Below, piece after piece: positions 1-64,000 of a DNA stretch of 64,000 bases. Under the pieces are notes generated by a model that was not told the DNA's origin, searched no databases, and saw only the letters and a program-made list of their open reading frames with translations. This DNA is from Kushneria pakistanensis. GTDB taxonomy: Bacteria > Pseudomonadota > Gammaproteobacteria > Pseudomonadales > Halomonadaceae. The stretch covers positions 496,001 through 560,000 of the forward strand of contig NZ_BMZM01000003.1 of the NCBI RefSeq assembly GCF_014652795.1. Reading direction: 5' to 3'. How positions within the stretch are numbered: position 1 is the stretch's first letter; each line of letters starts with the position of its first letter. The position numbers and the translations under genes are program-made.

Positions 1-575
1 AGCAGTTCCTGGCCAATCCGCTGTGGGTGTTCAAGGTTTGGGAAGGCGGCATGAGCTTTCACGGCGGTCTCATCGGGGTACTGATCGCATCACTGCTCTA
101 TGCGCGCCGACATCGGTTGACCTTTTTTCAGCTCACCGACTTTATTGCGCCCATGGTGCCCATCGGGCTGGGGGCCGGGCGACTGGGCAACTTCATCAAT
201 CAGGAACTGCCCGGACGCGTCACGGATGTGGCCTGGGGCATGGTGTATCCCCTGTACGGCCCCGAGCCGCGGCATCCTTCCGAGCTTTACGAGTTTGCCC
301 TTGAAGGCGTGGTGCTCTTTTGCATTCTCTGGACCGTCTCACGCCAGCCGCGTCAGCGTGGTCTGATCTCGGGACTGTTTCTGATCTGCTATGGTGCCTT
401 CCGCTTTTTCATCGAATTCTTCCGCCGTCCCGACCCGCAGCTTGGTTTTATCGCCTTTGACTGGCTGACCATGGGGCAGCTCTTGTGTGTTCCCATGCTG
501 CTGGCGGGTGTGGCGCTGGTGGTCTGGTCGCGTCGTCAGGATGTTGACGACGCGCGTTCTTCTTCACAGGTATAA
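1..575 (+). CDS. lgt: Prolipoprotein diacylglyceryl transferase (3' part)
   Basis: Membrane enzyme that moves diacylglycerol from phosphatidylglycerol to the lipobox cysteine of prolipoproteins, the first step of lipoprotein maturation. The window opens inside the gene (reading frame begins at base 3), so about the first third is missing. Visible family marks are the HGGLIG segment at 60-77 and the Lgt signature [14 protein letters not shown] followed by [10 protein letters not shown] (about 178-252), then hydrophobic C-terminal segments. Stop at 573-575, 13 bp before thyA. The lgt-thyA-folA order is a common gammaproteobacterial arrangement and the three are probably co-transcribed. Confidence 0.95.
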
Positions 576-588
576 ACGGTTCAAGTAC

Positions 589-1383
589 ATGCAGCCCTAT
601 CTCGAACTCATGCAGCAGGTGCTCGATCATGGCGTGGAAAAACATGATCGTACGGGCGTGGGTACGCGCGCCATCTTTGGCCATCAGATGCGTTTTGATC
701 TTTCGCAGGGCTTTCCGCTTCTGACGACCAAGAAACTGCATCTGCGTTCGATCATTCATGAGCTTCTCTGGTTTTTGAGCGGCGATACCAACATTGGTTA
801 TCTCAGGGATAACGGTGTCTCCATCTGGGATGCCTGGGCCAATGACGAAGGCGAGCTGGGCCCGGTCTATGGTTATCAGTGGCGCAGCTGGCCGGCACCG
901 GGTGGCGGTCATGTCGATCAGATCAGCCGGGTCATCGAGCAGATCAAGGCGAATCCGGATTCCCGGCGCCTGATCGTGTCGGCCTGGAATCCGGCACTGG
1001 TCGATGAGATGGCGCTGCCGCCATGCCATGCGCTGTTTCAGTTTTTTGTGGCGGATGGAAAACTGTCCTGTCAGCTCTATCAGCGCAGTGGCGATATCTT
1101 TCTGGGCGTGCCCTTCAACATTGCAAGCTATGCGCTATTGACGCATATGGTGGCGCAGGTCTGTGGACTGGCGCCCGGGGAGTTCATTCATACGCTGGGC
1201 GATGCGCATCTGTACAGCAATCATATGGAACAGGCGCGCCTTCAGCTGACGCGGGCCCCTAGGCAAAGGCCGGCACTCAGGCTCAATCCTGACGTAAAGG
1301 ATATTTTTGCCTTCCGCTTTGAAGACATCGCCATTGATGACTATGACCCCCATCCGCACATTCGTGCCCAGGTGGCCGTGTAA
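589..1383 (+). CDS. thyA: Thymidylate synthase
   Basis: Methylates dUMP to dTMP using 5,10-methylenetetrahydrofolate, giving dihydrofolate. The ATG at 589 gives 264 residues, the same length as E. coli ThyA, and places the catalytic cysteine of the LPPCH motif at residue 146. An in-frame upstream start at 487 lies inside lgt and is unlikely. Other conserved blocks are RTGVGT near residue 21, the [22 protein letters not shown] region, and the C-terminal DYDPHPHI. The stop codon overlaps the folA start by one base, so the product dihydrofolate is recycled by the next gene of the same operon. Confidence 0.97.
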
Positions 1384-1931
1384 TGAAACCGGAGAGCGAT
1401 ACAATGCAGGAAACACTGGTGCCTATCGCCTTCATCGCTGCCATGTCACGCAATCGCGTCATTGGCGTTGATGGCAAGCTGCCCTGGTATCTGCCCGAGG
1501 ATCTGAAGTTCTTCAAGGCAGTCACATTACACAAGCCCCTGATCATGGGACGCGCTACCTTTGCCTCCATCGGCAAGCCATTGCCCAACCGTCTCAATAT
1601 CGTGGTAACCCGTGATACCACCTTCGAGCATCCCGGGGTACGGGTATGTCATGACCTGGCGAGTGCTTTTGCACTGGCTGATGATCAGGCCATGATCGAA
1701 GGTGTTGAAGAGATCATGGTGATCGGGGGCGGTGAGATTTATCAGCAGGCGCTGCCTTGCGCTTCACGTCTTTATCTGACAGAAATTGATGTAGAGGTTG
1801 AAGGCGATACCTTTTTTCCGGCGCTGGAAAGTGACTGGCAGGAGATGGAGCGGGTAGCAGGTTCTCCCGCCGAGGAACAGCCCAGGTATGATTTTGTACG
1901 TTATGAAAGGCATGGTGTCGCAGAAAGTTGA
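1383..1931 (+). CDS. folA: Dihydrofolate reductase
   Basis: Reduces dihydrofolate to tetrahydrofolate with NADPH, completing the cycle with ThyA. DHFR marks are the AMSRNRVIG N-terminus, LPWYLPEDLKFFK with the substrate-binding Asp (residue 40 from the first Met), MGRATFASIGKPLPNR, and the VIGGGEIYQ nucleotide-binding segment. The ATG at 1383 overlaps the thyA stop. A second ATG at 1404 would remove seven non-conserved residues and equally suits the family, so the exact start is uncertain. The 182 residues are slightly more than the usual 160-170. Confidence 0.95.
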   Translation: MKPESDTMQETLVPIAFIAAMSRNRVIGVDGKLPWYLPEDLKFFKAVTLHKPLIMGRATFASIGKPLPNRLNIVVTRDTTFEHPGVRVCHDLASAFALADDQAMIEGVEEIMVIGGGEIYQQALPCASRLYLTEIDVEVEGDTFFPALESDWQEMERVAGSPAEEQPRYDFVRYERHGVAES

Positions 1932-2030
1932 GTTTTCCTTGCCGGATGATGGCTGCAAGCCCCATAAAATGATGTATGGTTCGATGGTGTTAGATGCAGG
2001 ATCCATCATGAAAACCCTTGGGAGATGGGC

Positions 2031-2819
2031 GTGAGCGACCGTTTTGATGAAGTGTTCAGGGCGCTGGAAAAGCAGGCGAGCGATCTGACAGCACGTCTGG
2101 AAAGTGCCAGAGCGCGCATTCGCGAGCTTGAAAGCACCAATCAGCAACTGACAGCGCGCCTGACACGCATTCAGCAGATGTCGGGTGCTCAGGATGCGCC
2201 TTTGCCCGCATCGCCTACGGCATCCGATGATGTTGCGACTGCCGTGCCCGTAGCTTTTGAGGGCGCAGAGACCGGCAATATCGAGTCGGCAGGCATTGAA
2301 ACTTCTCAGGCGTCTTCTCCCGAGGCCTCCGTGCCGGAAACACTGCCCATGGCTTCTTCATCGACGCCGCAAGATACATCCACCCCCTCAGAGCAAAAAA
2401 TGTCCGAAGTTGCCGATGTAGCACCGCCTGAACCCGTCCAGGAGGACATTTCACCTCAGGCGCTTTTAAAGCAGTGGTATCGCCGTTATCCCAAAACCTT
2501 TTTTGAGCGTCATACGCGTCCGCTGGCCATTGGTATTCATGAAGCACTGGCCGCACGTGAGCCCTACAGTGAGAAGCTGATTCGCCGCGCGCTGGCGGGC
2601 TATGTCAATCTTCCCCGCTATCTCAAGTCGGTTCGGGTCAATGCGGCGCGTATTGATCTGGAAGGACAGGAAGCCGGCAGGGTAGAAGAAGAGGATGCCA
2701 GACACGCGCAGGAACAGCTCAAGCGTCTGCAGGATCGCCAGCAGGAAAGGGAGGCGGAAAAGCAAAAGCGCAGACTGGCACAAAAGATGTCCGAGCTTGC
2801 CCATCTTCATCAGCGATAA
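2031..2819 (+). CDS. ProQ/FinO-domain RNA-binding protein
   Basis: Probable RNA chaperone that binds structured RNAs. The first ~50 residues look like a coiled coil (heptads such as LEKQASDLTARLESARARI), then a low-complexity acidic/Ser-Pro linker to about residue 140. The ProQ/FinO domain follows, marked by LLKQWYRRYPKTFFERH and LIRRALAGYVNLPRYLKSV, then a charged C-terminal helix rich in Arg, Glu and Lys. I chose GTG 2031 because the GGGAG at 2020-2024 is six bases upstream; the in-frame ATG at 2025 would abut that ribosome site. The coiled-coil N-terminus differs from E. coli ProQ, whose FinO domain is N-terminal. The specific RNA targets cannot be judged. Confidence 0.85.
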   Translation: MSDRFDEVFRALEKQASDLTARLESARARIRELESTNQQLTARLTRIQQMSGAQDAPLPASPTASDDVATAVPVAFEGAETGNIESAGIETSQASSPEASVPETLPMASSSTPQDTSTPSEQKMSEVADVAPPEPVQEDISPQALLKQWYRRYPKTFFERHTRPLAIGIHEALAAREPYSEKLIRRALAGYVNLPRYLKSVRVNAARIDLEGQEAGRVEEEDARHAQEQLKRLQDRQQEREAEKQKRRLAQKMSELAHLHQR

Positions 2820-2929
2820 GACCATCAAAAAAGGCAGAAAATAATCGTTATGCTGCAAATGAAATGGCACGTGTTTTGCCGGGGTATATTTGTATGATGT
2901 AACGCTTTGATGCCTTTTATTTTTACGAA

Positions 2930-2960
2930 AAAGAGCGCCCGAACAGGGCGCTCTTTTTTT
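2930..2960. terminator. Rho-independent terminator
   Basis: Stem AAAGAGCGCCC / GGGCGCTCTTT around a five-base loop, followed by a run of T on the + strand and preceded by A on the other. It lies 110 bp after the ProQ/FinO gene, so it ends that transcript or a short RNA made from the gap. Confidence 0.85.
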
Positions 2961-3070
2961 GGGTTGTGATAAAGCACTGTCATACAAAAGTAACGCGTTT
3001 GCCCCAGAATATTGGCCTGACAGCGGCGTTGTAGTCCAATAGTAAAAAGAACGAAAACGCTGTTTTTTTC

Positions 3071-3100
3071 TTGTTGCGTTAGTTAAAACGCCGTTATAAG
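3071..3100 (+). promoter_or_regulatory. Probable sigma-70 promoter of the porin gene
   Basis: TTGTTG at 3071-3076 and TATAAG at 3095-3100 with an 18-bp spacer. The TTGCGT at 3074-3079 is an alternative -35 with a 15-bp spacer. The surrounding sequence is AT-rich compared with the flanks. Confidence 0.5.
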
Positions 3101-3202
3101 GTAGCCCGGCGAGCAACAAACAATAAAAGCTCGAACGCCACCGGCTTCGGGCATCTGCTACGGCAGACAATCGAACAGTTAGCCAGTTAAGGAAAAATCA
3201 AG

Positions 3203-4348
3203 ATGAAAAAGACGCTCTTAGCGACTGCGATTGCCGGTGCGCTCGGCACGATGGCGGCTGGTGCCCAGGCGGCCACGGTTTACAATCAGGACGGTTCCAA
3301 GATGGACGTTTACGGTAACGTTCAGCTGGGATGGGTGAACACTAAAGAGGGTGATGGCCAAACGACTGATGAGCTTTTCGACAACGGTTCTACTGTTGGG
3401 TTCCGTGGCGAGCACATCATTAATCCGGATTTGACCGGCTATTTCCGTGCCGAATTCGAATTCAATGCCGATCAGCAGAAAGGTTATTACGCTGCTGGTG
3501 GTTCTAATTCCAGTGCTTCCGGTCTTTCCAAGGGTGACCAGGCTTACCTGGGTTTGACGGGTAGTTTCGGTGATCTGCGTATTGGTTCCTGGGATGACCT
3601 GCTCAATGACTGGGTTCAGGATCCTGTCTCCAACAATGAATACTTTAGTAATACTACCAGCGGTAATGATATCGGCGGTGGTACTTATCGCGAAGGTAAC
3701 AAGATTACTTATACGTCGCCAATTCTGAGTGGGCTGCAGTTCGCTGTTGGTACCCGTTATTATGGTGATGCTGAAGATACTCAAGAGTTTCAAAACAACG
3801 TTAGAGATCGCGCAGGTTTGGATGGGCAGTTCCAGACCAAGGACGGTGGAAGTGCCGCCTTGTTCGGTGGGTTGCGTTACATGTTTGGTGATTGGACGCT
3901 GGCTGCGGTCTACGACAATCTGAGGAATTTTGAGTACATTGATGCCGACGGCGATGACCACACCTATGGTCAGCAGTTTGGTCTGAATGCAACTTGGCAA
4001 ATGAATGATGATCTGCGTATTGCTGCCAAATGGGAGCAGGTGCACGGCCAGTGGGAAGATGATGCTAATGCTGATCGTTACGGCATTGGTGCGCGCTATA
4101 GCTACGGTACCGGGGATCTCTACGGTTCTTATCAGCATGTTAGGGCAGAGCGTAATGCCGTTGCTCTTGTCGATCCGGATTCTTTCTCCGGTATTGATCA
4201 GGGCGGTGACAAGAGCTACAACGAGTTTGTGCTGGGCGCGACCTATAACCTGAGTAGCCAGATGTACGTCTGGCTGGAAGGCGCCAAGTACGACCGTGAT
4301 AACAACACTGGTGATGGTTTCGGCACCGGTATCGCCTACAGCTTCTAA
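3203..4348 (+). CDS. Outer-membrane general porin
   Basis: Trimeric 16-strand diffusion porin of the gammaproteobacterial OmpC/OmpF type. The first 23 residues are a Sec signal peptide (MKKTLLATAIAGALGTMAAGAQA, cut before ATVYN). The mature protein starts with the typical DGSKMDVYGNVQLGW strand, alternates polar and aromatic residues throughout and ends in ...GTGIAYSF with the C-terminal Phe needed for BAM insertion. The length of 381 is normal. It has its own promoter, a long leader and a strong terminator, which suggests high monocistronic expression. The codon use is slightly more AT-rich than its neighbours. Ion selectivity cannot be told from sequence alone. Confidence 0.93.
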   Translation: MKKTLLATAIAGALGTMAAGAQAATVYNQDGSKMDVYGNVQLGWVNTKEGDGQTTDELFDNGSTVGFRGEHIINPDLTGYFRAEFEFNADQQKGYYAAGGSNSSASGLSKGDQAYLGLTGSFGDLRIGSWDDLLNDWVQDPVSNNEYFSNTTSGNDIGGGTYREGNKITYTSPILSGLQFAVGTRYYGDAEDTQEFQNNVRDRAGLDGQFQTKDGGSAALFGGLRYMFGDWTLAAVYDNLRNFEYIDADGDDHTYGQQFGLNATWQMNDDLRIAAKWEQVHGQWEDDANADRYGIGARYSYGTGDLYGSYQHVRAERNAVALVDPDSFSGIDQGGDKSYNEFVLGATYNLSSQMYVWLEGAKYDRDNNTGDGFGTGIAYSF

Positions 4349-4390
4349 GCACCTGTCCTGATAGTCTTCATGACTTTCAAGACACACAGG

Positions 4391-4419
4391 AAACCGGCCC
4401 CTATGGGGTCGGTTTTTTT
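4391..4419 (+). terminator. Rho-independent terminator of the porin gene
   Basis: Stem AAACCGGCCCC / GGGGTCGGTTT (one G-T pair) with a three-base loop and a run of seven T. Confidence 0.9.
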
Positions 4420-4497
4420 GTGGGCAATATTCTCGACATGTTCCAAAGCGAAGTTCGCTCGGTCATCATTTAAAAAAGCGCCTTTATTCTGCAATGT

Positions 4498-4514
4498 CGC
4501 CATATGATATGGCG
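4498..4514. promoter_or_regulatory. Perfect 17-bp palindrome, candidate operator
   Basis: CGCCATAT-G-ATATGGCG, eight-base arms about a single central base. It is immediately followed by TACAAT (4517-4522), a good -10 hexamer, though no clear -35 is seen. It lies 156 bp before the efflux operon in the otherwise featureless 4349-4669 gap, so it is a candidate binding site for that operon's regulator. The regulator gene itself is not adjacent. Confidence 0.4.
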
Positions 4515-4669
4515 CGTACAATGCAGCGGTTATCGAATGGGCGCTTTTCAATAGCGCTGGATTCATGGCGCTGCACTATGCTTCAGGCACTTCATTTTCG
4601 ATGAGCCCGCCATCATGAAAACGCCTTTCGTGGCCCAGGTGTTTGACAGGATAGAGACAGGAGAAGGGC

Positions 4670-4879
4670 GTGTTACTGCGTGAACTTACCATTGGCGGTG
4701 TCTTCATCAGTCCGATGCTGCTGTTTGCGCTGGTGTCCCTGGTGATTTCGGCGTTACTGCGAACCGTGATGCACAAGGCAGGTCTGACACGCTGGGTATG
4801 GCAGGAGGCGTGGTTCGATGTAAGTCTGTTCGTGATTGTGCTGGCCGTGGTGACCTACCTTTCAAGTCATGTGTTGTAG
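4670..4879 (+). CDS. DUF1656 small membrane protein (AaeX-like)
   Basis: A 69-residue inner-membrane protein with two predicted transmembrane helices (about residues 10-30 and 48-66). It matches the DUF1656/AaeX type that always accompanies AaeAB-like aromatic acid efflux pumps. The start is a GTG at 4670 behind an AGGAGAAGG ribosome site. It is the first gene of a three-gene operon, 13 bp before the membrane-fusion gene. Its molecular role is unknown in the family. Confidence 0.85.
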   Translation: MLLRELTIGGVFISPMLLFALVSLVISALLRTVMHKAGLTRWVWQEAWFDVSLFVIVLAVVTYLSSHVL

Positions 4880-4892
4880 AAGCGAAACCTGA

Positions 4893-5870
4893 ATGCGCAC
4901 GATTATTAGAGTCTTCATTACGCTGGTGCTGGCAGCCGTTGCCATCGCACTGGGTGTCTGGCTGTGGCAGTACTACATGTATACACCCTGGACACGCGAT
5001 GCCCGCGTTCGGGCTGATATTGTCACCATCGCGCCTGATGTCTCGGGCTGGGTCATGGATCTAAATGCCCATGACAATCAGCAGGTGAAGGCCGGTGATG
5101 TGCTCTTTACCGTCAACCACGAGCGCTATGAAGCGGCCGTGCGTCAGGCCGAGGCGACGCTGGCCAATCGGGAGTACTCTTACCAGCTCAACGAGAATGA
5201 GTATGAGCGTCGTCGCAGCCTGGGCAGCAACGCCATCAGCACCGAGAATCGCCAGACCGCCAAACTCAATGCGCAGATCGCCAGGGCCCAGCGCGATCTT
5301 GCTCAGGCGCAGCTCGACAGTGCACGCATAGATCTGGATCGTAGCGTAGTGACATCGCCGGTCGATGGCTCGGTAATCAACCTGCAGCTGCGCCAGGGCA
5401 ACTATGTCAGCCAGGGTAACGCCCAGATGTCGATTGTGCGCGACGGCTCGTTTTATATCACCGCCTATTTCGAGGAGACCAAGATCCCCTCGATCGATAT
5501 CGGTGACAGCGCCAGCATCTGGCTGATGGGCGGTGATCAGGAGATGCAGGGGCATGTGGTCAGTATCGGTCGCGGGATCGCCAACACCAACACCACGCCC
5601 GACGGGCAGCTCCTGCCGCAGGTGCAGCAGACCTTTACCTGGGTACGCCTGTCCCAGCGTATCCCTGTGGATATCGCCATCGATCATATCCCGGACGGTG
5701 TGTATCTGAGTTCGGGCATGACCGCCAGCGTGCGCATCGATGACCAGGATCGACAGGATGAGGGTGTGGACGGTGTACGGCCACAGGGCATGGGCAACAG
5801 CGGCGAGCAGGCCCGTAATCCCGATATTCCACCGGCGACCACCGGTGACGTCGAGCAGCAGGATCCCTGA
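4893..5870 (+). CDS. HlyD-family periplasmic adaptor of efflux pump (AaeA-like)
   Basis: Membrane-fusion protein linking the inner-membrane FUSC transporter to the outside. One N-terminal transmembrane anchor (residues ~5-27), then a biotinyl-lipoyl half (APDVSGWVMDLNAHDNQQVKAG), an alpha-helical hairpin (~75-145) and the matching lipoyl half (VTSPVDGSVINLQLRQG), then a beta-barrel domain. The C-terminal ~45 residues are a polar, probably disordered tail. At 325 residues it is close to AaeA (310). It ends two bases before the next gene, so translation is likely coupled. Confidence 0.9.
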   Translation: MRTIIRVFITLVLAAVAIALGVWLWQYYMYTPWTRDARVRADIVTIAPDVSGWVMDLNAHDNQQVKAGDVLFTVNHERYEAAVRQAEATLANREYSYQLNENEYERRRSLGSNAISTENRQTAKLNAQIARAQRDLAQAQLDSARIDLDRSVVTSPVDGSVINLQLRQGNYVSQGNAQMSIVRDGSFYITAYFEETKIPSIDIGDSASIWLMGGDQEMQGHVVSIGRGIANTNTTPDGQLLPQVQQTFTWVRLSQRIPVDIAIDHIPDGVYLSSGMTASVRIDDQDRQDEGVDGVRPQGMGNSGEQARNPDIPPATTGDVEQQDP

Positions 5871-5872
5871 TC

Positions 5873-7969
5873 ATGGCTCTTGGCCCCTGGGGGCGCGTCT
5901 ATCTCACGCCTGACATCAACACCCTCAAGTTTGCGACCAAGGGTCTGGTGGCCATGGCCCTGTCGCTTTATCTCGCCATGGAGATGCAGCTGGACCGTCC
6001 CTACTGGGCGCTGATTTCGGCCGTATTTCTGCAGATTCGCCCCCAGAGCGGGCTGGTGATCGAAAAGGGGTTTTGTCAGATCGGCGGCACCGTGATCGGT
6101 GGGGGAGTAGGCGTCCTGATCATGGCGCTGAGCATGCAGATGCCGGCCATGGCGCTGATGCTGTTGATGGTCTGGATCTTTATCTGTGCCACCTCTTCGG
6201 CGCTGACCCGTAACTTCAATCTGACCTACGGCTTTGCGATGGGGGCCGCCACGGCCATTCTTGTCGTGGTACTGACCATCGTTAATGACAACTCAAGTCA
6301 GGGTGTTTTTGACATTGCCGTGGCGCGTGTCAGCGAGATCGTACTGGGGGCGACCTGCGCCACGCTTGTCAGCATGCTGCTCTGGCCCGACCGGGTCAGA
6401 TACATCATCCACAGCCACGCCAACACGGTCATCGATCAGACCTTCAAGGCGCTTTCCATGCATCTTGATGCCAGTGTCTCGATGACAGATGCACGCGCGC
6501 AGATCATGTCCGCACTTGAGCAGGCGCTGACGCTCAACAATGACAGCAGTGCCGTTATTTATGAAGGCCCGCACGGCCCCGGGCGCGCCCGGGCCGCCTA
6601 CCTGCTATCCCAGCGGGCCCTGTCCATGATGGCTGAAATGCAGACCTACGCCCGCTTGGTGCGTGAGCGACCGACACTGGCAAGTGAGGCGTTTGATGAA
6701 GCGCTCAGGGACATCCGCGATACCATGGAGCGGGTCCGTTCACGCCAGACCTACAGCGAGCGCAAGCGCGAGATCAACAGTCTTCGACAGCGGATTCAAA
6801 AGGCTGAGTTGCATCGCCAGGGGACGCCGCTGGCACGACGCATGGCGCAGGGGCTGCTGATGCTGCTGGGTTATGCCAGTGTCATGGTCGAGGCCCATCA
6901 CGCCATCAACGATGCCGAAAATACCCGGCTCAAGGCGCCACGCCTGTCACGCCATCGTGACTATATGCCGGCATTGACCATCGGCATTCGATCCAGCCTG
7001 CTGTTTGCCATTGGTTCGATCATCTATGTGTCGACTCAGTGGGGCTCGGGTGTGCTGATGATGGTGATGCCCGTCATCTTTGGCACCATGTTTGCCTCCT
7101 TCCCCGCACCGACCGTCATGCTGGGCAAGGTCATGAAGGGGGGGGCCGTCGGTGCCATGGCGGCACTGGTGTTTGGCAATATTCTGCTGGCACAGGCTCC
7201 TCACGAGTACCCCATGCTGGTCATGGTGTTCGGGGCGCCGCTCTTTCTGGGGCTGATGGCACTCAATAACCGCCCCGTGCTGGCTAACGGACTGGGCTTT
7301 TGTATCATCTACACCATTCTGACCATGCCCAGTAACAGCATGACCTTCGATATCAGCAGCTTCATGGATCGCACGCTGGCCATCGCGCTGGGGCTCACCA
7401 TCCTCTATACCGTCTTTCGGATCGTGCCTTCCCCCAATGCTCTGGTACTGCGCCGACGTGCCATTCGTGCCATTACCGATGACATGGATCAGCTCTGGGC
7501 GCGTTCGTGCAAACACTCGCGTGAACGAGCGGCAGACTGGTTCAACGGTCGCATGGTGGAGCGTGTGCAGCGTCTGGCCAACTTCGACAGTCAGCTGCCG
7601 GAAGAAGAGCGCTATCTGCTGGATCTGGGCATGACCGGTCTGAACCTGGGTCATGTGATTCTGGCCAACTATCGCCGGGTCACCAGCCTGGACGATACCC
7701 CACCGACCCGGGCTGCCCTGAAGCAGTGGCAGACGGCCCTGGCCCACGCTTACCAGGCCTGCGCCTGGGGCGATTTTGATGAACGCTTCACTGACGCCAG
7801 TCAGGCGTTGCTGGAGAGATTGCGCGAGGCCGGTGAGATGGAAGAAGAGCAGATCGAACTGGTGGAAGGCATGATCAAGCGTCTGGATATCACGCTGCAT
7901 CGCTTTGCGCGGATGAGCAGCAGTCGTGATCAGCGCGACATCGATATGGCCGTGCAGCAGGTGCCATAA
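5873..7969 (+). CDS. FUSC-family inner-membrane efflux transporter (AaeB-like)
   Basis: Putative exporter of aromatic carboxylic acids or similar weak acids. A first hydrophobic block (about residues 20-165, ~6 helices), a long soluble helical region (~170-355), a second six-helix block (~360-510) and a C-terminal soluble domain make the duplicated FUSC architecture. The length of 698 is in the AaeB/YccS range (650-720). The DUF1656-HlyD-FUSC order is diagnostic for this pump class. The substrate is inferred only from family membership. Confidence 0.9.
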   Translation: MALGPWGRVYLTPDINTLKFATKGLVAMALSLYLAMEMQLDRPYWALISAVFLQIRPQSGLVIEKGFCQIGGTVIGGGVGVLIMALSMQMPAMALMLLMVWIFICATSSALTRNFNLTYGFAMGAATAILVVVLTIVNDNSSQGVFDIAVARVSEIVLGATCATLVSMLLWPDRVRYIIHSHANTVIDQTFKALSMHLDASVSMTDARAQIMSALEQALTLNNDSSAVIYEGPHGPGRARAAYLLSQRALSMMAEMQTYARLVRERPTLASEAFDEALRDIRDTMERVRSRQTYSERKREINSLRQRIQKAELHRQGTPLARRMAQGLLMLLGYASVMVEAHHAINDAENTRLKAPRLSRHRDYMPALTIGIRSSLLFAIGSIIYVSTQWGSGVLMMVMPVIFGTMFASFPAPTVMLGKVMKGGAVGAMAALVFGNILLAQAPHEYPMLVMVFGAPLFLGLMALNNRPVLANGLGFCIIYTILTMPSNSMTFDISSFMDRTLAIALGLTILYTVFRIVPSPNALVLRRRAIRAITDDMDQLWARSCKHSRERAADWFNGRMVERVQRLANFDSQLPEEERYLLDLGMTGLNLGHVILANYRRVTSLDDTPPTRAALKQWQTALAHAYQACAWGDFDERFTDASQALLERLREAGEMEEEQIELVEGMIKRLDITLHRFARMSSSRDQRDIDMAVQQVP

Positions 7970-7993
7970 GTGCCGCGGTAATTGGTGACTGTC

Positions 7994-8024
7994 AAGGCGG
8001 TGCACAGATGTGCACCGCCTTTTT
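7994..8024 (+). terminator. Rho-independent terminator of the efflux operon
   Basis: Stem AAGGCGGTGCA / TGCACCGCCTT with a short loop and five T. It starts 25 bp after the FUSC stop codon. Confidence 0.9.
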
Positions 8025-8064
8025 AATGTGTGTTAGCCCCCGGACGGTTGTACTCGTCAAGGCT

Positions 8065-8091
8065 TTGACCCTATTGCTCGTGTGCACTAAT
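8065..8091 (+). promoter_or_regulatory. Tentative promoter of ackA
   Basis: TTGACC at 8065-8070 is a good -35. The -10 is poor: ACTAAT (8086-8091, 15-bp spacer) or TAATCC (8088-8093, 17-bp spacer). Confidence 0.3.
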
Positions 8092-8165
8092 CCTTTAGGG
8101 GGGCCATTGATGACCGCTGTCTGATATGGGCGCGAATCACCGCATCTCGAGCAGGGTAAAATGCT

Positions 8166-9389
8166 ATGGCAAACGAGGCAGCGCCAGTCATTATCGTGGT
8201 CAACGCAGGCTCTTCAAGCCTCAAGCTCTCGGTGTATTTTCTGGAAGATGACGATGCGCTGCGTCTGGCCGCACATGGTGCCATTGAAGAGATTGGCGCC
8301 GATGCGCCACATCTTCAGGCGCATATGGCCGATGGCAACGATATCGCTGATGAATCCCTGTCAAAAGAGCAGGTTGGCGATCATCGCGCGGCCTATCAGG
8401 TGCTGCGCGAGCGTGTGACGCAGGCCCTTGATAATGTACGCCCGGTAGCCGTAGGGCATCGCGTCCTCCATGGCGGGCGCGATTTCAGTGACCCGGTGGT
8501 GATCGATGAGCAGGTCCGCCGGCGCCTTGATGAGCTGATTGCGCTGGCCCCTCTGCATCAGCCCCATAATCTGACCGGGATTGACGCCGTTTCGCGCTAC
8601 GCCCCCGACGTGCTGCAGGTAGCCTGTTTCGATACGGCCTTTCATCATCAGCGCCCTGAAGTGTCCATGATGACCGGGCTGCCCTGGTTTTGGTTTGAAA
8701 AGGGCCTTCAGCGCTACGGCTTTCATGGCCTCTCCTATGAATACATCGCCCAGCGTTTGCCCGAGCTGGATCCGACGCTGTCCAAAGGGCACGTGATCGT
8801 GGCGCATCTGGGCAATGGCGCCAGCCTGTGCGCCATGAGCAACTGCCAGAGCATGGAAACCACCATGAGTTTTACGGCGCTGGACGGCCTGCCCATGGGA
8901 ACGCGCTGCGGCGCGCTGGATCCGGGTACCGTGCTGTACCTTCAGCAGCAACATGACCTTGATCATGATGCCCTGCAGGACATGCTCTACAAGGAGTCGG
9001 GGCTCAAGGGCATTTCGGGTATCAGCAGCAACATGCAGACCCTGCTGGATGACGACTCGCCAGAGGCACGACGTGCCATTGATTTTTTTGTCTATCGCAC
9101 CGCTCAGGAGGTCGGACGCATGGCTGTGGCCCTGGGCGGCTTTGATGGTCTTGTGTTTACCGGCGGGATCGGTGAACACGCCGCGCCCATTCGCCAGGCG
9201 ATCGTTGAAAGACTCAAGGCGCTCTTTCCAGTGGCGCTGGATCATGAGGCCAACAAGGGCGATGACCCCGACATCATTTCGACAGACGAAAGCACCATTA
9301 CCGTCAGGGTTATCTCCACCGATGAAGAAGGCATGCTGGCACGCCATACCGTCAGTCTTCTGCGCAAGCACACGGATAAGGGCGAATGA
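8166..9389 (+). CDS. ackA: Acetate kinase
   Basis: Interconverts acetyl phosphate + ADP and acetate + ATP. Family marks are NAGSSSLKLSV near the N-terminus, HRVLHGG, VACFDTAFHH, the LGNGAS loop, MGTRCGALDPG and FTGGIGEH near the C-terminus. The length of 407 is normal. The start ATG at 8166 has an AGCAGGG ribosome site. It is paired with phosphoketolase rather than with phosphotransacetylase, so here it most likely cashes the acetyl phosphate made by Xfp. The last 52 codons and the stop are inside the first copy of a 195-bp tandem duplication. Confidence 0.95.
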   Translation: MANEAAPVIIVVNAGSSSLKLSVYFLEDDDALRLAAHGAIEEIGADAPHLQAHMADGNDIADESLSKEQVGDHRAAYQVLRERVTQALDNVRPVAVGHRVLHGGRDFSDPVVIDEQVRRRLDELIALAPLHQPHNLTGIDAVSRYAPDVLQVACFDTAFHHQRPEVSMMTGLPWFWFEKGLQRYGFHGLSYEYIAQRLPELDPTLSKGHVIVAHLGNGASLCAMSNCQSMETTMSFTALDGLPMGTRCGALDPGTVLYLQQQHDLDHDALQDMLYKESGLKGISGISSNMQTLLDDDSPEARRAIDFFVYRTAQEVGRMAVALGGFDGLVFTGGIGEHAAPIRQAIVERLKALFPVALDHEANKGDDPDIISTDESTITVRVISTDEEGMLARHTVSLLRKHTDKGE

Positions 9390-9618
9390 ATCCGTCGGCA
9401 GATAAAACGCCAGACATTCAATTCAGTGGCGCTGGATCATGAGGCCAACAAGGGCGATGACCCCGACATCATTTCGACAGACGAAAGCACCATTACCGTC
9501 AGGGTTATCCCCACCGATGAAGAAGGCATGCTGGCACGCCATACCGTCAGTCTTCTGCGCAAGCACACGGATAAGGGCGAATGAATCCGTCGGCAGATAA
9601 AACGCCAGACATTCAATT
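9229..9618 (+). repeat. 195-bp tandem duplication (two copies)
   Basis: Bases 9229-9423 recur at 9424-9618 with one difference (T at 9315, C at 9510). The first copy holds the end of ackA, its stop codon and the start of the gap. The second holds a dead copy of the same C-terminal codons in the same frame (195 = 65 x 3), ending just before the xfp ribosome site. The junction has a CAG microhomology (9229-9231, 9424-9426 and 9619-9621). Near-identity implies a very recent event. Confidence 0.97.
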
Positions 9619-9631
9619 CAGGGAGGAGATC

Positions 9632-12049
9632 ATGTCAGCCAACATGCAGGCGGGATCAGAAGGAAGCACCGTGGATACACAGACGCTGGAACAGCTGGAT
9701 GCCTGGTGGCGCGCCACCAACTATCTCGCGGTAGGCCAGATTTACCTCAGGGACAATCCACTTCTACGTGAGCCGCTCAGCATCGAGCATATCAAGCCAC
9801 GTCTGCTGGGCCACTGGGGCACCTCGCCGGGGCTCAGCCTGATTTATACTCACCTGAATCATCAGATCAAAACACGCGATCTCGACATGATCTATCTGGC
9901 CGGCCCCGGGCATGGCGGCCCGGCCGTGCTGGCCAATGTCTGGCTTGAAGGCAGCTATAGCGAGCATTTTCCGAAGGTGAGCCGGGATGAAGCCGGCATG
10001 CGCGCGCTCTTTCGTCAATTCTCCACGCCCGGCGGCATTCCAAGTCATGTCAGCGTGCCGACGCCGGGTTCCATCCATGAGGGAGGCGAGCTGGGCTACG
10101 TGCTGACCCATGCCTTTGGTGCGGTATTTGATAACCCCGACCTGATCGCTGCCGCTGTCGTGGGGGATGGGGAAGCTGAAACCGGACCGCTGGAAGGTTC
10201 CTGGAAAGGCATTCGCTTTCTCAACCCGAAACGTGATGGTGCCGTGCTGCCGATCTTCCATCTCAACGGCTACAAGATTGCCAGTGCCTCGGTCATGTCA
10301 CGTCAGAGTGACGAAACGCTAACGCACTATTTCAAGGGCCATGGCTACTCGCCGCGCTTTGTGGAAGGCGATGACCCGATGCAGGTCCATCGCGACATGC
10401 ATGATGCCCTTTCAAACGCACTGGATGATATCCGCGAGATCCAGCGTAAGGCACGTGAGCAGGGCAGTCAGGAGGCCCCCGAATGGCCCATGATCGTCAT
10501 GCGTACGCCCAAGGGCTGGACCGGCCCGGATCGCGTGGATGGCGTGCCGATCGCCGGCAGCTACCGCGCCCACCAAGTGCCACTGGGCGGGCTGAAGGAT
10601 AACCCGGAGCATCTCAAGCTGCTGGAAGAATGGTTGAGAAGCTATCGTCCCGACGAGCTTTTTGACGACCAGGGCCGTCCGCTGGCGGCACTGACCGATC
10701 AGGCGCCAGAAGGCGAACGGCGGATGGGATCCAATCCGCATGCCAACGGCGGGCGACTGCGCAAGCCTCTGACGCTGCGTGACTGGGGCGATTACGGTGT
10801 CTCGGTGAATGACGACAATCGCGGGCGCGAGATGACCAGCTCCACCGAGCGCTTGGGGCAGTTCATGCGCGATATCTATCGCGACAATCCGCATAACTTC
10901 CGTCTTTTCTGCCCTGACGAGACCAACTCCAACAAGCTGGGCGCGGTCTTTGAAGCCACGGATCGGTGTCTGATGAGCCCGGTCAATGAAGAAGATGACA
11001 GCATCTCGCCGGACGGTCGGGTCATGGAAGTGCTTAGCGAGCACAACTGCCATGGCTGGCTGGAGGGCTATATCCTGACCGGGCGACACGGCCTTTTTGC
11101 CAGCTATGAAGCGTTTGCCACCATTGTGGATTCAATGGCCATGCAGCATGCCAAATGGCTTGAACATGCTCGCGAAGTGTCCTGGCGCGAGCCGATTCCC
11201 TCCATGAATTATCTGTTGACCTCGACCTGCTGGCGCAACGATCACAATGGTTTCAGTCATCAGGGGCCCGGCTTTATCGACAACCTTTTGAACAAGCAGC
11301 CGGAGGTGGTGCGCATTTATATGCCACCAGATGCCAACTGTCTGTTATCGGTGGCCGATCACTGCTTTCAAAGCACCAGCTATCTCAATGCCATTGTCAT
11401 CGACAAGCACCCTCAGCTGCAGTATTTAAGCGTTGAAGAGGCCCGTGAGCACTGCACGCAAGGCGCCAGCACCTGGCACTGGGCCAGCAATGAGCGCGAT
11501 GATCAGGAAGATCCCGACATTGTCATGGCCTGTGCCGGCGATATTGCTACCCAGGAGACGCTGGCCGCGGTCGATCTGCTGCGCCACTATCTGCCGGAAC
11601 TGGCCGTACGGGTGGTCAACGTGGTGGATCTGATGAGCCTGCCGCCGCGGGATTCACATCCCCATGGCATGAGCCAGCAGCGTTTCGTGGAGCTCTTTAC
11701 GGTCGGCAAGCCGGTGCTTTTTGCCTTCCACGGCTATCCGGGCGTCGTGCATCAGCTGCTGCATGGTCGCTCCAGCAGCGAGCGTTTTCATGTACGGGGC
11801 TATCAGGAGGAGGGGACGACCACGACACCGTTCGACATGGTCGTGCTCAACCACATGAGTCGCATCCATCTGGCACTTGATGCCCTGCGCTATGCCCCGG
11901 GCCATCTCAAGAACGCCGTACGTATCATCGATGAGCTTGAAGGGTTGCTGGAGCAGCACCATCGCTATATTCGCGAGCACTTTGAGGATATGCCGGACAT
12001 TACCGCATGGCGCTGGAGCAAGGGGGAAAATCCGCTGGAGCAAGCGTAA
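9632..12049 (+). CDS. xfp: Xylulose-5-P/fructose-6-P phosphoketolase
   Basis: Thiamine-diphosphate enzyme that splits xylulose-5-phosphate (and/or fructose-6-phosphate) with phosphate into acetyl phosphate plus glyceraldehyde-3-phosphate (or erythrose-4-phosphate). Typical blocks are GHWGTSPGLSLIY, GPGHGGPAVLANVWLEG, STPGGIPSHVSVPTPGSIHEGGELGY, the ThDP motif GDGEAETGPLEGSW, and DETNSNKLGAVFE. I place the start at ATG 9632 behind a strong GGGAGGAG (9621-9628), giving 805 residues, usual for the family; an upstream in-frame ATG at 9581 sits inside the duplicated ackA tail. It forms an acetate-yielding, ATP-generating shunt with ackA. Confidence 0.95.
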   Translation: MSANMQAGSEGSTVDTQTLEQLDAWWRATNYLAVGQIYLRDNPLLREPLSIEHIKPRLLGHWGTSPGLSLIYTHLNHQIKTRDLDMIYLAGPGHGGPAVLANVWLEGSYSEHFPKVSRDEAGMRALFRQFSTPGGIPSHVSVPTPGSIHEGGELGYVLTHAFGAVFDNPDLIAAAVVGDGEAETGPLEGSWKGIRFLNPKRDGAVLPIFHLNGYKIASASVMSRQSDETLTHYFKGHGYSPRFVEGDDPMQVHRDMHDALSNALDDIREIQRKAREQGSQEAPEWPMIVMRTPKGWTGPDRVDGVPIAGSYRAHQVPLGGLKDNPEHLKLLEEWLRSYRPDELFDDQGRPLAALTDQAPEGERRMGSNPHANGGRLRKPLTLRDWGDYGVSVNDDNRGREMTSSTERLGQFMRDIYRDNPHNFRLFCPDETNSNKLGAVFEATDRCLMSPVNEEDDSISPDGRVMEVLSEHNCHGWLEGYILTGRHGLFASYEAFATIVDSMAMQHAKWLEHAREVSWREPIPSMNYLLTSTCWRNDHNGFSHQGPGFIDNLLNKQPEVVRIYMPPDANCLLSVADHCFQSTSYLNAIVIDKHPQLQYLSVEEAREHCTQGASTWHWASNERDDQEDPDIVMACAGDIATQETLAAVDLLRHYLPELAVRVVNVVDLMSLPPRDSHPHGMSQQRFVELFTVGKPVLFAFHGYPGVVHQLLHGRSSSERFHVRGYQEEGTTTTPFDMVVLNHMSRIHLALDALRYAPGHLKNAVRIIDELEGLLEQHHRYIREHFEDMPDITAWRWSKGENPLEQA

Positions 12050-12092
12050 GCGGTACTGGCGATTGCCCATGAACAGGGGCTGCTCATGAGAA

Positions 12093-12116
12093 GGGGCCGA
12101 TATTGATATCGGCCCC
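12093..12116. terminator. Hairpin between xfp and the convergent acidic-protein gene
   Basis: Perfect stem GGGGCCGATA / TATCGGCCCC with a TTGA loop, no long T run. A competing pairing AACAGGGGC (12072-12080) with GCCCCTGTT (12112-12120) overlaps it. It probably ends both convergent transcripts. Confidence 0.6.
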
Positions 12117-12148
12117 TGTTGAATCCACCTGATCAAATAGTGTCAGGC

Positions 12149-12538
12149 TTAAAGGTCATCCGGGTCACGGCTTTCCATATCCGGCCGGGTACGCTGGGGA
12201 TCAACATGATCGCCACCTTCGGATTCCTCGAAATCGAGTGCCTTGATATTGGCTTCGATCCCTTCTTCATCGGCATCGGTCACCTCAAGCTCGTTTTCAA
12301 GCTCGGCGTCCTTTTCATCCACGAGACGCTCATCTTCATCCAGCGCGCCGGTTTCTACCAGATCGGCGTACTCATCGTTTTCATCGGGCAGGATGGACGC
12401 GTCCTCCGTGGAGCCCGTGCCATCATTGATATCTTCCAGATCGTTGGTCCATGCATCCGTTTCCGGTGTGGCGGCGGTCACATCGGTAGCATCGCGTGCC
12501 GGGCGGTTATCGCTGGGGCCCTTTTTTTCCTCGTCCAT
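12149..12538 (-). CDS. Highly acidic small protein of unknown function
   Basis: A 129-residue protein dominated by Asp and Glu (stretches such as DEDERLVDEKDAELENELEV), with almost no hydrophobic or aromatic residues, so it is probably disordered and strongly negatively charged. The start ATG has a GGAGTG ribosome site on the minus strand. I prefer it over the overlapping + frame because that reading is hydrophobic mirror translation of Asp/Glu codons. Similar short acidic proteins occur in halophiles and pseudomonads without known function. It faces xfp tail to tail. Confidence 0.65.
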   Translation of the reverse strand: MDEEKKGPSDNRPARDATDVTAATPETDAWTNDLEDINDGTGSTEDASILPDENDEYADLVETGALDEDERLVDEKDAELENELEVTDADEEGIEANIKALDFEESEGGDHVDPQRTRPDMESRDPDDL

Positions 12539-12842
12539 GAGTACACTCCATCGTTGTCAGGGGATGATCGACATCCGTTGCCCTGAGTCTAGAACATTGT
12601 GGGCCATTACCCTGCGTCATGTGGTGGTCGGCGCCTGATTCTTCAACCCGCCACTTCCAGCATGGTCGCCGAAAACGAAAGATCAGCTTTCAGGGGGTGC
12701 TCAGAGGCGGAAGGAAGTATCGTGAAGTGATGGGGGTAACGAATATCCTTGAAATGAGAATAACCAATTGATTGAAAGGTGATGATTTGGCCCCGGACGT
12801 TTAGAATGGCCTTTCTTATCGGGCACTTGAGGAAAAGAACCC
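12539..12842. other. Divergent intergenic gap
   Basis: 304 bp between the acidic-protein gene and the next + gene. It must hold both promoters, but I see no convincing -35/-10 pair, RNA gene or repeat. Confidence 0.4.
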
Positions 12843-13208
12843 ATGGACGACCTTTCTACTACAGGCGTGGTTGTTGCGGGCATCGTCGTGCTTGAAGGAG
12901 AGCATATCGTGGCCGCGGGCTGCAATGAACACGAGGCGATGGCCAGCGTCCCTCTGGCATGGCAGAAAAGCCCCCTGCTGAAATGTGTACCCGCCTCCAT
13001 GAAGCTGGTACGCCAGGTACAAAAGCGCGGCAGCGTTCCCTTTGTCGTCGTCGATGACATGCTGTGTACCATTGACGATGTGGATGCCATTCTGGAGCCC
13101 GATGACGCCGCCGAAGTACCGGGCAGCCCCGAAGTGGAACAACTTCTATCGCGCACCAATGCGCTGGTAGCAGACAACGATGAAGATGACGCCGAGCGCA
13201 CCGGCTGA
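12843..13208 (+). CDS. Hypothetical protein
   Basis: A 121-residue protein that I do not recognise. It begins with a hydrophobic, possibly beta-rich stretch (TTGVVVAGIVVLEGEHIVAAGC) and contains AWQKSPLLKCVPASMKLVRQVQKRG, then an acidic C-terminal tail from about residue 85. Three Cys residues are spread through the first half. A TTGAGGA ribosome site precedes the ATG. The acidic tail fits the proteome of a halophile. The overlapping minus-strand frames lack a ribosome site. No function is proposed. Confidence 0.6.
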   Translation: MDDLSTTGVVVAGIVVLEGEHIVAAGCNEHEAMASVPLAWQKSPLLKCVPASMKLVRQVQKRGSVPFVVVDDMLCTIDDVDAILEPDDAAEVPGSPEVEQLLSRTNALVADNDEDDAERTG

Positions 13209-13271
13209 TCAAGACGTGCACCGTTCATTTTCAGTCTCTCATTGTTCATTGCCAATACCGTGATTCGTGCC

Positions 13272-13853
13272 ATGTCCGAAACCCTGATGCCCTCGTCTTC
13301 CAGCGCCTGCCCCGACGATGCCGCGCAACCGATCTGGCTGTTTGGTTATGGCTCCCTGATCTACAAGACCGGGTTTGTTTTCAAGACACGCCGTCCTGCC
13401 AGCATCAAGGGGTGGACGCGTCGTTTCTGGCAGGGCTCGCATGATCATCGCGGCACGCTTGAGGCGCCGGGGCGTGTGGCGACACTGGTTCCGCAGGACG
13501 GCGCCATCTGCCATGGCATGGCCTATCTGATCACGCCTGATGTGCTTGACGGGCTCGATATCCGGGAAAAAAACGGTTATCTGCGTGTGGTCACCGATCT
13601 TTATTTTGATGACGGCGAGCGCAGTGAAGCGCTCGTCTATATGGCCACCGAGGGCAACGAGGCCTGGCTGGGTGAGGCCTCGGCGCTGGAAATTGCCCGG
13701 CAGATCTCGACAGCGTGCGGTCCCAGCGGCCCCAATCGTGATTATCTCCTGATGCTGGCAGCATCGTTGCGCGATATGGGTCATGACGATGCCCATGTGC
13801 ATGCCATCGAGCAGGCACTGCTGGCACTGGAGACCCGTGCGGGGACGCCGTGA
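13272..13853 (+). CDS. Glutathione-specific gamma-glutamylcyclotransferase (ChaC-like)
   Basis: Likely cleaves glutathione to 5-oxoproline and Cys-Gly. ChaC marks are FGYGSLIYKTGF (substrate loop), the WTRRFWQGSHDHRGT segment and DIREKNGY, which carries the presumed catalytic Glu. The length of 193 from ATG 13272 is in range; an earlier in-frame TTG at 13242 is possible, and no strong ribosome site decides. It shares a bidirectional terminator with the convergent MCP gene. ChaC in E. coli is next to a cation antiporter gene; no such neighbour is present here. Confidence 0.88.
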   Translation: MSETLMPSSSSACPDDAAQPIWLFGYGSLIYKTGFVFKTRRPASIKGWTRRFWQGSHDHRGTLEAPGRVATLVPQDGAICHGMAYLITPDVLDGLDIREKNGYLRVVTDLYFDDGERSEALVYMATEGNEAWLGEASALEIARQISTACGPSGPNRDYLLMLAASLRDMGHDDAHVHAIEQALLALETRAGTP

Positions 13854-13883
13854 CTCGCAGCGTTATCGCTGGCACCGATATAC

Positions 13884-13911
13884 AAAAAGGACCGCACAAG
13901 CGGTCCTTTTT
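13884..13911. terminator. Bidirectional Rho-independent terminator
   Basis: Perfect stem AAAAAGGACCGC / GCGGTCCTTTTT with a four-base loop, T run on both strands. It ends the ChaC-like gene (+) and the MCP gene (-). Confidence 0.92.
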
Positions 13912-13954
13912 GATACAGGCAGTCAAGCGCCGGGCGTGACAGGAACCGGGCGGG

Positions 13955-15343
13955 TTAGAAGGTTTCCCACTCATCTTCATCGCTGGTGGCACGCGTGCTG
14001 CGAGCCGGGGCGGCAGGTGCAGGTGCGGGCTTGTCTGCCTTCGGGGCGGGGCGTTGATCAGCCACGGGCGCGGATGCCCTGGCGGTCGTTGTCCTGTTGG
14101 TCAGGGCAGGGGCAGAGGTGGTAGCTTTCGGGGCTTCCGGTGGCGTCTGCAGGGCAGGCTCATCCGGCAGAATAAACAGATTCACCGAATCACGCAGGGC
14201 GTGGGCCTGACGTTCCAGCTCACCGGCCGCTCGCGCTGCATTTTGTACCAGTTCGGCATTTTGCTGCGTGACCTGATCGATCTGCGAGATGGCCTGATTG
14301 ACCTGACCGATGCCGCTGCTCTGTTCCTGGGAGGCCGAGGCGATTTCGGCGATGATTTCCGTGGCCCGCTGCACGGATTCAACAATGACCTGCATCGTGC
14401 TGCTGGCCTGTTCCACCAGCGCAGAGCCGTCGCCCACCCGCTTGAGCGAGTTATCGATCAGCTCGCGAATGTCGCCGGCAGCACTGGCAGAGCGCCCGGC
14501 AAGTGCGCGCACCTCACCGGCCACCACGGCAAATCCCTTGCCCTGCTCGCCGGCGCGCGCTGCCTCAACGGAGGCATTGAGTGCCAGGATGTTGGTCTGA
14601 AAGGCGATGGAGTCGATCAGGGCAATGATGTCGCCCATCTGCTGGGAACTCTGACTGATGCCCTGCATGGTCTGCTGGACTTCGACGATGACCTCGCCAC
14701 CGCGCTGTGCCTGGCGGGACGCTTCCTGTGCCAGTTGGCTGGCCTGGTGCGAGTTCTCGGCATTCTGGGTAACGGTGGCCGTCAGCTCTTCCATGCTGGC
14801 CGCGGTCTGCTCAAGCGAGGCGGCCTGCTGTTCGGTACGGGCAGAAAGATCCATGTTGTCACGGGCGATCAGGCGTGCGTCGTCATTGATACGATGGCTG
14901 CCCTGGCGCACGGTACTGACCGTGTGGGACAGGCTCTGTCGCATCGCGGCCAGAGCGCTGAAAAGCCGTCCGATTTCGTTGTCTCCACGGTGTTGGTCGG
15001 TCTCGGACAGATCGCCCTTCGCCATGCGTTCAAAATGGGTGACCAGCCGCTTGAGCGGGTTGATCACGTTGACCGTAACCCCCCACATTACCCCGGCGCT
15101 GACCACAAGGGCGATCACAATGGCCGCTATCATGGCCGTGTGCAGTATCGAGGTGACGTCCTGAAGACGAGCATGCAGCTGGTCGGCGCGACTGCCGTCA
15201 TCGGCGATAAGCTGTAAAAAAAGGTCTTCGCTATAATGAAGGCCATAAAAACCCAGCGCGCTGACGCCTGCTATCAGCCCCACGAAGACGGCAATCACCA
15301 GTGTCCAGCTTGTTTTGACGGTCATGTCATCGATCAGCTTCAT
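13955..15343 (-). CDS. Methyl-accepting chemotaxis protein with minimal periplasmic loop
   Basis: Transmembrane chemoreceptor signalling to CheA/CheW. Two transmembrane helices (about residues 14-36 and 71-93 counted from GTG 15349) are separated by only ~34 residues, against ~150 in Tar/Tsr, so there is no ligand-binding domain of the usual size. A HAMP domain follows ([19 protein letters not shown]), then the methylated helices and the conserved hairpin tip [21 protein letters not shown] Pro/Ala-rich linker ends in EWETF, matching the C-terminal pentapeptide that tethers CheR and CheB. The start is ATG 15343 or GTG 15349. It is divergent from the GGDEF-EAL gene. Confidence 0.92.
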
Positions 15344-15525
15344 GTTCACTCTTCACCCTGTTTTAAACCCGGGGGGTTATCTGATGATGCAGTATTATCG
15401 GCCGTCTCTGATGAATCTGTAGCCGGTCAGGTTCAGGGCATCAAAAGATATGGAAGACACACTTCAGGAAAGCGTATGGAGGCCGTTATCAACGAGGCAG
15501 GCTCAAAAGAGATGATTTCCCTAAA

Positions 15526-17853
15526 ATGACCGTACGCTACGACCGCAAGGGCATCCCGGCATTACAACAATTGCTGCGCAGCGCAGCGCATGCCACTGAC
15601 TGTGCACGCAGCGTTCTTTACGGTGCCCGGGGCGAGGTCATGGTGAGTTACGGCGGTGGCCTGCTGCCTGCCATGACGCGTGACAAGATCACCATGCTCT
15701 GCGATCTGATCGACAGCAGTGGAGAGGGCCATTTATGCCTTGAGGATGTCCGGCAAAGTGAAGCGCCACTGTTGCAACTCCCCTGGCCGGAAAATACGGC
15801 ATTTGCGGCGCTGGCGACCGTGCGATCCGGGCGCGGCGAGCTATTGGGCGTGCTTTTGGTCAGCGATGATCGACCGCGCCGTGGGCTGAGCACGGCCCAG
15901 TGCTATGTCCTGCATACCCATGCCGCTCAGGTGGGACATCATCATGACTGCCAGCAGGTGCGCGAATCGGTCGAGATTGCCAATACCAGCGGTCGCGAGC
16001 GTCTGCGGCTGCTGGAGTCGGTTGTGGTGCACGCCAATGATTCGATCCTGATTACCGAAGCCGAGCCGGTGGGACTGCCCGGGCCGCGCATCGTCTACTG
16101 TAACGCCGCCTTTACCCGCACCACCGGCTATAGCGAAGCAGATGTGCTGGGTAAAACGCCCCGCATCCTGCAAAACGAGCGCACCGATCGCAAGGCGCTG
16201 GATCGTTTGAGGGCGGCGCTGGACAAATGGCAACCCGTTGAAGTCGAGCTCCTGAACTCCCGTCGTGACGGCAGCGAGTTCTGGGTCGAGCTCAGTATTG
16301 TCCCGGTGGCCAACGAGAAAGGATGGTTTACCCACTGGATCTCGGTCCAGCGCGATATCAGCGAGCGCAAGCGGGCCGAGGAGATCGAGCTGCAGGCACG
16401 CCAGACGCAGGCACAAAACATGGCGCTGGAAGCGCGGCTTCTGGAGCGCCAGCGTATCGAGCAGGAGCTATCCTGGGCGGCGACCCACGATAATCTAACC
16501 GAGCTTTACAACCGGGCCTGGATCATGGCGCGGCTGCGTGAGCTGCTTTCCAGAGCGCCCCCGGCGCAGCCGGAAGCGGCCGTACTGTTCATGGATCTGG
16601 ATCGTTTCAAGCTCGTTAATGACAGTCTCGGCCATCGCGCGGGGGATCAGCTGTTGATGGGCATGGCCCGACGGCTTGAATCCTGTCTGCGCAGCGCCGA
16701 TACCCTGGCCCGGGTAGGAGGCGATGAGTTTGTGGTGCTGATCGAGGATGTTTCACCGGCCCGGGCGGCCGGCGAAGTGGCCCATCGCATTGCCCAGTGT
16801 TTGCAAAAGCCCTTCAGGATTCAGGGACAGAATCTCTTTTCTTCCAGCAGTATCGGTATTGTGGTGCTGGAGTCGCATTACCATACTCCCGAAGAGCTGC
16901 TGCGTGATGCCGATACCGCCATGTATGTGGCCAAGGGAGAGGGGGTCGGACGCTACGTTTTTTTCACCTCCTCCATGCGGGACAGTGTGGTGGAGACGCT
17001 GGCGCTGCAAAACGATCTGCGTCATGCCATGGCGCGTGAAGAATTTACGCTGTGCTATCAGCCCATTCATGAGCCGCACTCGCGTGTGATCAGGGGTATT
17101 GAAGCGTTATTGACCTGGCAGCATCCCGAGCGCGGCAGTGTCGCCCCGGAACTCTTTATCGGCATGGCCGAGGAGCTGGGCATACTGCGCGACATCGGTC
17201 ACTGGGTCATGCATGAGGCCTGTCAGCAGCTGGCGGCGTGGCGTCGGACGTACCCCCGACTCTGTGAGCATCTGACGCTCAACATCAATGTGTCGGCGCA
17301 GGAGCTCAAGCATCACAGCTTCAAGAGTGACCTTGTGTCAGTGCTTGAAGACAGCGGGGTGCCAGCGCATCTGCTGCAGCTTGAGATCAACGAAGGGGTG
17401 TTTCGTCATCATCCCGAGATCATCGGTCAGATCCTGCATGACATTCGCGCGCTGGGGGTGAGTATCGTGCTGGATGACTTCGGTACCGGTTATTCGGCGC
17501 TGAGCTATATCGATCAGTACGAGATTGATGCCATCAAGGTGGATCGCACCTTCGTGCTGCGCATGGTGTTGCATCAGCGTTCCATGGCGATCATGCAGAG
17601 TCTTTTGTGGCTGGGCAGGGCCCTTGAACTGGATATCGTGGCGGAAGGCGTCGAGACCCTGGAGCAGCTGGAGATGCTGCAAAGCCTTGGGTGTCCGCTG
17701 GCGCAGGGCTATTTCCTTTCCCGGCCCATGACGCCCGAGCAGATCGAAGGACTGCTTTCAAGACGTGAAGAGGCACCGTCCGGAGCACGTTCGGCGCTGC
17801 CGCTGTTAACGACGTGGTCTCCAGCGAATTCCGACCCGGATGGATGTTGCTGA
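15526..17853 (+). CDS. PAS-GGDEF-EAL cyclic-di-GMP enzyme
   Basis: Bifunctional-type c-di-GMP regulator, 775 residues, no transmembrane segment seen. Residues ~1-150 resemble a GAF-like sensor. A PAS domain (~165-285) carries NAAFTRTTGYSEADVLG and looks LOV-like, but the reactive Cys position reads GKTPRILQ, so no flavin photochemistry is expected. GGDEF is intact at 398-402, with an RSAD inhibitory site at 389-392. The EAL half keeps EALLTW, NVSAQEL, LEINEG, DDFGTGYS, KVDRTF, AEGVET and the final Gln, so both activities are possible. It is divergent from the MCP gene, a plausible motility/biofilm pairing. Confidence 0.93.
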   Translation: MTVRYDRKGIPALQQLLRSAAHATDCARSVLYGARGEVMVSYGGGLLPAMTRDKITMLCDLIDSSGEGHLCLEDVRQSEAPLLQLPWPENTAFAALATVRSGRGELLGVLLVSDDRPRRGLSTAQCYVLHTHAAQVGHHHDCQQVRESVEIANTSGRERLRLLESVVVHANDSILITEAEPVGLPGPRIVYCNAAFTRTTGYSEADVLGKTPRILQNERTDRKALDRLRAALDKWQPVEVELLNSRRDGSEFWVELSIVPVANEKGWFTHWISVQRDISERKRAEEIELQARQTQAQNMALEARLLERQRIEQELSWAATHDNLTELYNRAWIMARLRELLSRAPPAQPEAAVLFMDLDRFKLVNDSLGHRAGDQLLMGMARRLESCLRSADTLARVGGDEFVVLIEDVSPARAAGEVAHRIAQCLQKPFRIQGQNLFSSSSIGIVVLESHYHTPEELLRDADTAMYVAKGEGVGRYVFFTSSMRDSVVETLALQNDLRHAMAREEFTLCYQPIHEPHSRVIRGIEALLTWQHPERGSVAPELFIGMAEELGILRDIGHWVMHEACQQLAAWRRTYPRLCEHLTLNINVSAQELKHHSFKSDLVSVLEDSGVPAHLLQLEINEGVFRHHPEIIGQILHDIRALGVSIVLDDFGTGYSALSYIDQYEIDAIKVDRTFVLRMVLHQRSMAIMQSLLWLGRALELDIVAEGVETLEQLEMLQSLGCPLAQGYFLSRPMTPEQIEGLLSRREEAPSGARSALPLLTTWSPANSDPDGCC

Positions 17854-17921
17854 AACACAATAACGGATCATTCACCGCTGGCGATGGCCGCCAGCGGCAA
17901 ATGACCCGTCAATGAGGTATC

Positions 17922-17955
17922 AGGGGCAGGGCAGATAATAATCTGTCCTGCCCCT
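17922..17955. terminator. Bidirectional Rho-independent terminator
   Basis: Stem AGGGGCAGGGCAGAT / ATCTGTCCTGCCCCTT (one mismatch pair) with an AATA loop, between the GGDEF-EAL gene and frmA, which converge. Confidence 0.88.
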
Positions 17956-17980
17956 TTACATTACCGGTCGGTAATGGCGA

Positions 17981-19412
<1,432 letters not shown>

Positions 19413-19427
19413 GACAACGTCTCTATA

Positions 19428-19447
19428 TACTATACCCCAGTATGGTA
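19428..19447 (-). promoter_or_regulatory. Probable FrmR operator
   Basis: Inverted repeat TACTATAC-CCCA-GTATGGTA (7 of 8 pairs) with the C4/G4 core typical of CsoR/RcnR/FrmR sites. It lies 15 bp upstream of the frmR ATG. On the minus strand it contains TATAGT, a likely -10, so bound repressor would block RNA polymerase. Confidence 0.75.
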
Positions 19448-19748
19448 AAGACATCCTGACACGAATGCACCCTTTCAATACCCCTGCCTGACAGTCTTTC
19501 CCACAGTGGCGCAATAATCTCTTTCGATGAACGTCAACGCCTGCATATTAATGTAAAAACACTTGAGACCGGCGGCCGGCAAGGCCATCATCGGCGGCCT
19601 TCTTGCCGCAATGCCCATCGGGCAGGCGAGACCACGACCGGGGTGGCATCGGGTCGGGGTGTGCTGAATCTTTCCTGGTGAAAAGTTGGTTGCCCACTAC
19701 CGATAAGACCCTTACCACTGTTGACTTTCCCGATCTGGAATTGACTCC
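19448..19748. other. Intergenic region between frmR and the polyamine operon
   Basis: 301 bp upstream of the + strand polyamine genes. An imperfect hairpin (GGCAAGGCC with GGCCTTCTTGCC, about 19577-19604) is the only structure noticed. I see no clear promoter hexamers or RNA gene. Confidence 0.35.
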
Positions 19749-20948
19749 ATGAACAAGGTTCTGATTATTGGCGCCGGTGGCGTCGGTGGCGTTGTTACCC
19801 ACAAGTGTGCGCAGCATCCTGAAGTGTTTGGCGAGATCTGCCTTGCCAGCCGCAACGAGGCCAAGTGCAGGGCAATCGCCGATCAGCTCTCGCGTCCCAT
19901 TCAGACCGCGCAGGTCGATGCCGATGACGTCGAAGCACTGGTCGCCCTGATTGAGTCCTTCAAGCCGGATGTCCTGATCCATGTGGCCCTGCCCTATCAG
20001 GATCTGACCATCATGGAAGCCTGCCTGCGTACCGGTGTGCCCTATCTGGACACGGCCAACTATGAGCATCCCGATGAGGCGAAGTTCGAGTACAAGGAGC
20101 AGTGGGCCTTCCAGGATCGCTACAAGGACGCTGGCAACATGGCCACGCTCGGCTGCGGCTTTGACCCGGGCATGACCAATATCTACTGCGCCTATGGCCA
20201 GAAGAACCTGTTTGACGAGATCCACCGCATCGACATCCTCGATGCCAACGGTGGCGATCACGGCTACCCCTTTGCGACCAACTTCAACCCGGAGATCAAC
20301 ATTCGCGAGATCACCGCGAACGGTCGCTACTGGGAGAAGGGCGAGTGGGTTGAAACCGCGCCGCTGGCGGAAAAGCGCACGTTCGACTTCGACGGTATCG
20401 GCGAAAAGGACATGTACCTGCTCTACCACGAAGAGCTGGAATCGCTGGCACAGAACATCAAGGGCATCGAGCGCATCCGCTTCTGGATGACCTTTTCCGA
20501 GAAGTACATCACGCATCTGAAGGTGCTGGAAAACGTCGGTATGACCAGCATCGAGCCGATCAACGTCAACGGCTGCGAGGTCTCGCCGCTGCAGTTTCTG
20601 AAGTCCGTGCTGCCGGATCCGGCATCGCTTGGCCCGCGTACGAAAGGCAAGACCAACATCGGCGTCATTCTCGATGGCATCAAGGATGGCAAGCGTCGCA
20701 AGGTGTATATCTACAACATCTGCGATCACGAAAAGTGCTACGCCGAAGTCCAGTCCCAGGCAATCTCCTACACCACCGGTGTACCGGCGGTGACCGGCGC
20801 CATGCTGATGCTGGAAGGCATCTGGAAGGGCGAGGGCGTATTCAACGTCGAGCAGCTTGATCCGAACCCCTTCATGGAGCGCATTGGTGACATGGGCCTG
20901 CCGTGGCAGATGGTCGAGCTCGACCCCGACCATGATCCGCTGGGCTGA
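19749..20948 (+). CDS. Carboxynorspermidine/carboxyspermidine dehydrogenase
   Basis: Saccharopine-dehydrogenase-like reductase that condenses aspartate semialdehyde with diaminopropane or putrescine and reduces the Schiff base with NADPH to carboxy(nor)spermidine. The N-terminal Rossmann motif is VLIIGAGGVGGVV. Family segments include DTANYEHPDEAKFEYKEQWA, LGCGFDPGMTNIYCAYG and the TTGVPAVTGAMLMLEG stretch. The length of 399 is usual. It is six bases from nspC, the dedicated partner decarboxylase, which secures the assignment over lysine metabolism. Whether the triamine made is spermidine or norspermidine cannot be decided from sequence. Confidence 0.93.
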   Translation: MNKVLIIGAGGVGGVVTHKCAQHPEVFGEICLASRNEAKCRAIADQLSRPIQTAQVDADDVEALVALIESFKPDVLIHVALPYQDLTIMEACLRTGVPYLDTANYEHPDEAKFEYKEQWAFQDRYKDAGNMATLGCGFDPGMTNIYCAYGQKNLFDEIHRIDILDANGGDHGYPFATNFNPEINIREITANGRYWEKGEWVETAPLAEKRTFDFDGIGEKDMYLLYHEELESLAQNIKGIERIRFWMTFSEKYITHLKVLENVGMTSIEPINVNGCEVSPLQFLKSVLPDPASLGPRTKGKTNIGVILDGIKDGKRRKVYIYNICDHEKCYAEVQSQAISYTTGVPAVTGAMLMLEGIWKGEGVFNVEQLDPNPFMERIGDMGLPWQMVELDPDHDPLG

Positions 20949-20954
20949 GCGCTG

Positions 20955-22112
20955 ATGACAGATAACCGCATCGACTTCGATATCCACGCCTGCCCGTCTC
21001 CGGCCTATGTGGTCGATGATGCGCTGCTCAGGCGCAATCTCGAGCGGCTTGGCCAGGTGCAACAGGACAGCGGGGCGAAAATCCTGCTGGCGCTGAAGGG
21101 CTTTGCCCTGTGGGACAGCTTCCCGCTGGTGCGCCAGTACCTGGTGGGCACCACCGCCAGCGGACAGGATGAAGCGCGTCTGGGGGCCGAGACCTTTGGC
21201 GGCGAGGTGCATGTCTACTCGCCGGCCTTTACCGAGGCCGAAATGGCGGAAGTACTGCGCTACGCCGATCATCTGAGCTTCAACTCCCCTGGTCAGTGGC
21301 GGCGTCATCGTGACACGGTCGCGGCATCGCCGCGGCGCCCCTCCTGCGGGCTGCGGGTCAACCCTGAGCACTCCACCGGGGCGGTGGCACTGTATGACCC
21401 CTGTGCGGCGGGCTCCCGGCTGGGCACTCGCACGGCGGATATTTCCCCGGGCGATCTCGACGGCCTTGAGGGGCTTCACTTTCACACCCTGTGTGAGCAA
21501 AACAGTGACGCCCTGGAAGAGACGCTGGCGGCGTTCGAGGAGAAGTTCGGGCAGTATCTGAATGGGATGCGCTGGGTCAACTTTGGCGGTGGCCATCACA
21601 TCACCCGGGAGGATTACGATGTGGCGCGGCTGGTACGCGTGATTCGTGACTTCCGCGCGCGCTATCCGCATCTCGAGGTCTATCTGGAGCCGGGCGAGGC
21701 GATTGCGCTCAATACCGGCTATCTGATCGCCACCGTGCTGGATATCGTCGACAACAACGGACCGATCGCGATTCTCGACACCTCGGCCACGGCACATATG
21801 CCGGACGTGCTGGAGATGCCGTATCGGCCCGAGATCATCGGCGCCGGCCATCCGGGTGAGAAGGCCCACACCTATCGCCTCGGCGGCATGACCTGTCTGG
21901 CGGGTGACGTCATCGGGGACTATGCCTTTGATGCACCGCTTGAGATCGGCGACCGGCTGGTCTTTACCGACATGGCGCACTACACCATGGTCAAGACCAC
22001 CACCTTCAACGGCATTCGTCTGCCCTCGATCTGCCGGATCGATGAAAAAAGCCGTGATATTCGAACGGTCAGAACCTTTGGCTACGTTGACTACATGCAG
22101 CGCCTGAGCTGA
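20955..22112 (+). CDS. nspC: Carboxynorspermidine decarboxylase
   Basis: PLP-dependent alanine-racemase-fold decarboxylase releasing CO2 from carboxy(nor)spermidine to give (nor)spermidine. Marks are CPSPAYVVDDALL at the N-terminus, ILLALKGFALW with the PLP lysine, the LGTRTADI region, GLHFHTLCEQNSDALEETL, NFGGGHHITREDYD and LEPGEAIALNTGYL. The length of 385 fits the family. It is followed closely by a strong terminator, closing a two-gene operon that replaces the S-adenosylmethionine-dependent SpeE/SpeD route in many bacteria. The orthologue in Vibrio affects biofilm formation. Confidence 0.95.
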   Translation: MTDNRIDFDIHACPSPAYVVDDALLRRNLERLGQVQQDSGAKILLALKGFALWDSFPLVRQYLVGTTASGQDEARLGAETFGGEVHVYSPAFTEAEMAEVLRYADHLSFNSPGQWRRHRDTVAASPRRPSCGLRVNPEHSTGAVALYDPCAAGSRLGTRTADISPGDLDGLEGLHFHTLCEQNSDALEETLAAFEEKFGQYLNGMRWVNFGGGHHITREDYDVARLVRVIRDFRARYPHLEVYLEPGEAIALNTGYLIATVLDIVDNNGPIAILDTSATAHMPDVLEMPYRPEIIGAGHPGEKAHTYRLGGMTCLAGDVIGDYAFDAPLEIGDRLVFTDMAHYTMVKTTTFNGIRLPSICRIDEKSRDIRTVRTFGYVDYMQRLS

Positions 22113-22138
22113 TCAGCGCGCTGTCATGGCCAGACCCG

Positions 22139-22166
22139 AACGCCCCGCACCCGCGGGGCGTTTTTT
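22139..22166 (+). terminator. Rho-independent terminator of the polyamine operon
   Basis: Stem AACGCCCCGC / GCGGGGCG(TT) with a short loop and six T. Confidence 0.92.
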
Positions 22167-22267
22167 ATGGAGCAGGCGAGACGACGCAACAGGTGTAAAG
22201 GCGCTTTATCAGGACTGGTGCCACACTGGATCATGGATACTCCATGACACAGGGAATGTGGCTTCTC

Positions 22268-23455
22268 ATGACAAGACCCATCAGTTTCTTCGTGCACCAC
22301 CAGGGGCGCGGTCATGCCCGACGTACCATGGCGATCATTCGCGAGTTTTCTCCCGAGCGCCCGGTCAGCGTGATGACCGCCGACCCGTCACTGTTTGACG
22401 GCTTTGAGCGTGATATCGAGCTGATCGCGCTGCCCAACATGATCGGTGCCGATGTGCCCACCCAGGCGCTTTTTGATCAGCCGACACCATCTGTCATGCA
22501 CTGCGTACCGATGGGTGTGGTCGAGATGCGCCAGACCATGCGCCGCATTCTCGATCATCTGGATGATATCGATGCCGGACTTTTCGTGATCGATGTGTCG
22601 GCGGAGCTGGCGCTGCTGTCGCGGGTGGCCAGTATCCCGGCGGTCAAGATACGCATGCATGGTGATCGCAACGACCCGGGGCATCTGGGCGCCTATGAAG
22701 CCTGTGTGGGCATGCTGGCGCCCTATGATGTGCGCCTTGAGCAGGCGGACTATCCGGATCATCTGCGTGACAAGACCTTCTACAGCGGTGGGCTGTGTAC
22801 CACGGCCGCGAAGGTGCCCACGCGTGAGGAGGCACGTGCCCGACTCGGGCTCGATCCGGACCGGGAAATCGTGGTCGCCCTGACCGGCGGTGGTGGGGCA
22901 GGCACACCCTATGCGCCGTTGACCGTGGCGGCCCGCGCTGCGCCGCAGACCCTGTTTCTGACCATCGGACCGCTGCATCTGGAAGGCCACGAGACCGATT
23001 TTGCCAATCTCATCAACTGCGGCTGGGTCGATAACGTGGTCGACTACATCGTGGCCTGCGACATCGTCATCGCCTCGGCCGGGGATAACACGGTGCATGA
23101 GGTGGCCATGCTGGAGCGGCCCTACATCTGCGCCCCGGAGTGGCGCTACTTCGGTGAGCAGGCCCGCAAGGCCGAGTGCCTGGCCGGGCTGGGTGCGGCG
23201 GTCAACATGACGCACTGGCCGTCCGATTTTGCCGGCTGGCAGGACGTGCTGGCCCGTGCCCGCGCGCTGGATGTCCAGACGCTTGCCGAGCTGTACGCGC
23301 CTGATGCCGCGCGGCGGGCGGCGCAGTGGCTGGAAGCCTGCGTGGATCGTCTCTGGGAAGGCGCCCCGGAATCCGGCATTGAACACGTGCCATCGGAGGC
23401 GGCCACCCTGCCGGAGGATCAGCGACCGGTGGCCAACGATCTGTATCAGCAGTAA
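22268..23455 (+). CDS. GT-B fold glycosyltransferase (MurG/GT28-like)
   Basis: Probable nucleotide-sugar-dependent glycosyltransferase. The N-terminus FFVHHQGRGHARRTMAIIREF has the glycine-rich HxxGxGH loop of MurG-like enzymes, and the C-terminal half has VVALTGGGGAGTPYAP and SAGDNTVHEVAMLERPYICAPE, matching the GT28 donor-site pattern. No signal peptide is seen, so it is cytoplasmic or peripheral. I use ATG 22268; in-frame ATGs at 22244 and 22256 are possible, and 22244 lies in a palindrome (TCATGGA-TAC-TCCATGA, 22231-22247). Its last 10 bases overlap the convergent GT2 gene. Substrates are unknown. Confidence 0.8.
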   Translation: MTRPISFFVHHQGRGHARRTMAIIREFSPERPVSVMTADPSLFDGFERDIELIALPNMIGADVPTQALFDQPTPSVMHCVPMGVVEMRQTMRRILDHLDDIDAGLFVIDVSAELALLSRVASIPAVKIRMHGDRNDPGHLGAYEACVGMLAPYDVRLEQADYPDHLRDKTFYSGGLCTTAAKVPTREEARARLGLDPDREIVVALTGGGGAGTPYAPLTVAARAAPQTLFLTIGPLHLEGHETDFANLINCGWVDNVVDYIVACDIVIASAGDNTVHEVAMLERPYICAPEWRYFGEQARKAECLAGLGAAVNMTHWPSDFAGWQDVLARARALDVQTLAELYAPDAARRAAQWLEACVDRLWEGAPESGIEHVPSEAATLPEDQRPVANDLYQQ

Positions 23456-24348
23456 CGCGCACTCGACGGCAGCCGCGCGTCATCGATCTCCTGCTCGGTC
23501 GGCGCGCGCAGCACCTTGATGTCATCGGCCTCGGGTGACCAGTCGATCACACCGGCATCGCGAAACTGCCCCAGCCAGTAGTCCATGCACCAGTGCCCCC
23601 AGCGCGCATGAAAGCGCCGGGCATTGGCCACGATCGCCTCAAGATGGGGATAGGGCGGGGCGTGCAGCGGATGATGCTGATGCCAGGCCAGCGCCCCGCC
23701 CAGCCAGTAAAGCGGAATCTCGGCAGCCGCCAGTCGCCAGGCATAGTCGGTCTCCTCACCGCCATAGCCCACGTAGCCCTCATCCATGCCGCCGGCGCGC
23801 CAGTGATCGGTGCGCATCAGCGCAAAGGAGAGCCCCCAGAGCTGACCGTGATCGGCCTCATGACGCATTTCGTGTGGCGAAAGCGCTGGGCGCGCCGGAT
23901 GGCGCTCGCCCAGCTGGGTCAGGCGCTCAAGATCCATATCGCCACCGTCGTGGCCGTTTTTACTGTCATGATCACCGCGATAGCGTACGGCATCCGCCGG
24001 CAGATAATGGACCTCACCGATGTAGAGCGCGGCTTTGGTCTGCAATGCCTCATGGTAGCGTTTGATCAGCCCGGGCGAGGCAATGCAGTCCACATCGAGA
24101 AAAACCAGTGCCTCGAAGCTGGCGGCCTCGACGGCGGCGTTACGGGCCCGGGCCAGCGGCAGGGCATCGCCTTCCACCATGACGTGCTGAACGGGGAAGG
24201 ACGTCTCGGGAAGGTCGCACTCCCGCGTGGACTGCATCCAGGCAATCACCAGTTCATCGGGGCGCTGCTGTTGGGCCTCGAGACTTCGCATCAGATTGAC
24301 GAGGTGATCGCGCCGGTGGCGCACCAGAGTCAGAACGCTGAGTTTCAT
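23446..24348 (-). CDS. Family 2 glycosyltransferase
   Basis: GT-A fold transferase, 300 residues. N-terminal LSVLTLVRHRRDHLVNLMRSL and the metal-binding FLDVDCIASPG (DxD) are typical of GT2. The C-terminal GGMDEGYVGYGGEETDYAWRL is the galactosyltransferase-type acceptor motif. It starts in a 4-bp ATGA overlap with the end of the sucrose-phosphate-synthase-like gene, so the two are translationally coupled. It ends overlapping the convergent GT-B gene. No transmembrane segment is seen, so a soluble acceptor is plausible. The true acceptor is unknown. Confidence 0.85.
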   Translation of the reverse strand: MKLSVLTLVRHRRDHLVNLMRSLEAQQQRPDELVIAWMQSTRECDLPETSFPVQHVMVEGDALPLARARNAAVEAASFEALVFLDVDCIASPGLIKRYHEALQTKAALYIGEVHYLPADAVRYRGDHDSKNGHDGGDMDLERLTQLGERHPARPALSPHEMRHEADHGQLWGLSFALMRTDHWRAGGMDEGYVGYGGEETDYAWRLAAAEIPLYWLGGALAWHQHHPLHAPPYPHLEAIVANARRFHARWGHWCMDYWLGQFRDAGVIDWSPEADDIKVLRAPTEQEIDDARLPSSARYC

Positions 24349-26420
24349 GATGCCAGCTCCTGCTGCTGGAAGTGTTTGACGCCCTCGATGATGCCCAGGG
24401 CATGGGCGGCGCTGGCGGCGTAGACATGGCTCATGCCGGGGGCGGCCAGCAGATCATCGCTGTAGTTGGCCACCACGATCGAGCAGGGGGTCGCGCGCAG
24501 CATGTCCAGGTCATTGCCTGAATCACCGGCCACATACAGCTGCCTTGCCGGGATGTTGAAGCGCTGTCTGACGTGTTCAACGGCCAGCCCCTTGGAGGCA
24601 TTGATGGGCAGAATATCGAAGTAGCGTCCGTGGCTGTGGATGACCGTACAGGCCAGCCCCCGCTGCTGAAGATAGCGCTGCACGCGCGCCGAGAGCCTTG
24701 TGTCGCCGTCGCTGAAATAGCTCAGCTTGTGGCGCCGCTGCTCCAGCGGCCCCTGGGGCGTCAGCCCGGGGAAGTCTTCAAGCGCTCGCGCAATGGCCTC
24801 GCGCTGCCAGTGTTGATCCAGCAGTGCCGACCAGCGCTCATCCTTTTGATAGCGCACGCCGCTGTCATCGAGATAGTGGATCTCGGAGCCCACCGAGGAG
24901 ATGACCAGCTGCGGGTAGACGATACCGGCCTGTTCCAGAATGGACAGGGCGCTATGGAAGCTGCGCCCGGTAGCCACGCCGAAACCGAGCCGCGGCTGGG
25001 CCTGATACCAGGCGTTGAAGGTCTGGATGCCCACCGGGGAGCCGGTCAGGGTGTTATCGATATCGCAGATCAACAGTGCCCGTGGGGGCGTTGTGTCCGT
25101 GTGGGGCCGGCATAGGCGCGCCAGCAGGTCGTGATAGCGCTGGACATGGCGCTGCCAGTCAAAGGCCAGCACCGCCTGATGGCCATGGTCGGCCATGCGC
25201 TGCCAGCGCGCTGGATCATTGAGCAGATCCAGCATCTCGCAGGCCATGCGCTCGGTGTGGCGCGGGTTGATCAATATGCCGTTGCCGCACTGCTCGATGA
25301 TGTCATTGGGGCCGCCGCTGTCGGTGGCCACCAGCGGCAGCCCGGCGGCAGAGGCCTCCAGCAGTGTCAGTCCGAAGGGCTCGTTGAATGCCGGGTTGAT
25401 AAAGATACCGCCGCGCTCGCGCGCCCAGGCATACAGGGCCGGAATATCCTCCTCACGGTGATAACGCGGGTAGGCCACCTGCCCGTAAAGATCGTAATCA
25501 TCGATCAGCTCCAAGAGTTCGCGCAGGTTGTCGGCAAGCTCGGACTCCAGATGATCAATGCGCTCACGCACGCCGGCCACGATCACCAGATTGGCCTTGT
25601 CCCGCAGTGCGGGGCTATTGCCAAAGGCATGCACCAGTGCGGCCAGATTCTTGCGCGTGACCGGGCGGGCAATGGCCAGCAGGGCCGGTTTGTTCGGGTC
25701 GGTGAGAAAGCGCCCCAGCATCGTATCCACACAGGGCGTCGAGGCAGCGTCGGTGAAGGCGCTCAGGTGACTGCCGGGCGGGATGACCCGAATACGACCG
25801 GCATCATAGCCGGGGTAGTCGGCATACTGGACCTCGGCCTCGTCGCGGGAGCTGGCGATGATCAGCCCGGCCTCGCGGATGGCGCGTGCTTCAAAGGCGA
25901 TGCGCCGCATCAGGGTCTGATGCGTGGCGTCGTCCAGCGGTGTCCCGCTCTGTTGCAGGCATTTAAGCTTGCTGCGTCCCAGCGAATGTCCGGTGAATAC
26001 GAAGGGAATCCCCAGGCGCGCCTGCATCTCGGCGGCCACCTCACCGGCATCGGCGTAATGGGCATGCAGGGCGTCCGGCAGTTGTGGCTGCCTTCTCAGC
26101 CACTGCTCGAAGGCGTCCATGAAGGAAGGCAGCTCCTGATAAAGCTGCTCCTTGGGCAGATAACCCGGATGATCGGTCGCCAGACGTACCAGCGAGACCC
26201 TGTCGCTCAGTACTTCCTGCGGGCAGGTGTAATCGACATGGCTGAAATCACTGTCGAAGGCGCGCGTGATCAGCGTGATGCGATCGATGGCCGGGTCCTG
26301 CTCGGAGGCCTCTACCAGCTCCAGCAGATATCGAATATGGCCTCCGGTGTCAGCAGTGATGCCATACTCGATATCGCTGCCCCGCAGGCAGCCCTGTAAC
26401 GCCACATGTACGATATGCAT
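24345..26420 (-). CDS. Sucrose-phosphate synthase with C-terminal phosphatase domain
   Basis: Two-domain enzyme. Residues ~1-440 are a GT4 SPS-like transferase (MHIVHVALQGCLRG, TADTGGHIRYLLEL, FTGHSLGRSKLK, and the donor motif EPFGLTLLEASAAGLPLVATD). Residues ~450-691 are a HAD-IIB sucrose-6-phosphate-phosphatase-like domain with DIDNT as nucleophile motif and VAGDSGNDLDML near the end. The likely product is sucrose, a compatible solute, from UDP/ADP-glucose and fructose-6-phosphate; a related glycoside is possible. ATG 26420 has an AAAGGGA ribosome site about ten bases upstream, unlike the ATG at 26453. It is 41 bp from a divergent GT4 gene. Confidence 0.88.
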   Translation of the reverse strand: MHIVHVALQGCLRGSDIEYGITADTGGHIRYLLELVEASEQDPAIDRITLITRAFDSDFSHVDYTCPQEVLSDRVSLVRLATDHPGYLPKEQLYQELPSFMDAFEQWLRRQPQLPDALHAHYADAGEVAAEMQARLGIPFVFTGHSLGRSKLKCLQQSGTPLDDATHQTLMRRIAFEARAIREAGLIIASSRDEAEVQYADYPGYDAGRIRVIPPGSHLSAFTDAASTPCVDTMLGRFLTDPNKPALLAIARPVTRKNLAALVHAFGNSPALRDKANLVIVAGVRERIDHLESELADNLRELLELIDDYDLYGQVAYPRYHREEDIPALYAWARERGGIFINPAFNEPFGLTLLEASAAGLPLVATDSGGPNDIIEQCGNGILINPRHTERMACEMLDLLNDPARWQRMADHGHQAVLAFDWQRHVQRYHDLLARLCRPHTDTTPPRALLICDIDNTLTGSPVGIQTFNAWYQAQPRLGFGVATGRSFHSALSILEQAGIVYPQLVISSVGSEIHYLDDSGVRYQKDERWSALLDQHWQREAIARALEDFPGLTPQGPLEQRRHKLSYFSDGDTRLSARVQRYLQQRGLACTVIHSHGRYFDILPINASKGLAVEHVRQRFNIPARQLYVAGDSGNDLDMLRATPCSIVVANYSDDLLAAPGMSHVYAASAAHALGIIEGVKHFQQQELAS

Positions 26421-26461
26421 GGTGTGAAAATCCCTTTCACTGATATGGAACATTCCCTTTC

Positions 26462-27514
26462 ATGGCCAACAAGGATTGTTTGCGCATTGCCCAGATTGCC
26501 CCGGTCATCTTTCCGGTGCCGCCTGCTGATCATGGCGGCACCGAACGCATCGTCGCTGATCTGACCGAAGCGCTCGTGGCCATGGGCCATGACGTGACCC
26601 TCATCGCGCCTTCCGACAGTCATACGACGGCCCGCCATCTTGCCGCCTCGCCCAGCCTGAGCCTTTTGCAGCAGCACCACGACAATGTTCCGCCGGGTGT
26701 GCCCGGGGTGCTCGAAGCCCTGGCGCTTGAACAGCTGCGCCAGCATCTGGATGACTTTGACGTCATCCACTGTCACGGCGAGTTCTGTCACGCGGCGCTT
26801 CTGGGCGAGCGACGTCGACACAGCCTCACCACCATCCACTGGCGCATCGATGAGCTGGATCGCCAGCTGTTCTTTGCAGGCTTTCCCGATCTGCCGGTGG
26901 CGGCCATCTCCCACGCCCAGGGGGCAGGGATTCCAACGGCCAACCGGCTTGGCACGGTCTATCACGGGCTGGATGCTGACCGCTTTAACCCAGGTAACGG
27001 TGACGGCGGCTATCTGGCCTTCATTGGCCGCATGACGGATCAGAAGCGCCCTGATCGTGCCATTGACGTCGCCCGGGCCACCGGCCATGAACTGCGTCTG
27101 GCCGGCACGGTGGATGTGGGCAACCCTGACTGGTTTGATCAGCATGTGCGTCCCGAGCTCGATGCACACATCCGCTATGTGGGTCCCATCAATGATAGTC
27201 AGAAAGAGACGCTGCTCGGTGGTGCCCGGGCACTTCTTTTTCCCATCGACTGGCCGGAGCCCTTTGGGCTGGTGATGATCGAGGCGATGGCGTGCGGTAC
27301 GCCGGTCATTGCCTGGCGCGGCGGCGCGGTGGCGGAGGTGATCGAGGAGGGCGTGACCGGCTTTGTCGTCGAAAGCCATGAGGAGGCCGTGGCAGCGGTG
27401 GCCCGGCTCGATGAGATCGATCGCGATCGGGTGCGCGCGGTCTTTCTGGAGCGCTTTAGCGCTACCCGCATGGCGCAGGACTACGTGACGCTCTATCGAC
27501 AGCTGCTGGCCTGA
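26462..27514 (+). CDS. Family 4 glycosyltransferase
   Basis: GT-B transferase, 350 residues. The acceptor half opens with LRIAQIAPVIFPVPPADHGGTERIV, and the donor half has FIGRMTDQKRPDRAIDVA and the EX7E motif in PEPFGLVMIEAMACGTPVIA. It is transcribed away from the SPS-like gene across a very short gap, and is followed by a hairpin that belongs to the opposite gene. It might extend or modify the SPS product, but that is inference from proximity only. Confidence 0.85.
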   Translation: MANKDCLRIAQIAPVIFPVPPADHGGTERIVADLTEALVAMGHDVTLIAPSDSHTTARHLAASPSLSLLQQHHDNVPPGVPGVLEALALEQLRQHLDDFDVIHCHGEFCHAALLGERRRHSLTTIHWRIDELDRQLFFAGFPDLPVAAISHAQGAGIPTANRLGTVYHGLDADRFNPGNGDGGYLAFIGRMTDQKRPDRAIDVARATGHELRLAGTVDVGNPDWFDQHVRPELDAHIRYVGPINDSQKETLLGGARALLFPIDWPEPFGLVMIEAMACGTPVIAWRGGAVAEVIEEGVTGFVVESHEEAVAAVARLDEIDRDRVRAVFLERFSATRMAQDYVTLYRQLLA

Positions 27515-27561
27515 GCGCGCTGCTGCAAAAGCGTGATGCAGCAGAAGAGTAATACAGCAGA

Positions 27562-27595
27562 AAATACCCCGGGAGATTCATCAAACCTCCCGGGG
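27562..27595 (-). terminator. Rho-independent terminator of the CynX-like gene
   Basis: Stem CCCCGGGAG / CTCCCGGGG with an 11-base loop. Read on the minus strand it is followed by TATTTT. It lies 14 bp past the transporter stop codon and may also end the convergent GT4 transcript. Confidence 0.8.
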
Positions 27596-27608
27596 CATGA
27601 GCGCCGAA

Positions 27609-28799
27609 TCAGTCGTGCTGCATGACCAGACGATTACGCCCGGCGCCCAGCGCCACGATCATTGCCCCCAGTCCGATCAGGCCCAGCAGGATACCCACCA
27701 CATCCCAGCCGCCGGACCAGTCATGCAACAGCCCGACCAGCAGCGGGCCAAAGGCGGCCAGCACGTAGCCAAAGCCTTGCGCCATGCCGGAAAGTTCCGA
27801 AGCGGTATCGGCATCCGGGGCACGCAGTGCCAGAAGCGTCAGCGCCATGCTGAACGTACCGCCCTGGCCCAGTCCCAGAATCACGATCCACAGCCACAGG
27901 CTCTGTGTGGGGGCATACAGACAGCCCGCCAGACCACACAGGGTCAGCAGCATGACACCAATCAGCACGGCGCGCTGATCCTTCATCCGACTGCCGAGCA
28001 GCGGCGCCAGAATGGCCGTAATGACCTGACACAGAATCGACACCGACAGCGCAAGCCCCGCCGTCACCGGGGCCACGCCACGGTCCTGCAGGATGGTCGG
28101 CAGCCAGCCAAACACCGTATAGGCCAGCGATGACTGCAGGCCCATGAACAGCGTTACCTGCCAGGCCAGGGCATTGCGATACAGCGGATGGCGACCCGTG
28201 GGGCGCACGCGTGCGGCGTGGACAACACGAAGCTGGGGAATCCATACCAGTGCGGCAATCACCGCCGGCACCAGCCAGAAGGCAAGTGAGGGCTGCCACT
28301 GCTCACCAAAGGCCTGGCGCAGCGGCTCGGTGGCGCCGGCCGCCATCGAGGCGCCCAGGTTGAGCGCTACGGTATAAAGCCCCGTCATGAGGCTGACCCG
28401 GGTGGGGAAGTCGCGCTTGACGATCCCCGGCAGCAGCACGTTCATGATGCCGATACACGCACCGGCCAGCGCCGTAAAGATGAAAAGTCCCAGCGTACTG
28501 GTGAAGGGGCGCACCAAAAGCGTTACGGCCAGCAGAATCAGGATGATGAAGATGGTGCGCTCGGGGCCGATGCGTCGCGCCATGCGCGGTGCCAGCGGGG
28601 CAGCCAGCCCCAGACAGACCACCGGCAGTGTGGTCAGCACGCCCTGAGCGGCCGGCGACAGCGACAGTCCCTCGGCGATATTTTTCAGCACCGGAGAGAC
28701 GCTGGTCAGCGCCGGTCGCAGGTTGATGGCCACCAGCAAAAGCCCCACCAGCGCAAGCGCTCCCTGATACCCCTTTTTTGTGAAGCTTGCAGATGACAT
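27609..28799 (-). CDS. MFS transporter, CynX/NimT family
   Basis: Twelve-helix major facilitator, 396 residues. The N-terminal LALVGLLLVAINLRPALTSVSPVL is the CynX/YycB family signature, and hydrophobic segments recur evenly to the C-terminus. Known members carry cyanate or 2-nitroimidazole. No cyanase or carbonic anhydrase gene is adjacent, so cyanate transport is not supported by context. The ATG at 28799 has an AAAGGGA ribosome site. It is separated from the upstream HAD gene by a terminator, so it is monocistronic. Confidence 0.85.
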   Translation of the reverse strand: MSSASFTKKGYQGALALVGLLLVAINLRPALTSVSPVLKNIAEGLSLSPAAQGVLTTLPVVCLGLAAPLAPRMARRIGPERTIFIILILLAVTLLVRPFTSTLGLFIFTALAGACIGIMNVLLPGIVKRDFPTRVSLMTGLYTVALNLGASMAAGATEPLRQAFGEQWQPSLAFWLVPAVIAALVWIPQLRVVHAARVRPTGRHPLYRNALAWQVTLFMGLQSSLAYTVFGWLPTILQDRGVAPVTAGLALSVSILCQVITAILAPLLGSRMKDQRAVLIGVMLLTLCGLAGCLYAPTQSLWLWIVILGLGQGGTFSMALTLLALRAPDADTASELSGMAQGFGYVLAAFGPLLVGLLHDWSGGWDVVGILLGLIGLGAMIVALGAGRNRLVMQHD

Positions 28800-28821
28800 G
28801 CAACGACATTCCCTTTAGAAC

Positions 28822-28845
28822 AAAAAAGTGCCCCATTCTGGGGCA
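28822..28845 (-). terminator. Rho-independent terminator of the HAD phosphatase gene
   Basis: On the minus strand TGCCCC-AGAAT-GGGGCA followed by CTTTTTTG. It lies in the gap between the HAD gene and the transporter gene. Confidence 0.8.
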
Positions 28846-28988
28846 GAGTGTCGCATCAGGATAGCGGCAGCAGCATCGGGTGTCGCCGGTGGACAAATGT
28901 CGTACGCAGTACGGCGCGGCTCTTAACGCCAGGTCTACAGGAAGGCCATGGTGTCGTCCTGTTTCCAGCGTTAAAGGTGCAAGCCTGC

Positions 28989-29594
28989 TCAAGTGTGAAA
29001 AAGCGCCGCTCTTAGAGCATGGCAGTCCTTCAAATGATGGTCGGTCTGCGTCGGACAGGTGTTCTCCGGTGCATTGACCAGCACGGTACGGGTGCCTGCC
29101 GCGCGCCCACACTGCATGTCCAGCGGACTGTCGCCCACCATCACCACCTCCGAGGGCGCCACACCCCAGCGCCTGATGAAGTGTTCAAGCCCATCCGGAT
29201 GCGGTTTGGGCGAGGCATCCTCCCGGCCCAGCACATCTTCACGGTCAAAGCACTCTGTCAGCCCGATCACCTCCAGCGTGATATGGGCCAGCTCACGCGC
29301 GTTGCGGGTAAGAATGCCCAGCCGGTAATCGCGCGCGCAGAGTTCCCGGATCAGCGCTACCGCGCCCTCGGCCGGTGTCGAGCGTCCGGCCAGTTCGCGC
29401 TCATGATCCATCAGCCAGGCATGACTGGCGCGGCGCTGCTCATCCGGCAGTGACTCAAGATGCTCGAGAATGTCGCTGCCCTCCGGCACCCCAAGCTCGC
29501 GCCGAATGAGTTTGAAGTCATGCACGCCCACGGTCAGCGTGCCATCCATATCGAATACCCAGTGCCGGCAGTCGTTGAGAGAAGCGATGGTCAT
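28989..29594 (-). CDS. HAD-superfamily phosphatase (phosphoglycolate-phosphatase-like)
   Basis: Soluble HAD-IA hydrolase, 201 residues. Motif I is FDMDGTLT (two Asp nucleophile/acid), motif II lies in GILTRNA, motif III Lys in DASPKPHPDGL, and motif IV is VMVGDSPLDMQCG. The helical cap between motifs I and II is the small C1 type. Substrate specificity cannot be called; phosphoglycolate and related small phosphates are usual. It is a single gene with its own terminator. Confidence 0.85.
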   Translation of the reverse strand: MTIASLNDCRHWVFDMDGTLTVGVHDFKLIRRELGVPEGSDILEHLESLPDEQRRASHAWLMDHERELAGRSTPAEGAVALIRELCARDYRLGILTRNARELAHITLEVIGLTECFDREDVLGREDASPKPHPDGLEHFIRRWGVAPSEVVMVGDSPLDMQCGRAAGTRTVLVNAPENTCPTQTDHHLKDCHALRAALFHT

Positions 29595-29740
29595 GAGACA
29601 CCGATGATCAGGAAGAGAATGTCATGGTGGCACGCCGCGGCGAGGTTGGCAGGGCCGTCTTGCAGATTTCTTCAGCTGGAGAGAAAGTCGGGAGGTGGAT
29701 CAACCCTGAGACAACCCCTGTAGCGCCAAAGGAGTCTTCG

Positions 29741-30010
29741 ATGAACATTGCAAGGGCAGCCCTTCTGACGAGCGCCATGCTGCTGACGGCAGCGGCCGGG
29801 CCGGTACTGGCTGCGGATAACACCACGGATTGCAGCCGGTTGAACGGTGCGCCGGGAGAGAACGGTAAAGATGGTACAGCGCAATGCCCACAGGGCGGCC
29901 ACGGCGGTGTGGGGGTGGCCGGCAGAAATGGCGGTAAAGGCGGCGATGGTGGTGACGGCGGCATGGGTGGACAGGATGGCCGCGACGGGGCTGACGGGAA
30001 GGATGGATAG
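29741..30010 (+). CDS. Small secreted collagen-like protein
   Basis: An 89-residue protein with a Sec signal peptide (MNIARAALLTSAMLLTAAAGPVLA, cut near residue 24). A short mature N-terminus with two Cys (DCSRLN and QCPQ) is followed by Gly-X-Y triplets to the last residue (GGVGVAGRNGGKGGDGGDGG, then GQDGRDGADGKDG). No C-terminal trimerisation or anchor domain follows. ATG 29741 has AAAGGAG seven bases upstream; an in-frame start at 29624 would hide the signal peptide. Probably periplasmic or extracellular, possibly disulfide-linked. The function is unknown. Confidence 0.7.
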   Translation: MNIARAALLTSAMLLTAAAGPVLAADNTTDCSRLNGAPGENGKDGTAQCPQGGHGGVGVAGRNGGKGGDGGDGGMGGQDGRDGADGKDG

Positions 30011-30188
30011 AAAAGCAAAGGCCGTTAGCGTCCGAAAATAGCGGCGCAGCGGCAGGTAGTCGCTGTTTTCAAGCCTGATGGATCAGGAAAAGACCAAAGT
30101 ATAAATAATAGTTGTAGTTCTTTTTGGGTGGCGGACTACATTAAAGCTCCTGCTGTTTAACAAGAAGACGTTCAAAGGAGTTGAACAC

Positions 30189-31259
30189 ATGCCGCAGCTG
30201 ACCCAACACCAGTCCCAATCCTTCGCCTTTACCAGAGGCGGTGATCAGACATTTGTACTGACAGATAACATCGATACGCTGGAACTGAACGCCCAGTTCA
30301 ATGAAAGCCGTGCCCGATCCGGCGAGACGCTCTCGGCCAGCGCCCAGGGCGATGCGCTCGAGACGCTGATGCTCAGTGGCAACGGCCGCATCGAATGGGA
30401 CAACAGCGCCATCGATACCACGGCAGTGGCCTATACGGATGCCAGCGCGCTGGAAGGGGGGCTTGAGTACACGGCCTCGGCCGACGTGCAGGAAACCATT
30501 GTACTGGGGGGCAGTGGCAACGGTGCGGATGTGCTGTATTTCTCCGAAGACGCTTCCCGCTACGGCCAGGAGGGCGATGGCATCGACACGCTGGTTGGCT
30601 TTGATGGCATGCAGGACACGCTGTTTGTGGACGGTGAGATCATGGCCTCCTTTGAGACCATCAATTTTGATCATGCCGTGACGGCCTGGGATGCCGAGTC
30701 GCTTGAAGAAGCGTTCACCATGGCAGGGGAGATGGACAGCGGCGATGCCGTGATCCCCGTGTTTTTCAAGGAAGACTTCTATCTCTATCGCGATAGCGGC
30801 CCGGCCGGACTGGATGAAAATGATTTTGTCCTGCGTTTGAGCGACCTGGCCGGAGGGCCCAATACCTTTTCGGATCGTCGTGACATGATTTCCAAGATGG
30901 CACCGGCGCCCGAAGGACCCTTTACGGATGTGCTGGTAGAAGGGACGGTCAACGGTACTGAAAACACGCCCGACAGTTTTGTACTGGGCGACGATGATGC
31001 CTGGTGGGACAGTGTGATCACCGACTTTGAACTGGGGATTGATCGCATTGATGTGTCCGGGCTGACCGGCACGGATGGTGAGCCGCTCGGTTTCGACGAC
31101 ATCCGGCCGATGTTCCATGGCGACGGTACTGACCTGCTGATCGATGACGGGTCCGGATTCAATACGGTGACGCTGATCGGCGTGCCCAAGTACGATTCAG
31201 GCGCGCCGCTGGGGGAGCTGGCCTACGCCCTCAATGCAGAAGACTTTCTGTTTGCCTGA
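30189..31259 (+). CDS. RTX-like acidic protein, probable type I secretion substrate
   Basis: A 356-residue acidic protein with no cysteine and no N-terminal signal peptide. Segments such as GGSGNGADVLYF, DGIDTLVGFDGMQDTLFVDG and WWDSVITDFELGIDRIDVSGLTG resemble the beta-roll/serralysin C-terminal type, but perfect GGxGxDxUx nonapeptides are missing. It ends in LAYALNAEDFLFA, the kind of short hydrophobic end seen on type I secreted proteins. A CAAAGGAG ribosome site supports ATG 30189. No ABC exporter, membrane-fusion or TolC gene is adjacent. Function and export are inferred. Confidence 0.65.
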   Translation: MPQLTQHQSQSFAFTRGGDQTFVLTDNIDTLELNAQFNESRARSGETLSASAQGDALETLMLSGNGRIEWDNSAIDTTAVAYTDASALEGGLEYTASADVQETIVLGGSGNGADVLYFSEDASRYGQEGDGIDTLVGFDGMQDTLFVDGEIMASFETINFDHAVTAWDAESLEEAFTMAGEMDSGDAVIPVFFKEDFYLYRDSGPAGLDENDFVLRLSDLAGGPNTFSDRRDMISKMAPAPEGPFTDVLVEGTVNGTENTPDSFVLGDDDAWWDSVITDFELGIDRIDVSGLTGTDGEPLGFDDIRPMFHGDGTDLLIDDGSGFNTVTLIGVPKYDSGAPLGELAYALNAEDFLFA

Positions 31260-31286
31260 TTGACTGTCAGATTCGCCTTGAATAAC

Positions 31287-31314
31287 GAAAAGCCTCGCCA
31301 GAGCGGGGCTTTTT
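31287..31314 (+). terminator. Rho-independent terminator
   Basis: Stem AAAAGCCTCGC / GCGGGGCTTTT (one T-G pair) with a CAGA loop and a T run, 28 bp after the RTX-like gene. Confidence 0.88.
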
Positions 31315-31532
31315 AGTATCTGCCGGATAATGTAGTGAGGTTATGTCAGGTGTATGGACATGCATCAAGCAAGGCGCCCGTCAGGATTCTGTTATAGTTT
31401 TATATCATTGATAATTAAGGAATTTATTTTACCTTTCTGTGTGAATATACCATCGTGTATACCTCTGGTAAGAAGTAAATTTCACAACACTTCTACTATG
31501 GCAATTATCCTTGCTGTCTTAAGCACTCTTTT

Positions 31533-33500
31533 TTATTGATCCCCTCTATGCTTGCGAAAAAGCTCCCTTAAGCGCTGATACTGGGGGGTTCTCTCAAGTT
31601 CCGGCGAACTCTGTATGATATTGTTCAAACAATGCCCTAGCTCACGATGTACCCATGGCTGCTCGGTGATTATGGCATCCATAAGAGTCAAGGCTTCTGC
31701 TGGGAAGCGTGAATCCAGCTCTGATGTATGCAGTAAATGTATAACGGTATGTGGGTGTTCGAGCGGTTGTATCCAGTTCTTTATCATGGCTAATGCGGCT
31801 GGAAACTCAGCTCTGGCTGCAATTGCTGCTCTAATCAATGATGCAGAAATTCGTTGTGTAGCAAAATCTCTCGATTTTGGCCAAATGTGTTGCCAAAATG
31901 GTTGAACACGATTTTTCCAATAATTTTCCCGCTGATCGCCGGCGCTCTCAAGTGCTTGCGATAAAGCTTGTGCACAAGCTTCTAACCCCTCTTGAGGCAA
32001 GTCTTCAATCGCTGTACGGAATTCTTGTGAGGTATACCCCTCTATAGGGCCAAGTGCAGCATAAGTTAGAAACGCAGCGTAACGTTGAAGGTTTCCCCCT
32101 AACTCAGCATGATGTTTCGCAGTTGCAAGAAACTGTGATTTTAAAGAAAGCAATAAAGGCTGGTACAAACGAGGTGACCAAAGGAAACCTTCCCACATTG
32201 CTTTTGCCTCTTTAGAGTTTTCCCAATCGAAAAAAGGCAACAGGCATTCCTTACTCCATTCGCGATCAACACGAAAAAGAGCAATTAACCTTGATCCTAA
32301 AAGTACGCGCCCATGCCTAAATTCTTTTTCTTTAATATTGCTGATTTGCGTGAAAAAGGACCTTGTTTGTGGAGGAAGTAAATCGTTGTCTTTTGGTTTT
32401 TCTTTTGTCCAAAGATTTATTACAGCTTCAGTGACATGTCCAATAGGATGGTTGATAGCCTCGTTAATAGATTGTGAAGACTCCCTGCTGGTTTCATTTA
32501 TGTTGCCATTTTTGCCGGAAAATAGAATCGTAATTCTTTTGCAAAGTTTGAAAAGAATATCTTCATCTTTTTTTATTGATTCAGATACCTTTCGAAGCCA
32601 ATAAGTAACGCTATGGGCTATCTCTTTTAAGATTTCATCAGGAATATTTTTTATGAACGGGGTGGCATATTGCCAAGATTTTAGTGCTAGGCGTTCCTCG
32701 CTCCAAGATTGGAATGCCTCGCGCCAACGATTAATAGGCCAGATGTTCTCTTCCGCTAAATCGCCTAGCGCATAAAGGCTATTAAGAAGATGTTTCTGAC
32801 AAACATAACGCCAAGTATCTTCGGAAAATGGTGAGTTGGAAGATGGCTTTTGTAGCCAATGAAAAAGCTCGCTACGCTTTTTAGGGGCTATGTCAATTTC
32901 ACGATTGTCTTCAAAGTCTGGATCGCCGGTACCACTCATCCAGCTAGAAAACTCATCCCTTTCACTATCCGATAATTGAAAGTCCGAATAAATATCGGAA
33001 ATTTCTTTAAGTTTGACTGCTGCGGCTCCTCCTATGCTAATACCCGAGGCATCGAGTTTGGCGAGACGAAGCCAGATAGATCGAGCTACTAAGTGTTGAA
33101 AAATATCTGGTTCTATATCTTTACGATACTTTTCGCTAGGTGGGCCAGCTACTATAGCGTCTTCCAGACGTTTTTGAAGATCTCCTCTTAATTTTGAACC
33201 TTGCAAAACGATAACTCGGCACATCTCTCTCATGGTCTCTAACGACCATAAGCACTGAGCATTATCAGCAAGCAGCCATTCCACCCATTTCTCGGGTTGA
33301 ATGTAATTACTCTTGCTGGCCGCAAATAGAGCTAAGCGTTTAAAGGAGGGATATGGCAAATCGAACCAACTTTGGGCTATCCGTGCTGCACGCATATGGT
33401 CGTTTTCATTAATTACAAGCCATGCTTCTCGCAATAATTCGATTAGGTTGACCCATTCACTGAAACCACGGTTTTGCCAATGTGGTTCGATAGATGGCAA
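31533..33500 (-). CDS. C-terminal segment of broken SIR2 gene
   Basis: 655 codons, predicted all-helical, rich in Trp, Leu and Glu, with no catalytic motif recognised. It begins at a TTG with no ribosome site, 15 codons after the TGA and in the same frame as the upstream segments. In SIR2 defence proteins the long helical C-terminus is where phage proteins are sensed and activity is controlled; that role is inferred here. Ends in RLRELFRKHRGDQ. Confidence 0.5.
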   Translation of the reverse strand: MPSIEPHWQNRGFSEWVNLIELLREAWLVINENDHMRAARIAQSWFDLPYPSFKRLALFAASKSNYIQPEKWVEWLLADNAQCLWSLETMREMCRVIVLQGSKLRGDLQKRLEDAIVAGPPSEKYRKDIEPDIFQHLVARSIWLRLAKLDASGISIGGAAAVKLKEISDIYSDFQLSDSERDEFSSWMSGTGDPDFEDNREIDIAPKKRSELFHWLQKPSSNSPFSEDTWRYVCQKHLLNSLYALGDLAEENIWPINRWREAFQSWSEERLALKSWQYATPFIKNIPDEILKEIAHSVTYWLRKVSESIKKDEDILFKLCKRITILFSGKNGNINETSRESSQSINEAINHPIGHVTEAVINLWTKEKPKDNDLLPPQTRSFFTQISNIKEKEFRHGRVLLGSRLIALFRVDREWSKECLLPFFDWENSKEAKAMWEGFLWSPRLYQPLLLSLKSQFLATAKHHAELGGNLQRYAAFLTYAALGPIEGYTSQEFRTAIEDLPQEGLEACAQALSQALESAGDQRENYWKNRVQPFWQHIWPKSRDFATQRISASLIRAAIAARAEFPAALAMIKNWIQPLEHPHTVIHLLHTSELDSRFPAEALTLMDAIITEQPWVHRELGHCLNNIIQSSPELERTPQYQRLRELFRKHRGDQ

Positions 33501-33545
33501 ATCTATATAAGATAGATCATGATAATCATCGGCTTTTCCGAGCTC

Positions 33546-34433
33546 TCATGCCAAGTCCAGAGCATCACGTAATAGCTGCTGAAAATCCTCTATAAGCAGC
33601 GGCAAAGCTGAAACCCAATGACCCCCAGTTAGGTCTCGTATAGCTGAGTGTATATAATCTGCAGCTAGAGTTAACTCCCACTCTATTAATTGGCGCGAAC
33701 TATTTGAAGTGCTTTCATTTTCTTCTGATTGGTAGGGATAATAAGTTCTTTTTAAAGCTATTCTTGGAGCAAGAAGATCTCGCAGCTCAAGTCGTAAAGT
33801 GGTGTTTAGTCCTTCTTTTTTTAATCGCTCTTCCCATCTGTATAGATCTAAATGAAGGTGAGGGTTTTTTAAACGCCCACTTAAGGTTATACGCCACAAA
33901 GTGCGCATAAATTCATCTGGAACCGCATTTGGTGCCTGAGAGCTGATACTTTGCAGCTCAGAAATTTTGTTCTCCTGTTGAAGAGTGGAAAGACGATCTA
34001 GTTCTGACTCGATCAAAAAAGACCATGTGTCATGTACTTTCCCGCCACGTTGAGCAATCCAAAGAATTAATCTTGGATCGTTCAAGTGACGTGTAAGCCA
34101 ACGGGATATATGAAACATTACGTTATCCCATTTATTGTGGTCGATGCTCTCACAATTCAAAGACATAAACTGTGCATGGTCGTAATGAGTTGGTCGACGA
34201 ACTAAGCTAAATCTTAATTTGTGGTTGACTGTATTATATGAGGGCACTCCAAAGCGTGGAAGGTCACTGTGCTGAAAGCGTTCTTCTGAAAAAGATTCTA
34301 ATAACCAATCAAGCGATGGTGTTGGCTCGAAGTCAGCAAAACGCTTGGCAGGCAAGCCTGACTTGTCTGATAAAGCCCATAATAAACGGCCTACGAAATT
34401 ATCTTGTTGTGTGCTCGCAGAAGGTTTCGCCAA
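33546..34433 (-). CDS. Middle segment of broken SIR2 gene
   Basis: 295 codons open between the two internal stops, with no recognised domain. It would have to start at a TTG with no ribosome site, seven codons after the SIR2 stop and in the same frame. Probably not a separate gene but the interior of the disrupted Dsr1-like coding region. Low GC and Trp/Leu/Arg-rich helical sequence (LLWALSDKSGLPAKRFADF). Confidence 0.5.
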   Translation of the reverse strand: MAKPSASTQQDNFVGRLLWALSDKSGLPAKRFADFEPTPSLDWLLESFSEERFQHSDLPRFGVPSYNTVNHKLRFSLVRRPTHYDHAQFMSLNCESIDHNKWDNVMFHISRWLTRHLNDPRLILWIAQRGGKVHDTWSFLIESELDRLSTLQQENKISELQSISSQAPNAVPDEFMRTLWRITLSGRLKNPHLHLDLYRWEERLKKEGLNTTLRLELRDLLAPRIALKRTYYPYQSEENESTSNSSRQLIEWELTLAADYIHSAIRDLTGGHWVSALPLLIEDFQQLLRDALDLA

Positions 34434-34454
34434 AGCATGACTGACGACAATTTT

Positions 34455-35360
34455 TTATTTACCAATTACGCCATCGCGATGAGTATCTGCCCAAGCAATT
34501 AAAGTCTGATGGAGACCAGAATGATCTTGGGTGCCATTAGGCACATTATAAAAGATTGGTGTTACACCTTTAGCCTCCCATTCGAGGGCCTCACGCTTTT
34601 CTTGGCCAGATTTGCAAGCCCCCAGTGCCCAAGCCTGAGGCGTAATTTCTCCTAGCATTCGATCTGCTGCTAGTGCATCCATCATATAGCGCAATACTGG
34701 ATCGTTGATGCTGTACCCTACGAAGCAAACTATATAATTGCGGAATAACTCACTTAAGAAGCGGGCAGCCCATCTCTCGATGAGATAAGCTAGACCGAAA
34801 TCTCCGCTAGTAACGACAAGACGATTTAGCGCCGTATCGTCTGTTTTATGGGGTAGTAGACCATGCAAGTAAACTAACCCATCCCAGCGGCTGTTTTTCG
34901 GGATTGGCAACATTGGAGCAGCATAGAATTGGAATGTCTGCCCAGTACGTTTTGCCGCCGCATGAAATACACGGTCAAAGTTAGTAGTGACCATTCTTAG
35001 CGCGCCTTCCCGATTACGAGCTAGCTTTAATAGTGCAGCATGTGTATCGGTAGCACCCTTACGACGTAATTTTGGCTTTAGCGCATCTGCGAGAGCATGG
35101 CGAACAGTTAATCGTTGTCCAGGTAGTCGACGTTCTAGCAAATCGAGCGCAGCGTCATATTGAAAGTTAGCTAGAACATTGCTCTCGATTTCTGACGGTA
35201 CCGTTCCATTTAATTTATAGATTTTTTCTACTAGTCCTCCAAAACCCGGCAAACCGGCAGGGTAAGAAATACCTGCGCCGCAGAAAAATACTACGCGACC
35301 TTCCTCGTGAGCCTGAAGAAGTTCATCTGGGATGTCAGGTCCATTAGGTATGAATTGCAT
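34455..35360 (-). CDS. SIR2-domain protein (N-terminal segment)
   Basis: 301 residues with a complete SIR2-like NAD-binding domain: FFCGAGISYPAGLPGF (GAGIS at 28-32), TTNFD with Asn127, the YLHG His166, and GYSINDPVLRYMMD. SIR2 domains in bacterial defence proteins hydrolyse NAD+ upon phage sensing. If the TAA at 34455 is honoured, this segment could still be made as a stand-alone SIR2 protein lacking its sensor/regulatory region. The ATG at 35360 is the only good start of the locus. Confidence 0.7.
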   Translation of the reverse strand: MQFIPNGPDIPDELLQAHEEGRVVFFCGAGISYPAGLPGFGGLVEKIYKLNGTVPSEIESNVLANFQYDAALDLLERRLPGQRLTVRHALADALKPKLRRKGATDTHAALLKLARNREGALRMVTTNFDRVFHAAAKRTGQTFQFYAAPMLPIPKNSRWDGLVYLHGLLPHKTDDTALNRLVVTSGDFGLAYLIERWAARFLSELFRNYIVCFVGYSINDPVLRYMMDALAADRMLGEITPQAWALGACKSGQEKREALEWEAKGVTPIFYNVPNGTQDHSGLHQTLIAWADTHRDGVIGK

Positions 35361-35393
35361 CTTTCTCTCTTTAAGCCATGTCTTTTACGCATC

Positions 35394-35430
35394 TAGTGCG
35401 CTGTCGACTTCCCGCCCCGCCTGCGCACTA
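35394..35430. repeat. Inverted repeat upstream of the SIR2 gene
   Basis: TAGTGCGC (35394-35401) and GCGCACTA (35423-35430), perfect 8-bp arms 21 bp apart, 34 bp upstream of the SIR2 start. It could be an operator or an island-edge sequence. The rest of the 35361-35695 gap shows no gene, although its GC is again close to the chromosome's. Confidence 0.4.
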
Positions 35431-35695
35431 AATGGGTCGGTTTTATTGCACCCTTGCAAGCGGCACCGATCCGCGCCAGTACTAGGCCGCGCGGCGGTTT
35501 TATGGCCCCAAAAAGCCTTGCATTTCCTTGCATCTCACACCTGCCACATAAGGCGGTACGGGGTGAAAAGCCGGCTTTCCTGCGCACGTTGCCGCTATGA
35601 TTAGAAAACGGGTGGCCCTAGCGGTCCTCGGCAAGCTCTAAAAGTCTTTTCAGCACAATATTCGAGCGCACTGATTAAGTAAAGTTGTGTAACAG

Positions 35696-35863
35696 ATGAG
35701 TGAGACAAAAGCAGCGCGCATCACGACCCCCTTTCGCTCGCCAGAGTGGAATGATTACGTCCTGACTTGGCCTGTCTCGGGCGCCGCGCTATGTGGGGTA
35801 GTGGCTCGGTCACCAGAACGTTTGATTCGTGACATGGGGAAGTTATGGGAGGAGCAGGGTTAA
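35696..35863 (+). CDS. Small hypothetical protein, 55 residues
   Basis: ATG 35696 to TAA 35863. It reads MSETKAARITTPFRSPEWND and ends RLIRDMGKLWEEQG, with no ribosome site worth naming. Part of it (PFRSPEWNDYVL) recurs as PFRSPQSDDHVL in the second copy of a direct repeat at 36782-36819, which hints that the repeat derives from coding sequence. It may be a remnant rather than a live gene. Not recognised. Confidence 0.3.
   Translation: MSETKAARITTPFRSPEWNDYVLTWPVSGAALCGVVARSPERLIRDMGKLWEEQG
35728..35765 (+). repeat. Direct repeat, left copy
   Basis: 38 bp matching 36782-36819 at 31 positions without gaps. The first 16 bp (CCCCTTTCGCTCGCCA) are identical. It lies about 100 bp from the end of the dehalogenase-like pseudogene. 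Confidence 0.7.
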
Positions 35864-35866
35864 TCT

Positions 35867-36724
35867 CTATCCCCTGAAAAACCTGAGCAGGGCATTTGCC
35901 AGTGTTTCTGGCGCTTCCTCAGCCATATGGTGGCCGCAGTCGATACCTTGACCCGTGAGCGTGGTCGTCCATGGGCGCCACACTTCCAGCACATCGCCAT
36001 AAAGTCGCTCCAGATCATCACGCAGTGACCATAGCACCAGGGTAGGGCACTGGAGTCGCCGGCCTTGCTCTCGATCCTCTCTGTCATGCAGGTGATCAAT
36101 GCTCATCCCTGCGCGGTAATCTTCAATCATGCCGTGCACAACATCCGGATCGTGGATGGCTTTTCGAAAGTCGGCGTAGGATTCAACTCCCATGGCTTTT
36201 TCGCTGCCGCCATACCATGCATCGGGATCGGCAAGAATGGCTCGTTCGGGTTTCTCTGGCTGGGCGAAGAAGAACCAGTGCCACCACTCGGTGGCAAAGC
36301 GGGCATCACAGCGCTCCAGGGCTTCCAGAATCGGGACGCCGTCCAGTATGGCGGCGCGCTCGATGGCGTCCGGGTAATCCATTGCAGTGCGGAAGGCGGT
36401 GTAGCTGCCACGGTCGTGCCCTACAATCGTGAAGCGATCAAATCCAAGATGATGCATCAGCTCAATACAGTCGCGCGCCTTGGCGCGTTTTGAGGAGTTC
36501 GCATGATCCGGCGTATCTGCCGGCTAAGATGATTGGCCGAAACCTCTCAGGTCCGGGCAGACCACGGTGTACCAGGGCGCCAGTCGCGATGCGACCCGGT
36601 CCCAGGTGGCATGTGTACGCGGGTGGCCATGTAGCAAAAGTACCGGAGGGCCAGAACCACCGTATCTGACGCGCAGGGTGGCTTCGGACAGTTCAATCAT
36701 TTCAAGCTGGAACCCTTTGAACAT
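35867..36724 (-). pseudogene. Haloacetate-dehalogenase-like alpha/beta hydrolase, nonsense-interrupted
   Basis: The N-terminal part (36724 to 36524) has LLLHGHPRTHATWDRVA and CPDLRGFGQSS, then a TAG at 36526-36524. The same frame continues PADTPDHANSSKRAKARD into IVGHDRGSYTAFR, where GHDRG carries the Asp nucleophile typical of fluoroacetate/haloacetate dehalogenases, and ends with the DCGHHMAEEAPE His region. Without the stop the protein would be about 285 residues, normal for the family. The start ATG has AAAGGGAG. One base change (for example AAG to TAG) explains the break. Recoding is possible but unsupported. Confidence 0.82.
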
Positions 36725-36781
36725 CGCTTTCTCCCTTTGAGGACCTGAGTCCGGTCAATAGAGAGTAGTGCTAATTTCCAA

Positions 36782-36819
36782 CCCCTTTCGCTCGCCACAA
36801 TCCGATGATCATGTCCTGA
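36782..36819 (+). repeat. Direct repeat, right copy
   Basis: Second copy of the 38-bp repeat at 35728-35765, 1,054 bp away. The two bracket the whole dehalogenase-like pseudogene. Confidence 0.7.
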
Positions 36820-36907
36820 TGCGGCGCTTTTCAGCTTTTGTGTTTTGGCGGCCTTAAAGGCATGGCAGGGTAAGTAGTGGGAATGGACAGATAGGGAGAG
36901 GAAAGAC

Positions 36908-37330
36908 GTGCAGATTCGAACGTTCGAACTGAAGGATCAGGAGGCGGTGATCGCGCTCTGGCAGCGCTGCGAACTGACGCGCCCATGGAACGATCCTGCC
37001 CTGGATATCGAGCGCAAGTGCCGCGAGGACCCGACACTGTTTCTGGTTGGCACCAATCAACAACAGCTCGTCATCGCATCAGCCATGGTGGGGTTTGATG
37101 GTCATCGAGGCTGGCTCTATTACCTGGCAGTCGATCCCGAGGAGCAGCGACGCGGTGTTGGTCGCGCATTAATCGAATGCGCCGAGCAGCGTTTGATTGA
37201 ACGGGGCTGTCCCAAGCTCATGCTGATGGTGCGTCGTGGCCAACCGGCACTGGAAAACTATTATCGCGCGCTGGGCTTTGAGGAAAACGAGGTCGTGACG
37301 ATGGGGAAACGGCTGATCAGGGATGACTAG
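36908..37330 (+). CDS. ypeA: GNAT acetyltransferase YpeA-like
   Basis: 140-residue GNAT N-acetyltransferase closely resembling E. coli YpeA. It opens [21 protein letters not shown], has the acetyl-CoA pyrophosphate loop in [19 protein letters not shown] (Q/RxxGxG/A) and the family end [20 protein letters not shown]. The start is GTG 36908 with a GAGGAAAG ribosome site. The substrate is unknown. It sits just beyond the accessory region and before the tRNA-Arg gene, so it marks the return to conserved chromosome. Confidence 0.9.
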
Positions 37331-37354
37331 TCTGGCAGGAAGGGGAGCAATCGA

Positions 37355-37431
37355 TGGCGCCCCCAGCACGATTCGAACGTGCGACCTTCCCCTTAGGAGG
37401 GGGACGCTCTATCCAGCTGAGCTATGGGGGC
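37355..37431 (-). tRNA. tRNA-Arg (anticodon CCT)
   Basis: 77 nt on the minus strand. Seven-pair acceptor GCCCCCA/TGGGGGC, D-arm GCTC-AGCTGGATA-GAGC, anticodon arm TCCCC-CTCCTAA-GGGGA with anticodon CCT (reads AGG), T-arm GCACG-TTCGAAT-CGTGC, encoded CCA. The fold is complete. tRNA-Arg genes are common integration sites; no matching att fragment was found in the window. Confidence 0.97.
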
Positions 37432-37505
37432 GAAGCGGGCGCCATTATAGGGATTTCACGCGTATAGTGAAACCCTGACGCATCAACGCCTGCAATCGAG
37501 CCCGC

Positions 37506-38276
37506 ATGAAAGAACGCATCACGACGGACCGTCACTTCAACGGCATGGCCGAGAAGTTCGAAACCTCCCTGTATAACCACTCCCGCGGTCGGCTGCGTCT
37601 GGCGCTTCTGACACGTGCCATCGAGTCCTCCATTCCGTTGACAGGGCAGCCCCTGGTGGATGTCGGGGCAGGGCTGGGGCAGATGGCGCAATGGGCGAGT
37701 GAGCGCGGCCATCCGGTGACGCTGCTGGAGCCAGCCGAGGACATGCTCGCCGCTGCACGCGAGCGCCTTTCAGGCCGTGATGCCCGCTTTTATCAGCGCG
37801 ATCTGCAGAGTCTGCCCGATATTGCGCCCGGACCCTGGCCGCTGATGTTCTGCCACGCGGTGCTGGAATGGCTGATCGACCCCAGAGCGGCCATCGATCT
37901 GCTGGCCGAGCAGATGGCACCAAACGGTTGGCTGTCGCTGATGGTGTTCAACGAGGATGCGCTGCGCTTTTCCAACGTGGTGAAGGGCAATCTGCAGAAG
38001 GTGCTGGATGATCAGCTGGCCGGCTTTGGCAAGCGCAAGCGCCTGACCCCGATTTCGCCACTGCGCCATGACGATGTGGTGCGCTGGCTTGAAGATGCGG
38101 GGCTGGAGGTTCGCGCCGTCACGGGTATTCGTGTGTTCCACGACTACCTACGTGAGCGCGATCCGGATGAGGCCACGCTTGAGAGGCTGTTCGAGCTGGA
38201 GCACCGCTATTGCCAGCAGGAGCCCTACTGGCGGCTGGGCCGCTATCTTCATTACAGCGTTTACCGCCCGAGCTGA
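37506..38276 (+). CDS. cmoM: tRNA 5-carboxymethoxyuridine methyltransferase
   Basis: SAM-dependent methylation of cmo5U34 to the methyl ester mcmo5U34 in certain tRNAs. It is a class I methyltransferase of 256 residues with the family opening DRHFNGMAEKFETSLYNHSRGRLRL, SAM motif I VDVGAGLGQMAQWA, acidic motif II LLEPAEDML, and FCHAVLEWL. The C-terminal RYCQQEPYWRLGRYLH is characteristic of CmoM/SmtA. cmoA and cmoB, which make the substrate, lie 13 kb away in the same window. Confidence 0.9.
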   Translation: MKERITTDRHFNGMAEKFETSLYNHSRGRLRLALLTRAIESSIPLTGQPLVDVGAGLGQMAQWASERGHPVTLLEPAEDMLAAARERLSGRDARFYQRDLQSLPDIAPGPWPLMFCHAVLEWLIDPRAAIDLLAEQMAPNGWLSLMVFNEDALRFSNVVKGNLQKVLDDQLAGFGKRKRLTPISPLRHDDVVRWLEDAGLEVRAVTGIRVFHDYLRERDPDEATLERLFELEHRYCQQEPYWRLGRYLHYSVYRPS

Positions 38277-38387
38277 TATTCTTCATCTCATTCGAGGTGC
38301 GTTCCGGGGATACCCGTGAATATACCGTTATCTTTATGGGTCTGTCACAGGACAGGCCGATCACTATTTGAGTAGAGCAGGGGATTC

Positions 38388-39362
38388 ATGAGTTTTTCCA
38401 CGCCGATGGGGCAGTTGCTGGATCGACAGTCACCCGCAATCAGGGAAGGAGAGTGGCTGATTGCGCCGCCGCTGGATGAAGGGCTTTTGAACGGTGCAAG
38501 ACAGCGTATCTGGAGTCTGGATCATCTGATTGCCGAGGTCTGGCGCAAACACGGTCATGAGGTGGTTGAAGGACTGACCCCGCCGGAGAACATGAACGCT
38601 GCCCTGCTGTTCTGGCCCAAGACCATGGATCTGGGCCGCTGGTGGATTGATCAGATCAATGCCCACTGTGCCCCGGGCAGTACGCTGCGCGTCGTGGGGG
38701 AGCATCATGGCGGCGGCAAGCGGGTGCCCGGCGAGCTGGAAGCGCGCGGCATGTCGTATCAGCGTCTGGATAACGCGCGGCGCTGTTCGCTGTATCAGAC
38801 GACCACCGTGGCGGGTGAAGCGGGAGAGCACTGGTCACGGTTCGAGGCGCTTGATCTTGCGCTGGTCAGTCACCCGGGGATTTTCGGGCATGGGCGACTG
38901 GATGACGGTACCGGCATGCTGCTGGAAGTGCTGCCGACGCTGGAAGGCCGCGTGATCGATGCAGGCTGTGGCGATGGCGTGATCAGCGCCTGGCTGGCGC
39001 GTCAGGGCGCCGAGGTGACCGCGGTGGATATCAATCATCTGGCACTGGAGGCCACCCGGCGCACGCTTGAGGCCAATGATCTAAAGGGCGAGGTATTGCC
39101 CAGCGATATGCTGGAGGCCGTAGAGGGCCAGTTTGACGCCATCATCAGCAATCCGGCCTTTCATCAGGAGCGCCATGTGTCGATTGACCCGGCCCGCAAA
39201 CTGATCGAACAGGCCAGCAAGAAGCTTGCGCCGAAGGGCGCGCTCTATCTGGTGGCCAACAGCTTCCTGCCCTACATGGATCTGATGAAAAAGCACTTTG
39301 GCCGTGTGGAAGTGCTCAAGGAAACCAGTCGCTTCCGGGTCTATCGCGCAAGCCGACGTTGA
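38388..39362 (+). CDS. rsmC: 16S rRNA m2G1207 methyltransferase RsmC-like
   Basis: Two-domain SAM methyltransferase, 324 residues. A degenerate N-terminal methyltransferase-like domain (~1-160) is followed by VSHPGIFGHGRLDDGTGMLLEVLP, the family hinge, SAM motif I VIDAGCGDGVISAWLA and the catalytic NPPF-type tetrapeptide as NPAFHQE (Ala in place of the second Pro). Paralogue RlmG has a similar layout, but length and hinge favour RsmC. AGGGG precedes ATG 38388. It converges on greB with a 15-bp gap. Confidence 0.85.
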   Translation: MSFSTPMGQLLDRQSPAIREGEWLIAPPLDEGLLNGARQRIWSLDHLIAEVWRKHGHEVVEGLTPPENMNAALLFWPKTMDLGRWWIDQINAHCAPGSTLRVVGEHHGGGKRVPGELEARGMSYQRLDNARRCSLYQTTTVAGEAGEHWSRFEALDLALVSHPGIFGHGRLDDGTGMLLEVLPTLEGRVIDAGCGDGVISAWLARQGAEVTAVDINHLALEATRRTLEANDLKGEVLPSDMLEAVEGQFDAIISNPAFHQERHVSIDPARKLIEQASKKLAPKGALYLVANSFLPYMDLMKKHFGRVEVLKETSRFRVYRASRR

Positions 39363-39377
39363 GGGCTGCAGGCCGCG

Positions 39378-39896
39378 CTAACGTTCGGCGTAATCGATCT
39401 CGGTGATGATCCAGGTGGTTTCCCCGCCCGGGGCATCCACGGTCACTTCGGCGTCCAGCGGCTTGCCGAGCAGGGCGCGCGCCAGGGGCGCATCCACGCT
39501 GATCCAGCGCTTTTTATTGTCGGTCTCATCGGGGCCGACAATGCGCAGGCGCATCTCTTCGCCGTTTTCATCTTCCAGCGTCACCCAGGCACTGAAAAAG
39601 ACCTTGTCGCGGTCGGCCGGCAGGCGATCAACCACGGTCAGGGCGTCCAGGCGCTTTTGCAGATAGGCGATCCGGGCGATGGTGCCGTTCAGGGCCTTCT
39701 TGTTGTAGGTGTAGTCGGCGTTTTCACTGCGATCGCCCTGGGCGGCGGCTTCGCCGGTCTTGCGTGACTGTTCCGGACGGCGTACGCGTACCAGATGATC
39801 GAGAAGGCCCTTCATCGAGGCGTACCCTTCCGGCGTGATCAGGTCGGTCTTTTTTTCCTGCCGCGGATCCTTGGCCGGATCGCGCCAGCGGGTCAT
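39378..39896 (-). CDS. greB: Transcription elongation factor GreB
   Basis: Binds RNA polymerase's secondary channel and stimulates cleavage of backtracked RNA. It has the GreA/B N-terminal coiled coil (ITPEGYASMKGLLDHLVRVRRPE, GDRSENADYTYNKK with the acidic tip) and a C-terminal FKBP-like domain with the SPLA-like SVDAPLARALLGKPLDAEV. ATG 39896 is supported by AAAGGAC; 172 residues. An in-frame ATG at 39911 lacks a ribosome site. Confidence 0.93.
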   Translation of the reverse strand: MTRWRDPAKDPRQEKKTDLITPEGYASMKGLLDHLVRVRRPEQSRKTGEAAAQGDRSENADYTYNKKALNGTIARIAYLQKRLDALTVVDRLPADRDKVFFSAWVTLEDENGEEMRLRIVGPDETDNKKRWISVDAPLARALLGKPLDAEVTVDAPGGETTWIITEIDYAER

Positions 39897-40126
39897 GTTG
39901 CGTCCTTTCATGCAGGTTATGGCCGTATGACAATGGGGCGATTACCATAATCGTCTGGTGTTGTGCTGCCAAGGCTGCCGCCCGGCGCAGTCTTGAAAGT
40001 AACGGGTGCGGCACCCATAAATGTATTCACACTTCTTCATGATCTGCTCCAACCTGTACTCCCGTGACTGAATACTGCTCGGCGTCATCGATCGCCGGCA
40101 GTGCTTGCGTATTTCAAGGAAAGCCG

Positions 40127-40756
40127 ATGACAAGCCATGACAGGACGCCGCTGCCGCGCTTTGATCAGCAGGACGTCGAGCACATTGAAGACGAGCCGCT
40201 GCATCGCGGATTTTTCAATCTTGATCGCATCAACGTGCGTTATCGCCAGTATCAGGGTGGCTGGAGCGAGACCATTCAGCGTGAGGTGTTTCGCCACCAC
40301 GACGCCGTGGGCGTTCTGCTCTACGACGTGGAACGTGATGCCGTCGTGCTGGTCGAACAGTTTCGCGCCGGGGCCATGGGGCGAGCGTTCAGTCCCTGGC
40401 TGCTGGAGCCGGCTGCCGGTCTGATTGATTCAGACGAGTCACCGGAAGAGGTCGCCCGCCGTGAAGTACAGGAAGAGACGGGATGCGAGGCCGAACAGCT
40501 GATCGAAATGCATCGCTACTTCCCCAGCCCTGGTGCCTGTGATGAGTACATTACGCTTTACTGTGCGCTGGTGGATTCAGGTGACGTGGGTGGCATACAC
40601 GGGCTTGAAGAGGAGCACGAGGACATCATGGTGCGTGTGTTACCCTTTCGTGACGTCTGGGGAATGCTGGAAGACGGCACCATCAACAATGCCATGTCAC
40701 TGATCGCGCTGTACTGGCTGGCTCGTGAACGCCCGGCCCTCAGAGCAAGGAGATAG
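40127..40756 (+). CDS. nudF: ADP-ribose pyrophosphatase
   Basis: Nudix hydrolase splitting ADP-ribose to AMP and ribose-5-phosphate. The Nudix box runs from Gly of AGLIDSDES to REVQEETG with the exact GX5EX7REUXEEXGU spacing. The region just before (RAGAMGRAFSPWLLEPAAG) and YFPSPGACDEYITLY after are NudF-type. ATG 40127 (209 residues) has AAGGAAA upstream; an earlier in-frame ATG at 40064 adds a poor leader. First of the nudF-yqiB-cpdA group. Confidence 0.93.
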   Translation: MTSHDRTPLPRFDQQDVEHIEDEPLHRGFFNLDRINVRYRQYQGGWSETIQREVFRHHDAVGVLLYDVERDAVVLVEQFRAGAMGRAFSPWLLEPAAGLIDSDESPEEVARREVQEETGCEAEQLIEMHRYFPSPGACDEYITLYCALVDSGDVGGIHGLEEEHEDIMVRVLPFRDVWGMLEDGTINNAMSLIALYWLARERPALRARR

Positions 40757-40760
40757 TCAT

Positions 40761-41210
40761 TTGAGTAGACGAACCGCTTACGTCACCGATCTCAGGACGC
40801 TGCAGGCCGAGTGTACGGCCAACTTCGTGCGCCTTGACCGGCTGCTGGGCGACACCGTGGCCGGCGAGAAGGTTGAGCTGCCGCTGGCAAGCCATACCAC
40901 TCGTTTTGGAACGCTGCATCTTGAGGTCGTCGAGCGTGCGCCCTACACGACCATCGTGCGTGTTTTTCAAAGCGGCGTGCTCGATGACATGATCGATGCC
41001 CCGCGCATGGTGGTGCATCTCTATCACGACGTGCAGATGGCAGAAGTGACCGACTTTCAGCGCAAGCGTCACTTTGAAGGGCGCTACCGCTACCCCAACG
41101 CCCATATGCACCAGCCCGACGAGAAGCTTCAGCTCAATCGCTTTCTGGGCGAGTGGCTGGAACATGGTCTGGCCCATGGTCACGATACCCGCGTCTTTGA
41201 AACACCCTGA
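40761..41210 (+). CDS. yqiB: DUF1249 protein YqiB-like
   Basis: 149-residue cytoplasmic protein of unknown function, recognised by RRTAYVTDLRTLQAECTANF, RFGTLHLEVVERAPYTTIVRV and the end FLGEWLEHGLAHG. It starts at TTG 40761, seven bases after AAGGAGA and four after the nudF stop; a longer frame overlapping nudF is unlikely. Its fixed place between nudF and cpdA in gammaproteobacteria supports the call. Confidence 0.88.
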   Translation: MSRRTAYVTDLRTLQAECTANFVRLDRLLGDTVAGEKVELPLASHTTRFGTLHLEVVERAPYTTIVRVFQSGVLDDMIDAPRMVVHLYHDVQMAEVTDFQRKRHFEGRYRYPNAHMHQPDEKLQLNRFLGEWLEHGLAHGHDTRVFETP

Positions 41211-41325
41211 ACCACGCCGCGTTCATGGGTCATTGCCGCCTTTTTAGCCCCGCGTCATTTCTGTCTGCCACACTCTTTTAGCTCGCCGCCCTGTTGCGGT
41301 CATGTTTCGTTGTCAGGAGAGCGCC

Positions 41326-42069
41326 ATGCTGCTGATTCAGCTATCGGATAGCCATCTGAAGGCTGATCCCGCCGGGTTGTATCGAGACGTTGATGTACAG
41401 GCGCGCCTGAGCGCAATGCTGGCCAGTGTTTCCCGCCATCAGCCGGACCTGGTAGTGTTCAGTGGCGATGTCAGCGATGACGGTTCAATCGCCTCCTATC
41501 AGCGGGTAGCCAAACAGCTGGACGCACTTGGCTGCCCCTGGGTGTGGCTGCCCGGCAACCATGATCACCCGGCCACCATGGCCGACGTTCGCCCCCTGAA
41601 AACGGTCATCCATCTCGACGGCTGGCAGATCATTCTGCTTGATAGCTGGATCGACGGTGAGGAAGGCGGCCGGCTGGGGGAGGAGCAGCTAGCGCGGCTT
41701 GAAACGCAGCTGGCAGATGATGCCTCGCCGGCACTGATTGTGCTGCATCATCCGCCCGTCACCGTGGACGCCGCCTGGATGAACGAGATCGGTCTTGAAG
41801 ACCGTGAAACCTTCTGGGCAAGACTTGATCGATACGATCATGTTCATGCCGTTTTGTGTGGCCACATTCATCATGAGATGACCTGTCTGCATGACAATGT
41901 GCCGGTCATGTCGGTGCCGGCTATCGCGGCGCAGTTCGTACCCGATAGCCCCGATTTTGCCGTCGATAGCCACGCGCCAGGCGGTTTTCGCCTGGTACGG
42001 CTGTCAATTGACGAGGCGCAACGGCCTCGTTTATCGACCCGCGTTGAGTATCTTTTGAGCAAGGTATGA
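41326..42069 (+). CDS. cpdA: 3',5'-cyclic-AMP phosphodiesterase
   Basis: Binuclear metallophosphoesterase lowering cAMP. Motifs in order: QLSDSHL (DxH), VVFSGDVSDDG (GDxxD), WLPGNHDHP (GNHD), VLHHPP (H), and CGHIHHE (GHxH), all intact. 247 residues from ATG 41326 with CAGGAG upstream. In many relatives the next genes are yqiA and parE; here those are 12 kb away. Confidence 0.93.
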   Translation: MLLIQLSDSHLKADPAGLYRDVDVQARLSAMLASVSRHQPDLVVFSGDVSDDGSIASYQRVAKQLDALGCPWVWLPGNHDHPATMADVRPLKTVIHLDGWQIILLDSWIDGEEGGRLGEEQLARLETQLADDASPALIVLHHPPVTVDAAWMNEIGLEDRETFWARLDRYDHVHAVLCGHIHHEMTCLHDNVPVMSVPAIAAQFVPDSPDFAVDSHAPGGFRLVRLSIDEAQRPRLSTRVEYLLSKV

Positions 42070-42105
42070 GAAAGGCGATCCATTAATGGGTAGCTTTTAT
42101 AGCGT

Positions 42106-42143
42106 TAACGTCTAAAGGAAGAAAAGTTGATTCTTTGACGTTA
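42106..42143. promoter_or_regulatory. Inverted repeat upstream of cysD
   Basis: TAACGTC (42106-42112) and GACGTTA (42137-42143). A third related element CTAACGTGA lies at about 42158. Candidate site for a sulfur-assimilation regulator such as CysB, by position only. Confidence 0.3.
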
Positions 42144-42269
42144 TGAAAACCGCTCGCTAACGTGAGCGCATCATTATTTGCTCGTGACGTTTTTCTATCG
42201 CGAGACACCCCGTTTATAGCGTCATCGCCATCCGGCGATGGCGTTTGGTCATGAGAGGTTGTGACACGC

Positions 42270-43181
42270 ATGCTTTCTCCCGAGCGGCAAACACATCTGA
42301 AACAGCTCGAAGCCGAGTCGATTCATATCATTCGCGAGGTGGCGGCCGAGTTTCGCAACCCCGTCATGCTCTATTCGATCGGCAAGGACTCCTCGGTCAT
42401 GCTGCATCTGGCGCGCAAGGCGTTCTATCCCGGTACGCCGCCGTTCCCGCTGATGCACGTCAATACCACGTGGAAATTCCACGAGATGATTGAGTTTCGT
42501 GATCGCATGGCGGCCGAGACCGGCATGGAGCTGATCGAGCACATCAACGAGGAAGGCCGTGAAGCGGGGATCAACCCCTTTGATCACGGCAGTTCCAAGT
42601 ACACCGATATCATGAAGACCCAGTCGCTCAAGCAGGCGCTGGACAAGTATGGCTTCGATGCCGCCTTTGGCGGGGCGCGTCGCGATGAAGAGGCCTCGCG
42701 TGCCAAGGAACGCGTGTACTCCTTCCGCGATCAGTACCATCGCTGGGACCCGAAAAACCAGCGTCCGGAGCTGTGGAGCCTGTACAACGGCCACATCAAC
42801 AAGGGCGAGTCGATTCGCGTCTTTCCGCTCTCCAACTGGACCGAGCTGGATATCTGGCAGTACATCTATCTGGAATCGATCCCGATCGTGCCGCTGTACT
42901 ACTCCGCCAAACGTCCGGTGGTCGAGCGCGACGGCACGCTGATCATGGTCGATGACGAGCGCATGCCGCTCAATGAGGGCGAAGTGCCCGAAATGAAGTC
43001 CGTGCGGTTCAGGACGCTGGGCTGCTATCCGCTGACCGGGGCCGTAGAGTCCGAGGCGGCAACGCTGCCCGACATCATTCAGGAAATGCTCCTGACCCGT
43101 ACCAGTGAACGCTCCGGGCGCGCCATCGATCACGATCAGGCCGGCTCCATGGAACGCAAGAAACGCGAAGGTTACTTCTGA
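42270..43181 (+). CDS. cysD: Sulfate adenylyltransferase small subunit
   Basis: ATP sulfurylase catalytic subunit making adenosine 5'-phosphosulfate from sulfate and ATP. It has the PP-loop [13 protein letters not shown], the [16 protein letters not shown] stretch, [17 protein letters not shown] and the C-terminal [14 protein letters not shown]. 303 residues from ATG 42270; a GTG at 42261 is also in frame, with AGAGG too close to it. Seven bases before cysN. Confidence 0.95.
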
Positions 43182-43188
43182 GGCGCAT

Positions 43189-44613
43189 ATGGCACACCAA
43201 TCATCCCTGATAGCCGAAAACATCGAGGCGTATCTCAAGGAGCATGAAGCCAAGGATCTGCTGCGCTTCATTACCTGTGGCAGCGTTGATGACGGCAAGT
43301 CGACCCTGATCGGACGACTGCTCCACGACTCGAAAATGATTTATGAAGATCAGCTGGCGGCGCTGACGCGGGACTCAAAGACCCGTGGCACGACCGGCGA
43401 GCGGGTGGATCTGGCGCTGCTGGTGGACGGGCTTCAGTCCGAGCGTGAGCAGGGCATCACCATCGATGTGGCCTACCGCTTTTTCTCGACCGACAAGCGC
43501 AAGTTCATCATTGCCGATACCCCCGGGCACGAGCAGTACACCCGCAACATGGCGACCGGTGCCTCCACGGCAAGCCTGGCGGTCATTCTGATCGATGCGC
43601 GTTACGGCGTGCAGGTGCAAACGCGTCGTCACAGCTTCATCGCGGATCTGCTGGGCATTCAGCATCTGGTCATCGCGGTCAACAAGATGGACCTGGTGGA
43701 CTACTCGCAGGAACGTTTTGAAGAGATCAAGCGCGAGTATCTGGGCTTTGCCGAGAACCTCAAGGCGCGTGATATCAGCTTTGTGCCGATGTCGGCGCTG
43801 GAAGGCGACAATGTCGTTAACCCGAGCGTCAACATGCCCTGGCATGACGGCGTGCCGCTGCTGGAACAGCTGGAGAACGTTGAGGTCTCGCGCGACCAGA
43901 ACCTGACGGATCTGCGCTTCCCGGTGCAGTATGTCAACCGGCCCAATCTGGATTTCCGCGGCTATGCCGGCACGCTGCAGGCGGGCGTCCTGCGTCCGGG
44001 CCAGCAGGTCAAGGTACTGCCGTCGAACAAGCTGTCCACGGTTGAGCGCATCGTGACCTTTGATGGCGATCTCGAGGCCGCCTGGCCCGGTCAGGCCATT
44101 ACCGTGACGCTGGCTGATGAAGTGGATATCTCACGCGGCGACTGGCTGGTGGCAGCCGATACCGAGCTGCCGATGTCCAATGCCTTCGTCGCCGACATTG
44201 TCTGGATGAACGAGCGCGAACTGACGCCCGGTCGTGGCTACGATTTCAAGCTGGCCACGCGCGATGTCAGCGGCCAGATCGATGCCATCGAGTATGGTAT
44301 TGATGTGAATACGCTTGAGCATCACGATGCCGAGCGCCTGGCGCTCAACGAGATCGGCCGCTGCCATGTCACGCTGACGCAGTCCGTGCCGGTGGATGCC
44401 TATGACACCAGTCCCGGTACCGGCAGCTTTATCGTGATTGACCGCCTGACCAATCTGACGGTCGGGGCCGGCATGATCCGCAAGGCAGCCGACAATACCC
44501 AGGGCAGCGGTGCTGTCGACTGGCAGGCCTTTGAGGTCGAGCTCAATGACCTGATCCGTCGCCACTTCCCGCACTGGGAAGCGAAGGACGTGCGCGACAT
44601 CTTCAAGCGCTGA
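43189..44613 (+). CDS. cysN: Sulfate adenylyltransferase GTPase subunit
   Basis: EF-Tu-like GTPase that drives CysD. 474 residues from ATG 43189, one fewer than E. coli CysN. Motifs: P-loop [43 protein letters not shown] and NKMDLVD. There is no C-terminal APS kinase (CysC) fusion, so APS kinase or reductase must be encoded elsewhere. GAGG before the ATG. A terminator follows 22 bp after the stop. Confidence 0.95.
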
Positions 44614-44635
44614 TCCCGCAGTCAGTGATCGATCC

Positions 44636-44662
44636 ACGCCCGGCCCTGTGCCGGGCGTTTTT
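44636..44662 (+). terminator. Rho-independent terminator of cysDN
   Basis: Stem ACGCCCGG / CCGGGCGT with a seven-base loop and five T. Confidence 0.9.
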
Positions 44663-44893
44663 ATGCCTGCCCTTGATGACACGCTGGTTTTTCTGGCGGT
44701 TTTCCCTGCACCCCTTTGAACACCATCGCCCTGAAGATAGGCCGATCATGGCTGCATCAAACCGTCATGTCCTTTCAATTGGTTGCATTACTTTACCCGG
44801 TTTGACCGTTCTGACATCCGGGCGACATCTCTTAAGCCAATAATCAGGAATCGGGGCAAGGGGCCCTGTTCGGATCAGCGAGGAAAACAAGAG

Positions 44894-47125
44894 ATGGCAC
44901 TCAACATATTGTTGACCAACGACGATGGCTACGAGGCACCCGGCATTCATTCACTGCATGAGGCCTTGAGCGCTGCCGGCCATAACGTCACGGTCGCCGC
45001 CCCCAGGGTCAACCAGAGCGCGCAGGGCAGTTCACTGGGCGGTGAGGAAGCGCTGTCATCCGATATTGAAGTGGCGCAGTACGATGACGCCGGCAATTAC
45101 TGGATCGATGGACGCCCTGTCGTGGCAGTGGATACCGCTCTGGACGCGTTGTTCGCCGACCGGGAGTTTGATCTGGTTATCTCGGGTACCAACAAGGGCG
45201 AGAACATTGGCACCAGCGAGAACATCTCCGGCACCGTCAATGGTGCCATGGCCGGCCTGAAGCACGGCCTTCCGGCGATCGCCGTATCGGCTGCCGCTGA
45301 TGAGGCCGGTGATGAAGGGTTCGTCAACGCAGCGGCCTACACCGTTGATCTGCTGCAGCGCCTTGAAGACCAGCAGCAGGCAGGACAGCCGCTGCTGCCG
45401 GAAGGCACCGGGCTCTCCGTCAATGTGCCGGAAGGCGATATCAACGGCGCCGTACTCACCGAGATTACCCGCAAGTCGAGCACCGAATTTCCCATTACCG
45501 AGAACGAAGACGGCACTTACGGCTCCCGGGCCATTGATCAGCAGAGCTCGGGCGGACTGTTCAATGAAGGCGATCAGTTTCTGGACGGTAACATTACCGT
45601 TTCCGCCATCGATGGCAATTGGGGCGCCAATGAAGCGGCGCGCAGTGCGCTGGAGGCCCGGCTGGAGACACTGCTTGCCGATGGCGTGGCGCCTGCCGGT
45701 GATCATGCGCCGCTCAATATCATGCTGGTCAACGATGGCGGTTATGAGGCGCAGGGGCTGACCACTACGCGCGAAGCACTGCTGGAGGCGGGTTACGACG
45801 TGACAGTGGTGGCGCCCACCGAGAGTCAGCAGGCGACCGGCAGTGCGCTGACGCTGGGCGGGTTTGAGGTGACCGAGTACGACGGTGGCTATCACGTGGA
45901 CGCCACGCCCAGTACCACGGTCTACACCGGGCTGGATGCGCTGTTGCTGGGCGCCAATCAGCCTGACCTGATCGTCTCCGGCGTTGATGACGGCGCCGGT
46001 GTGGGGTTGCAGGCCAGCAGCTCCGGCACGCTGGGGGCGGCCGTGGCCTCGGTGTTCAATTACGACATTCCGGCGATTGCCCTCTCGGCGGGCACCGATG
46101 ACAGCGGCGAGGTGCCGGACGGCCTGTATGAGACCAGTGCCGACTTTCTGGTGGAAGTGATCGGCGGCCTGCAGGCCACCCAGGCGGGCAATGGCAGCCA
46201 GTTGTTGCCAGAAGGCGAAGGGCTCAGCATCAATGTGCCGCTTGATGCCGATACGACTGATTTTGCCTTCACTCTGCCGGACGCAGCCAATGACGGTCAG
46301 CGTCACATCGTGGCTGACGGCGAGGGCGGTTATCACTATCAAATCGACGCGCCGGTCAATACCGATAATGAGTGGTCGGAAGGCACCCATTACAACCAGG
46401 GCGAGATCACCCTCACGCCCATTGATGGCAGCTATCAGGCCAGCGATGCGATCACGCTGGAAGTGGGCGATCTGCTGGGGATGGCGTATGGCCGGGTCAA
46501 TGACTGGTCAGCCGAGTCAGACGATGCTGACGTCATGCCGATGCCCGGCCATGAGGTGCCAGGCCATGAAGAGGACAGCGGCCTGTCGCTGATCGGCGGG
46601 CTCGAGGAGCTTTTTCAGGACGTCACTGCCGGCATCGGTCAGCTCGTGGCGCAGCTGGATGCGCAGACATCAAGCGGCTTCCACTCCCAGCACACCAGCC
46701 TTGAATGGAGCTCGGGACCTCAACACCATGCCATCAGCTTCAACGATGAGCAGTATCACCGCGACGCCATGAGTGAAGCCTTCTCCAGTCAGAGCGCGGA
46801 CTATAGCGCCGGCACCTTCGGGCACATGTTCGAGCAGAGCGGCTTTTCCGCCGTGCGTGACGCCTTTGGCCGAACGGACGGTCAGCAGTCGCATGATGTC
46901 TGGCACAGCGAGGTTTCCCCGTTCAGCAGTGGCGCCGCTCAGGCGTCTTTCCTGCAGGATGACATGCTGGCCGCATTCACGGGCGGTGACGATGCGATGT
47001 TTGATATACAGGCCGATATGACGGTGACGGCTGACATGACCAATGGCATTGATAGCCAGCCGATGACGGCCATGCTGACCGGCCTGAATGATCAGGCGCC
47101 GCCCATGGAATTTTTCGCTGTCTGA
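44894..47125 (+). CDS. Tandem SurE-domain protein with long acidic C-terminal tail
   Basis: 743 residues, no Cys, no signal peptide. Domain 1 (~1-265) is a SurE 5'/3'-nucleotidase fold with all metal ligands: NDDG (Asp10, Asp11), Ser42 and SGTNKGENIG (Asn100), plus SGTVNGAMAG. Domain 2 (~272-530) repeats the fold, but NDD is NDG (Gly282), the Ser position is Gln313 and the Asn position is Asp365 in SGVDDGAGVG, so it is probably inactive. Residues ~540-743 are a His/Asp/Ser-rich tail with no recognised domain, ending PPMEFFAV. Housekeeping SurE is a single ~250-residue domain encoded near pcm/rpoS. ATG 44894 follows GAGGAAAA. Possibly exported by type I secretion; function unknown. Confidence 0.85.
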   Translation: MALNILLTNDDGYEAPGIHSLHEALSAAGHNVTVAAPRVNQSAQGSSLGGEEALSSDIEVAQYDDAGNYWIDGRPVVAVDTALDALFADREFDLVISGTNKGENIGTSENISGTVNGAMAGLKHGLPAIAVSAAADEAGDEGFVNAAAYTVDLLQRLEDQQQAGQPLLPEGTGLSVNVPEGDINGAVLTEITRKSSTEFPITENEDGTYGSRAIDQQSSGGLFNEGDQFLDGNITVSAIDGNWGANEAARSALEARLETLLADGVAPAGDHAPLNIMLVNDGGYEAQGLTTTREALLEAGYDVTVVAPTESQQATGSALTLGGFEVTEYDGGYHVDATPSTTVYTGLDALLLGANQPDLIVSGVDDGAGVGLQASSSGTLGAAVASVFNYDIPAIALSAGTDDSGEVPDGLYETSADFLVEVIGGLQATQAGNGSQLLPEGEGLSINVPLDADTTDFAFTLPDAANDGQRHIVADGEGGYHYQIDAPVNTDNEWSEGTHYNQGEITLTPIDGSYQASDAITLEVGDLLGMAYGRVNDWSAESDDADVMPMPGHEVPGHEEDSGLSLIGGLEELFQDVTAGIGQLVAQLDAQTSSGFHSQHTSLEWSSGPQHHAISFNDEQYHRDAMSEAFSSQSADYSAGTFGHMFEQSGFSAVRDAFGRTDGQQSHDVWHSEVSPFSSGAAQASFLQDDMLAAFTGGDDAMFDIQADMTVTADMTNGIDSQPMTAMLTGLNDQAPPMEFFAV

Positions 47126-47150
47126 GAGCAGTTATCGCTGGTTTGATACC

Positions 47151-47183
47151 AAAACGCCTCGCAGAAGTTGCGAGGCGTTTTTT
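47151..47183 (+). terminator. Rho-independent terminator
   Basis: Stem AAAACGCCTCGCA / TGCGAGGCGTTTT with a five-base loop and six T, 25 bp after the tandem SurE gene. Confidence 0.93.
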
Positions 47184-47356
47184 CATGGTGGCATTGCGCC
47201 GACTGGCGAGGAGCGACGTTTCATGTCCACTGTTGTCTTCAGTTCGGTTTCAAATCCGAACGCGACATCACTATACTCCCTGCCCATTTTATGTCGTCAG
47301 GTGAGGCGTGCCCTGTATGGTACGGCACCTTTTTATCGTCATGTCGGGATCACACA

Positions 47357-48511
47357 ATGAGTATCGGAAAGGGAGGGCGTGTACTTTTGGCCGCCACGGG
47401 CACCCTTGTGCTGGCGCAGGTCGGTGCCGCCCGGGCAGAAGTCACGCTGTTATCGCCTGCCGAGCAGCCACGTTCGCCGCTGGATCGTGTCGAGGTTCAG
47501 GTCGGTGGCAGCATCAGGCCGCAGTATTTCAATGAGCTGGGTGGCGGCGATGACGGCAGTTACAAGCATCGGGGCTATGATGGCGGCACACGCTTTCGCC
47601 TGCACGTCGACTACCACGTCAGCGATGACCTGACGCTTTTGAGCTATGGCGAGCTGGGCGTGAATATCCCCCGGGTCATGGGCTGGCATGATCACTATGA
47701 CCGGGACAGCAGCGACAGCGCGACCGACCGTCGGCAGATCTATTTTGGTTTCGAAAGCGACCGCTATGGCCGAGTGACCGCCGGCAAGCAGAACAGCGTT
47801 TATTACGACACCGTTGGGGTGAGTACCGACGTGTGGGATTACAACATGTTCGCCCAGGCCTCCGGCGTGGGAATCGACGGCAATTACGACGGTTCCTATC
47901 GTGCCCGCAAAAGCCTGCGCTACTCCAACGGTACCGAAGACTTTACGGTCTTTGCAGGCTGGCTGTTTCCTGACGACGATCTCCACCTGGACAATGATCC
48001 GTATGACTACCGTCGTCGTACCGGGGCTTCCATCGGCTTTCGGTGGCATCTGACCGATGATCTGACCCTGGGCGCGGCCTATGCCAATACCTCGGCCGAG
48101 ATCAAGGGCGAGGGCGACCAGCAGTCCTTTCGCCAGCAGCTGACCGGCAGCTCCCTGACCTGGACGGGCGGCGACTGGTATCTCGCCGTGGGCGCCGGCT
48201 ACTATGACAATTTCGTGCCGGACCCCGCGGGCGGGTTCGATGACTATTTTGCCAGCGATGCCTACGGGGTGGAGTACATCGCCCGCTACAGCTTCCAGCT
48301 CGATAATGACTGGGTACAAAGCATCAAGCCCTTTCTCGCCGGCGACCGCTTGAAGCGCATGGGCAGTGCTGACAGTCAGACCAATCATCAGGTCCTGGGG
48401 GTCACGACCCAGTTCAACCACGGCTTTCGCTTCGATCTTGAGCGAATATTTGCCAATACCTCGGACAGCGAACCCGATTCGGTACTGGCCAGGCTGCGCT
48501 ACGATTTCTAG
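47357..48511 (+). CDS. Outer-membrane porin-like protein
   Basis: 384 residues with a signal peptide (MSIGKGGRVLLAATGTLVLA, cut near GAARA-EVT) and a beta-barrel pattern with aromatic girdles. It has the porin-like RRQIYFGFESDRYGRVTAGKQ strand pair and a C-terminal VLARLRYDF ending in Phe. It is divergent in sequence from the porin at 3.2 kb and closer to gammaproteobacterial Porin_4-type barrels. ATG 47357 lacks a strong ribosome site. Pore specificity is unknown. Confidence 0.82.
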   Translation: MSIGKGGRVLLAATGTLVLAQVGAARAEVTLLSPAEQPRSPLDRVEVQVGGSIRPQYFNELGGGDDGSYKHRGYDGGTRFRLHVDYHVSDDLTLLSYGELGVNIPRVMGWHDHYDRDSSDSATDRRQIYFGFESDRYGRVTAGKQNSVYYDTVGVSTDVWDYNMFAQASGVGIDGNYDGSYRARKSLRYSNGTEDFTVFAGWLFPDDDLHLDNDPYDYRRRTGASIGFRWHLTDDLTLGAAYANTSAEIKGEGDQQSFRQQLTGSSLTWTGGDWYLAVGAGYYDNFVPDPAGGFDDYFASDAYGVEYIARYSFQLDNDWVQSIKPFLAGDRLKRMGSADSQTNHQVLGVTTQFNHGFRFDLERIFANTSDSEPDSVLARLRYDF

Positions 48512-48693
48512 CGTCAATCACAGGATCGCAAACGACGAGCTGGCCTGAGGAGCCTTTCTGCCGGAAAATCCTTTGTTCAACAGCCTCCCTGTGCCGTCGT
48601 TCGACTCTGGCAGGCGGTATCAGCAGAAGTCATTCCAGGTACAGGGGCGCCGGCTGACATCGAGTCGGCACCATCAAACGAGGAGCCATCGTG

Positions 48694-49254
48694 ATGATTG
48701 AACATGCCGTCATGCCCTCCGCACTGGGCGATATCGTGCTGCGTGTCGAATCGGATCACCTGACCGGTGTTTTCTTCCATGATCAGAAGCATTTCCCGCT
48801 GTCGGCACGCGCTTCTCTTATGTTGGCAAGGGAGAGTTCTGTTCGGGTAATGCGTCAGGCCTGTGAGGAGGTCGAAGAATATCTGGCCGGTGCACGCACA
48901 TGCTTTGACCTGCCGCTGGCAATGCCGGGCAGTGCATTTCAACAACGCGTCTGGCAGCGTCTTGAAGGGATCGATTTTGGTGAGGTGATGACCTACGGCG
49001 CGCTGGCACGCGCGCTTGGGCTGTCACGCGGCCACGCGCGGGCGGTAGGCAGTGCAGTCGGGCGCAATCCAATCTCGATGATCGTGCCCTGTCACCGCGT
49101 GGTGGCCGGCAGCGGCGGGCTTACCGGCTATGCCGGTGGACTGGCGCGTAAGGCGCATCTGCTGGCGCTGGAGGGGCGTCCTGAAGGGTCAGTCGGTCTC
49201 GGTCAGGTCAAGGGCGAGCATCATCTCGCCGCTGCTATCAAAGGCCTCCAGTGA
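48694..49254 (+). CDS. ogt: Methylated-DNA-protein-cysteine methyltransferase
   Basis: Suicidal repair of O6-methylguanine. The active-site IVPCHRVV is intact, preceded by the HTH segment TYGALARALGLSRGHARAVGSAVGRNPIS and followed by GLTGYAGGLARKAHLLALEG. The start is ATG 48694 or GTG 48691 behind GAGGAG. Residues after LLALEG (about 22) are an unusual extension that runs antisense into the end of the HemS-like gene (66-bp overlap). Confidence 0.92.
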   Translation: MIEHAVMPSALGDIVLRVESDHLTGVFFHDQKHFPLSARASLMLARESSVRVMRQACEEVEEYLAGARTCFDLPLAMPGSAFQQRVWQRLEGIDFGEVMTYGALARALGLSRGHARAVGSAVGRNPISMIVPCHRVVAGSGGLTGYAGGLARKAHLLALEGRPEGSVGLGQVKGEHHLAAAIKGLQ

Positions 49255-50163
49255 CGTATCCAGCCCCGCGTGGCCGGGCCGCATGACCTGCCACACTTCA
49301 TGCAGGGCGCTGCTGTCGAGAGACAGTGTCAGGTGTTCGCTTTCAAGGCTCAGGATGCCGCGGCGTCCCTGGTGGAAATGCCTGAAGCAGGCGCGATGGT
49401 GATGGGCGCCGCCGGCATGGATCAGACTGGCCCGGGTGGGCTGCGTGCGCCGACAGGCACCGGCCAGCGCCATGATGAAACGCTCGGGCGCTACGGACGT
49501 ACTGAAATGCCCGGCCACGGCGCGGTTGGCTTCCACCCGTCGCAGGTGATGGCGTGACAGCAGTCTTGAGAAATCATCAGGCCCCTGCATGGCGCGCCAT
49601 GCCTTGAGCAGTGCGGGGCGGTGGCCCCTGGTGCAGACGTTGGCGATGTCGATACGGTGGGTAAAGTCGGGTCTTCTCAGCGCAGCGAAGTACTCAAGCA
49701 TGTTCCAGCCGGGGGCCTCGGGCGTCAGCCCATAAAGCTGGTGCAGCACACGGCCGAAACGATCGAACACCTGCAGGCAGGGCACTTCCCGGGCCGTCGG
49801 CGTCGGCCGCTCATGTGACAGGCAGACCCAGTACCAGCAGGGCAGTAACAGCTGCATGGCCAGCGCCTGATGATCACGGATACTGGCATGGTGCTGATCG
49901 GCATCGATGCGACACGTTTCCAGCTGACTCGAGAGCGCGGCGTGAGGGGTTCGGGTGACCATCTGCACCTGACCCAGCTGCGGCAGCATCATGACCAGAT
50001 CGCAGGCAGTCAGGGCGAGAGAATGTACGCCACGGCCCAGGCGCGCGGCCTGAATCTCGCCTTCGCTGCAGTCCAGCAGAGCGGCCAGCGTGTGACATTC
50101 CATGTGCGGCGCTCGCAGGCGCGCTTCCTCGAACGCTTCAAACAAAACGTTGGCCTGGCACAT
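49189..50163 (-). CDS. HemS/ChuS-family haem-handling protein
   Basis: Divergent hemin-degrading-factor-like protein of 324 residues (HemS ~345). The N-terminal half has MVTRTPHAALSSQLE, LLLPCWYWVCLSHE and PCLQVFDRFGRVLHQLYG, matching the HemS pattern of beta-strand plus QFFDxxGxxVHK. The C-terminal half ends ALHEVWQVMRPGHAGLDTSLEAFDSSGEMM, the repeat counterpart. A clear Fur box lies 46 bp upstream. No haem receptor or ABC transporter is adjacent. The call rests on patterns and Fur context. Confidence 0.7.
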   Translation of the reverse strand: MCQANVLFEAFEEARLRAPHMECHTLAALLDCSEGEIQAARLGRGVHSLALTACDLVMMLPQLGQVQMVTRTPHAALSSQLETCRIDADQHHASIRDHQALAMQLLLPCWYWVCLSHERPTPTAREVPCLQVFDRFGRVLHQLYGLTPEAPGWNMLEYFAALRRPDFTHRIDIANVCTRGHRPALLKAWRAMQGPDDFSRLLSRHHLRRVEANRAVAGHFSTSVAPERFIMALAGACRRTQPTRASLIHAGGAHHHRACFRHFHQGRRGILSLESEHLTLSLDSSALHEVWQVMRPGHAGLDTSLEAFDSSGEMMLALDLTETD

Positions 50164-50208
50164 GTGGCGACCCTCACGGCGTCATGGATCAGTGAAAAAA
50201 CAGATATT

Positions 50209-50227
50209 GTTAATGATAACCATTTGC
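50209..50227 (-). promoter_or_regulatory. Fur box
   Basis: GTTAATGATAACCATTTGC matches the 19-bp Fur consensus at 15 of 19 positions. It lies 46 bp upstream of the HemS-like start, which implies derepression under iron limitation. Confidence 0.85.
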
Positions 50228-50244
50228 AACTGCGTATCAAGATA

Positions 50245-50285
50245 AAAGATGCCCCACCGTTTTGATCAACGGTGGGGCATCTTTT
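50245..50285. terminator. Strong hairpin terminator
   Basis: 17-bp perfect stem AAAAGATGCCCCACCGT / ACGGTGGGGCATCTTTT. It ends the cmoA-cmoB transcript (minus) 43 bp past cmoB, just before the HemS-like promoter region. Confidence 0.93.
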
Positions 50286-50327
50286 CAGCGCTTGATTTTC
50301 GTGCGAGTTGTCAGGACGCAAGAGGCG

Positions 50328-51311
50328 TCAGGGCTTTTTCGCAATGATCACGGCGCGTCGGGGCGCCGGGTAGCCTTCGATCGTGCGGCTTGTGTCCTGG
50401 GGATCAAGAAAGTCGGCCAGTGACTGGAAGGTCATCCATTCGGTCGCGCGCTGCTCATCCAGTGCGGTGTCGGCCTCATCGACCACGTGCGGGTTTTCAA
50501 AGCCCACGCGCGACAACCAGTGCACGAGCGCCCTGGAGGAGGGCAGAAACCAGACGTTGGGCATCTGCGCGTAGCGCTCGCCCGGCACCAGCACCTGATG
50601 TTCGTCGCCTTCAATCACCAGGGTTTCGAGCACCAGTTCACCGCCGGGGCGCAGCGTGTCATACAGTTCGCGCAGATGATCGATGGGCGAGCGGCGGTGA
50701 TAGAGCACGCCCATGGAAAAGACCGTGTCAAAGACGGCAAGGTTGGGAGGCACCTCTTCAATGCCGACCGGCAGGAAGTGCACGTTGGCACCAGCATCAC
50801 CGATGAAGTGGCGAATGGCGTGAAACTGCCAGTAAAAGCGCGGTGAAGGGTCAATGACCAGCACAAAACCGGCGCCGGCACCTGCCATGCGCCAGCCGTG
50901 ATAGCCGTTGCCGCCGCCGACATCGAGCACGCGTCGGCCGGTGAGATCGCTTAAATGCGGTGCCAGCCGCTGCCACTTCCAGTCCGAGCGCCACTCGGTA
51001 TCGATGGTGATATCACCGATGCGGTAGGGCCCCTTGCGCCACGGCGCCAGAATCTTCAAAAGGTTGTCGCACTGCCGGCGACTGGCGTCATTCATCGCCA
51101 CGTCCACGCTTACGGTGTCTTCGGTCAGATGTACCGCCTGCGTCTCAAGGGCGGGCAGGCGCTTGACGGCGCGCTCCCAGGCCGGTAAATCCCCGAAACG
51201 CTGGCGATCCAGCCCGCGGGCCAGCTGGTCGGGCAGGCGGGCAAGCCAGCTGTCCAGACCCTGCTCGAGAAAGGCGTGATAAAGGGGGAGGTGACGTGCG
51301 TCTATCGACAT
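50328..51311 (-). CDS. cmoB: tRNA U34 carboxymethyltransferase
   Basis: Transfers the carboxymethyl group of carboxy-SAM to ho5U34 of tRNA, giving cmo5U. 327 residues (E. coli 323). It has a CmoB-type N-terminus and a class I methyltransferase core: RVLDVGGGNGYHGWRMAGAGA, the FVLVIDPSPRFYWQFHAI region, FDTVFSMGVLYHRRSPIDHL and LVLETLVIEGDE. It is 37 bp downstream of cmoA, its substrate supplier. Confidence 0.95.
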   Translation of the reverse strand: MSIDARHLPLYHAFLEQGLDSWLARLPDQLARGLDRQRFGDLPAWERAVKRLPALETQAVHLTEDTVSVDVAMNDASRRQCDNLLKILAPWRKGPYRIGDITIDTEWRSDWKWQRLAPHLSDLTGRRVLDVGGGNGYHGWRMAGAGAGFVLVIDPSPRFYWQFHAIRHFIGDAGANVHFLPVGIEEVPPNLAVFDTVFSMGVLYHRRSPIDHLRELYDTLRPGGELVLETLVIEGDEHQVLVPGERYAQMPNVWFLPSSRALVHWLSRVGFENPHVVDEADTALDEQRATEWMTFQSLADFLDPQDTSRTIEGYPAPRRAVIIAKKP

Positions 51312-51348
51312 TCAAAGGGGTCCGGCTGCGTAAAACGATCAGAAAGGG

Positions 51349-52083
51349 CTATTTGAAAGCCAGTATCGAGGCAAAGTTGAGATACTGAAACCAGGTGTCA
51401 TGACGCGTGAAACCTGTGCGCGCCAGCCGGTCGTGATGGGTGGAAAGCCGATCCGGAATCATGACCTCTTCAAGCGCGGTGCGTTTCTGGCTGATCTCGA
51501 GATCCGAGTAGCCGTTGGCACGCTTGAAGTCATGATGCAGATCGATCAGCAGCTGCTCCTGACCCGGTTCACCCAGAATCTTTTCCGACAGCAGCAGCAC
51601 GCCACCCGGGGTGAGCGCGTCATACAGGCGAGCGATGACATGATCACGCTCGCTCGGGTCAAGAAACTGTAACGTAAAATTGACCATGATCATGCCGGCC
51701 GCGGGCAGCGGACAGTCACGGATATCGCCCTGGGTGACCTCGATGCGATGCTCGCTCGCCTGCTGCGCCAGCAGGCCACGAGCCTTTTCTACCATGGGCA
51801 TCGACAGATCAATGGCCTGCAGGGTGAAGGCGTCAGGGGCCAGACGCTGGCAGATGGACAGGGTCGAGGCGCCCAGCGAGCAGCCCAGGTCCAGGATATG
51901 AGCGCCAGGGCTCAGGTGGCGGGCGGCGATGACACCGGCCATGCTGGTGATCTGGGCATAGCCCGGGACCGAGCGGCGAATCATGTCGGGAAAGCAATCG
52001 ACCACACGCTCGTCAAAGGAGAAGTCGGCGACCTGATCCAGCGGTGTCGAAAAAAGGGCGTCGCGTCGGGAGACGTCGGTCAT
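51349..52083 (-). CDS. cmoA: Carboxy-S-adenosyl-L-methionine synthase
   Basis: Makes carboxy-SAM from SAM and prephenate for CmoB. Family marks are RDALFSTPLDQVADFSFDERVVDCFPDMI, VPGYAQI, LDLGCSLGASTLS, NFTLQFLDPSERD and LSEKILGE. ATG 52083 gives 244 residues; GTG 52095 is also in frame and neither has a good ribosome site. First of the cmoAB operon, divergent from pgi with a 188-bp shared promoter gap. Confidence 0.95.
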   Translation of the reverse strand: MTDVSRRDALFSTPLDQVADFSFDERVVDCFPDMIRRSVPGYAQITSMAGVIAARHLSPGAHILDLGCSLGASTLSICQRLAPDAFTLQAIDLSMPMVEKARGLLAQQASEHRIEVTQGDIRDCPLPAAGMIMVNFTLQFLDPSERDHVIARLYDALTPGGVLLLSEKILGEPGQEQLLIDLHHDFKRANGYSDLEISQKRTALEEVMIPDRLSTHHDRLARTGFTRHDTWFQYLNFASILAFK

Positions 52084-52271
52084 CGGGGTACCCACGATCT
52101 ATCAGGCTCTGAAGGAGGTTGTTCGGTCATGCAGACAATGGTCTGATAGAGACCCGCTGCGTGCCAGACACGCCATCTGCCGGAATCAACATCGAACAGG
52201 GGCGGTCTTCATGGCCGACCATGTTACGCTTTGAGCGCTAAAGCTGCACCTATCACGGAGGAAGAGCAAGG

Positions 52272-53915
52272 ATGTCAATTCGTCACAACAAGGCCTGGAA
52301 GGCGCTGGAAAGTCATCGCGATACGATGCGCGACGTGCATCTGAAAACCCTGTTTGAACAGGATGGGCGCTTTGATGCCTTCTCCCGTCAGGCAGCCGGG
52401 CTGACACTTGATTTCTCCAAGCAGCGCATTCGCCAGGAGACGCTGGATCTGCTGCTGGATCTGGCCCGTGAAGCGAAGGTGGAAGACGCCGTTGAGCGGT
52501 TGCTGTCCGGCAAGCGGGTCAATCTGACGGAAGATCGTCCGGCGCTGCATACGGCCCTGCGCCTGCCCCAGGGCGGTGAGTTTCACGTCGAGGGCGAGGA
52601 CGTTCAGGCAGGGGTGCATGAAAGTCTGGATCGCATGCAGCAGATGGTCGACAAGCTGCAGGCCGGCCAGTGGCGTGGCGTGAATGGCAAGGCCATCAAA
52701 CAGGTCATCAACCTGGGGGTGGGCGGTTCGGATCTGGGCCCGCTGATGGTCGTCAAGGCGCTGGAAGATGCCTTCGTGACACCGCATGCCCTTGAGGTTC
52801 ACTTTGCCTCGACCATTGATGGCTCACAGCTTTCCGAGCTGCTGCCGACGCTGGATGCCGACGAGACGCTGTTCATCTACTCCTCCAAATCGTTTGGCAC
52901 CATCGATACCTCGGCCAATGCCGATACGGCGCTGGCCTGGCTTGCCGAGCAGACCGGCAGCGAGATCGAGCGCATCAAGCATCATCATTTCATCGGGGTC
53001 TCCACCAAGCCCGAGAAGATGACCGAGTGGGGCATTGCCCCTGACAACCAGCTGCTCTTCTGGGACTGGGTCGGCGGCCGCTATTCCTTCTGGAGCGCCA
53101 TTGGGCTGCCCATCGCCATTCGTCTGGGCATGGACAACTTCCGCCGTCTGCTCGCCGGTGGTCATGCCATGGATGAGCATTTTGCCTCGGCGCCTCTGGA
53201 AGAGAATCTGCCGGTACTGTTTGCCCTGCTGGGTATCTGGAATACCAACTTTCTGGATATCGAGTCGCTGGCGGTACTGCCCTATGATGGTCGCCTCAAG
53301 CACCTGCCGGGCTATCTCCAGCAGCTCGAAATGGAATCCAACGGCAAGTCGTCGACCAATGAAGGTGAAAAGGTCGATTACAACACCTGCCCGATTCTCT
53401 GGGGCGAGATCGGTCCCAACGGCCAGCACGCCTTCTATCAGTTGCTTCATCAGGGCACGCGGGCAGTAGCGTGCGATTTCGTGGCGCCCATCAGGCGTTA
53501 TGACTACATCGAAAGCGCGCCGGTGCGTGAAAGCCTTGAGCGCCAGCACCGTCTGTCGCTGGCCAACTGCTTTGCCCAGTCACGTGTGCTGATGCTCGGT
53601 GATGATGCCATCAAAAGCAGTGAGACGCCGCCGGCCCACAAGCGCTATGCCGGCAACCAGCCGTCCTCGACCATTCTGTTCGATTCGCTTTCTCCCGAGG
53701 CGCTCGGCGCCCTGATCGCGCTTTACGAGCACAAGGTGTATGTGCAGGGCGCTATCTGGGACATCGACTCCTTCGATCAGTGGGGCGTAGAGCTTGGCAA
53801 GAAGATTGCCAATGAAACGGCCGACATCCTGGAAACCGGGCATGGTGCCGATCAGCTGGATGACTCGAGCCGTCATTTGATCGAGACCGTGCTGGGTCAG
53901 CGTGGCAGTGCTTAA
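52272..53915 (+). CDS. pgi: Glucose-6-phosphate isomerase
   Basis: Interconverts glucose-6-phosphate and fructose-6-phosphate. 547 residues (E. coli 549). Signatures: NLGVGGSDLGPLMV, SKSFGTIDT, the FWDWVGGRYSFWSAIGLPIA block, GKSSTNEG and KVYVQGAIWDIDSFDQWGVELGK. GGAGGAAG about ten bases before ATG 52272. It sits between cmoA and yqiA rather than in a sugar operon. Confidence 0.97.
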   Translation: MSIRHNKAWKALESHRDTMRDVHLKTLFEQDGRFDAFSRQAAGLTLDFSKQRIRQETLDLLLDLAREAKVEDAVERLLSGKRVNLTEDRPALHTALRLPQGGEFHVEGEDVQAGVHESLDRMQQMVDKLQAGQWRGVNGKAIKQVINLGVGGSDLGPLMVVKALEDAFVTPHALEVHFASTIDGSQLSELLPTLDADETLFIYSSKSFGTIDTSANADTALAWLAEQTGSEIERIKHHHFIGVSTKPEKMTEWGIAPDNQLLFWDWVGGRYSFWSAIGLPIAIRLGMDNFRRLLAGGHAMDEHFASAPLEENLPVLFALLGIWNTNFLDIESLAVLPYDGRLKHLPGYLQQLEMESNGKSSTNEGEKVDYNTCPILWGEIGPNGQHAFYQLLHQGTRAVACDFVAPIRRYDYIESAPVRESLERQHRLSLANCFAQSRVLMLGDDAIKSSETPPAHKRYAGNQPSSTILFDSLSPEALGALIALYEHKVYVQGAIWDIDSFDQWGVELGKKIANETADILETGHGADQLDDSSRHLIETVLGQRGSA

Positions 53916-53958
53916 AAATAGCTGTTTATTTATACAGTAATTGCGTTATGCTGATGTC

Positions 53959-54582
53959 ATGAATGATCACGCCAATGCCGTCGACAACGTGCTTTATCTG
54001 CACGGTTTCAACAGCCACCCTGGCTCGGCCAAGGCCGAGCTGACGCGTCGGGCCTGCGAGCAGGCCCGGCCACGGCCGCGCTTTATCGCCCCGGCCCTGT
54101 CACACCATCCCGGTCCTGCCTGGCAGACGGCTCAGGAGGTCATGAGTACGCTGACCGGGCGCACCATGGTGATCGGCAGTTCCATGGGGGGCTTTCTCGC
54201 CATGGGCCTTGCTCGTACCCATGAGGTGGCGCGGGTCGTGCTCATCAATCCGGCCGTGGATCCACTGCGCATCGCACTGGAACGCATGGGCAGCGAGTTT
54301 GCCCATGTCGAGACCGGTGAGATGTTCCTGATTGATGATAGCTACGCGGATGCCCTGCGCGAGCAGCAGGGCGAGGTGGTCAATACCGACCGTTTTCTGG
54401 TGTTGCTGGGGACCGAGGATGAAATCCTTGATTACCGTCAGGCACTGGAAATGCTGGAAGGCAGCCGGTTTGTGATCAATGAAGGTGATGATCATGGTCT
54501 GAGCCGGTATCCTGAGCTGCTCTCGACAGTGCTGGCCCATGGCGGCCTGACACTGCCGGAAGATTTCAATCCCGTACCGTAG
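53959..54582 (+). CDS. yqiA: YqiA-like esterase (UPF0227)
   Basis: Small alpha/beta hydrolase, 207 residues from ATG 53959. LYLHGFNSHPGSAKA, the nucleophile elbow GSSMGGFLA, the LLGTEDEILDY acid region and GDDHGLSRYPE with His make a full triad. It precedes parE, as in enterobacteria. The short gap after pgi has no terminator, so read-through is possible. Confidence 0.9.
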   Translation: MNDHANAVDNVLYLHGFNSHPGSAKAELTRRACEQARPRPRFIAPALSHHPGPAWQTAQEVMSTLTGRTMVIGSSMGGFLAMGLARTHEVARVVLINPAVDPLRIALERMGSEFAHVETGEMFLIDDSYADALREQQGEVVNTDRFLVLLGTEDEILDYRQALEMLEGSRFVINEGDDHGLSRYPELLSTVLAHGGLTLPEDFNPVP

Positions 54583-54727
54583 GCCCCCGGGCCGATGGCG
54601 CCTTGTTAGTTGACGTGATGGGCCAGACCGTGTGTCTGGTCCATTGCGACTGCGCTGATTGTTCCAGAGAGCCCCTTCGGCGCTTGACGATGAGCGCTTC
54701 TCGTTCATTTCCGACGCGATTTCATGT

Positions 54728-56608
54728 ATGAGCCAGTACAGTGCCAGTTCCATCGAGGTGCTTTCCGGTCTTGAACCGGTTCGAAAGCGCCCCGGTATGT
54801 ATACCGATACGACCCGACCCAACCACCTGGTGCAGGAGGTGGTCGATAACAGCGTTGATGAAGCGCTGGCCGGTCATGCACGCAAGATTACCGTGCAGCT
54901 TCGTGATGATGGTGCCATCGAAGTGGCCGATGACGGCCGCGGCATGCCCATCGACATTCACCCCGAGCATGGGGTGTCGGGGATCGAGCTGATCCTGACG
55001 CGTCTGCATGCCGGCGGCAAGTTTTCCCAGTCCAGCTATCGCTTCTCCGGCGGCCTGCACGGCGTGGGGGTATCGGTGGTCAATGCCCTCTCCGAGCGCC
55101 TGGAAGTCGAGGTCTGCAAGCAGGGCAAGCGCTATCGCACCGCCTTTGCCTTTGGCGAGAAGGTCGAAGAGCTCGCCGTCATTGGCGACTGCCCCAAAAA
55201 GGCCACCGGTACGACGGTACGCTTCTGGCCGGAAGCGGCCTATTTCGACAGCCCCAATGTTTCCGTGGCGCGACTGTCGCATCTGCTGCGCGCCAAGGCC
55301 GTGCTCTGCCCAGGTCTTGAGGTCAAGCTGATCGACAGCAGCGGCAACGTCAGTACCTGGCATTACGAGGACGGGCTGCGCGATTATCTTGCCCAGTCCA
55401 CCGACGGTTTCGAGCCGTTGCCGGCCTCACCCTTTGTCGGTGCCTTTGAAGACGATGAACACAGCGTTGACTGGGCCATCCAGTGGCTGCCCGAAGGGGG
55501 AGAAGCACTGGTCGAATCCTACGTTAATCTGATTCCCACCACCCTGGGGGGGACCCACGTCAACGGTTTTCGTACCGGCCTTTTGGACGCGCTGCGCGAG
55601 TTCTGTGACTACCGCAGTCTGCTCCCTCGTAACGTCAAACTGTCGGGCGAGGATCTGTGGGAGCGGGTAGCCTTTGTGCTCTCGATCAAGATGTTCGAAC
55701 CGCAGTTTGCCGGCCAGACCAAGGAGCGCCTCTCCTCGCGTGCGGTGGCAGGTTTTGTCTCGGCCGTGGTCAAGGACGCCTTCTCGCTGTGGCTCAACGA
55801 GCATACCGCGCAGGCCGAGCAGCTGGCGGAGCTTGTCATCAGTGCTGCCCAGCGTCGTCAGCGCTCCTCAAAAAAGGTGGCGCGCAAGAAGGTCACCCAG
55901 GGGCCGGCCCTGCCCGGCAAGCTGGCGGACTGTTCCAGTCAGGATCCCACGGTTGGCGAGCTCTTTCTGGTCGAGGGTGACAGTGCCGGTGGCAGTGCCA
56001 AGCAGGCACGCAACCGGGAAACCCAGGCGATTTTGCCGCTCAAGGGCAAGATCATGAACACCTGGGAGGTCGACTCTCAGGAAGTGCTGGGCTCACAGGA
56101 GATTCACGATATCGCCGTGGCACTCGGGATGGACCCGGGCAGCGATAATCTGGAACGCCTGCGCTATCACAAGATCTGCATTCTGGCCGATGCCGACTCT
56201 GATGGGTTGCACATCGCCACACTGCTGTGCGCGCTGTTTGTGCGTCATTTCCCGTCACTGGTGGATGCCGGCCATGTGTTTGTCGCCATGCCGCCGCTGT
56301 ATCGCATCGACCTGGGCAAGGAGGTGCACTACGCCCTGGATGAAAGCGAAAAGGCGTCCGTGCTCAAGAAGCTGGCCAGCCGTCGGGGTACGCCCAACGT
56401 TCAGCGCTTCAAGGGGCTGGGGGAAATGAGCCCGGTACAGCTTCGGGAAACCACCATGGCACCGGATACGCGTCGGCTGGTCCAGCTCACCCGCGAGGCC
56501 GGTGACGATACCCTGGAGCTGATGGATATGCTGCTGGCCAAAAAGCGTGCCGGCGACCGGCGCGGCTGGCTGGAGCGTTACGGCAATATGGCTGAGGTAG
56601 AAGTCTGA
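54728..56608 (+). CDS. parE: Topoisomerase IV subunit B
   Basis: ATPase subunit of topoisomerase IV for chromosome decatenation. ATG 54728 gives 626 residues (E. coli 630). GHKL marks: [65 protein letters not shown] and DADSDGLHI. One base before parC, so the two are co-translated. Confidence 0.97.
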
Positions 56609-56609
56609 C

Positions 56610-58856
56610 ATGAGCATGGATATTCACGTGCGCGAAGGCGACGTCGAGCGTCTGGCGCTGAGAAGCTATACCGAAAAGGCGTACCTCGATTATTCGATGT
56701 ACGTCATTCTTGATCGTGCCCTGCCCAATATCGGCGATGGCATGAAGCCGGTGCAGCGGCGCATCGTTTACGCCATGCGCGAGCTGTCGCTGACGGCCAG
56801 CGCCAAGTACAAGAAGTCAGCGCGTACCGTAGGCGACGTGCTGGGCAAGTTTCACCCGCACGGTGACAGCGCCTGCTATGAAGCCATGGTGCTGATGGCG
56901 CAGTCCTTCAGCTATCGTTATCCGCTGGTGGATGGCCAGGGCAACTGGGGCAGTCCGGATGATCCCAAGTCCTTTGCCGCCATGCGCTATACCGAATCAC
57001 GTCTGACGCGCTTTTCCGAAGTCCTGCTGGCCGAACTGGGGCAGGGCACCGTGGACTGGGTGCCCAACTTCGACGGCACCATGAACGAACCCGCGGTATT
57101 GCCGGCACGTCTGCCGCATGTGCTGCTCAATGGCGGCTCCGGCATCGCAGTCGGCATGGCCACCGATATCCCGCCGCACAACGTGACCGAGGTGGTCGAG
57201 GCCACCGTGCATCGCCTGCGCCATCCGGACTGCAGCGTCGAGACCCTGTGTGAACTGCTGCCGGCACCGGATTTCCCTACGGCTCCCGAGATCGTGACGC
57301 CGCGTGCGGATCTGCAAAAGCTCTATACCACCGGGCGCGGCTCGGTGCGCATGCGTGCGCGGTACAATCTGGAGGGCAGCGATATCATCATCAACGCGCT
57401 GCCCTGGCAGGTCAGCGGTGCGCGCGTGCTGGAGCAGATGGCCGCGCAGATGCAGGCCAAAAAGCTGCCGATGGTGGCGGATCTGCGCGATGAGTCCACC
57501 CATGAAGAGCCCACGCGGCTGGTCATCGTGCCGCGCTCCAATCGCGTCGATGTTCAGGCGCTGATGGATCATCTCTTTGCCACTACCGATCTGGAGAAGA
57601 GCACGCGGGTCAACATGAACCTGATCGGGCTCGATGGTCGCCCGCAGGTCATGGCGCTGGACCGCCTGCTTGATGAATGGCTGGCGTTTCGTCGTAACAC
57701 CGTGCGCCGCCGTCTGGAACATCGTCTGGGCAAGGTCGAGGATCGCCTTCACATTCTTGAAGGCCTGTTGATTGCCTATCTCGATCTCGACGAGGTGATT
57801 CGCATCATCCGTGAAGAGGATGAGCCAAAGCCCGCGCTGATTGCCCATTTTGGGCTCAGCGAGCGCCAGGCCGATGCCATTCTCGAGCTGCGCCTGCGCC
57901 ACCTGGCAAAGCTTGAAGAGATGAAGCTCAAGGGTGAGCGTGATGAGCTTGAGCGCGAGCGCAAGCAGCTCGAAAAGCTGCTGGGCAGTGAAAAGGCCAT
58001 GACCAACCTGATCGAGCGTGAACTGCGTGCCGATGCCAAAGCGTACGGTGACGAGCGCCGCAGCCCGCTGGTCGAGCGTCAGGAGGCCAGAGCGTTGTCC
58101 GAGGTCGACCTGCTGGGGGCAGACCCGATCACCGTGGTGGTCTCCGAAAAGGGCTGGATTCGAGCGGCCAAGGGCCACGATATCGATCCGAAGAGTCTTT
58201 CGTACAAGTCAGGCGACAGCTTTGCCTTCTCCGCTCTGGGTAAGACCAATCAGCCGCTGGTGCTGCTGGAGGACAGCGGCCGTGCCTATACGCTTGCCGC
58301 CCATCAGCTGCCATCGGCCCGCGGGCAGGGGGAGCCGGTGTCCGGCAAGGTCAATCTGGCTGCGGGTTCAAGGCTGCGTGCGGCCATGATCGGGGCGCCA
58401 ACACAACGCTATCTGCTGGGCAGCGATGGGGGCTACGCCTTCAGCGTGGGGCTTGAGGAGATGGTCGGGCGCAGCAAGTCCGGCAAGGCGGTGGTGAGCA
58501 TTGCGAAGGGATGTGACGTGCTGATGCCACTGGCGCTTTCCGGCGAGGCACAAAAGGTGGCCGTGGTCTCCAATGAAGGGCGACTGCTGGTATTTGAAGC
58601 CAGTGAACTGCCGGCCATGAGCAAGGGCAAGGGCGCGCGCATGATGGATATTACCGGTGCGCGGGCGGCCAATCGTGAAGAGTTCGTGCGTGACTGGATC
58701 GTGCTGGACGCAGGCCAGGCGCTGGTGGTGCATGCCGGTAAGCGCAAGAAGCGTCTGACAGGTGATGAGCTGGCCGGTTACGTGAGCAGTGCCGGCAAGC
58801 GGGGCATGAAGCTTCCGCAGGGCTTTCAGAAGGTGGATCGTCTGGACGTTGAGTAG
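56610..58856 (+). CDS. parC: Topoisomerase IV subunit A
   Basis: DNA cleavage/rejoining subunit, 748 residues (E. coli 752). The quinolone region reads [16 protein letters not shown] with the wild-type Ser and Glu, and the catalytic Tyr is in [10 protein letters not shown]. The C-terminal beta-pinwheel includes [13 protein letters not shown]. By sequence there is no classical quinolone-resistance substitution. Confidence 0.97.
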
Positions 58857-58885
58857 CCTTCCCTTGAGGCAGGCGACAACATTGG

Positions 58886-58912
58886 AAAGGCCGGTGGGGC
58901 AACCCCCGGCCT
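58886..58912 (+). terminator. Probable terminator after parC
   Basis: AAGGCCGGTGGGG / CCCCCGGCCTT with one mismatch and a short loop, followed by GAGCTTTTT. 30 bp after parC. Confidence 0.65.
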
Positions 58913-58946
58913 TGAGCTTTTTCCCCAGGGTGTGTGAGAGAACAAC

Positions 58947-60161
58947 ATGACGCAAAGGCTGCTGGTACGTGCCATCGGTCAGGTGAAACCGGGCCAGCTG
59001 GCGATACTGAGCCAGACACTCAACGCGTGCGATGTCGCTTTGCTGGATATCGATCAACGTGTCACGCAGGGCCAGACGGTGCTTGAGGCGCTGGTCTCCT
59101 GTCATGACAGCGCCTCAACGCTGACGCAGCGTCTTCATGCGGCCAGAGAGACGTTTGCAGCTGAGGCAGATCTCGCGCTGTCGGTGCATGAGATCGATCA
59201 GGATACGCACGAAAGTGGTCAGTCGCTTCATCTTGTGATGACGCTCATGGCCACGCGGCTGTCAAGGGACCTGCTGGCACGGGTTGACCGGCTGATCAGC
59301 AAGTGGGGCCTTGCGATCGAGCGAATGCAGCGTCTGTCCGGGCCATCGTCATTGATCGAGACAGCCCCCGCCGCAGGGGTCTGCCTTGAATATCATTTGC
59401 GTGGCGAGGCGGTGAATATCGATGCGCTGAGGCAGGCGCTGCTGGCCTTCGCTGCGCAGGAAGGCGTGGATATCGCCCTGCAGGAAGAAAGCCGCTGGCG
59501 CCATCAGCGCCGTCTGATCTGCTTTGACATGGACTCGACCCTGATCAAGGCCGAGGTCATTGATGAGCTGGCACGCCGCCACGGCGTTTATGATGCGGTC
59601 GCGGCGATTACCGAGCGGGCCATGCGCGGTGAAATTGACTTCCAGCAGAGCTTTCGCGAGCGCATGAGCATGCTCAACGGACTCAGCGAGTCGGTGCTGG
59701 CAGACGTCGCCGACGGACTTGAGCTGATGGACGGGCTGGAGCGTCTGATGACGCAGCTCAGGCGGCTGGGCTATCGCACCGCCATTCTGTCAGGCGGGTT
59801 TACCTACTTTGCGCACTATCTGCAAAGGCGACTCGGCTTTGATGAGGTACATGCCAATGAGCTGATCATTGAGGCCGGCGTGGTTACCGGAGAAGTGCAT
59901 CTGCCGATCGTGGATGCCGAGCGCAAGGCCGTGCTTTTAAAGGAGATCGCCGAGCACCACGGTATTGCCCTTGAGCAGACCGTGGCCGTGGGCGATGGGG
60001 CCAACGATCTGAAGATGCTGGCGAGCGCCGGGCTGGGCATTGCCTTTCACGCCAAGCCGCTGGTGCGCGAACAGGCGCGTATCTCGCTCTCTACCCTGGG
60101 ACTGGACGCTATCCTTTACCTGCTGGGCCACGATGAGCAAACGCTGCAGCAACAGGGGTAG
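58947..60161 (+). CDS. serB: Phosphoserine phosphatase
   Basis: Last step of serine synthesis. 404 residues: two ACT-like regulatory domains (~1-170), then a HAD domain with CFDMDSTLIKAEVIDELA (DxDST), ILSGGFTYFA and AVGDGANDLKML. The long form with two ACT-like domains is common in pseudomonads and halomonads. Confidence 0.95.
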   Translation: MTQRLLVRAIGQVKPGQLAILSQTLNACDVALLDIDQRVTQGQTVLEALVSCHDSASTLTQRLHAARETFAAEADLALSVHEIDQDTHESGQSLHLVMTLMATRLSRDLLARVDRLISKWGLAIERMQRLSGPSSLIETAPAAGVCLEYHLRGEAVNIDALRQALLAFAAQEGVDIALQEESRWRHQRRLICFDMDSTLIKAEVIDELARRHGVYDAVAAITERAMRGEIDFQQSFRERMSMLNGLSESVLADVADGLELMDGLERLMTQLRRLGYRTAILSGGFTYFAHYLQRRLGFDEVHANELIIEAGVVTGEVHLPIVDAERKAVLLKEIAEHHGIALEQTVAVGDGANDLKMLASAGLGIAFHAKPLVREQARISLSTLGLDAILYLLGHDEQTLQQQG

Positions 60162-60258
60162 CGCTGCGGCAGACAGCCTTTAACACAGCTCAAGAAAGGC
60201 AGTAACATGCCGATATCCCCGGCATTTAGGCACTCAGGCCTGCTCGGTGGATGATCTC

Positions 60259-61989
60259 ATGTTTCCCAGTTCCAATCTCAATGCAAGCAAGGCGCGCCAT
60301 CTTGATATTGGCGCGCCGGATCAAATCGTCGAGACCTTCGCCGACCTGACCGGTAACGATGCCCGTCTGTCGATACGCTTTGAAGGTCTCGATGTCCAGT
60401 ACCCCGTGACGCTGGCCAGGCTGGATCGCGATCTGCACCAGTGCATGCTCAGGGCCAGCGATCTTGAGGATCTCAATACCCTGCTGACGCAGCGCCTTCC
60501 CTTTTATCTGGATATTCAGCACACCTCGATGTCGATGACCAGTGCGTTGATGCGCCCGCTCCAGGTCAGCGGTCAGGTCGACTGGATCGATATTCGCACA
60601 GCGCTGCCGGTATCGCTCAAGCTGACTCGCCAGCGCAACCTGTTCAGGGCCACGCTTGAACGCGGCATGAAGGTCAACATGCTCATGACCGCACAGCGCA
60701 ACGGCAGTGAGGTCGAAGGGCGGCTGGTGGATCTTTCCATCGGCGGCTGTTTGATAGCGGTCTCGGTCAACGATGCCATCAACTTTCAGATCGGCATGTC
60801 GCTGTATCGTCTTCGAGCCGTCTTCCCCAGTGGCGAGGCCTTTGATGCGTCCGGGTGCGTGCGTCATATGCGCTGCAGCGATGACAGCAACGATGTGTTG
60901 ATCGGGGTGGTCTTTGACGCAAGCCTTGCCGACTTTGAGCGTCGGGTATGGTTCTATGTCCGCGAAATCGAGCGTGAGGCCGTGCGCCTTGAGGCGCCAC
61001 CCGAACGCCCCGTGGCGCCCTCACGACTTTTTAATGAAGGCAGTGCTGCCCTTGAGGTAGAAGCCGTCGCCACGCCTCAGGAAGAAGCGCTGGCAGCACT
61101 GCCCCTTTTTGATAACGTCAGGAATATTGCCCGTGCGCTGGGCGTTCAGCTGATCAACCTGCAGGCCGGCATAAGTCTTGAAACCGCCGTGCTGTGTGAG
61201 CAGGCACGCATGCTGCTGTCCCTGTTGCAGGAAGATCGTCAGGCGCTTTTATATGCGCTGGCCTGCGTTGAGCGCCATTCCACACCGCTGGTGTGTCACG
61301 GTCTGGCCGTGGCCACACGACTGGCGGATCTGGAAAGTGGCGGTCGCACCACCGAGCAGGTCATACAGATGATGGCCTGCGCAATGGTGCATGACTTTGG
61401 CAAGATACTGCTGCCCGAAAACGTACGGCTTCATCAGGGCGTCATGGAAGCGCCACTGCTGTCACATCTGCACGCTCATGTGGAACTCTTGCGTTTTCGC
61501 ATCGAGCGCGACGGACTCTCCGGCGATGCGCGTCGTGACGTGCTGTTGAGCATCAACGAGCGGCTTGATGGCAGCGGCTATCCGCGCGGGCTGGAGGGTT
61601 ACTCGCTGAATCGTCTGGCCCGCATGGCCAGCGTCATTGATGCCATTGATGCCATGGGCCGACCGCGCAGTGATCGCCCGGCCTGGCTGGCGCTGGAAAT
61701 CTATCGCCATATCTTCAATGCCGGAGCACAGTTTGATACGGGCTGCGCCAATCGCTACGTCAAGCGCTACGGGTTTACCCCGATCGGCTCGCTGGTGGCG
61801 TTTTCAAGCGGTTTCCAGGCCTGGGTGATGCGCCTTGACGCCAGGGGGCAGCCGTCGCGGGTCCGGGTCGTGCGTGAGCTTACTCATGATAAAAGCATGA
61901 ATCAGGTGCTGGAGGGGCCCGAACTGGTTCAGCTTGGCACGCTTGAGGGGTGCGTCGGGCGTCACGATAACCACATGACGCCCTGGTGA
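60259..61989 (+). CDS. PilZ-HD-GYP-like c-di-GMP responsive protein
   Basis: About 576 residues, no transmembrane helix. Counted from GTG 60247, residues ~1-125 form a YcgR-N-like domain. PilZ (~128-240) has Arg130 and Arg134 (RxxxR) and DLSIGG at 162-167, so it should bind c-di-GMP. A C-terminal HD-GYP-like domain (~340-560) has HDFGK (His382, Asp383), the SHLHAH helix and DGSGYPRGL, but the usual HHE before DGSGYP is INE (436-438). It may be a weakened or purely regulatory phosphodiesterase. ATG 60259 has GGTGGAT upstream. Confidence 0.87.
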   Translation: MFPSSNLNASKARHLDIGAPDQIVETFADLTGNDARLSIRFEGLDVQYPVTLARLDRDLHQCMLRASDLEDLNTLLTQRLPFYLDIQHTSMSMTSALMRPLQVSGQVDWIDIRTALPVSLKLTRQRNLFRATLERGMKVNMLMTAQRNGSEVEGRLVDLSIGGCLIAVSVNDAINFQIGMSLYRLRAVFPSGEAFDASGCVRHMRCSDDSNDVLIGVVFDASLADFERRVWFYVREIEREAVRLEAPPERPVAPSRLFNEGSAALEVEAVATPQEEALAALPLFDNVRNIARALGVQLINLQAGISLETAVLCEQARMLLSLLQEDRQALLYALACVERHSTPLVCHGLAVATRLADLESGGRTTEQVIQMMACAMVHDFGKILLPENVRLHQGVMEAPLLSHLHAHVELLRFRIERDGLSGDARRDVLLSINERLDGSGYPRGLEGYSLNRLARMASVIDAIDAMGRPRSDRPAWLALEIYRHIFNAGAQFDTGCANRYVKRYGFTPIGSLVAFSSGFQAWVMRLDARGQPSRVRVVRELTHDKSMNQVLEGPELVQLGTLEGCVGRHDNHMTPW

Positions 61990-61993
61990 AATA

Positions 61994-62323
61994 TCAGCGC
62001 GAGAAGGTAGCGCTGTCGGTTTCCACCATTTCGACGGTAGCGCTCATGCGCTCGCCCAGATGCGCGTTGATCACTGCCAGCAGGGCTCTGGAAAGCGCAA
62101 GACGCTGTTCCTGCGACCGTCCGGTAAACAGGCGCATCTGCAGCGACGCAAAGGGCTTTCGCTCGCCACCCTGACGGGGGTTGGAGATTGCCAGCGCAGC
62201 AGCCTTGATCGTATGCGCCTCGAAAAGACCGGAATCCAGCGCGCATTGATGAAGGGCATCCATTAGTGGGTCGAGAATGTCATCGCTCAGCTCGCGCGGA
62301 TGATGAAAAAGCAGTGTGGGCAT
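61994..62323 (-). CDS. 5-carboxymethyl-2-hydroxymuconate isomerase-like protein
   Basis: 109-residue tautomerase-superfamily protein with Pro2 exposed after Met removal (MPTLLFHHP) and the pattern FASLQMRLFTGRSQEQRLALSRALLAV, ending ATVEMVETDSATFSR. In the homoprotocatechuate pathway CHMI isomerises CHM; no other pathway genes are near, so the substrate is uncertain. It lies downstream of the DUF4385 gene (41-bp gap). Confidence 0.78.
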   Translation of the reverse strand: MPTLLFHHPRELSDDILDPLMDALHQCALDSGLFEAHTIKAAALAISNPRQGGERKPFASLQMRLFTGRSQEQRLALSRALLAVINAHLGERMSATVEMVETDSATFSR

Positions 62324-62364
62324 ACCGGTGCCTCGTCATGAAGGTCTTTCAGCCATGCGGCCTG

Positions 62365-62835
62365 TCAGCCATAAGCGCGCTGATGGGCCTTCTTGCGTTT
62401 GAGATAATCCTCGTCTTCGCGCACCTGTTTCCAGATTTTTTCAAAGATGGCTGCCGATTCGGCCTTCTCCTCATCAATCTGGCGTTCGCGAATCTCGCCA
62501 TTTTTATCGTATTTGCGCCCCCCGGGATAGTTGGCATAGCGCTTGGCGCGGGTGTGGCCCATCTGGATGAACTTGCGTGCCATGTCCATGCCGACAAAGT
62601 CGTCACGCTTTCGGTAGTCTTCAAACATCTCCAGCAGCTTTTGCGACGAGGCCCGGGCATCGTCCGGCGTCTTGAAGCGCCAGTGGGGCAGCAGCTCGCC
62701 CTTGTAGGGTTCAACGGTCAGCACCCCCTGTTCACCGCGGCCCACGCGATAGTGCTCAGGGTGCTTTCGACAGTCGGGCTTGTCGCCGTCCTCCTGTTGT
62801 GGCTGACCGGTCAGGGCCTCCCTGGACTTGCTCAT
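62365..62835 (-). CDS. DUF4385 family protein
   Basis: 156 residues, basic and hydrophilic. It resembles DUF4385 by PEHYRVGRGEQGVLTVEPYKGELLPHWRFKT-type sequence and the GHTRAKRYANYPGGRKY stretch. No catalytic motif is known. Probably cytoplasmic, and forms a likely pair with the isomerase-like gene downstream. Confidence 0.75.
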   Translation of the reverse strand: MSKSREALTGQPQQEDGDKPDCRKHPEHYRVGRGEQGVLTVEPYKGELLPHWRFKTPDDARASSQKLLEMFEDYRKRDDFVGMDMARKFIQMGHTRAKRYANYPGGRKYDKNGEIRERQIDEEKAESAAIFEKIWKQVREDEDYLKRKKAHQRAYG

Positions 62836-62981
62836 TGATCCATCCTGTCATCCGTTGACGCTGTTCTGCCGTCTGTCCATGAACCCATGCTGAAATACCG
62901 GGACGTTCACTGTGCCCGGCAGTAGTCAATGCCGGGCCTTATCAGCCATGATAGTTCAGCTCAACAGACAGGAAAGCGGTA

Positions 62982-64000
62982 ATGCCATCACAATTTCAGG
63001 GAAGACAATTGCCACGCCGACACGCTGCGATGTCGGCCGCGCGGGCTCGCACGCTGATGCTGACGCTGTTGCTGAGCGGCGGCGCCATGCAGGGCTGTCA
63101 GGCCGGTGCAGCACCGTCACCGCAGTCGCCTTCATCCTCGCCGGCGCAGACGACGGCTGCCGACGCCGGCAAGGCACAGGGCGCCAGCGATGCCAAAGCG
63201 GCCACGACAGCGCCTGCGTCGGCAAATCCGGACGATCAGACGCCCGCCGAGCGTGAGTCGTTTGATCAGTGGGTCAGCGAGTTTCGCCGGAAGGCACAGG
63301 CAGAAGGCATTACGCCGGCCACCCTGGACAAGGCGCTGGCAGACGTGCGCTATCAGCCGCGCATCATCGAGCTGGATCGCTCGCAGCCGGAGTTTACCCG
63401 GGCCATATGGGAGTATCTGGATGGCGCGGTATCCTCAACGCGCATTGACAATGGGCGCAGAAAGCTGGCCGAGCATCGCAGCGCTGCCGACCAGGCGCAG
63501 GCGCAATATGGCGTGCCGGGCTCGGTCATCACGGCCATATGGGGCATCGAGAGCAACTACGGCAGCAACTTCGGCAGCTTCTCGACCATCGATGCCTTTG
63601 CCACGCTTGGCTATGAAGGGCGGCGTCATGCCTTTGCTCAGGAGCAGCTGATCGCGGCGCTTCGCATCATCCAGGAAGGCGATATTGATCGCGAGCATAT
63701 GCTGGGGTCCTGGGCCGGCGCCATGGGTCACACCCAGTTCATTCCCACCAGTTTTCTGGCCTACGCCGTGGATGGTGACAATGACGGGAAGCGCGATATC
63801 TGGGGCAGCATCCCTGATGTGATGGCCTCTACCGCCAACTATCTGGCCAAAAATGGCTGGCAGCGCGGTCAGCCCTGGGGTGTGGAAGTGACCCTTCCCG
63901 AAAACTTTGACTACACCCGCACCGAGCTTGCCACGCGTCAGTCCACGCAGACCTGGCAGTCGCAGGGTGTTCGCGCCATGCAGGGTCAGACGCTGCCGAA
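62982..64000 (+). CDS. Lytic murein transglycosylase B-like (5' part)
   Basis: Peptidoglycan lytic transglycosylase of the MltB/SltB (GH103) type; the gene runs off the window end. After a basic N-terminus and hydrophobic segment (~22-36) is GAMQGC, a weak lipobox, so it may be a lipoprotein. An Ala/Ser/Pro linker reaches ~residue 85. The domain then has GVPGSVITAIWGIESNYGSN with the catalytic Glu and MGHTQFIPTSFLAYAVDGD. AGGAAAG precedes ATG 62982. Confidence 0.9.
   Translation, partial: MPSQFQGRQLPRRHAAMSAARARTLMLTLLLSGGAMQGCQAGAAPSPQSPSSSPAQTTAADAGKAQGASDAKAATTAPASANPDDQTPAERESFDQWVSEFRRKAQAEGITPATLDKALADVRYQPRIIELDRSQPEFTRAIWEYLDGAVSSTRIDNGRRKLAEHRSAADQAQAQYGVPGSVITAIWGIESNYGSNFGSFSTIDAFATLGYEGRRHAFAQEQLIAALRIIQEGDIDREHMLGSWAGAMGHTQFIPTSFLAYAVDGDNDGKRDIWGSIPDVMASTANYLAKNGWQRGQPWGVEVTLPENFDYTRTELATRQSTQTWQSQGVRAMQGQTLP

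What the first reader, a model, noticed from the sequence alone, without database searches (positions are those of the whole stretch)
44894..47125. Tandem SurE protein: active first domain, stripped second domain, novel acidic tail
SurE is normally one ~250-residue domain. Here two copies are fused. Domain 1 keeps all four metal ligands (Asp10, Asp11, Ser42, Asn100), while domain 2 has Gly282, Gln313 and Asp365 at three of those positions, so it looks like a pseudoenzyme. About 200 residues of unknown, Cys-free, His/Asp/Ser-rich sequence follow, ending PPMEFFAV. The gene is monocistronic with a strong terminator. This could be a secreted or surface nucleotidase that scavenges phosphate or nucleotides, with domain 2 as a scaffold or ligand sensor. 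The residues are seen; secretion and role are inference.
Basis: partly seen in the sequence, partly recalled or inferred. Interest (0 to 1): 0.75.

Follow-up and report, generated by a model that had tools for sequence, protein, structure and literature searches.

The report
Tandem SurE nucleotidase built for export
Two fused copies of a normally intracellular nucleotidase, one of them with its metal site lost, form a cysteine-free, extremely acidic protein that looks like an exported member of a phosphate-scavenging enzyme set in a salt-loving bacterium.

Summary
Window 44894-47125 encodes 743 residues: two SurE domains and a ~198-residue tail of no known family. Domain 1 has all four metal ligands; domain 2 has Gly282, Gln313 and Asp365. 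In 31 aligned SurE domains only the two Kushneria second domains deviate. The third tandem protein found, from another genus, has an intact domain 2 and RTX repeats in its tail. So the pairing of domains came first, the second site was lost later, and domain 2 stayed under purifying selection.
Export has indirect support. The protein is Cys-free with charge about -99. The same genome has a PrtD-type type I secretion operon beside PhoA-like and ExeM-type genes, behind its only perfect Pho box. In the other genus the tandem gene itself lies near a phytase-like gene, PhoA and ExeM.
Best reading: a type I-exported nucleotidase, folded as a one-chain pseudo-dimer, in an extracellular phosphate-scavenging set. 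Export, activity and phosphate control of this gene are not shown; its own upstream region has no significant Pho box. The tandem was found in 3 of 275 family genomes.

The parts
44894..47125 (+). tandem SurE gene, 743 aa, Cys-free, net charge about -99
44894..45697 (+). SurE domain 1 (residues 1-268), all four metal ligands present
   Evidence: Pfam stretch 5-195; ligand table; model
44921..44926 (+). Asp10-Asp11 codons (metal ligands, domain 1)
45017..45019 (+). Ser42 codon (metal ligand, domain 1)
45191..45193 (+). Asn100 codon (metal ligand, domain 1)
45713..46528 (+). SurE domain 2 (residues 274-545), three of four ligands changed
45737..45739 (+). Gly282 codon in place of the second Asp
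45830..45832 (+). Gln313 codon in place of Ser
45986..45988 (+). Asp365 codon in place of Asn
46529..47122 (+). C-terminal tail (residues 546-743), predicted disordered; proposed type I secretion tail
   Evidence: RTX repeats in the matching part of the relative L004
47108..47122 (+). terminal EFFAV: acidic residue followed by hydrophobic residues, the recalled end motif of PrtD-class substrates
   Evidence: the motif itself is recalled
47151..47181 (+). terminator hairpin
44636..44658 (+). terminator-like hairpin after cysN
44811..44828 (+). weak Pho-box-like site (10 of 14 positions), not significant

Best explanation
The gene encodes an extracellular SurE-type 5'/3'-nucleotidase. The chain leaves the cell through the PrtD-type type I secretion system of the same genome, guided by its unstructured C-terminal tail. 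Outside, the two SurE domains pair within one chain into the arrangement that ordinary SurE reaches by dimerising. Domain 1 is the active half and removes phosphate from nucleotides; domain 2, which has lost its metal site in Kushneria, is kept as the structural partner that shapes the active site across the interface. It works with an exported nuclease (ExeM type) and an exported alkaline phosphatase (PhoA type) to take phosphate from extracellular nucleic acids. Shown: sequence, domains, ligand loss, predicted fold, selection on domain 2, neighbours, the Pho-box sequence before the secretion operon. Inferred: export, activity, pairing, phosphate control and the shared role.
For: Domain 1 ligands are intact. 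Both domains group with eight single SurEs of exported type (judged by eye from their starts), 100/100, apart from the housekeeping SurEs, one of which this genome has separately. All three tandem proteins are Cys-free with 2.1-2.4% Lys+Arg and charge -98 to -103; the exported-type singles have 5.8% on average and 2 of 8 are Cys-free, the other singles 8.9% and 0 of 39. The relative L004 has RTX repeats. G000 has PrtD, HlyD and TolC-like genes followed by PhoA-like and ExeM-type genes, 93 kb from this gene. In G046 the tandem gene, a phytase-like gene, PhoA and ExeM lie together. The only perfect match to the recalled Pho box in the genome precedes the PrtD operon; it is perfect also in G050 and G036. 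Domain 2 dN/dS 0.109, domain 1 0.057, cysN 0.080. In the full model 16 of 27 SurE entries align from domain 1 to the end of domain 2, while the unswapped 1l5x aligns within domain 1; in Salmonella SurE the active site is near the dimer interface and hinge mutants of the swapped helix lose activity (PMC3567009, passages). Acidic cargo suits ABC export (PMC9223453, passages).
Against: No RTX repeat in the Kushneria tails, and the window tail is only 19% identical to the RTX-bearing one. The gene is 93 kb from the secretion operon. Its own best Pho-like site is matched by 34 of 200 shuffles. In G046 neither the tandem gene nor either PrtD copy has a significant box. Two of four PrtD-bearing Kushneria genomes lack the tandem, so co-occurrence within the genus is weak. 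The domain pairing rests on a model with pTM 0.44 and no interface score, and 11 of 27 SurE entries do not reach the end of domain 2. High acidity is also common in halophile exoproteins whatever their route (recalled).
Confidence: 0.6

Rival explanations
1. Domain 2 is not a structural partner but a nucleotide- or phosphate-binding module that has swapped catalysis for ligand capture or allosteric control.
For: Domain 2 is conserved at dN/dS 0.109 and keeps the SurE core and the SGT motif.
Against: The same conservation is expected of a dimer partner; the intact domain 2 of L004 suggests two active halves before the loss. I did not look at binding residues beyond the metal ligands.
Confidence: 0.15
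2. The tandem is exported for another use: polyphosphate breakdown or control of extracellular nucleotide signals, not phosphate supply from nucleic acids.
For: E. coli SurE also acts on short polyphosphate (PMC8475336, passages).
Against: Neighbours in G046 are nuclease, phosphatase and phytase-like genes, and the G000 secretion operon has a perfect Pho-box match.
Confidence: 0.15
3. The tandem works inside the cell or in the periplasm, as a second SurE.
For: The sequence starts directly with the SurE fold, and a review lists the SurE family as intracellular (PMC8475336, passages).
Against: Charge -99, no Cys, disordered tail with a type I-like end, RTX repeats in the relative; no Sec-like start by eye.
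Confidence: 0.1

Closest known systems
Canonical SurE 5'/3'-nucleotidase (PF01975, TIGR00087)
   Same: fold and, in domain 1, all four metal ligands
   Different: two domains in one chain, second site lost, extra tail, extreme acidity; a review and a 2026 paper list SurE as intracellular (PMC8475336; PMC13318637; passages)
Exported-type single-domain SurE of related gammaproteobacteria (L033-L040)
   Same: nearest relatives of both domains, tree support 100/100
   Different: one domain, Sec-like starts by eye, 6 of 8 with Cys, charge -4 to -25
Substrates of PrtD-type type I secretion systems
   Same: no Sec-like start, Cys-free, acidic, C-terminal tail; relative L004 has RTX repeats
   Different: no RTX repeats in the Kushneria tails; export untested
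Phosphate-starvation proteins of Pseudomonas, where a HlyD protein and an ABC transporter are listed as phosphate-responsive in strain BIRD-1 (PMC5082522, passages)
   Same: phosphatases and a nuclease outside the cell, secretion genes that respond to phosphate
   Different: the nucleotidase named there is UshA, not SurE

Membership tests
SurE (PF01975) | sequence match above the curated cut-off | tested here: met
   257.5 bits against 22.1, two stretches
SurE (PF01975) | DD, Ser, Asn metal ligands, domain 1 | tested here: met
SurE (PF01975) | DD, Ser, Asn metal ligands, domain 2 | tested here: not met
   Asp281 kept; Gly282, Gln313, Asp365; domain 2 is SurE by fold, not a likely active SurE
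SurE (PF01975) | SurE fold in domain 2 | tested here: met
   predicted model, Z 29.1, 225 aligned, rmsd 2.2 to 3ty2_A
SurE (PF01975) | metal-dependent nucleotidase activity | not testable with these tools
   -
type I secretion substrate | RTX nonapeptide repeats | tested here: not met
   no GGxGxD in either Kushneria protein; two in L004, Pfam RTX match in it. Not all type I substrates have them (recalled)
type I secretion substrate | C-terminal acidic-then-hydrophobic end | tested here: met
   EFFAV; 3 of 47 window ORFs match the pattern used, one of them cysD by its GYF end, so the test is weak
type I secretion substrate | cognate exporter in the genome | tested here: inconclusive
   a PrtD-type ATPase above cut-off is present at C3:447877; that it is the cognate one is untested
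type I secretion substrate | transporter-dependent export | not testable with these tools
   -
Pho regulon | Pho box before this gene | tested here: inconclusive
   10 of 14 positions, 34 of 200 shuffles as good

The most novel reading that the evidence does not exclude
SurE, known as an intracellular dimer, was made exportable by fusing the dimer into one chain, so that the unfolded polypeptide can pass a type I system and refold alone outside; once fused, one of the two active sites became dispensable and was lost. This would be a general route by which obligate homodimers become type I cargo.
Probability: 0.35. Interest if true: 0.65.

Novelty: new variant of a known kind. Interest (0 to 1): 0.55.

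Why it matters
I found no description of an exported tandem SurE in the listings of searches or in the passages seen. The family also offers a natural before-and-after pair (intact and lost second site) for studying how a fused homodimer becomes an enzyme plus pseudoenzyme, and it links a type I secretion system to phosphate scavenging in halophiles.

Tried and rejected
Shifted ligands in domain 2: rejected, motifs align without gaps. Neutral decay of domain 2: rejected, dN/dS 0.109. Pho box before the tandem gene: not significant in any of three genomes. Tail relatives among 275 genomes: besides G000 and G050 only one hit, E 0.006 in G882, taken as chance; G046's own tail was not found this way. 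Tandem on plasmids: 0 of 129 matching records cover 80% of the query. Viral contigs: 10 loci, matched within residues 1-180. Wider searches with the three-row profile: order 9 of 293, phylum 4 of 398, class 3 of 369 genomes matched at the thresholds set (1e-30, 1e-30, 1e-33); apart from G000 the matches are single domains by extent and frame length; the samples overlap and are a small part of each group. Fold rows other than SurE reach at most Z 7.5 among the 50 entries shown. Rows left out: 25 of 47 single SurEs entered the tree and ligand table, mainly to thin near-copies. Paper searches were used for leads only.

Full report
What is there. The gene at 44894-47125 codes for 743 residues. Pfam SurE matches in two stretches, and the 15 solved sequences matched are SurE proteins. 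Both domains are predicted as SurE folds: domain 1 mostly with high confidence within the full model, domain 2 best when folded alone (pTM 0.81; Z 29.1, 225 residues, rmsd 2.2 to 3ty2_A). Residues from 534 on are nearly all under pLDDT 50. The gene stands between a terminator-like hairpin after cysN and its own strong hairpin.

The second metal site. In an alignment of six domains from three tandem proteins and 25 single SurEs, 29 of 31 rows carry Asp-Asp, Ser and Asn; the two exceptions are domain 2 of the window protein and of its Kushneria indalinina counterpart. That these four are the metal ligands is recalled and partly in papers seen. The third tandem protein, L004 from genome G046 of another genus in the family, keeps all four in both domains. 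So the pair of domains is older than the loss. Between the two Kushneria species dN/dS is 0.057 for residues 1-199, 0.113 for 200-268, 0.109 for 272-460, 0.160 for 461-545, 0.23 for the tail, and 0.080 for 425 codons of the neighbour cysN (my own Nei-Gojobori script). Against L004 it is 0.21 for 1-199 and 0.26 for 272-460. Domain 2 is therefore kept, if somewhat less strictly than domain 1.

Origin and spread. The tree places the two domains as sisters (93/94, below the starred level) inside a group with eight exported-type single SurEs (100/100), away from the housekeeping SurEs; long branches meet there and the root is a midpoint, so the sister relation is tentative. In the four other Kushneria genomes examined, of eight held without the tandem (G036, G097, G061, G015), cysN and the porin gene lie next to each other without the tandem gene, so it was cleanly gained or lost.

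Signs of export. The three tandem proteins have no Cys, 2.1-2.4% Lys+Arg and a charge near -100. At the Cys rate of the other 46 window ORFs, none in 743 residues has a chance of 0.00029; but 7 of 32 window ORFs of 250 aa or more are Cys-free, so low Lys+Arg (under 5% in this one and the ORF at 30189 only) is the sharper mark. Seven other proteins of the proposed set are Cys-free with 2.3-4.8% Lys+Arg. The L004 tail holds RTX repeats. The Kushneria tails do not, but end in EFFAV and EFFMG. Work on an ABC exporter shows that cationic stretches block export, and says that natural substrates tend to be negative (PMC9223453, passages).

The system around it. A PrtD-type ATPase above the curated cut-off is in 7 of 13 genomes tested: G000, G050, G036, G090 and the three of genus g8. 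In G000 it is followed by HlyD and TolC-like genes (the latter just under its cut-off), a PhoA-like phosphatase with no Sec-like start by eye and, on the other strand, an ExeM/NucH-type nuclease. In G046 the tandem gene, a phytase-like gene, a PhoA and an ExeM nuclease form one cluster. The recalled Pho box occurs once without mismatch in the genome, before the PrtD operon (51 sites with up to 2 mismatches against 15 for the reversed control). It is also perfect in G050 and G036, with differing spacers; the other five PrtD operons (G090, two of G046, G007, G031) have no significant match. The stretch shared by the phytase-like and PhoA genes of G046 has an 11-of-14 site, reached by 5 of 200 shuffles. 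Phosphate-responsive secretion genes are listed for Pseudomonas putida BIRD-1 (PMC5082522, passages). The tandem gene itself has only a weak, non-significant site.

How it may work. In Salmonella SurE the active site lies near the dimer interface, and mutants of the swapped-helix hinge lose activity (PMC3567009, passages). In the tandem model 16 of 27 SurE entries align from residue 1-3 to 522-541 (rmsd 2.9-7.4), which I read as domain 1's core plus the last helix of domain 2; 4 end at 444-467 and 7 at 244-265, among them the unswapped Pyrobaculum SurE but also swapped or mutant ones. That is what a dimer-like pairing within the chain would give, but only range ends are reported and the model's pTM is 0.44. 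I take domain 2 as the fixed partner of an active domain 1.

What is known. A review and a 2026 paper place SurE among intracellular enzymes (PMC8475336; PMC13318637; passages only). Full-text searches for SurE with type I secretion, with extracellular nucleotidase, and with RTX or exoproteome showed no title or abstract start on an exported SurE (15 of 93, 15 of 127 and 10 of 10 papers listed; 'sure' is a common word, so these are weak searches). Kushneria includes a phosphate-solubilising isolate (PMC3118493, title and abstract start), which is suggestive and no more.

Noticed in passing
window 30189-31259: 356-aa Cys-free protein with 3.9% Lys+Arg and the end AEDFLFA; a similar-looking protein ending EEFLFA lies beside the second PrtD operon of G046 (L062:11892-12947). 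Neither has a family match. Probably another type I substrate.
   Followed up: partly
L059:14691-16364 and L060:12626-14323: PhoA-like alkaline phosphatases without Cys and without a Sec-like start, next to a type I operon or a nuclease gene; E. coli PhoA has disulphides (recalled).
   Followed up: partly
L003 tail, residues 669-686: three VSPFS-like repeats in the K. indalinina tail, one in the window tail; PF motifs also near the N-termini of several PhoA, ExeM and phytase-like proteins. Not tested against chance.
   Followed up: no
window 31533-35360: A SIR2-like ORF at 34455-35360 (recalled from its sequence) followed by two ORFs of unknown family on the same strand, possibly a defence locus.
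   Followed up: no
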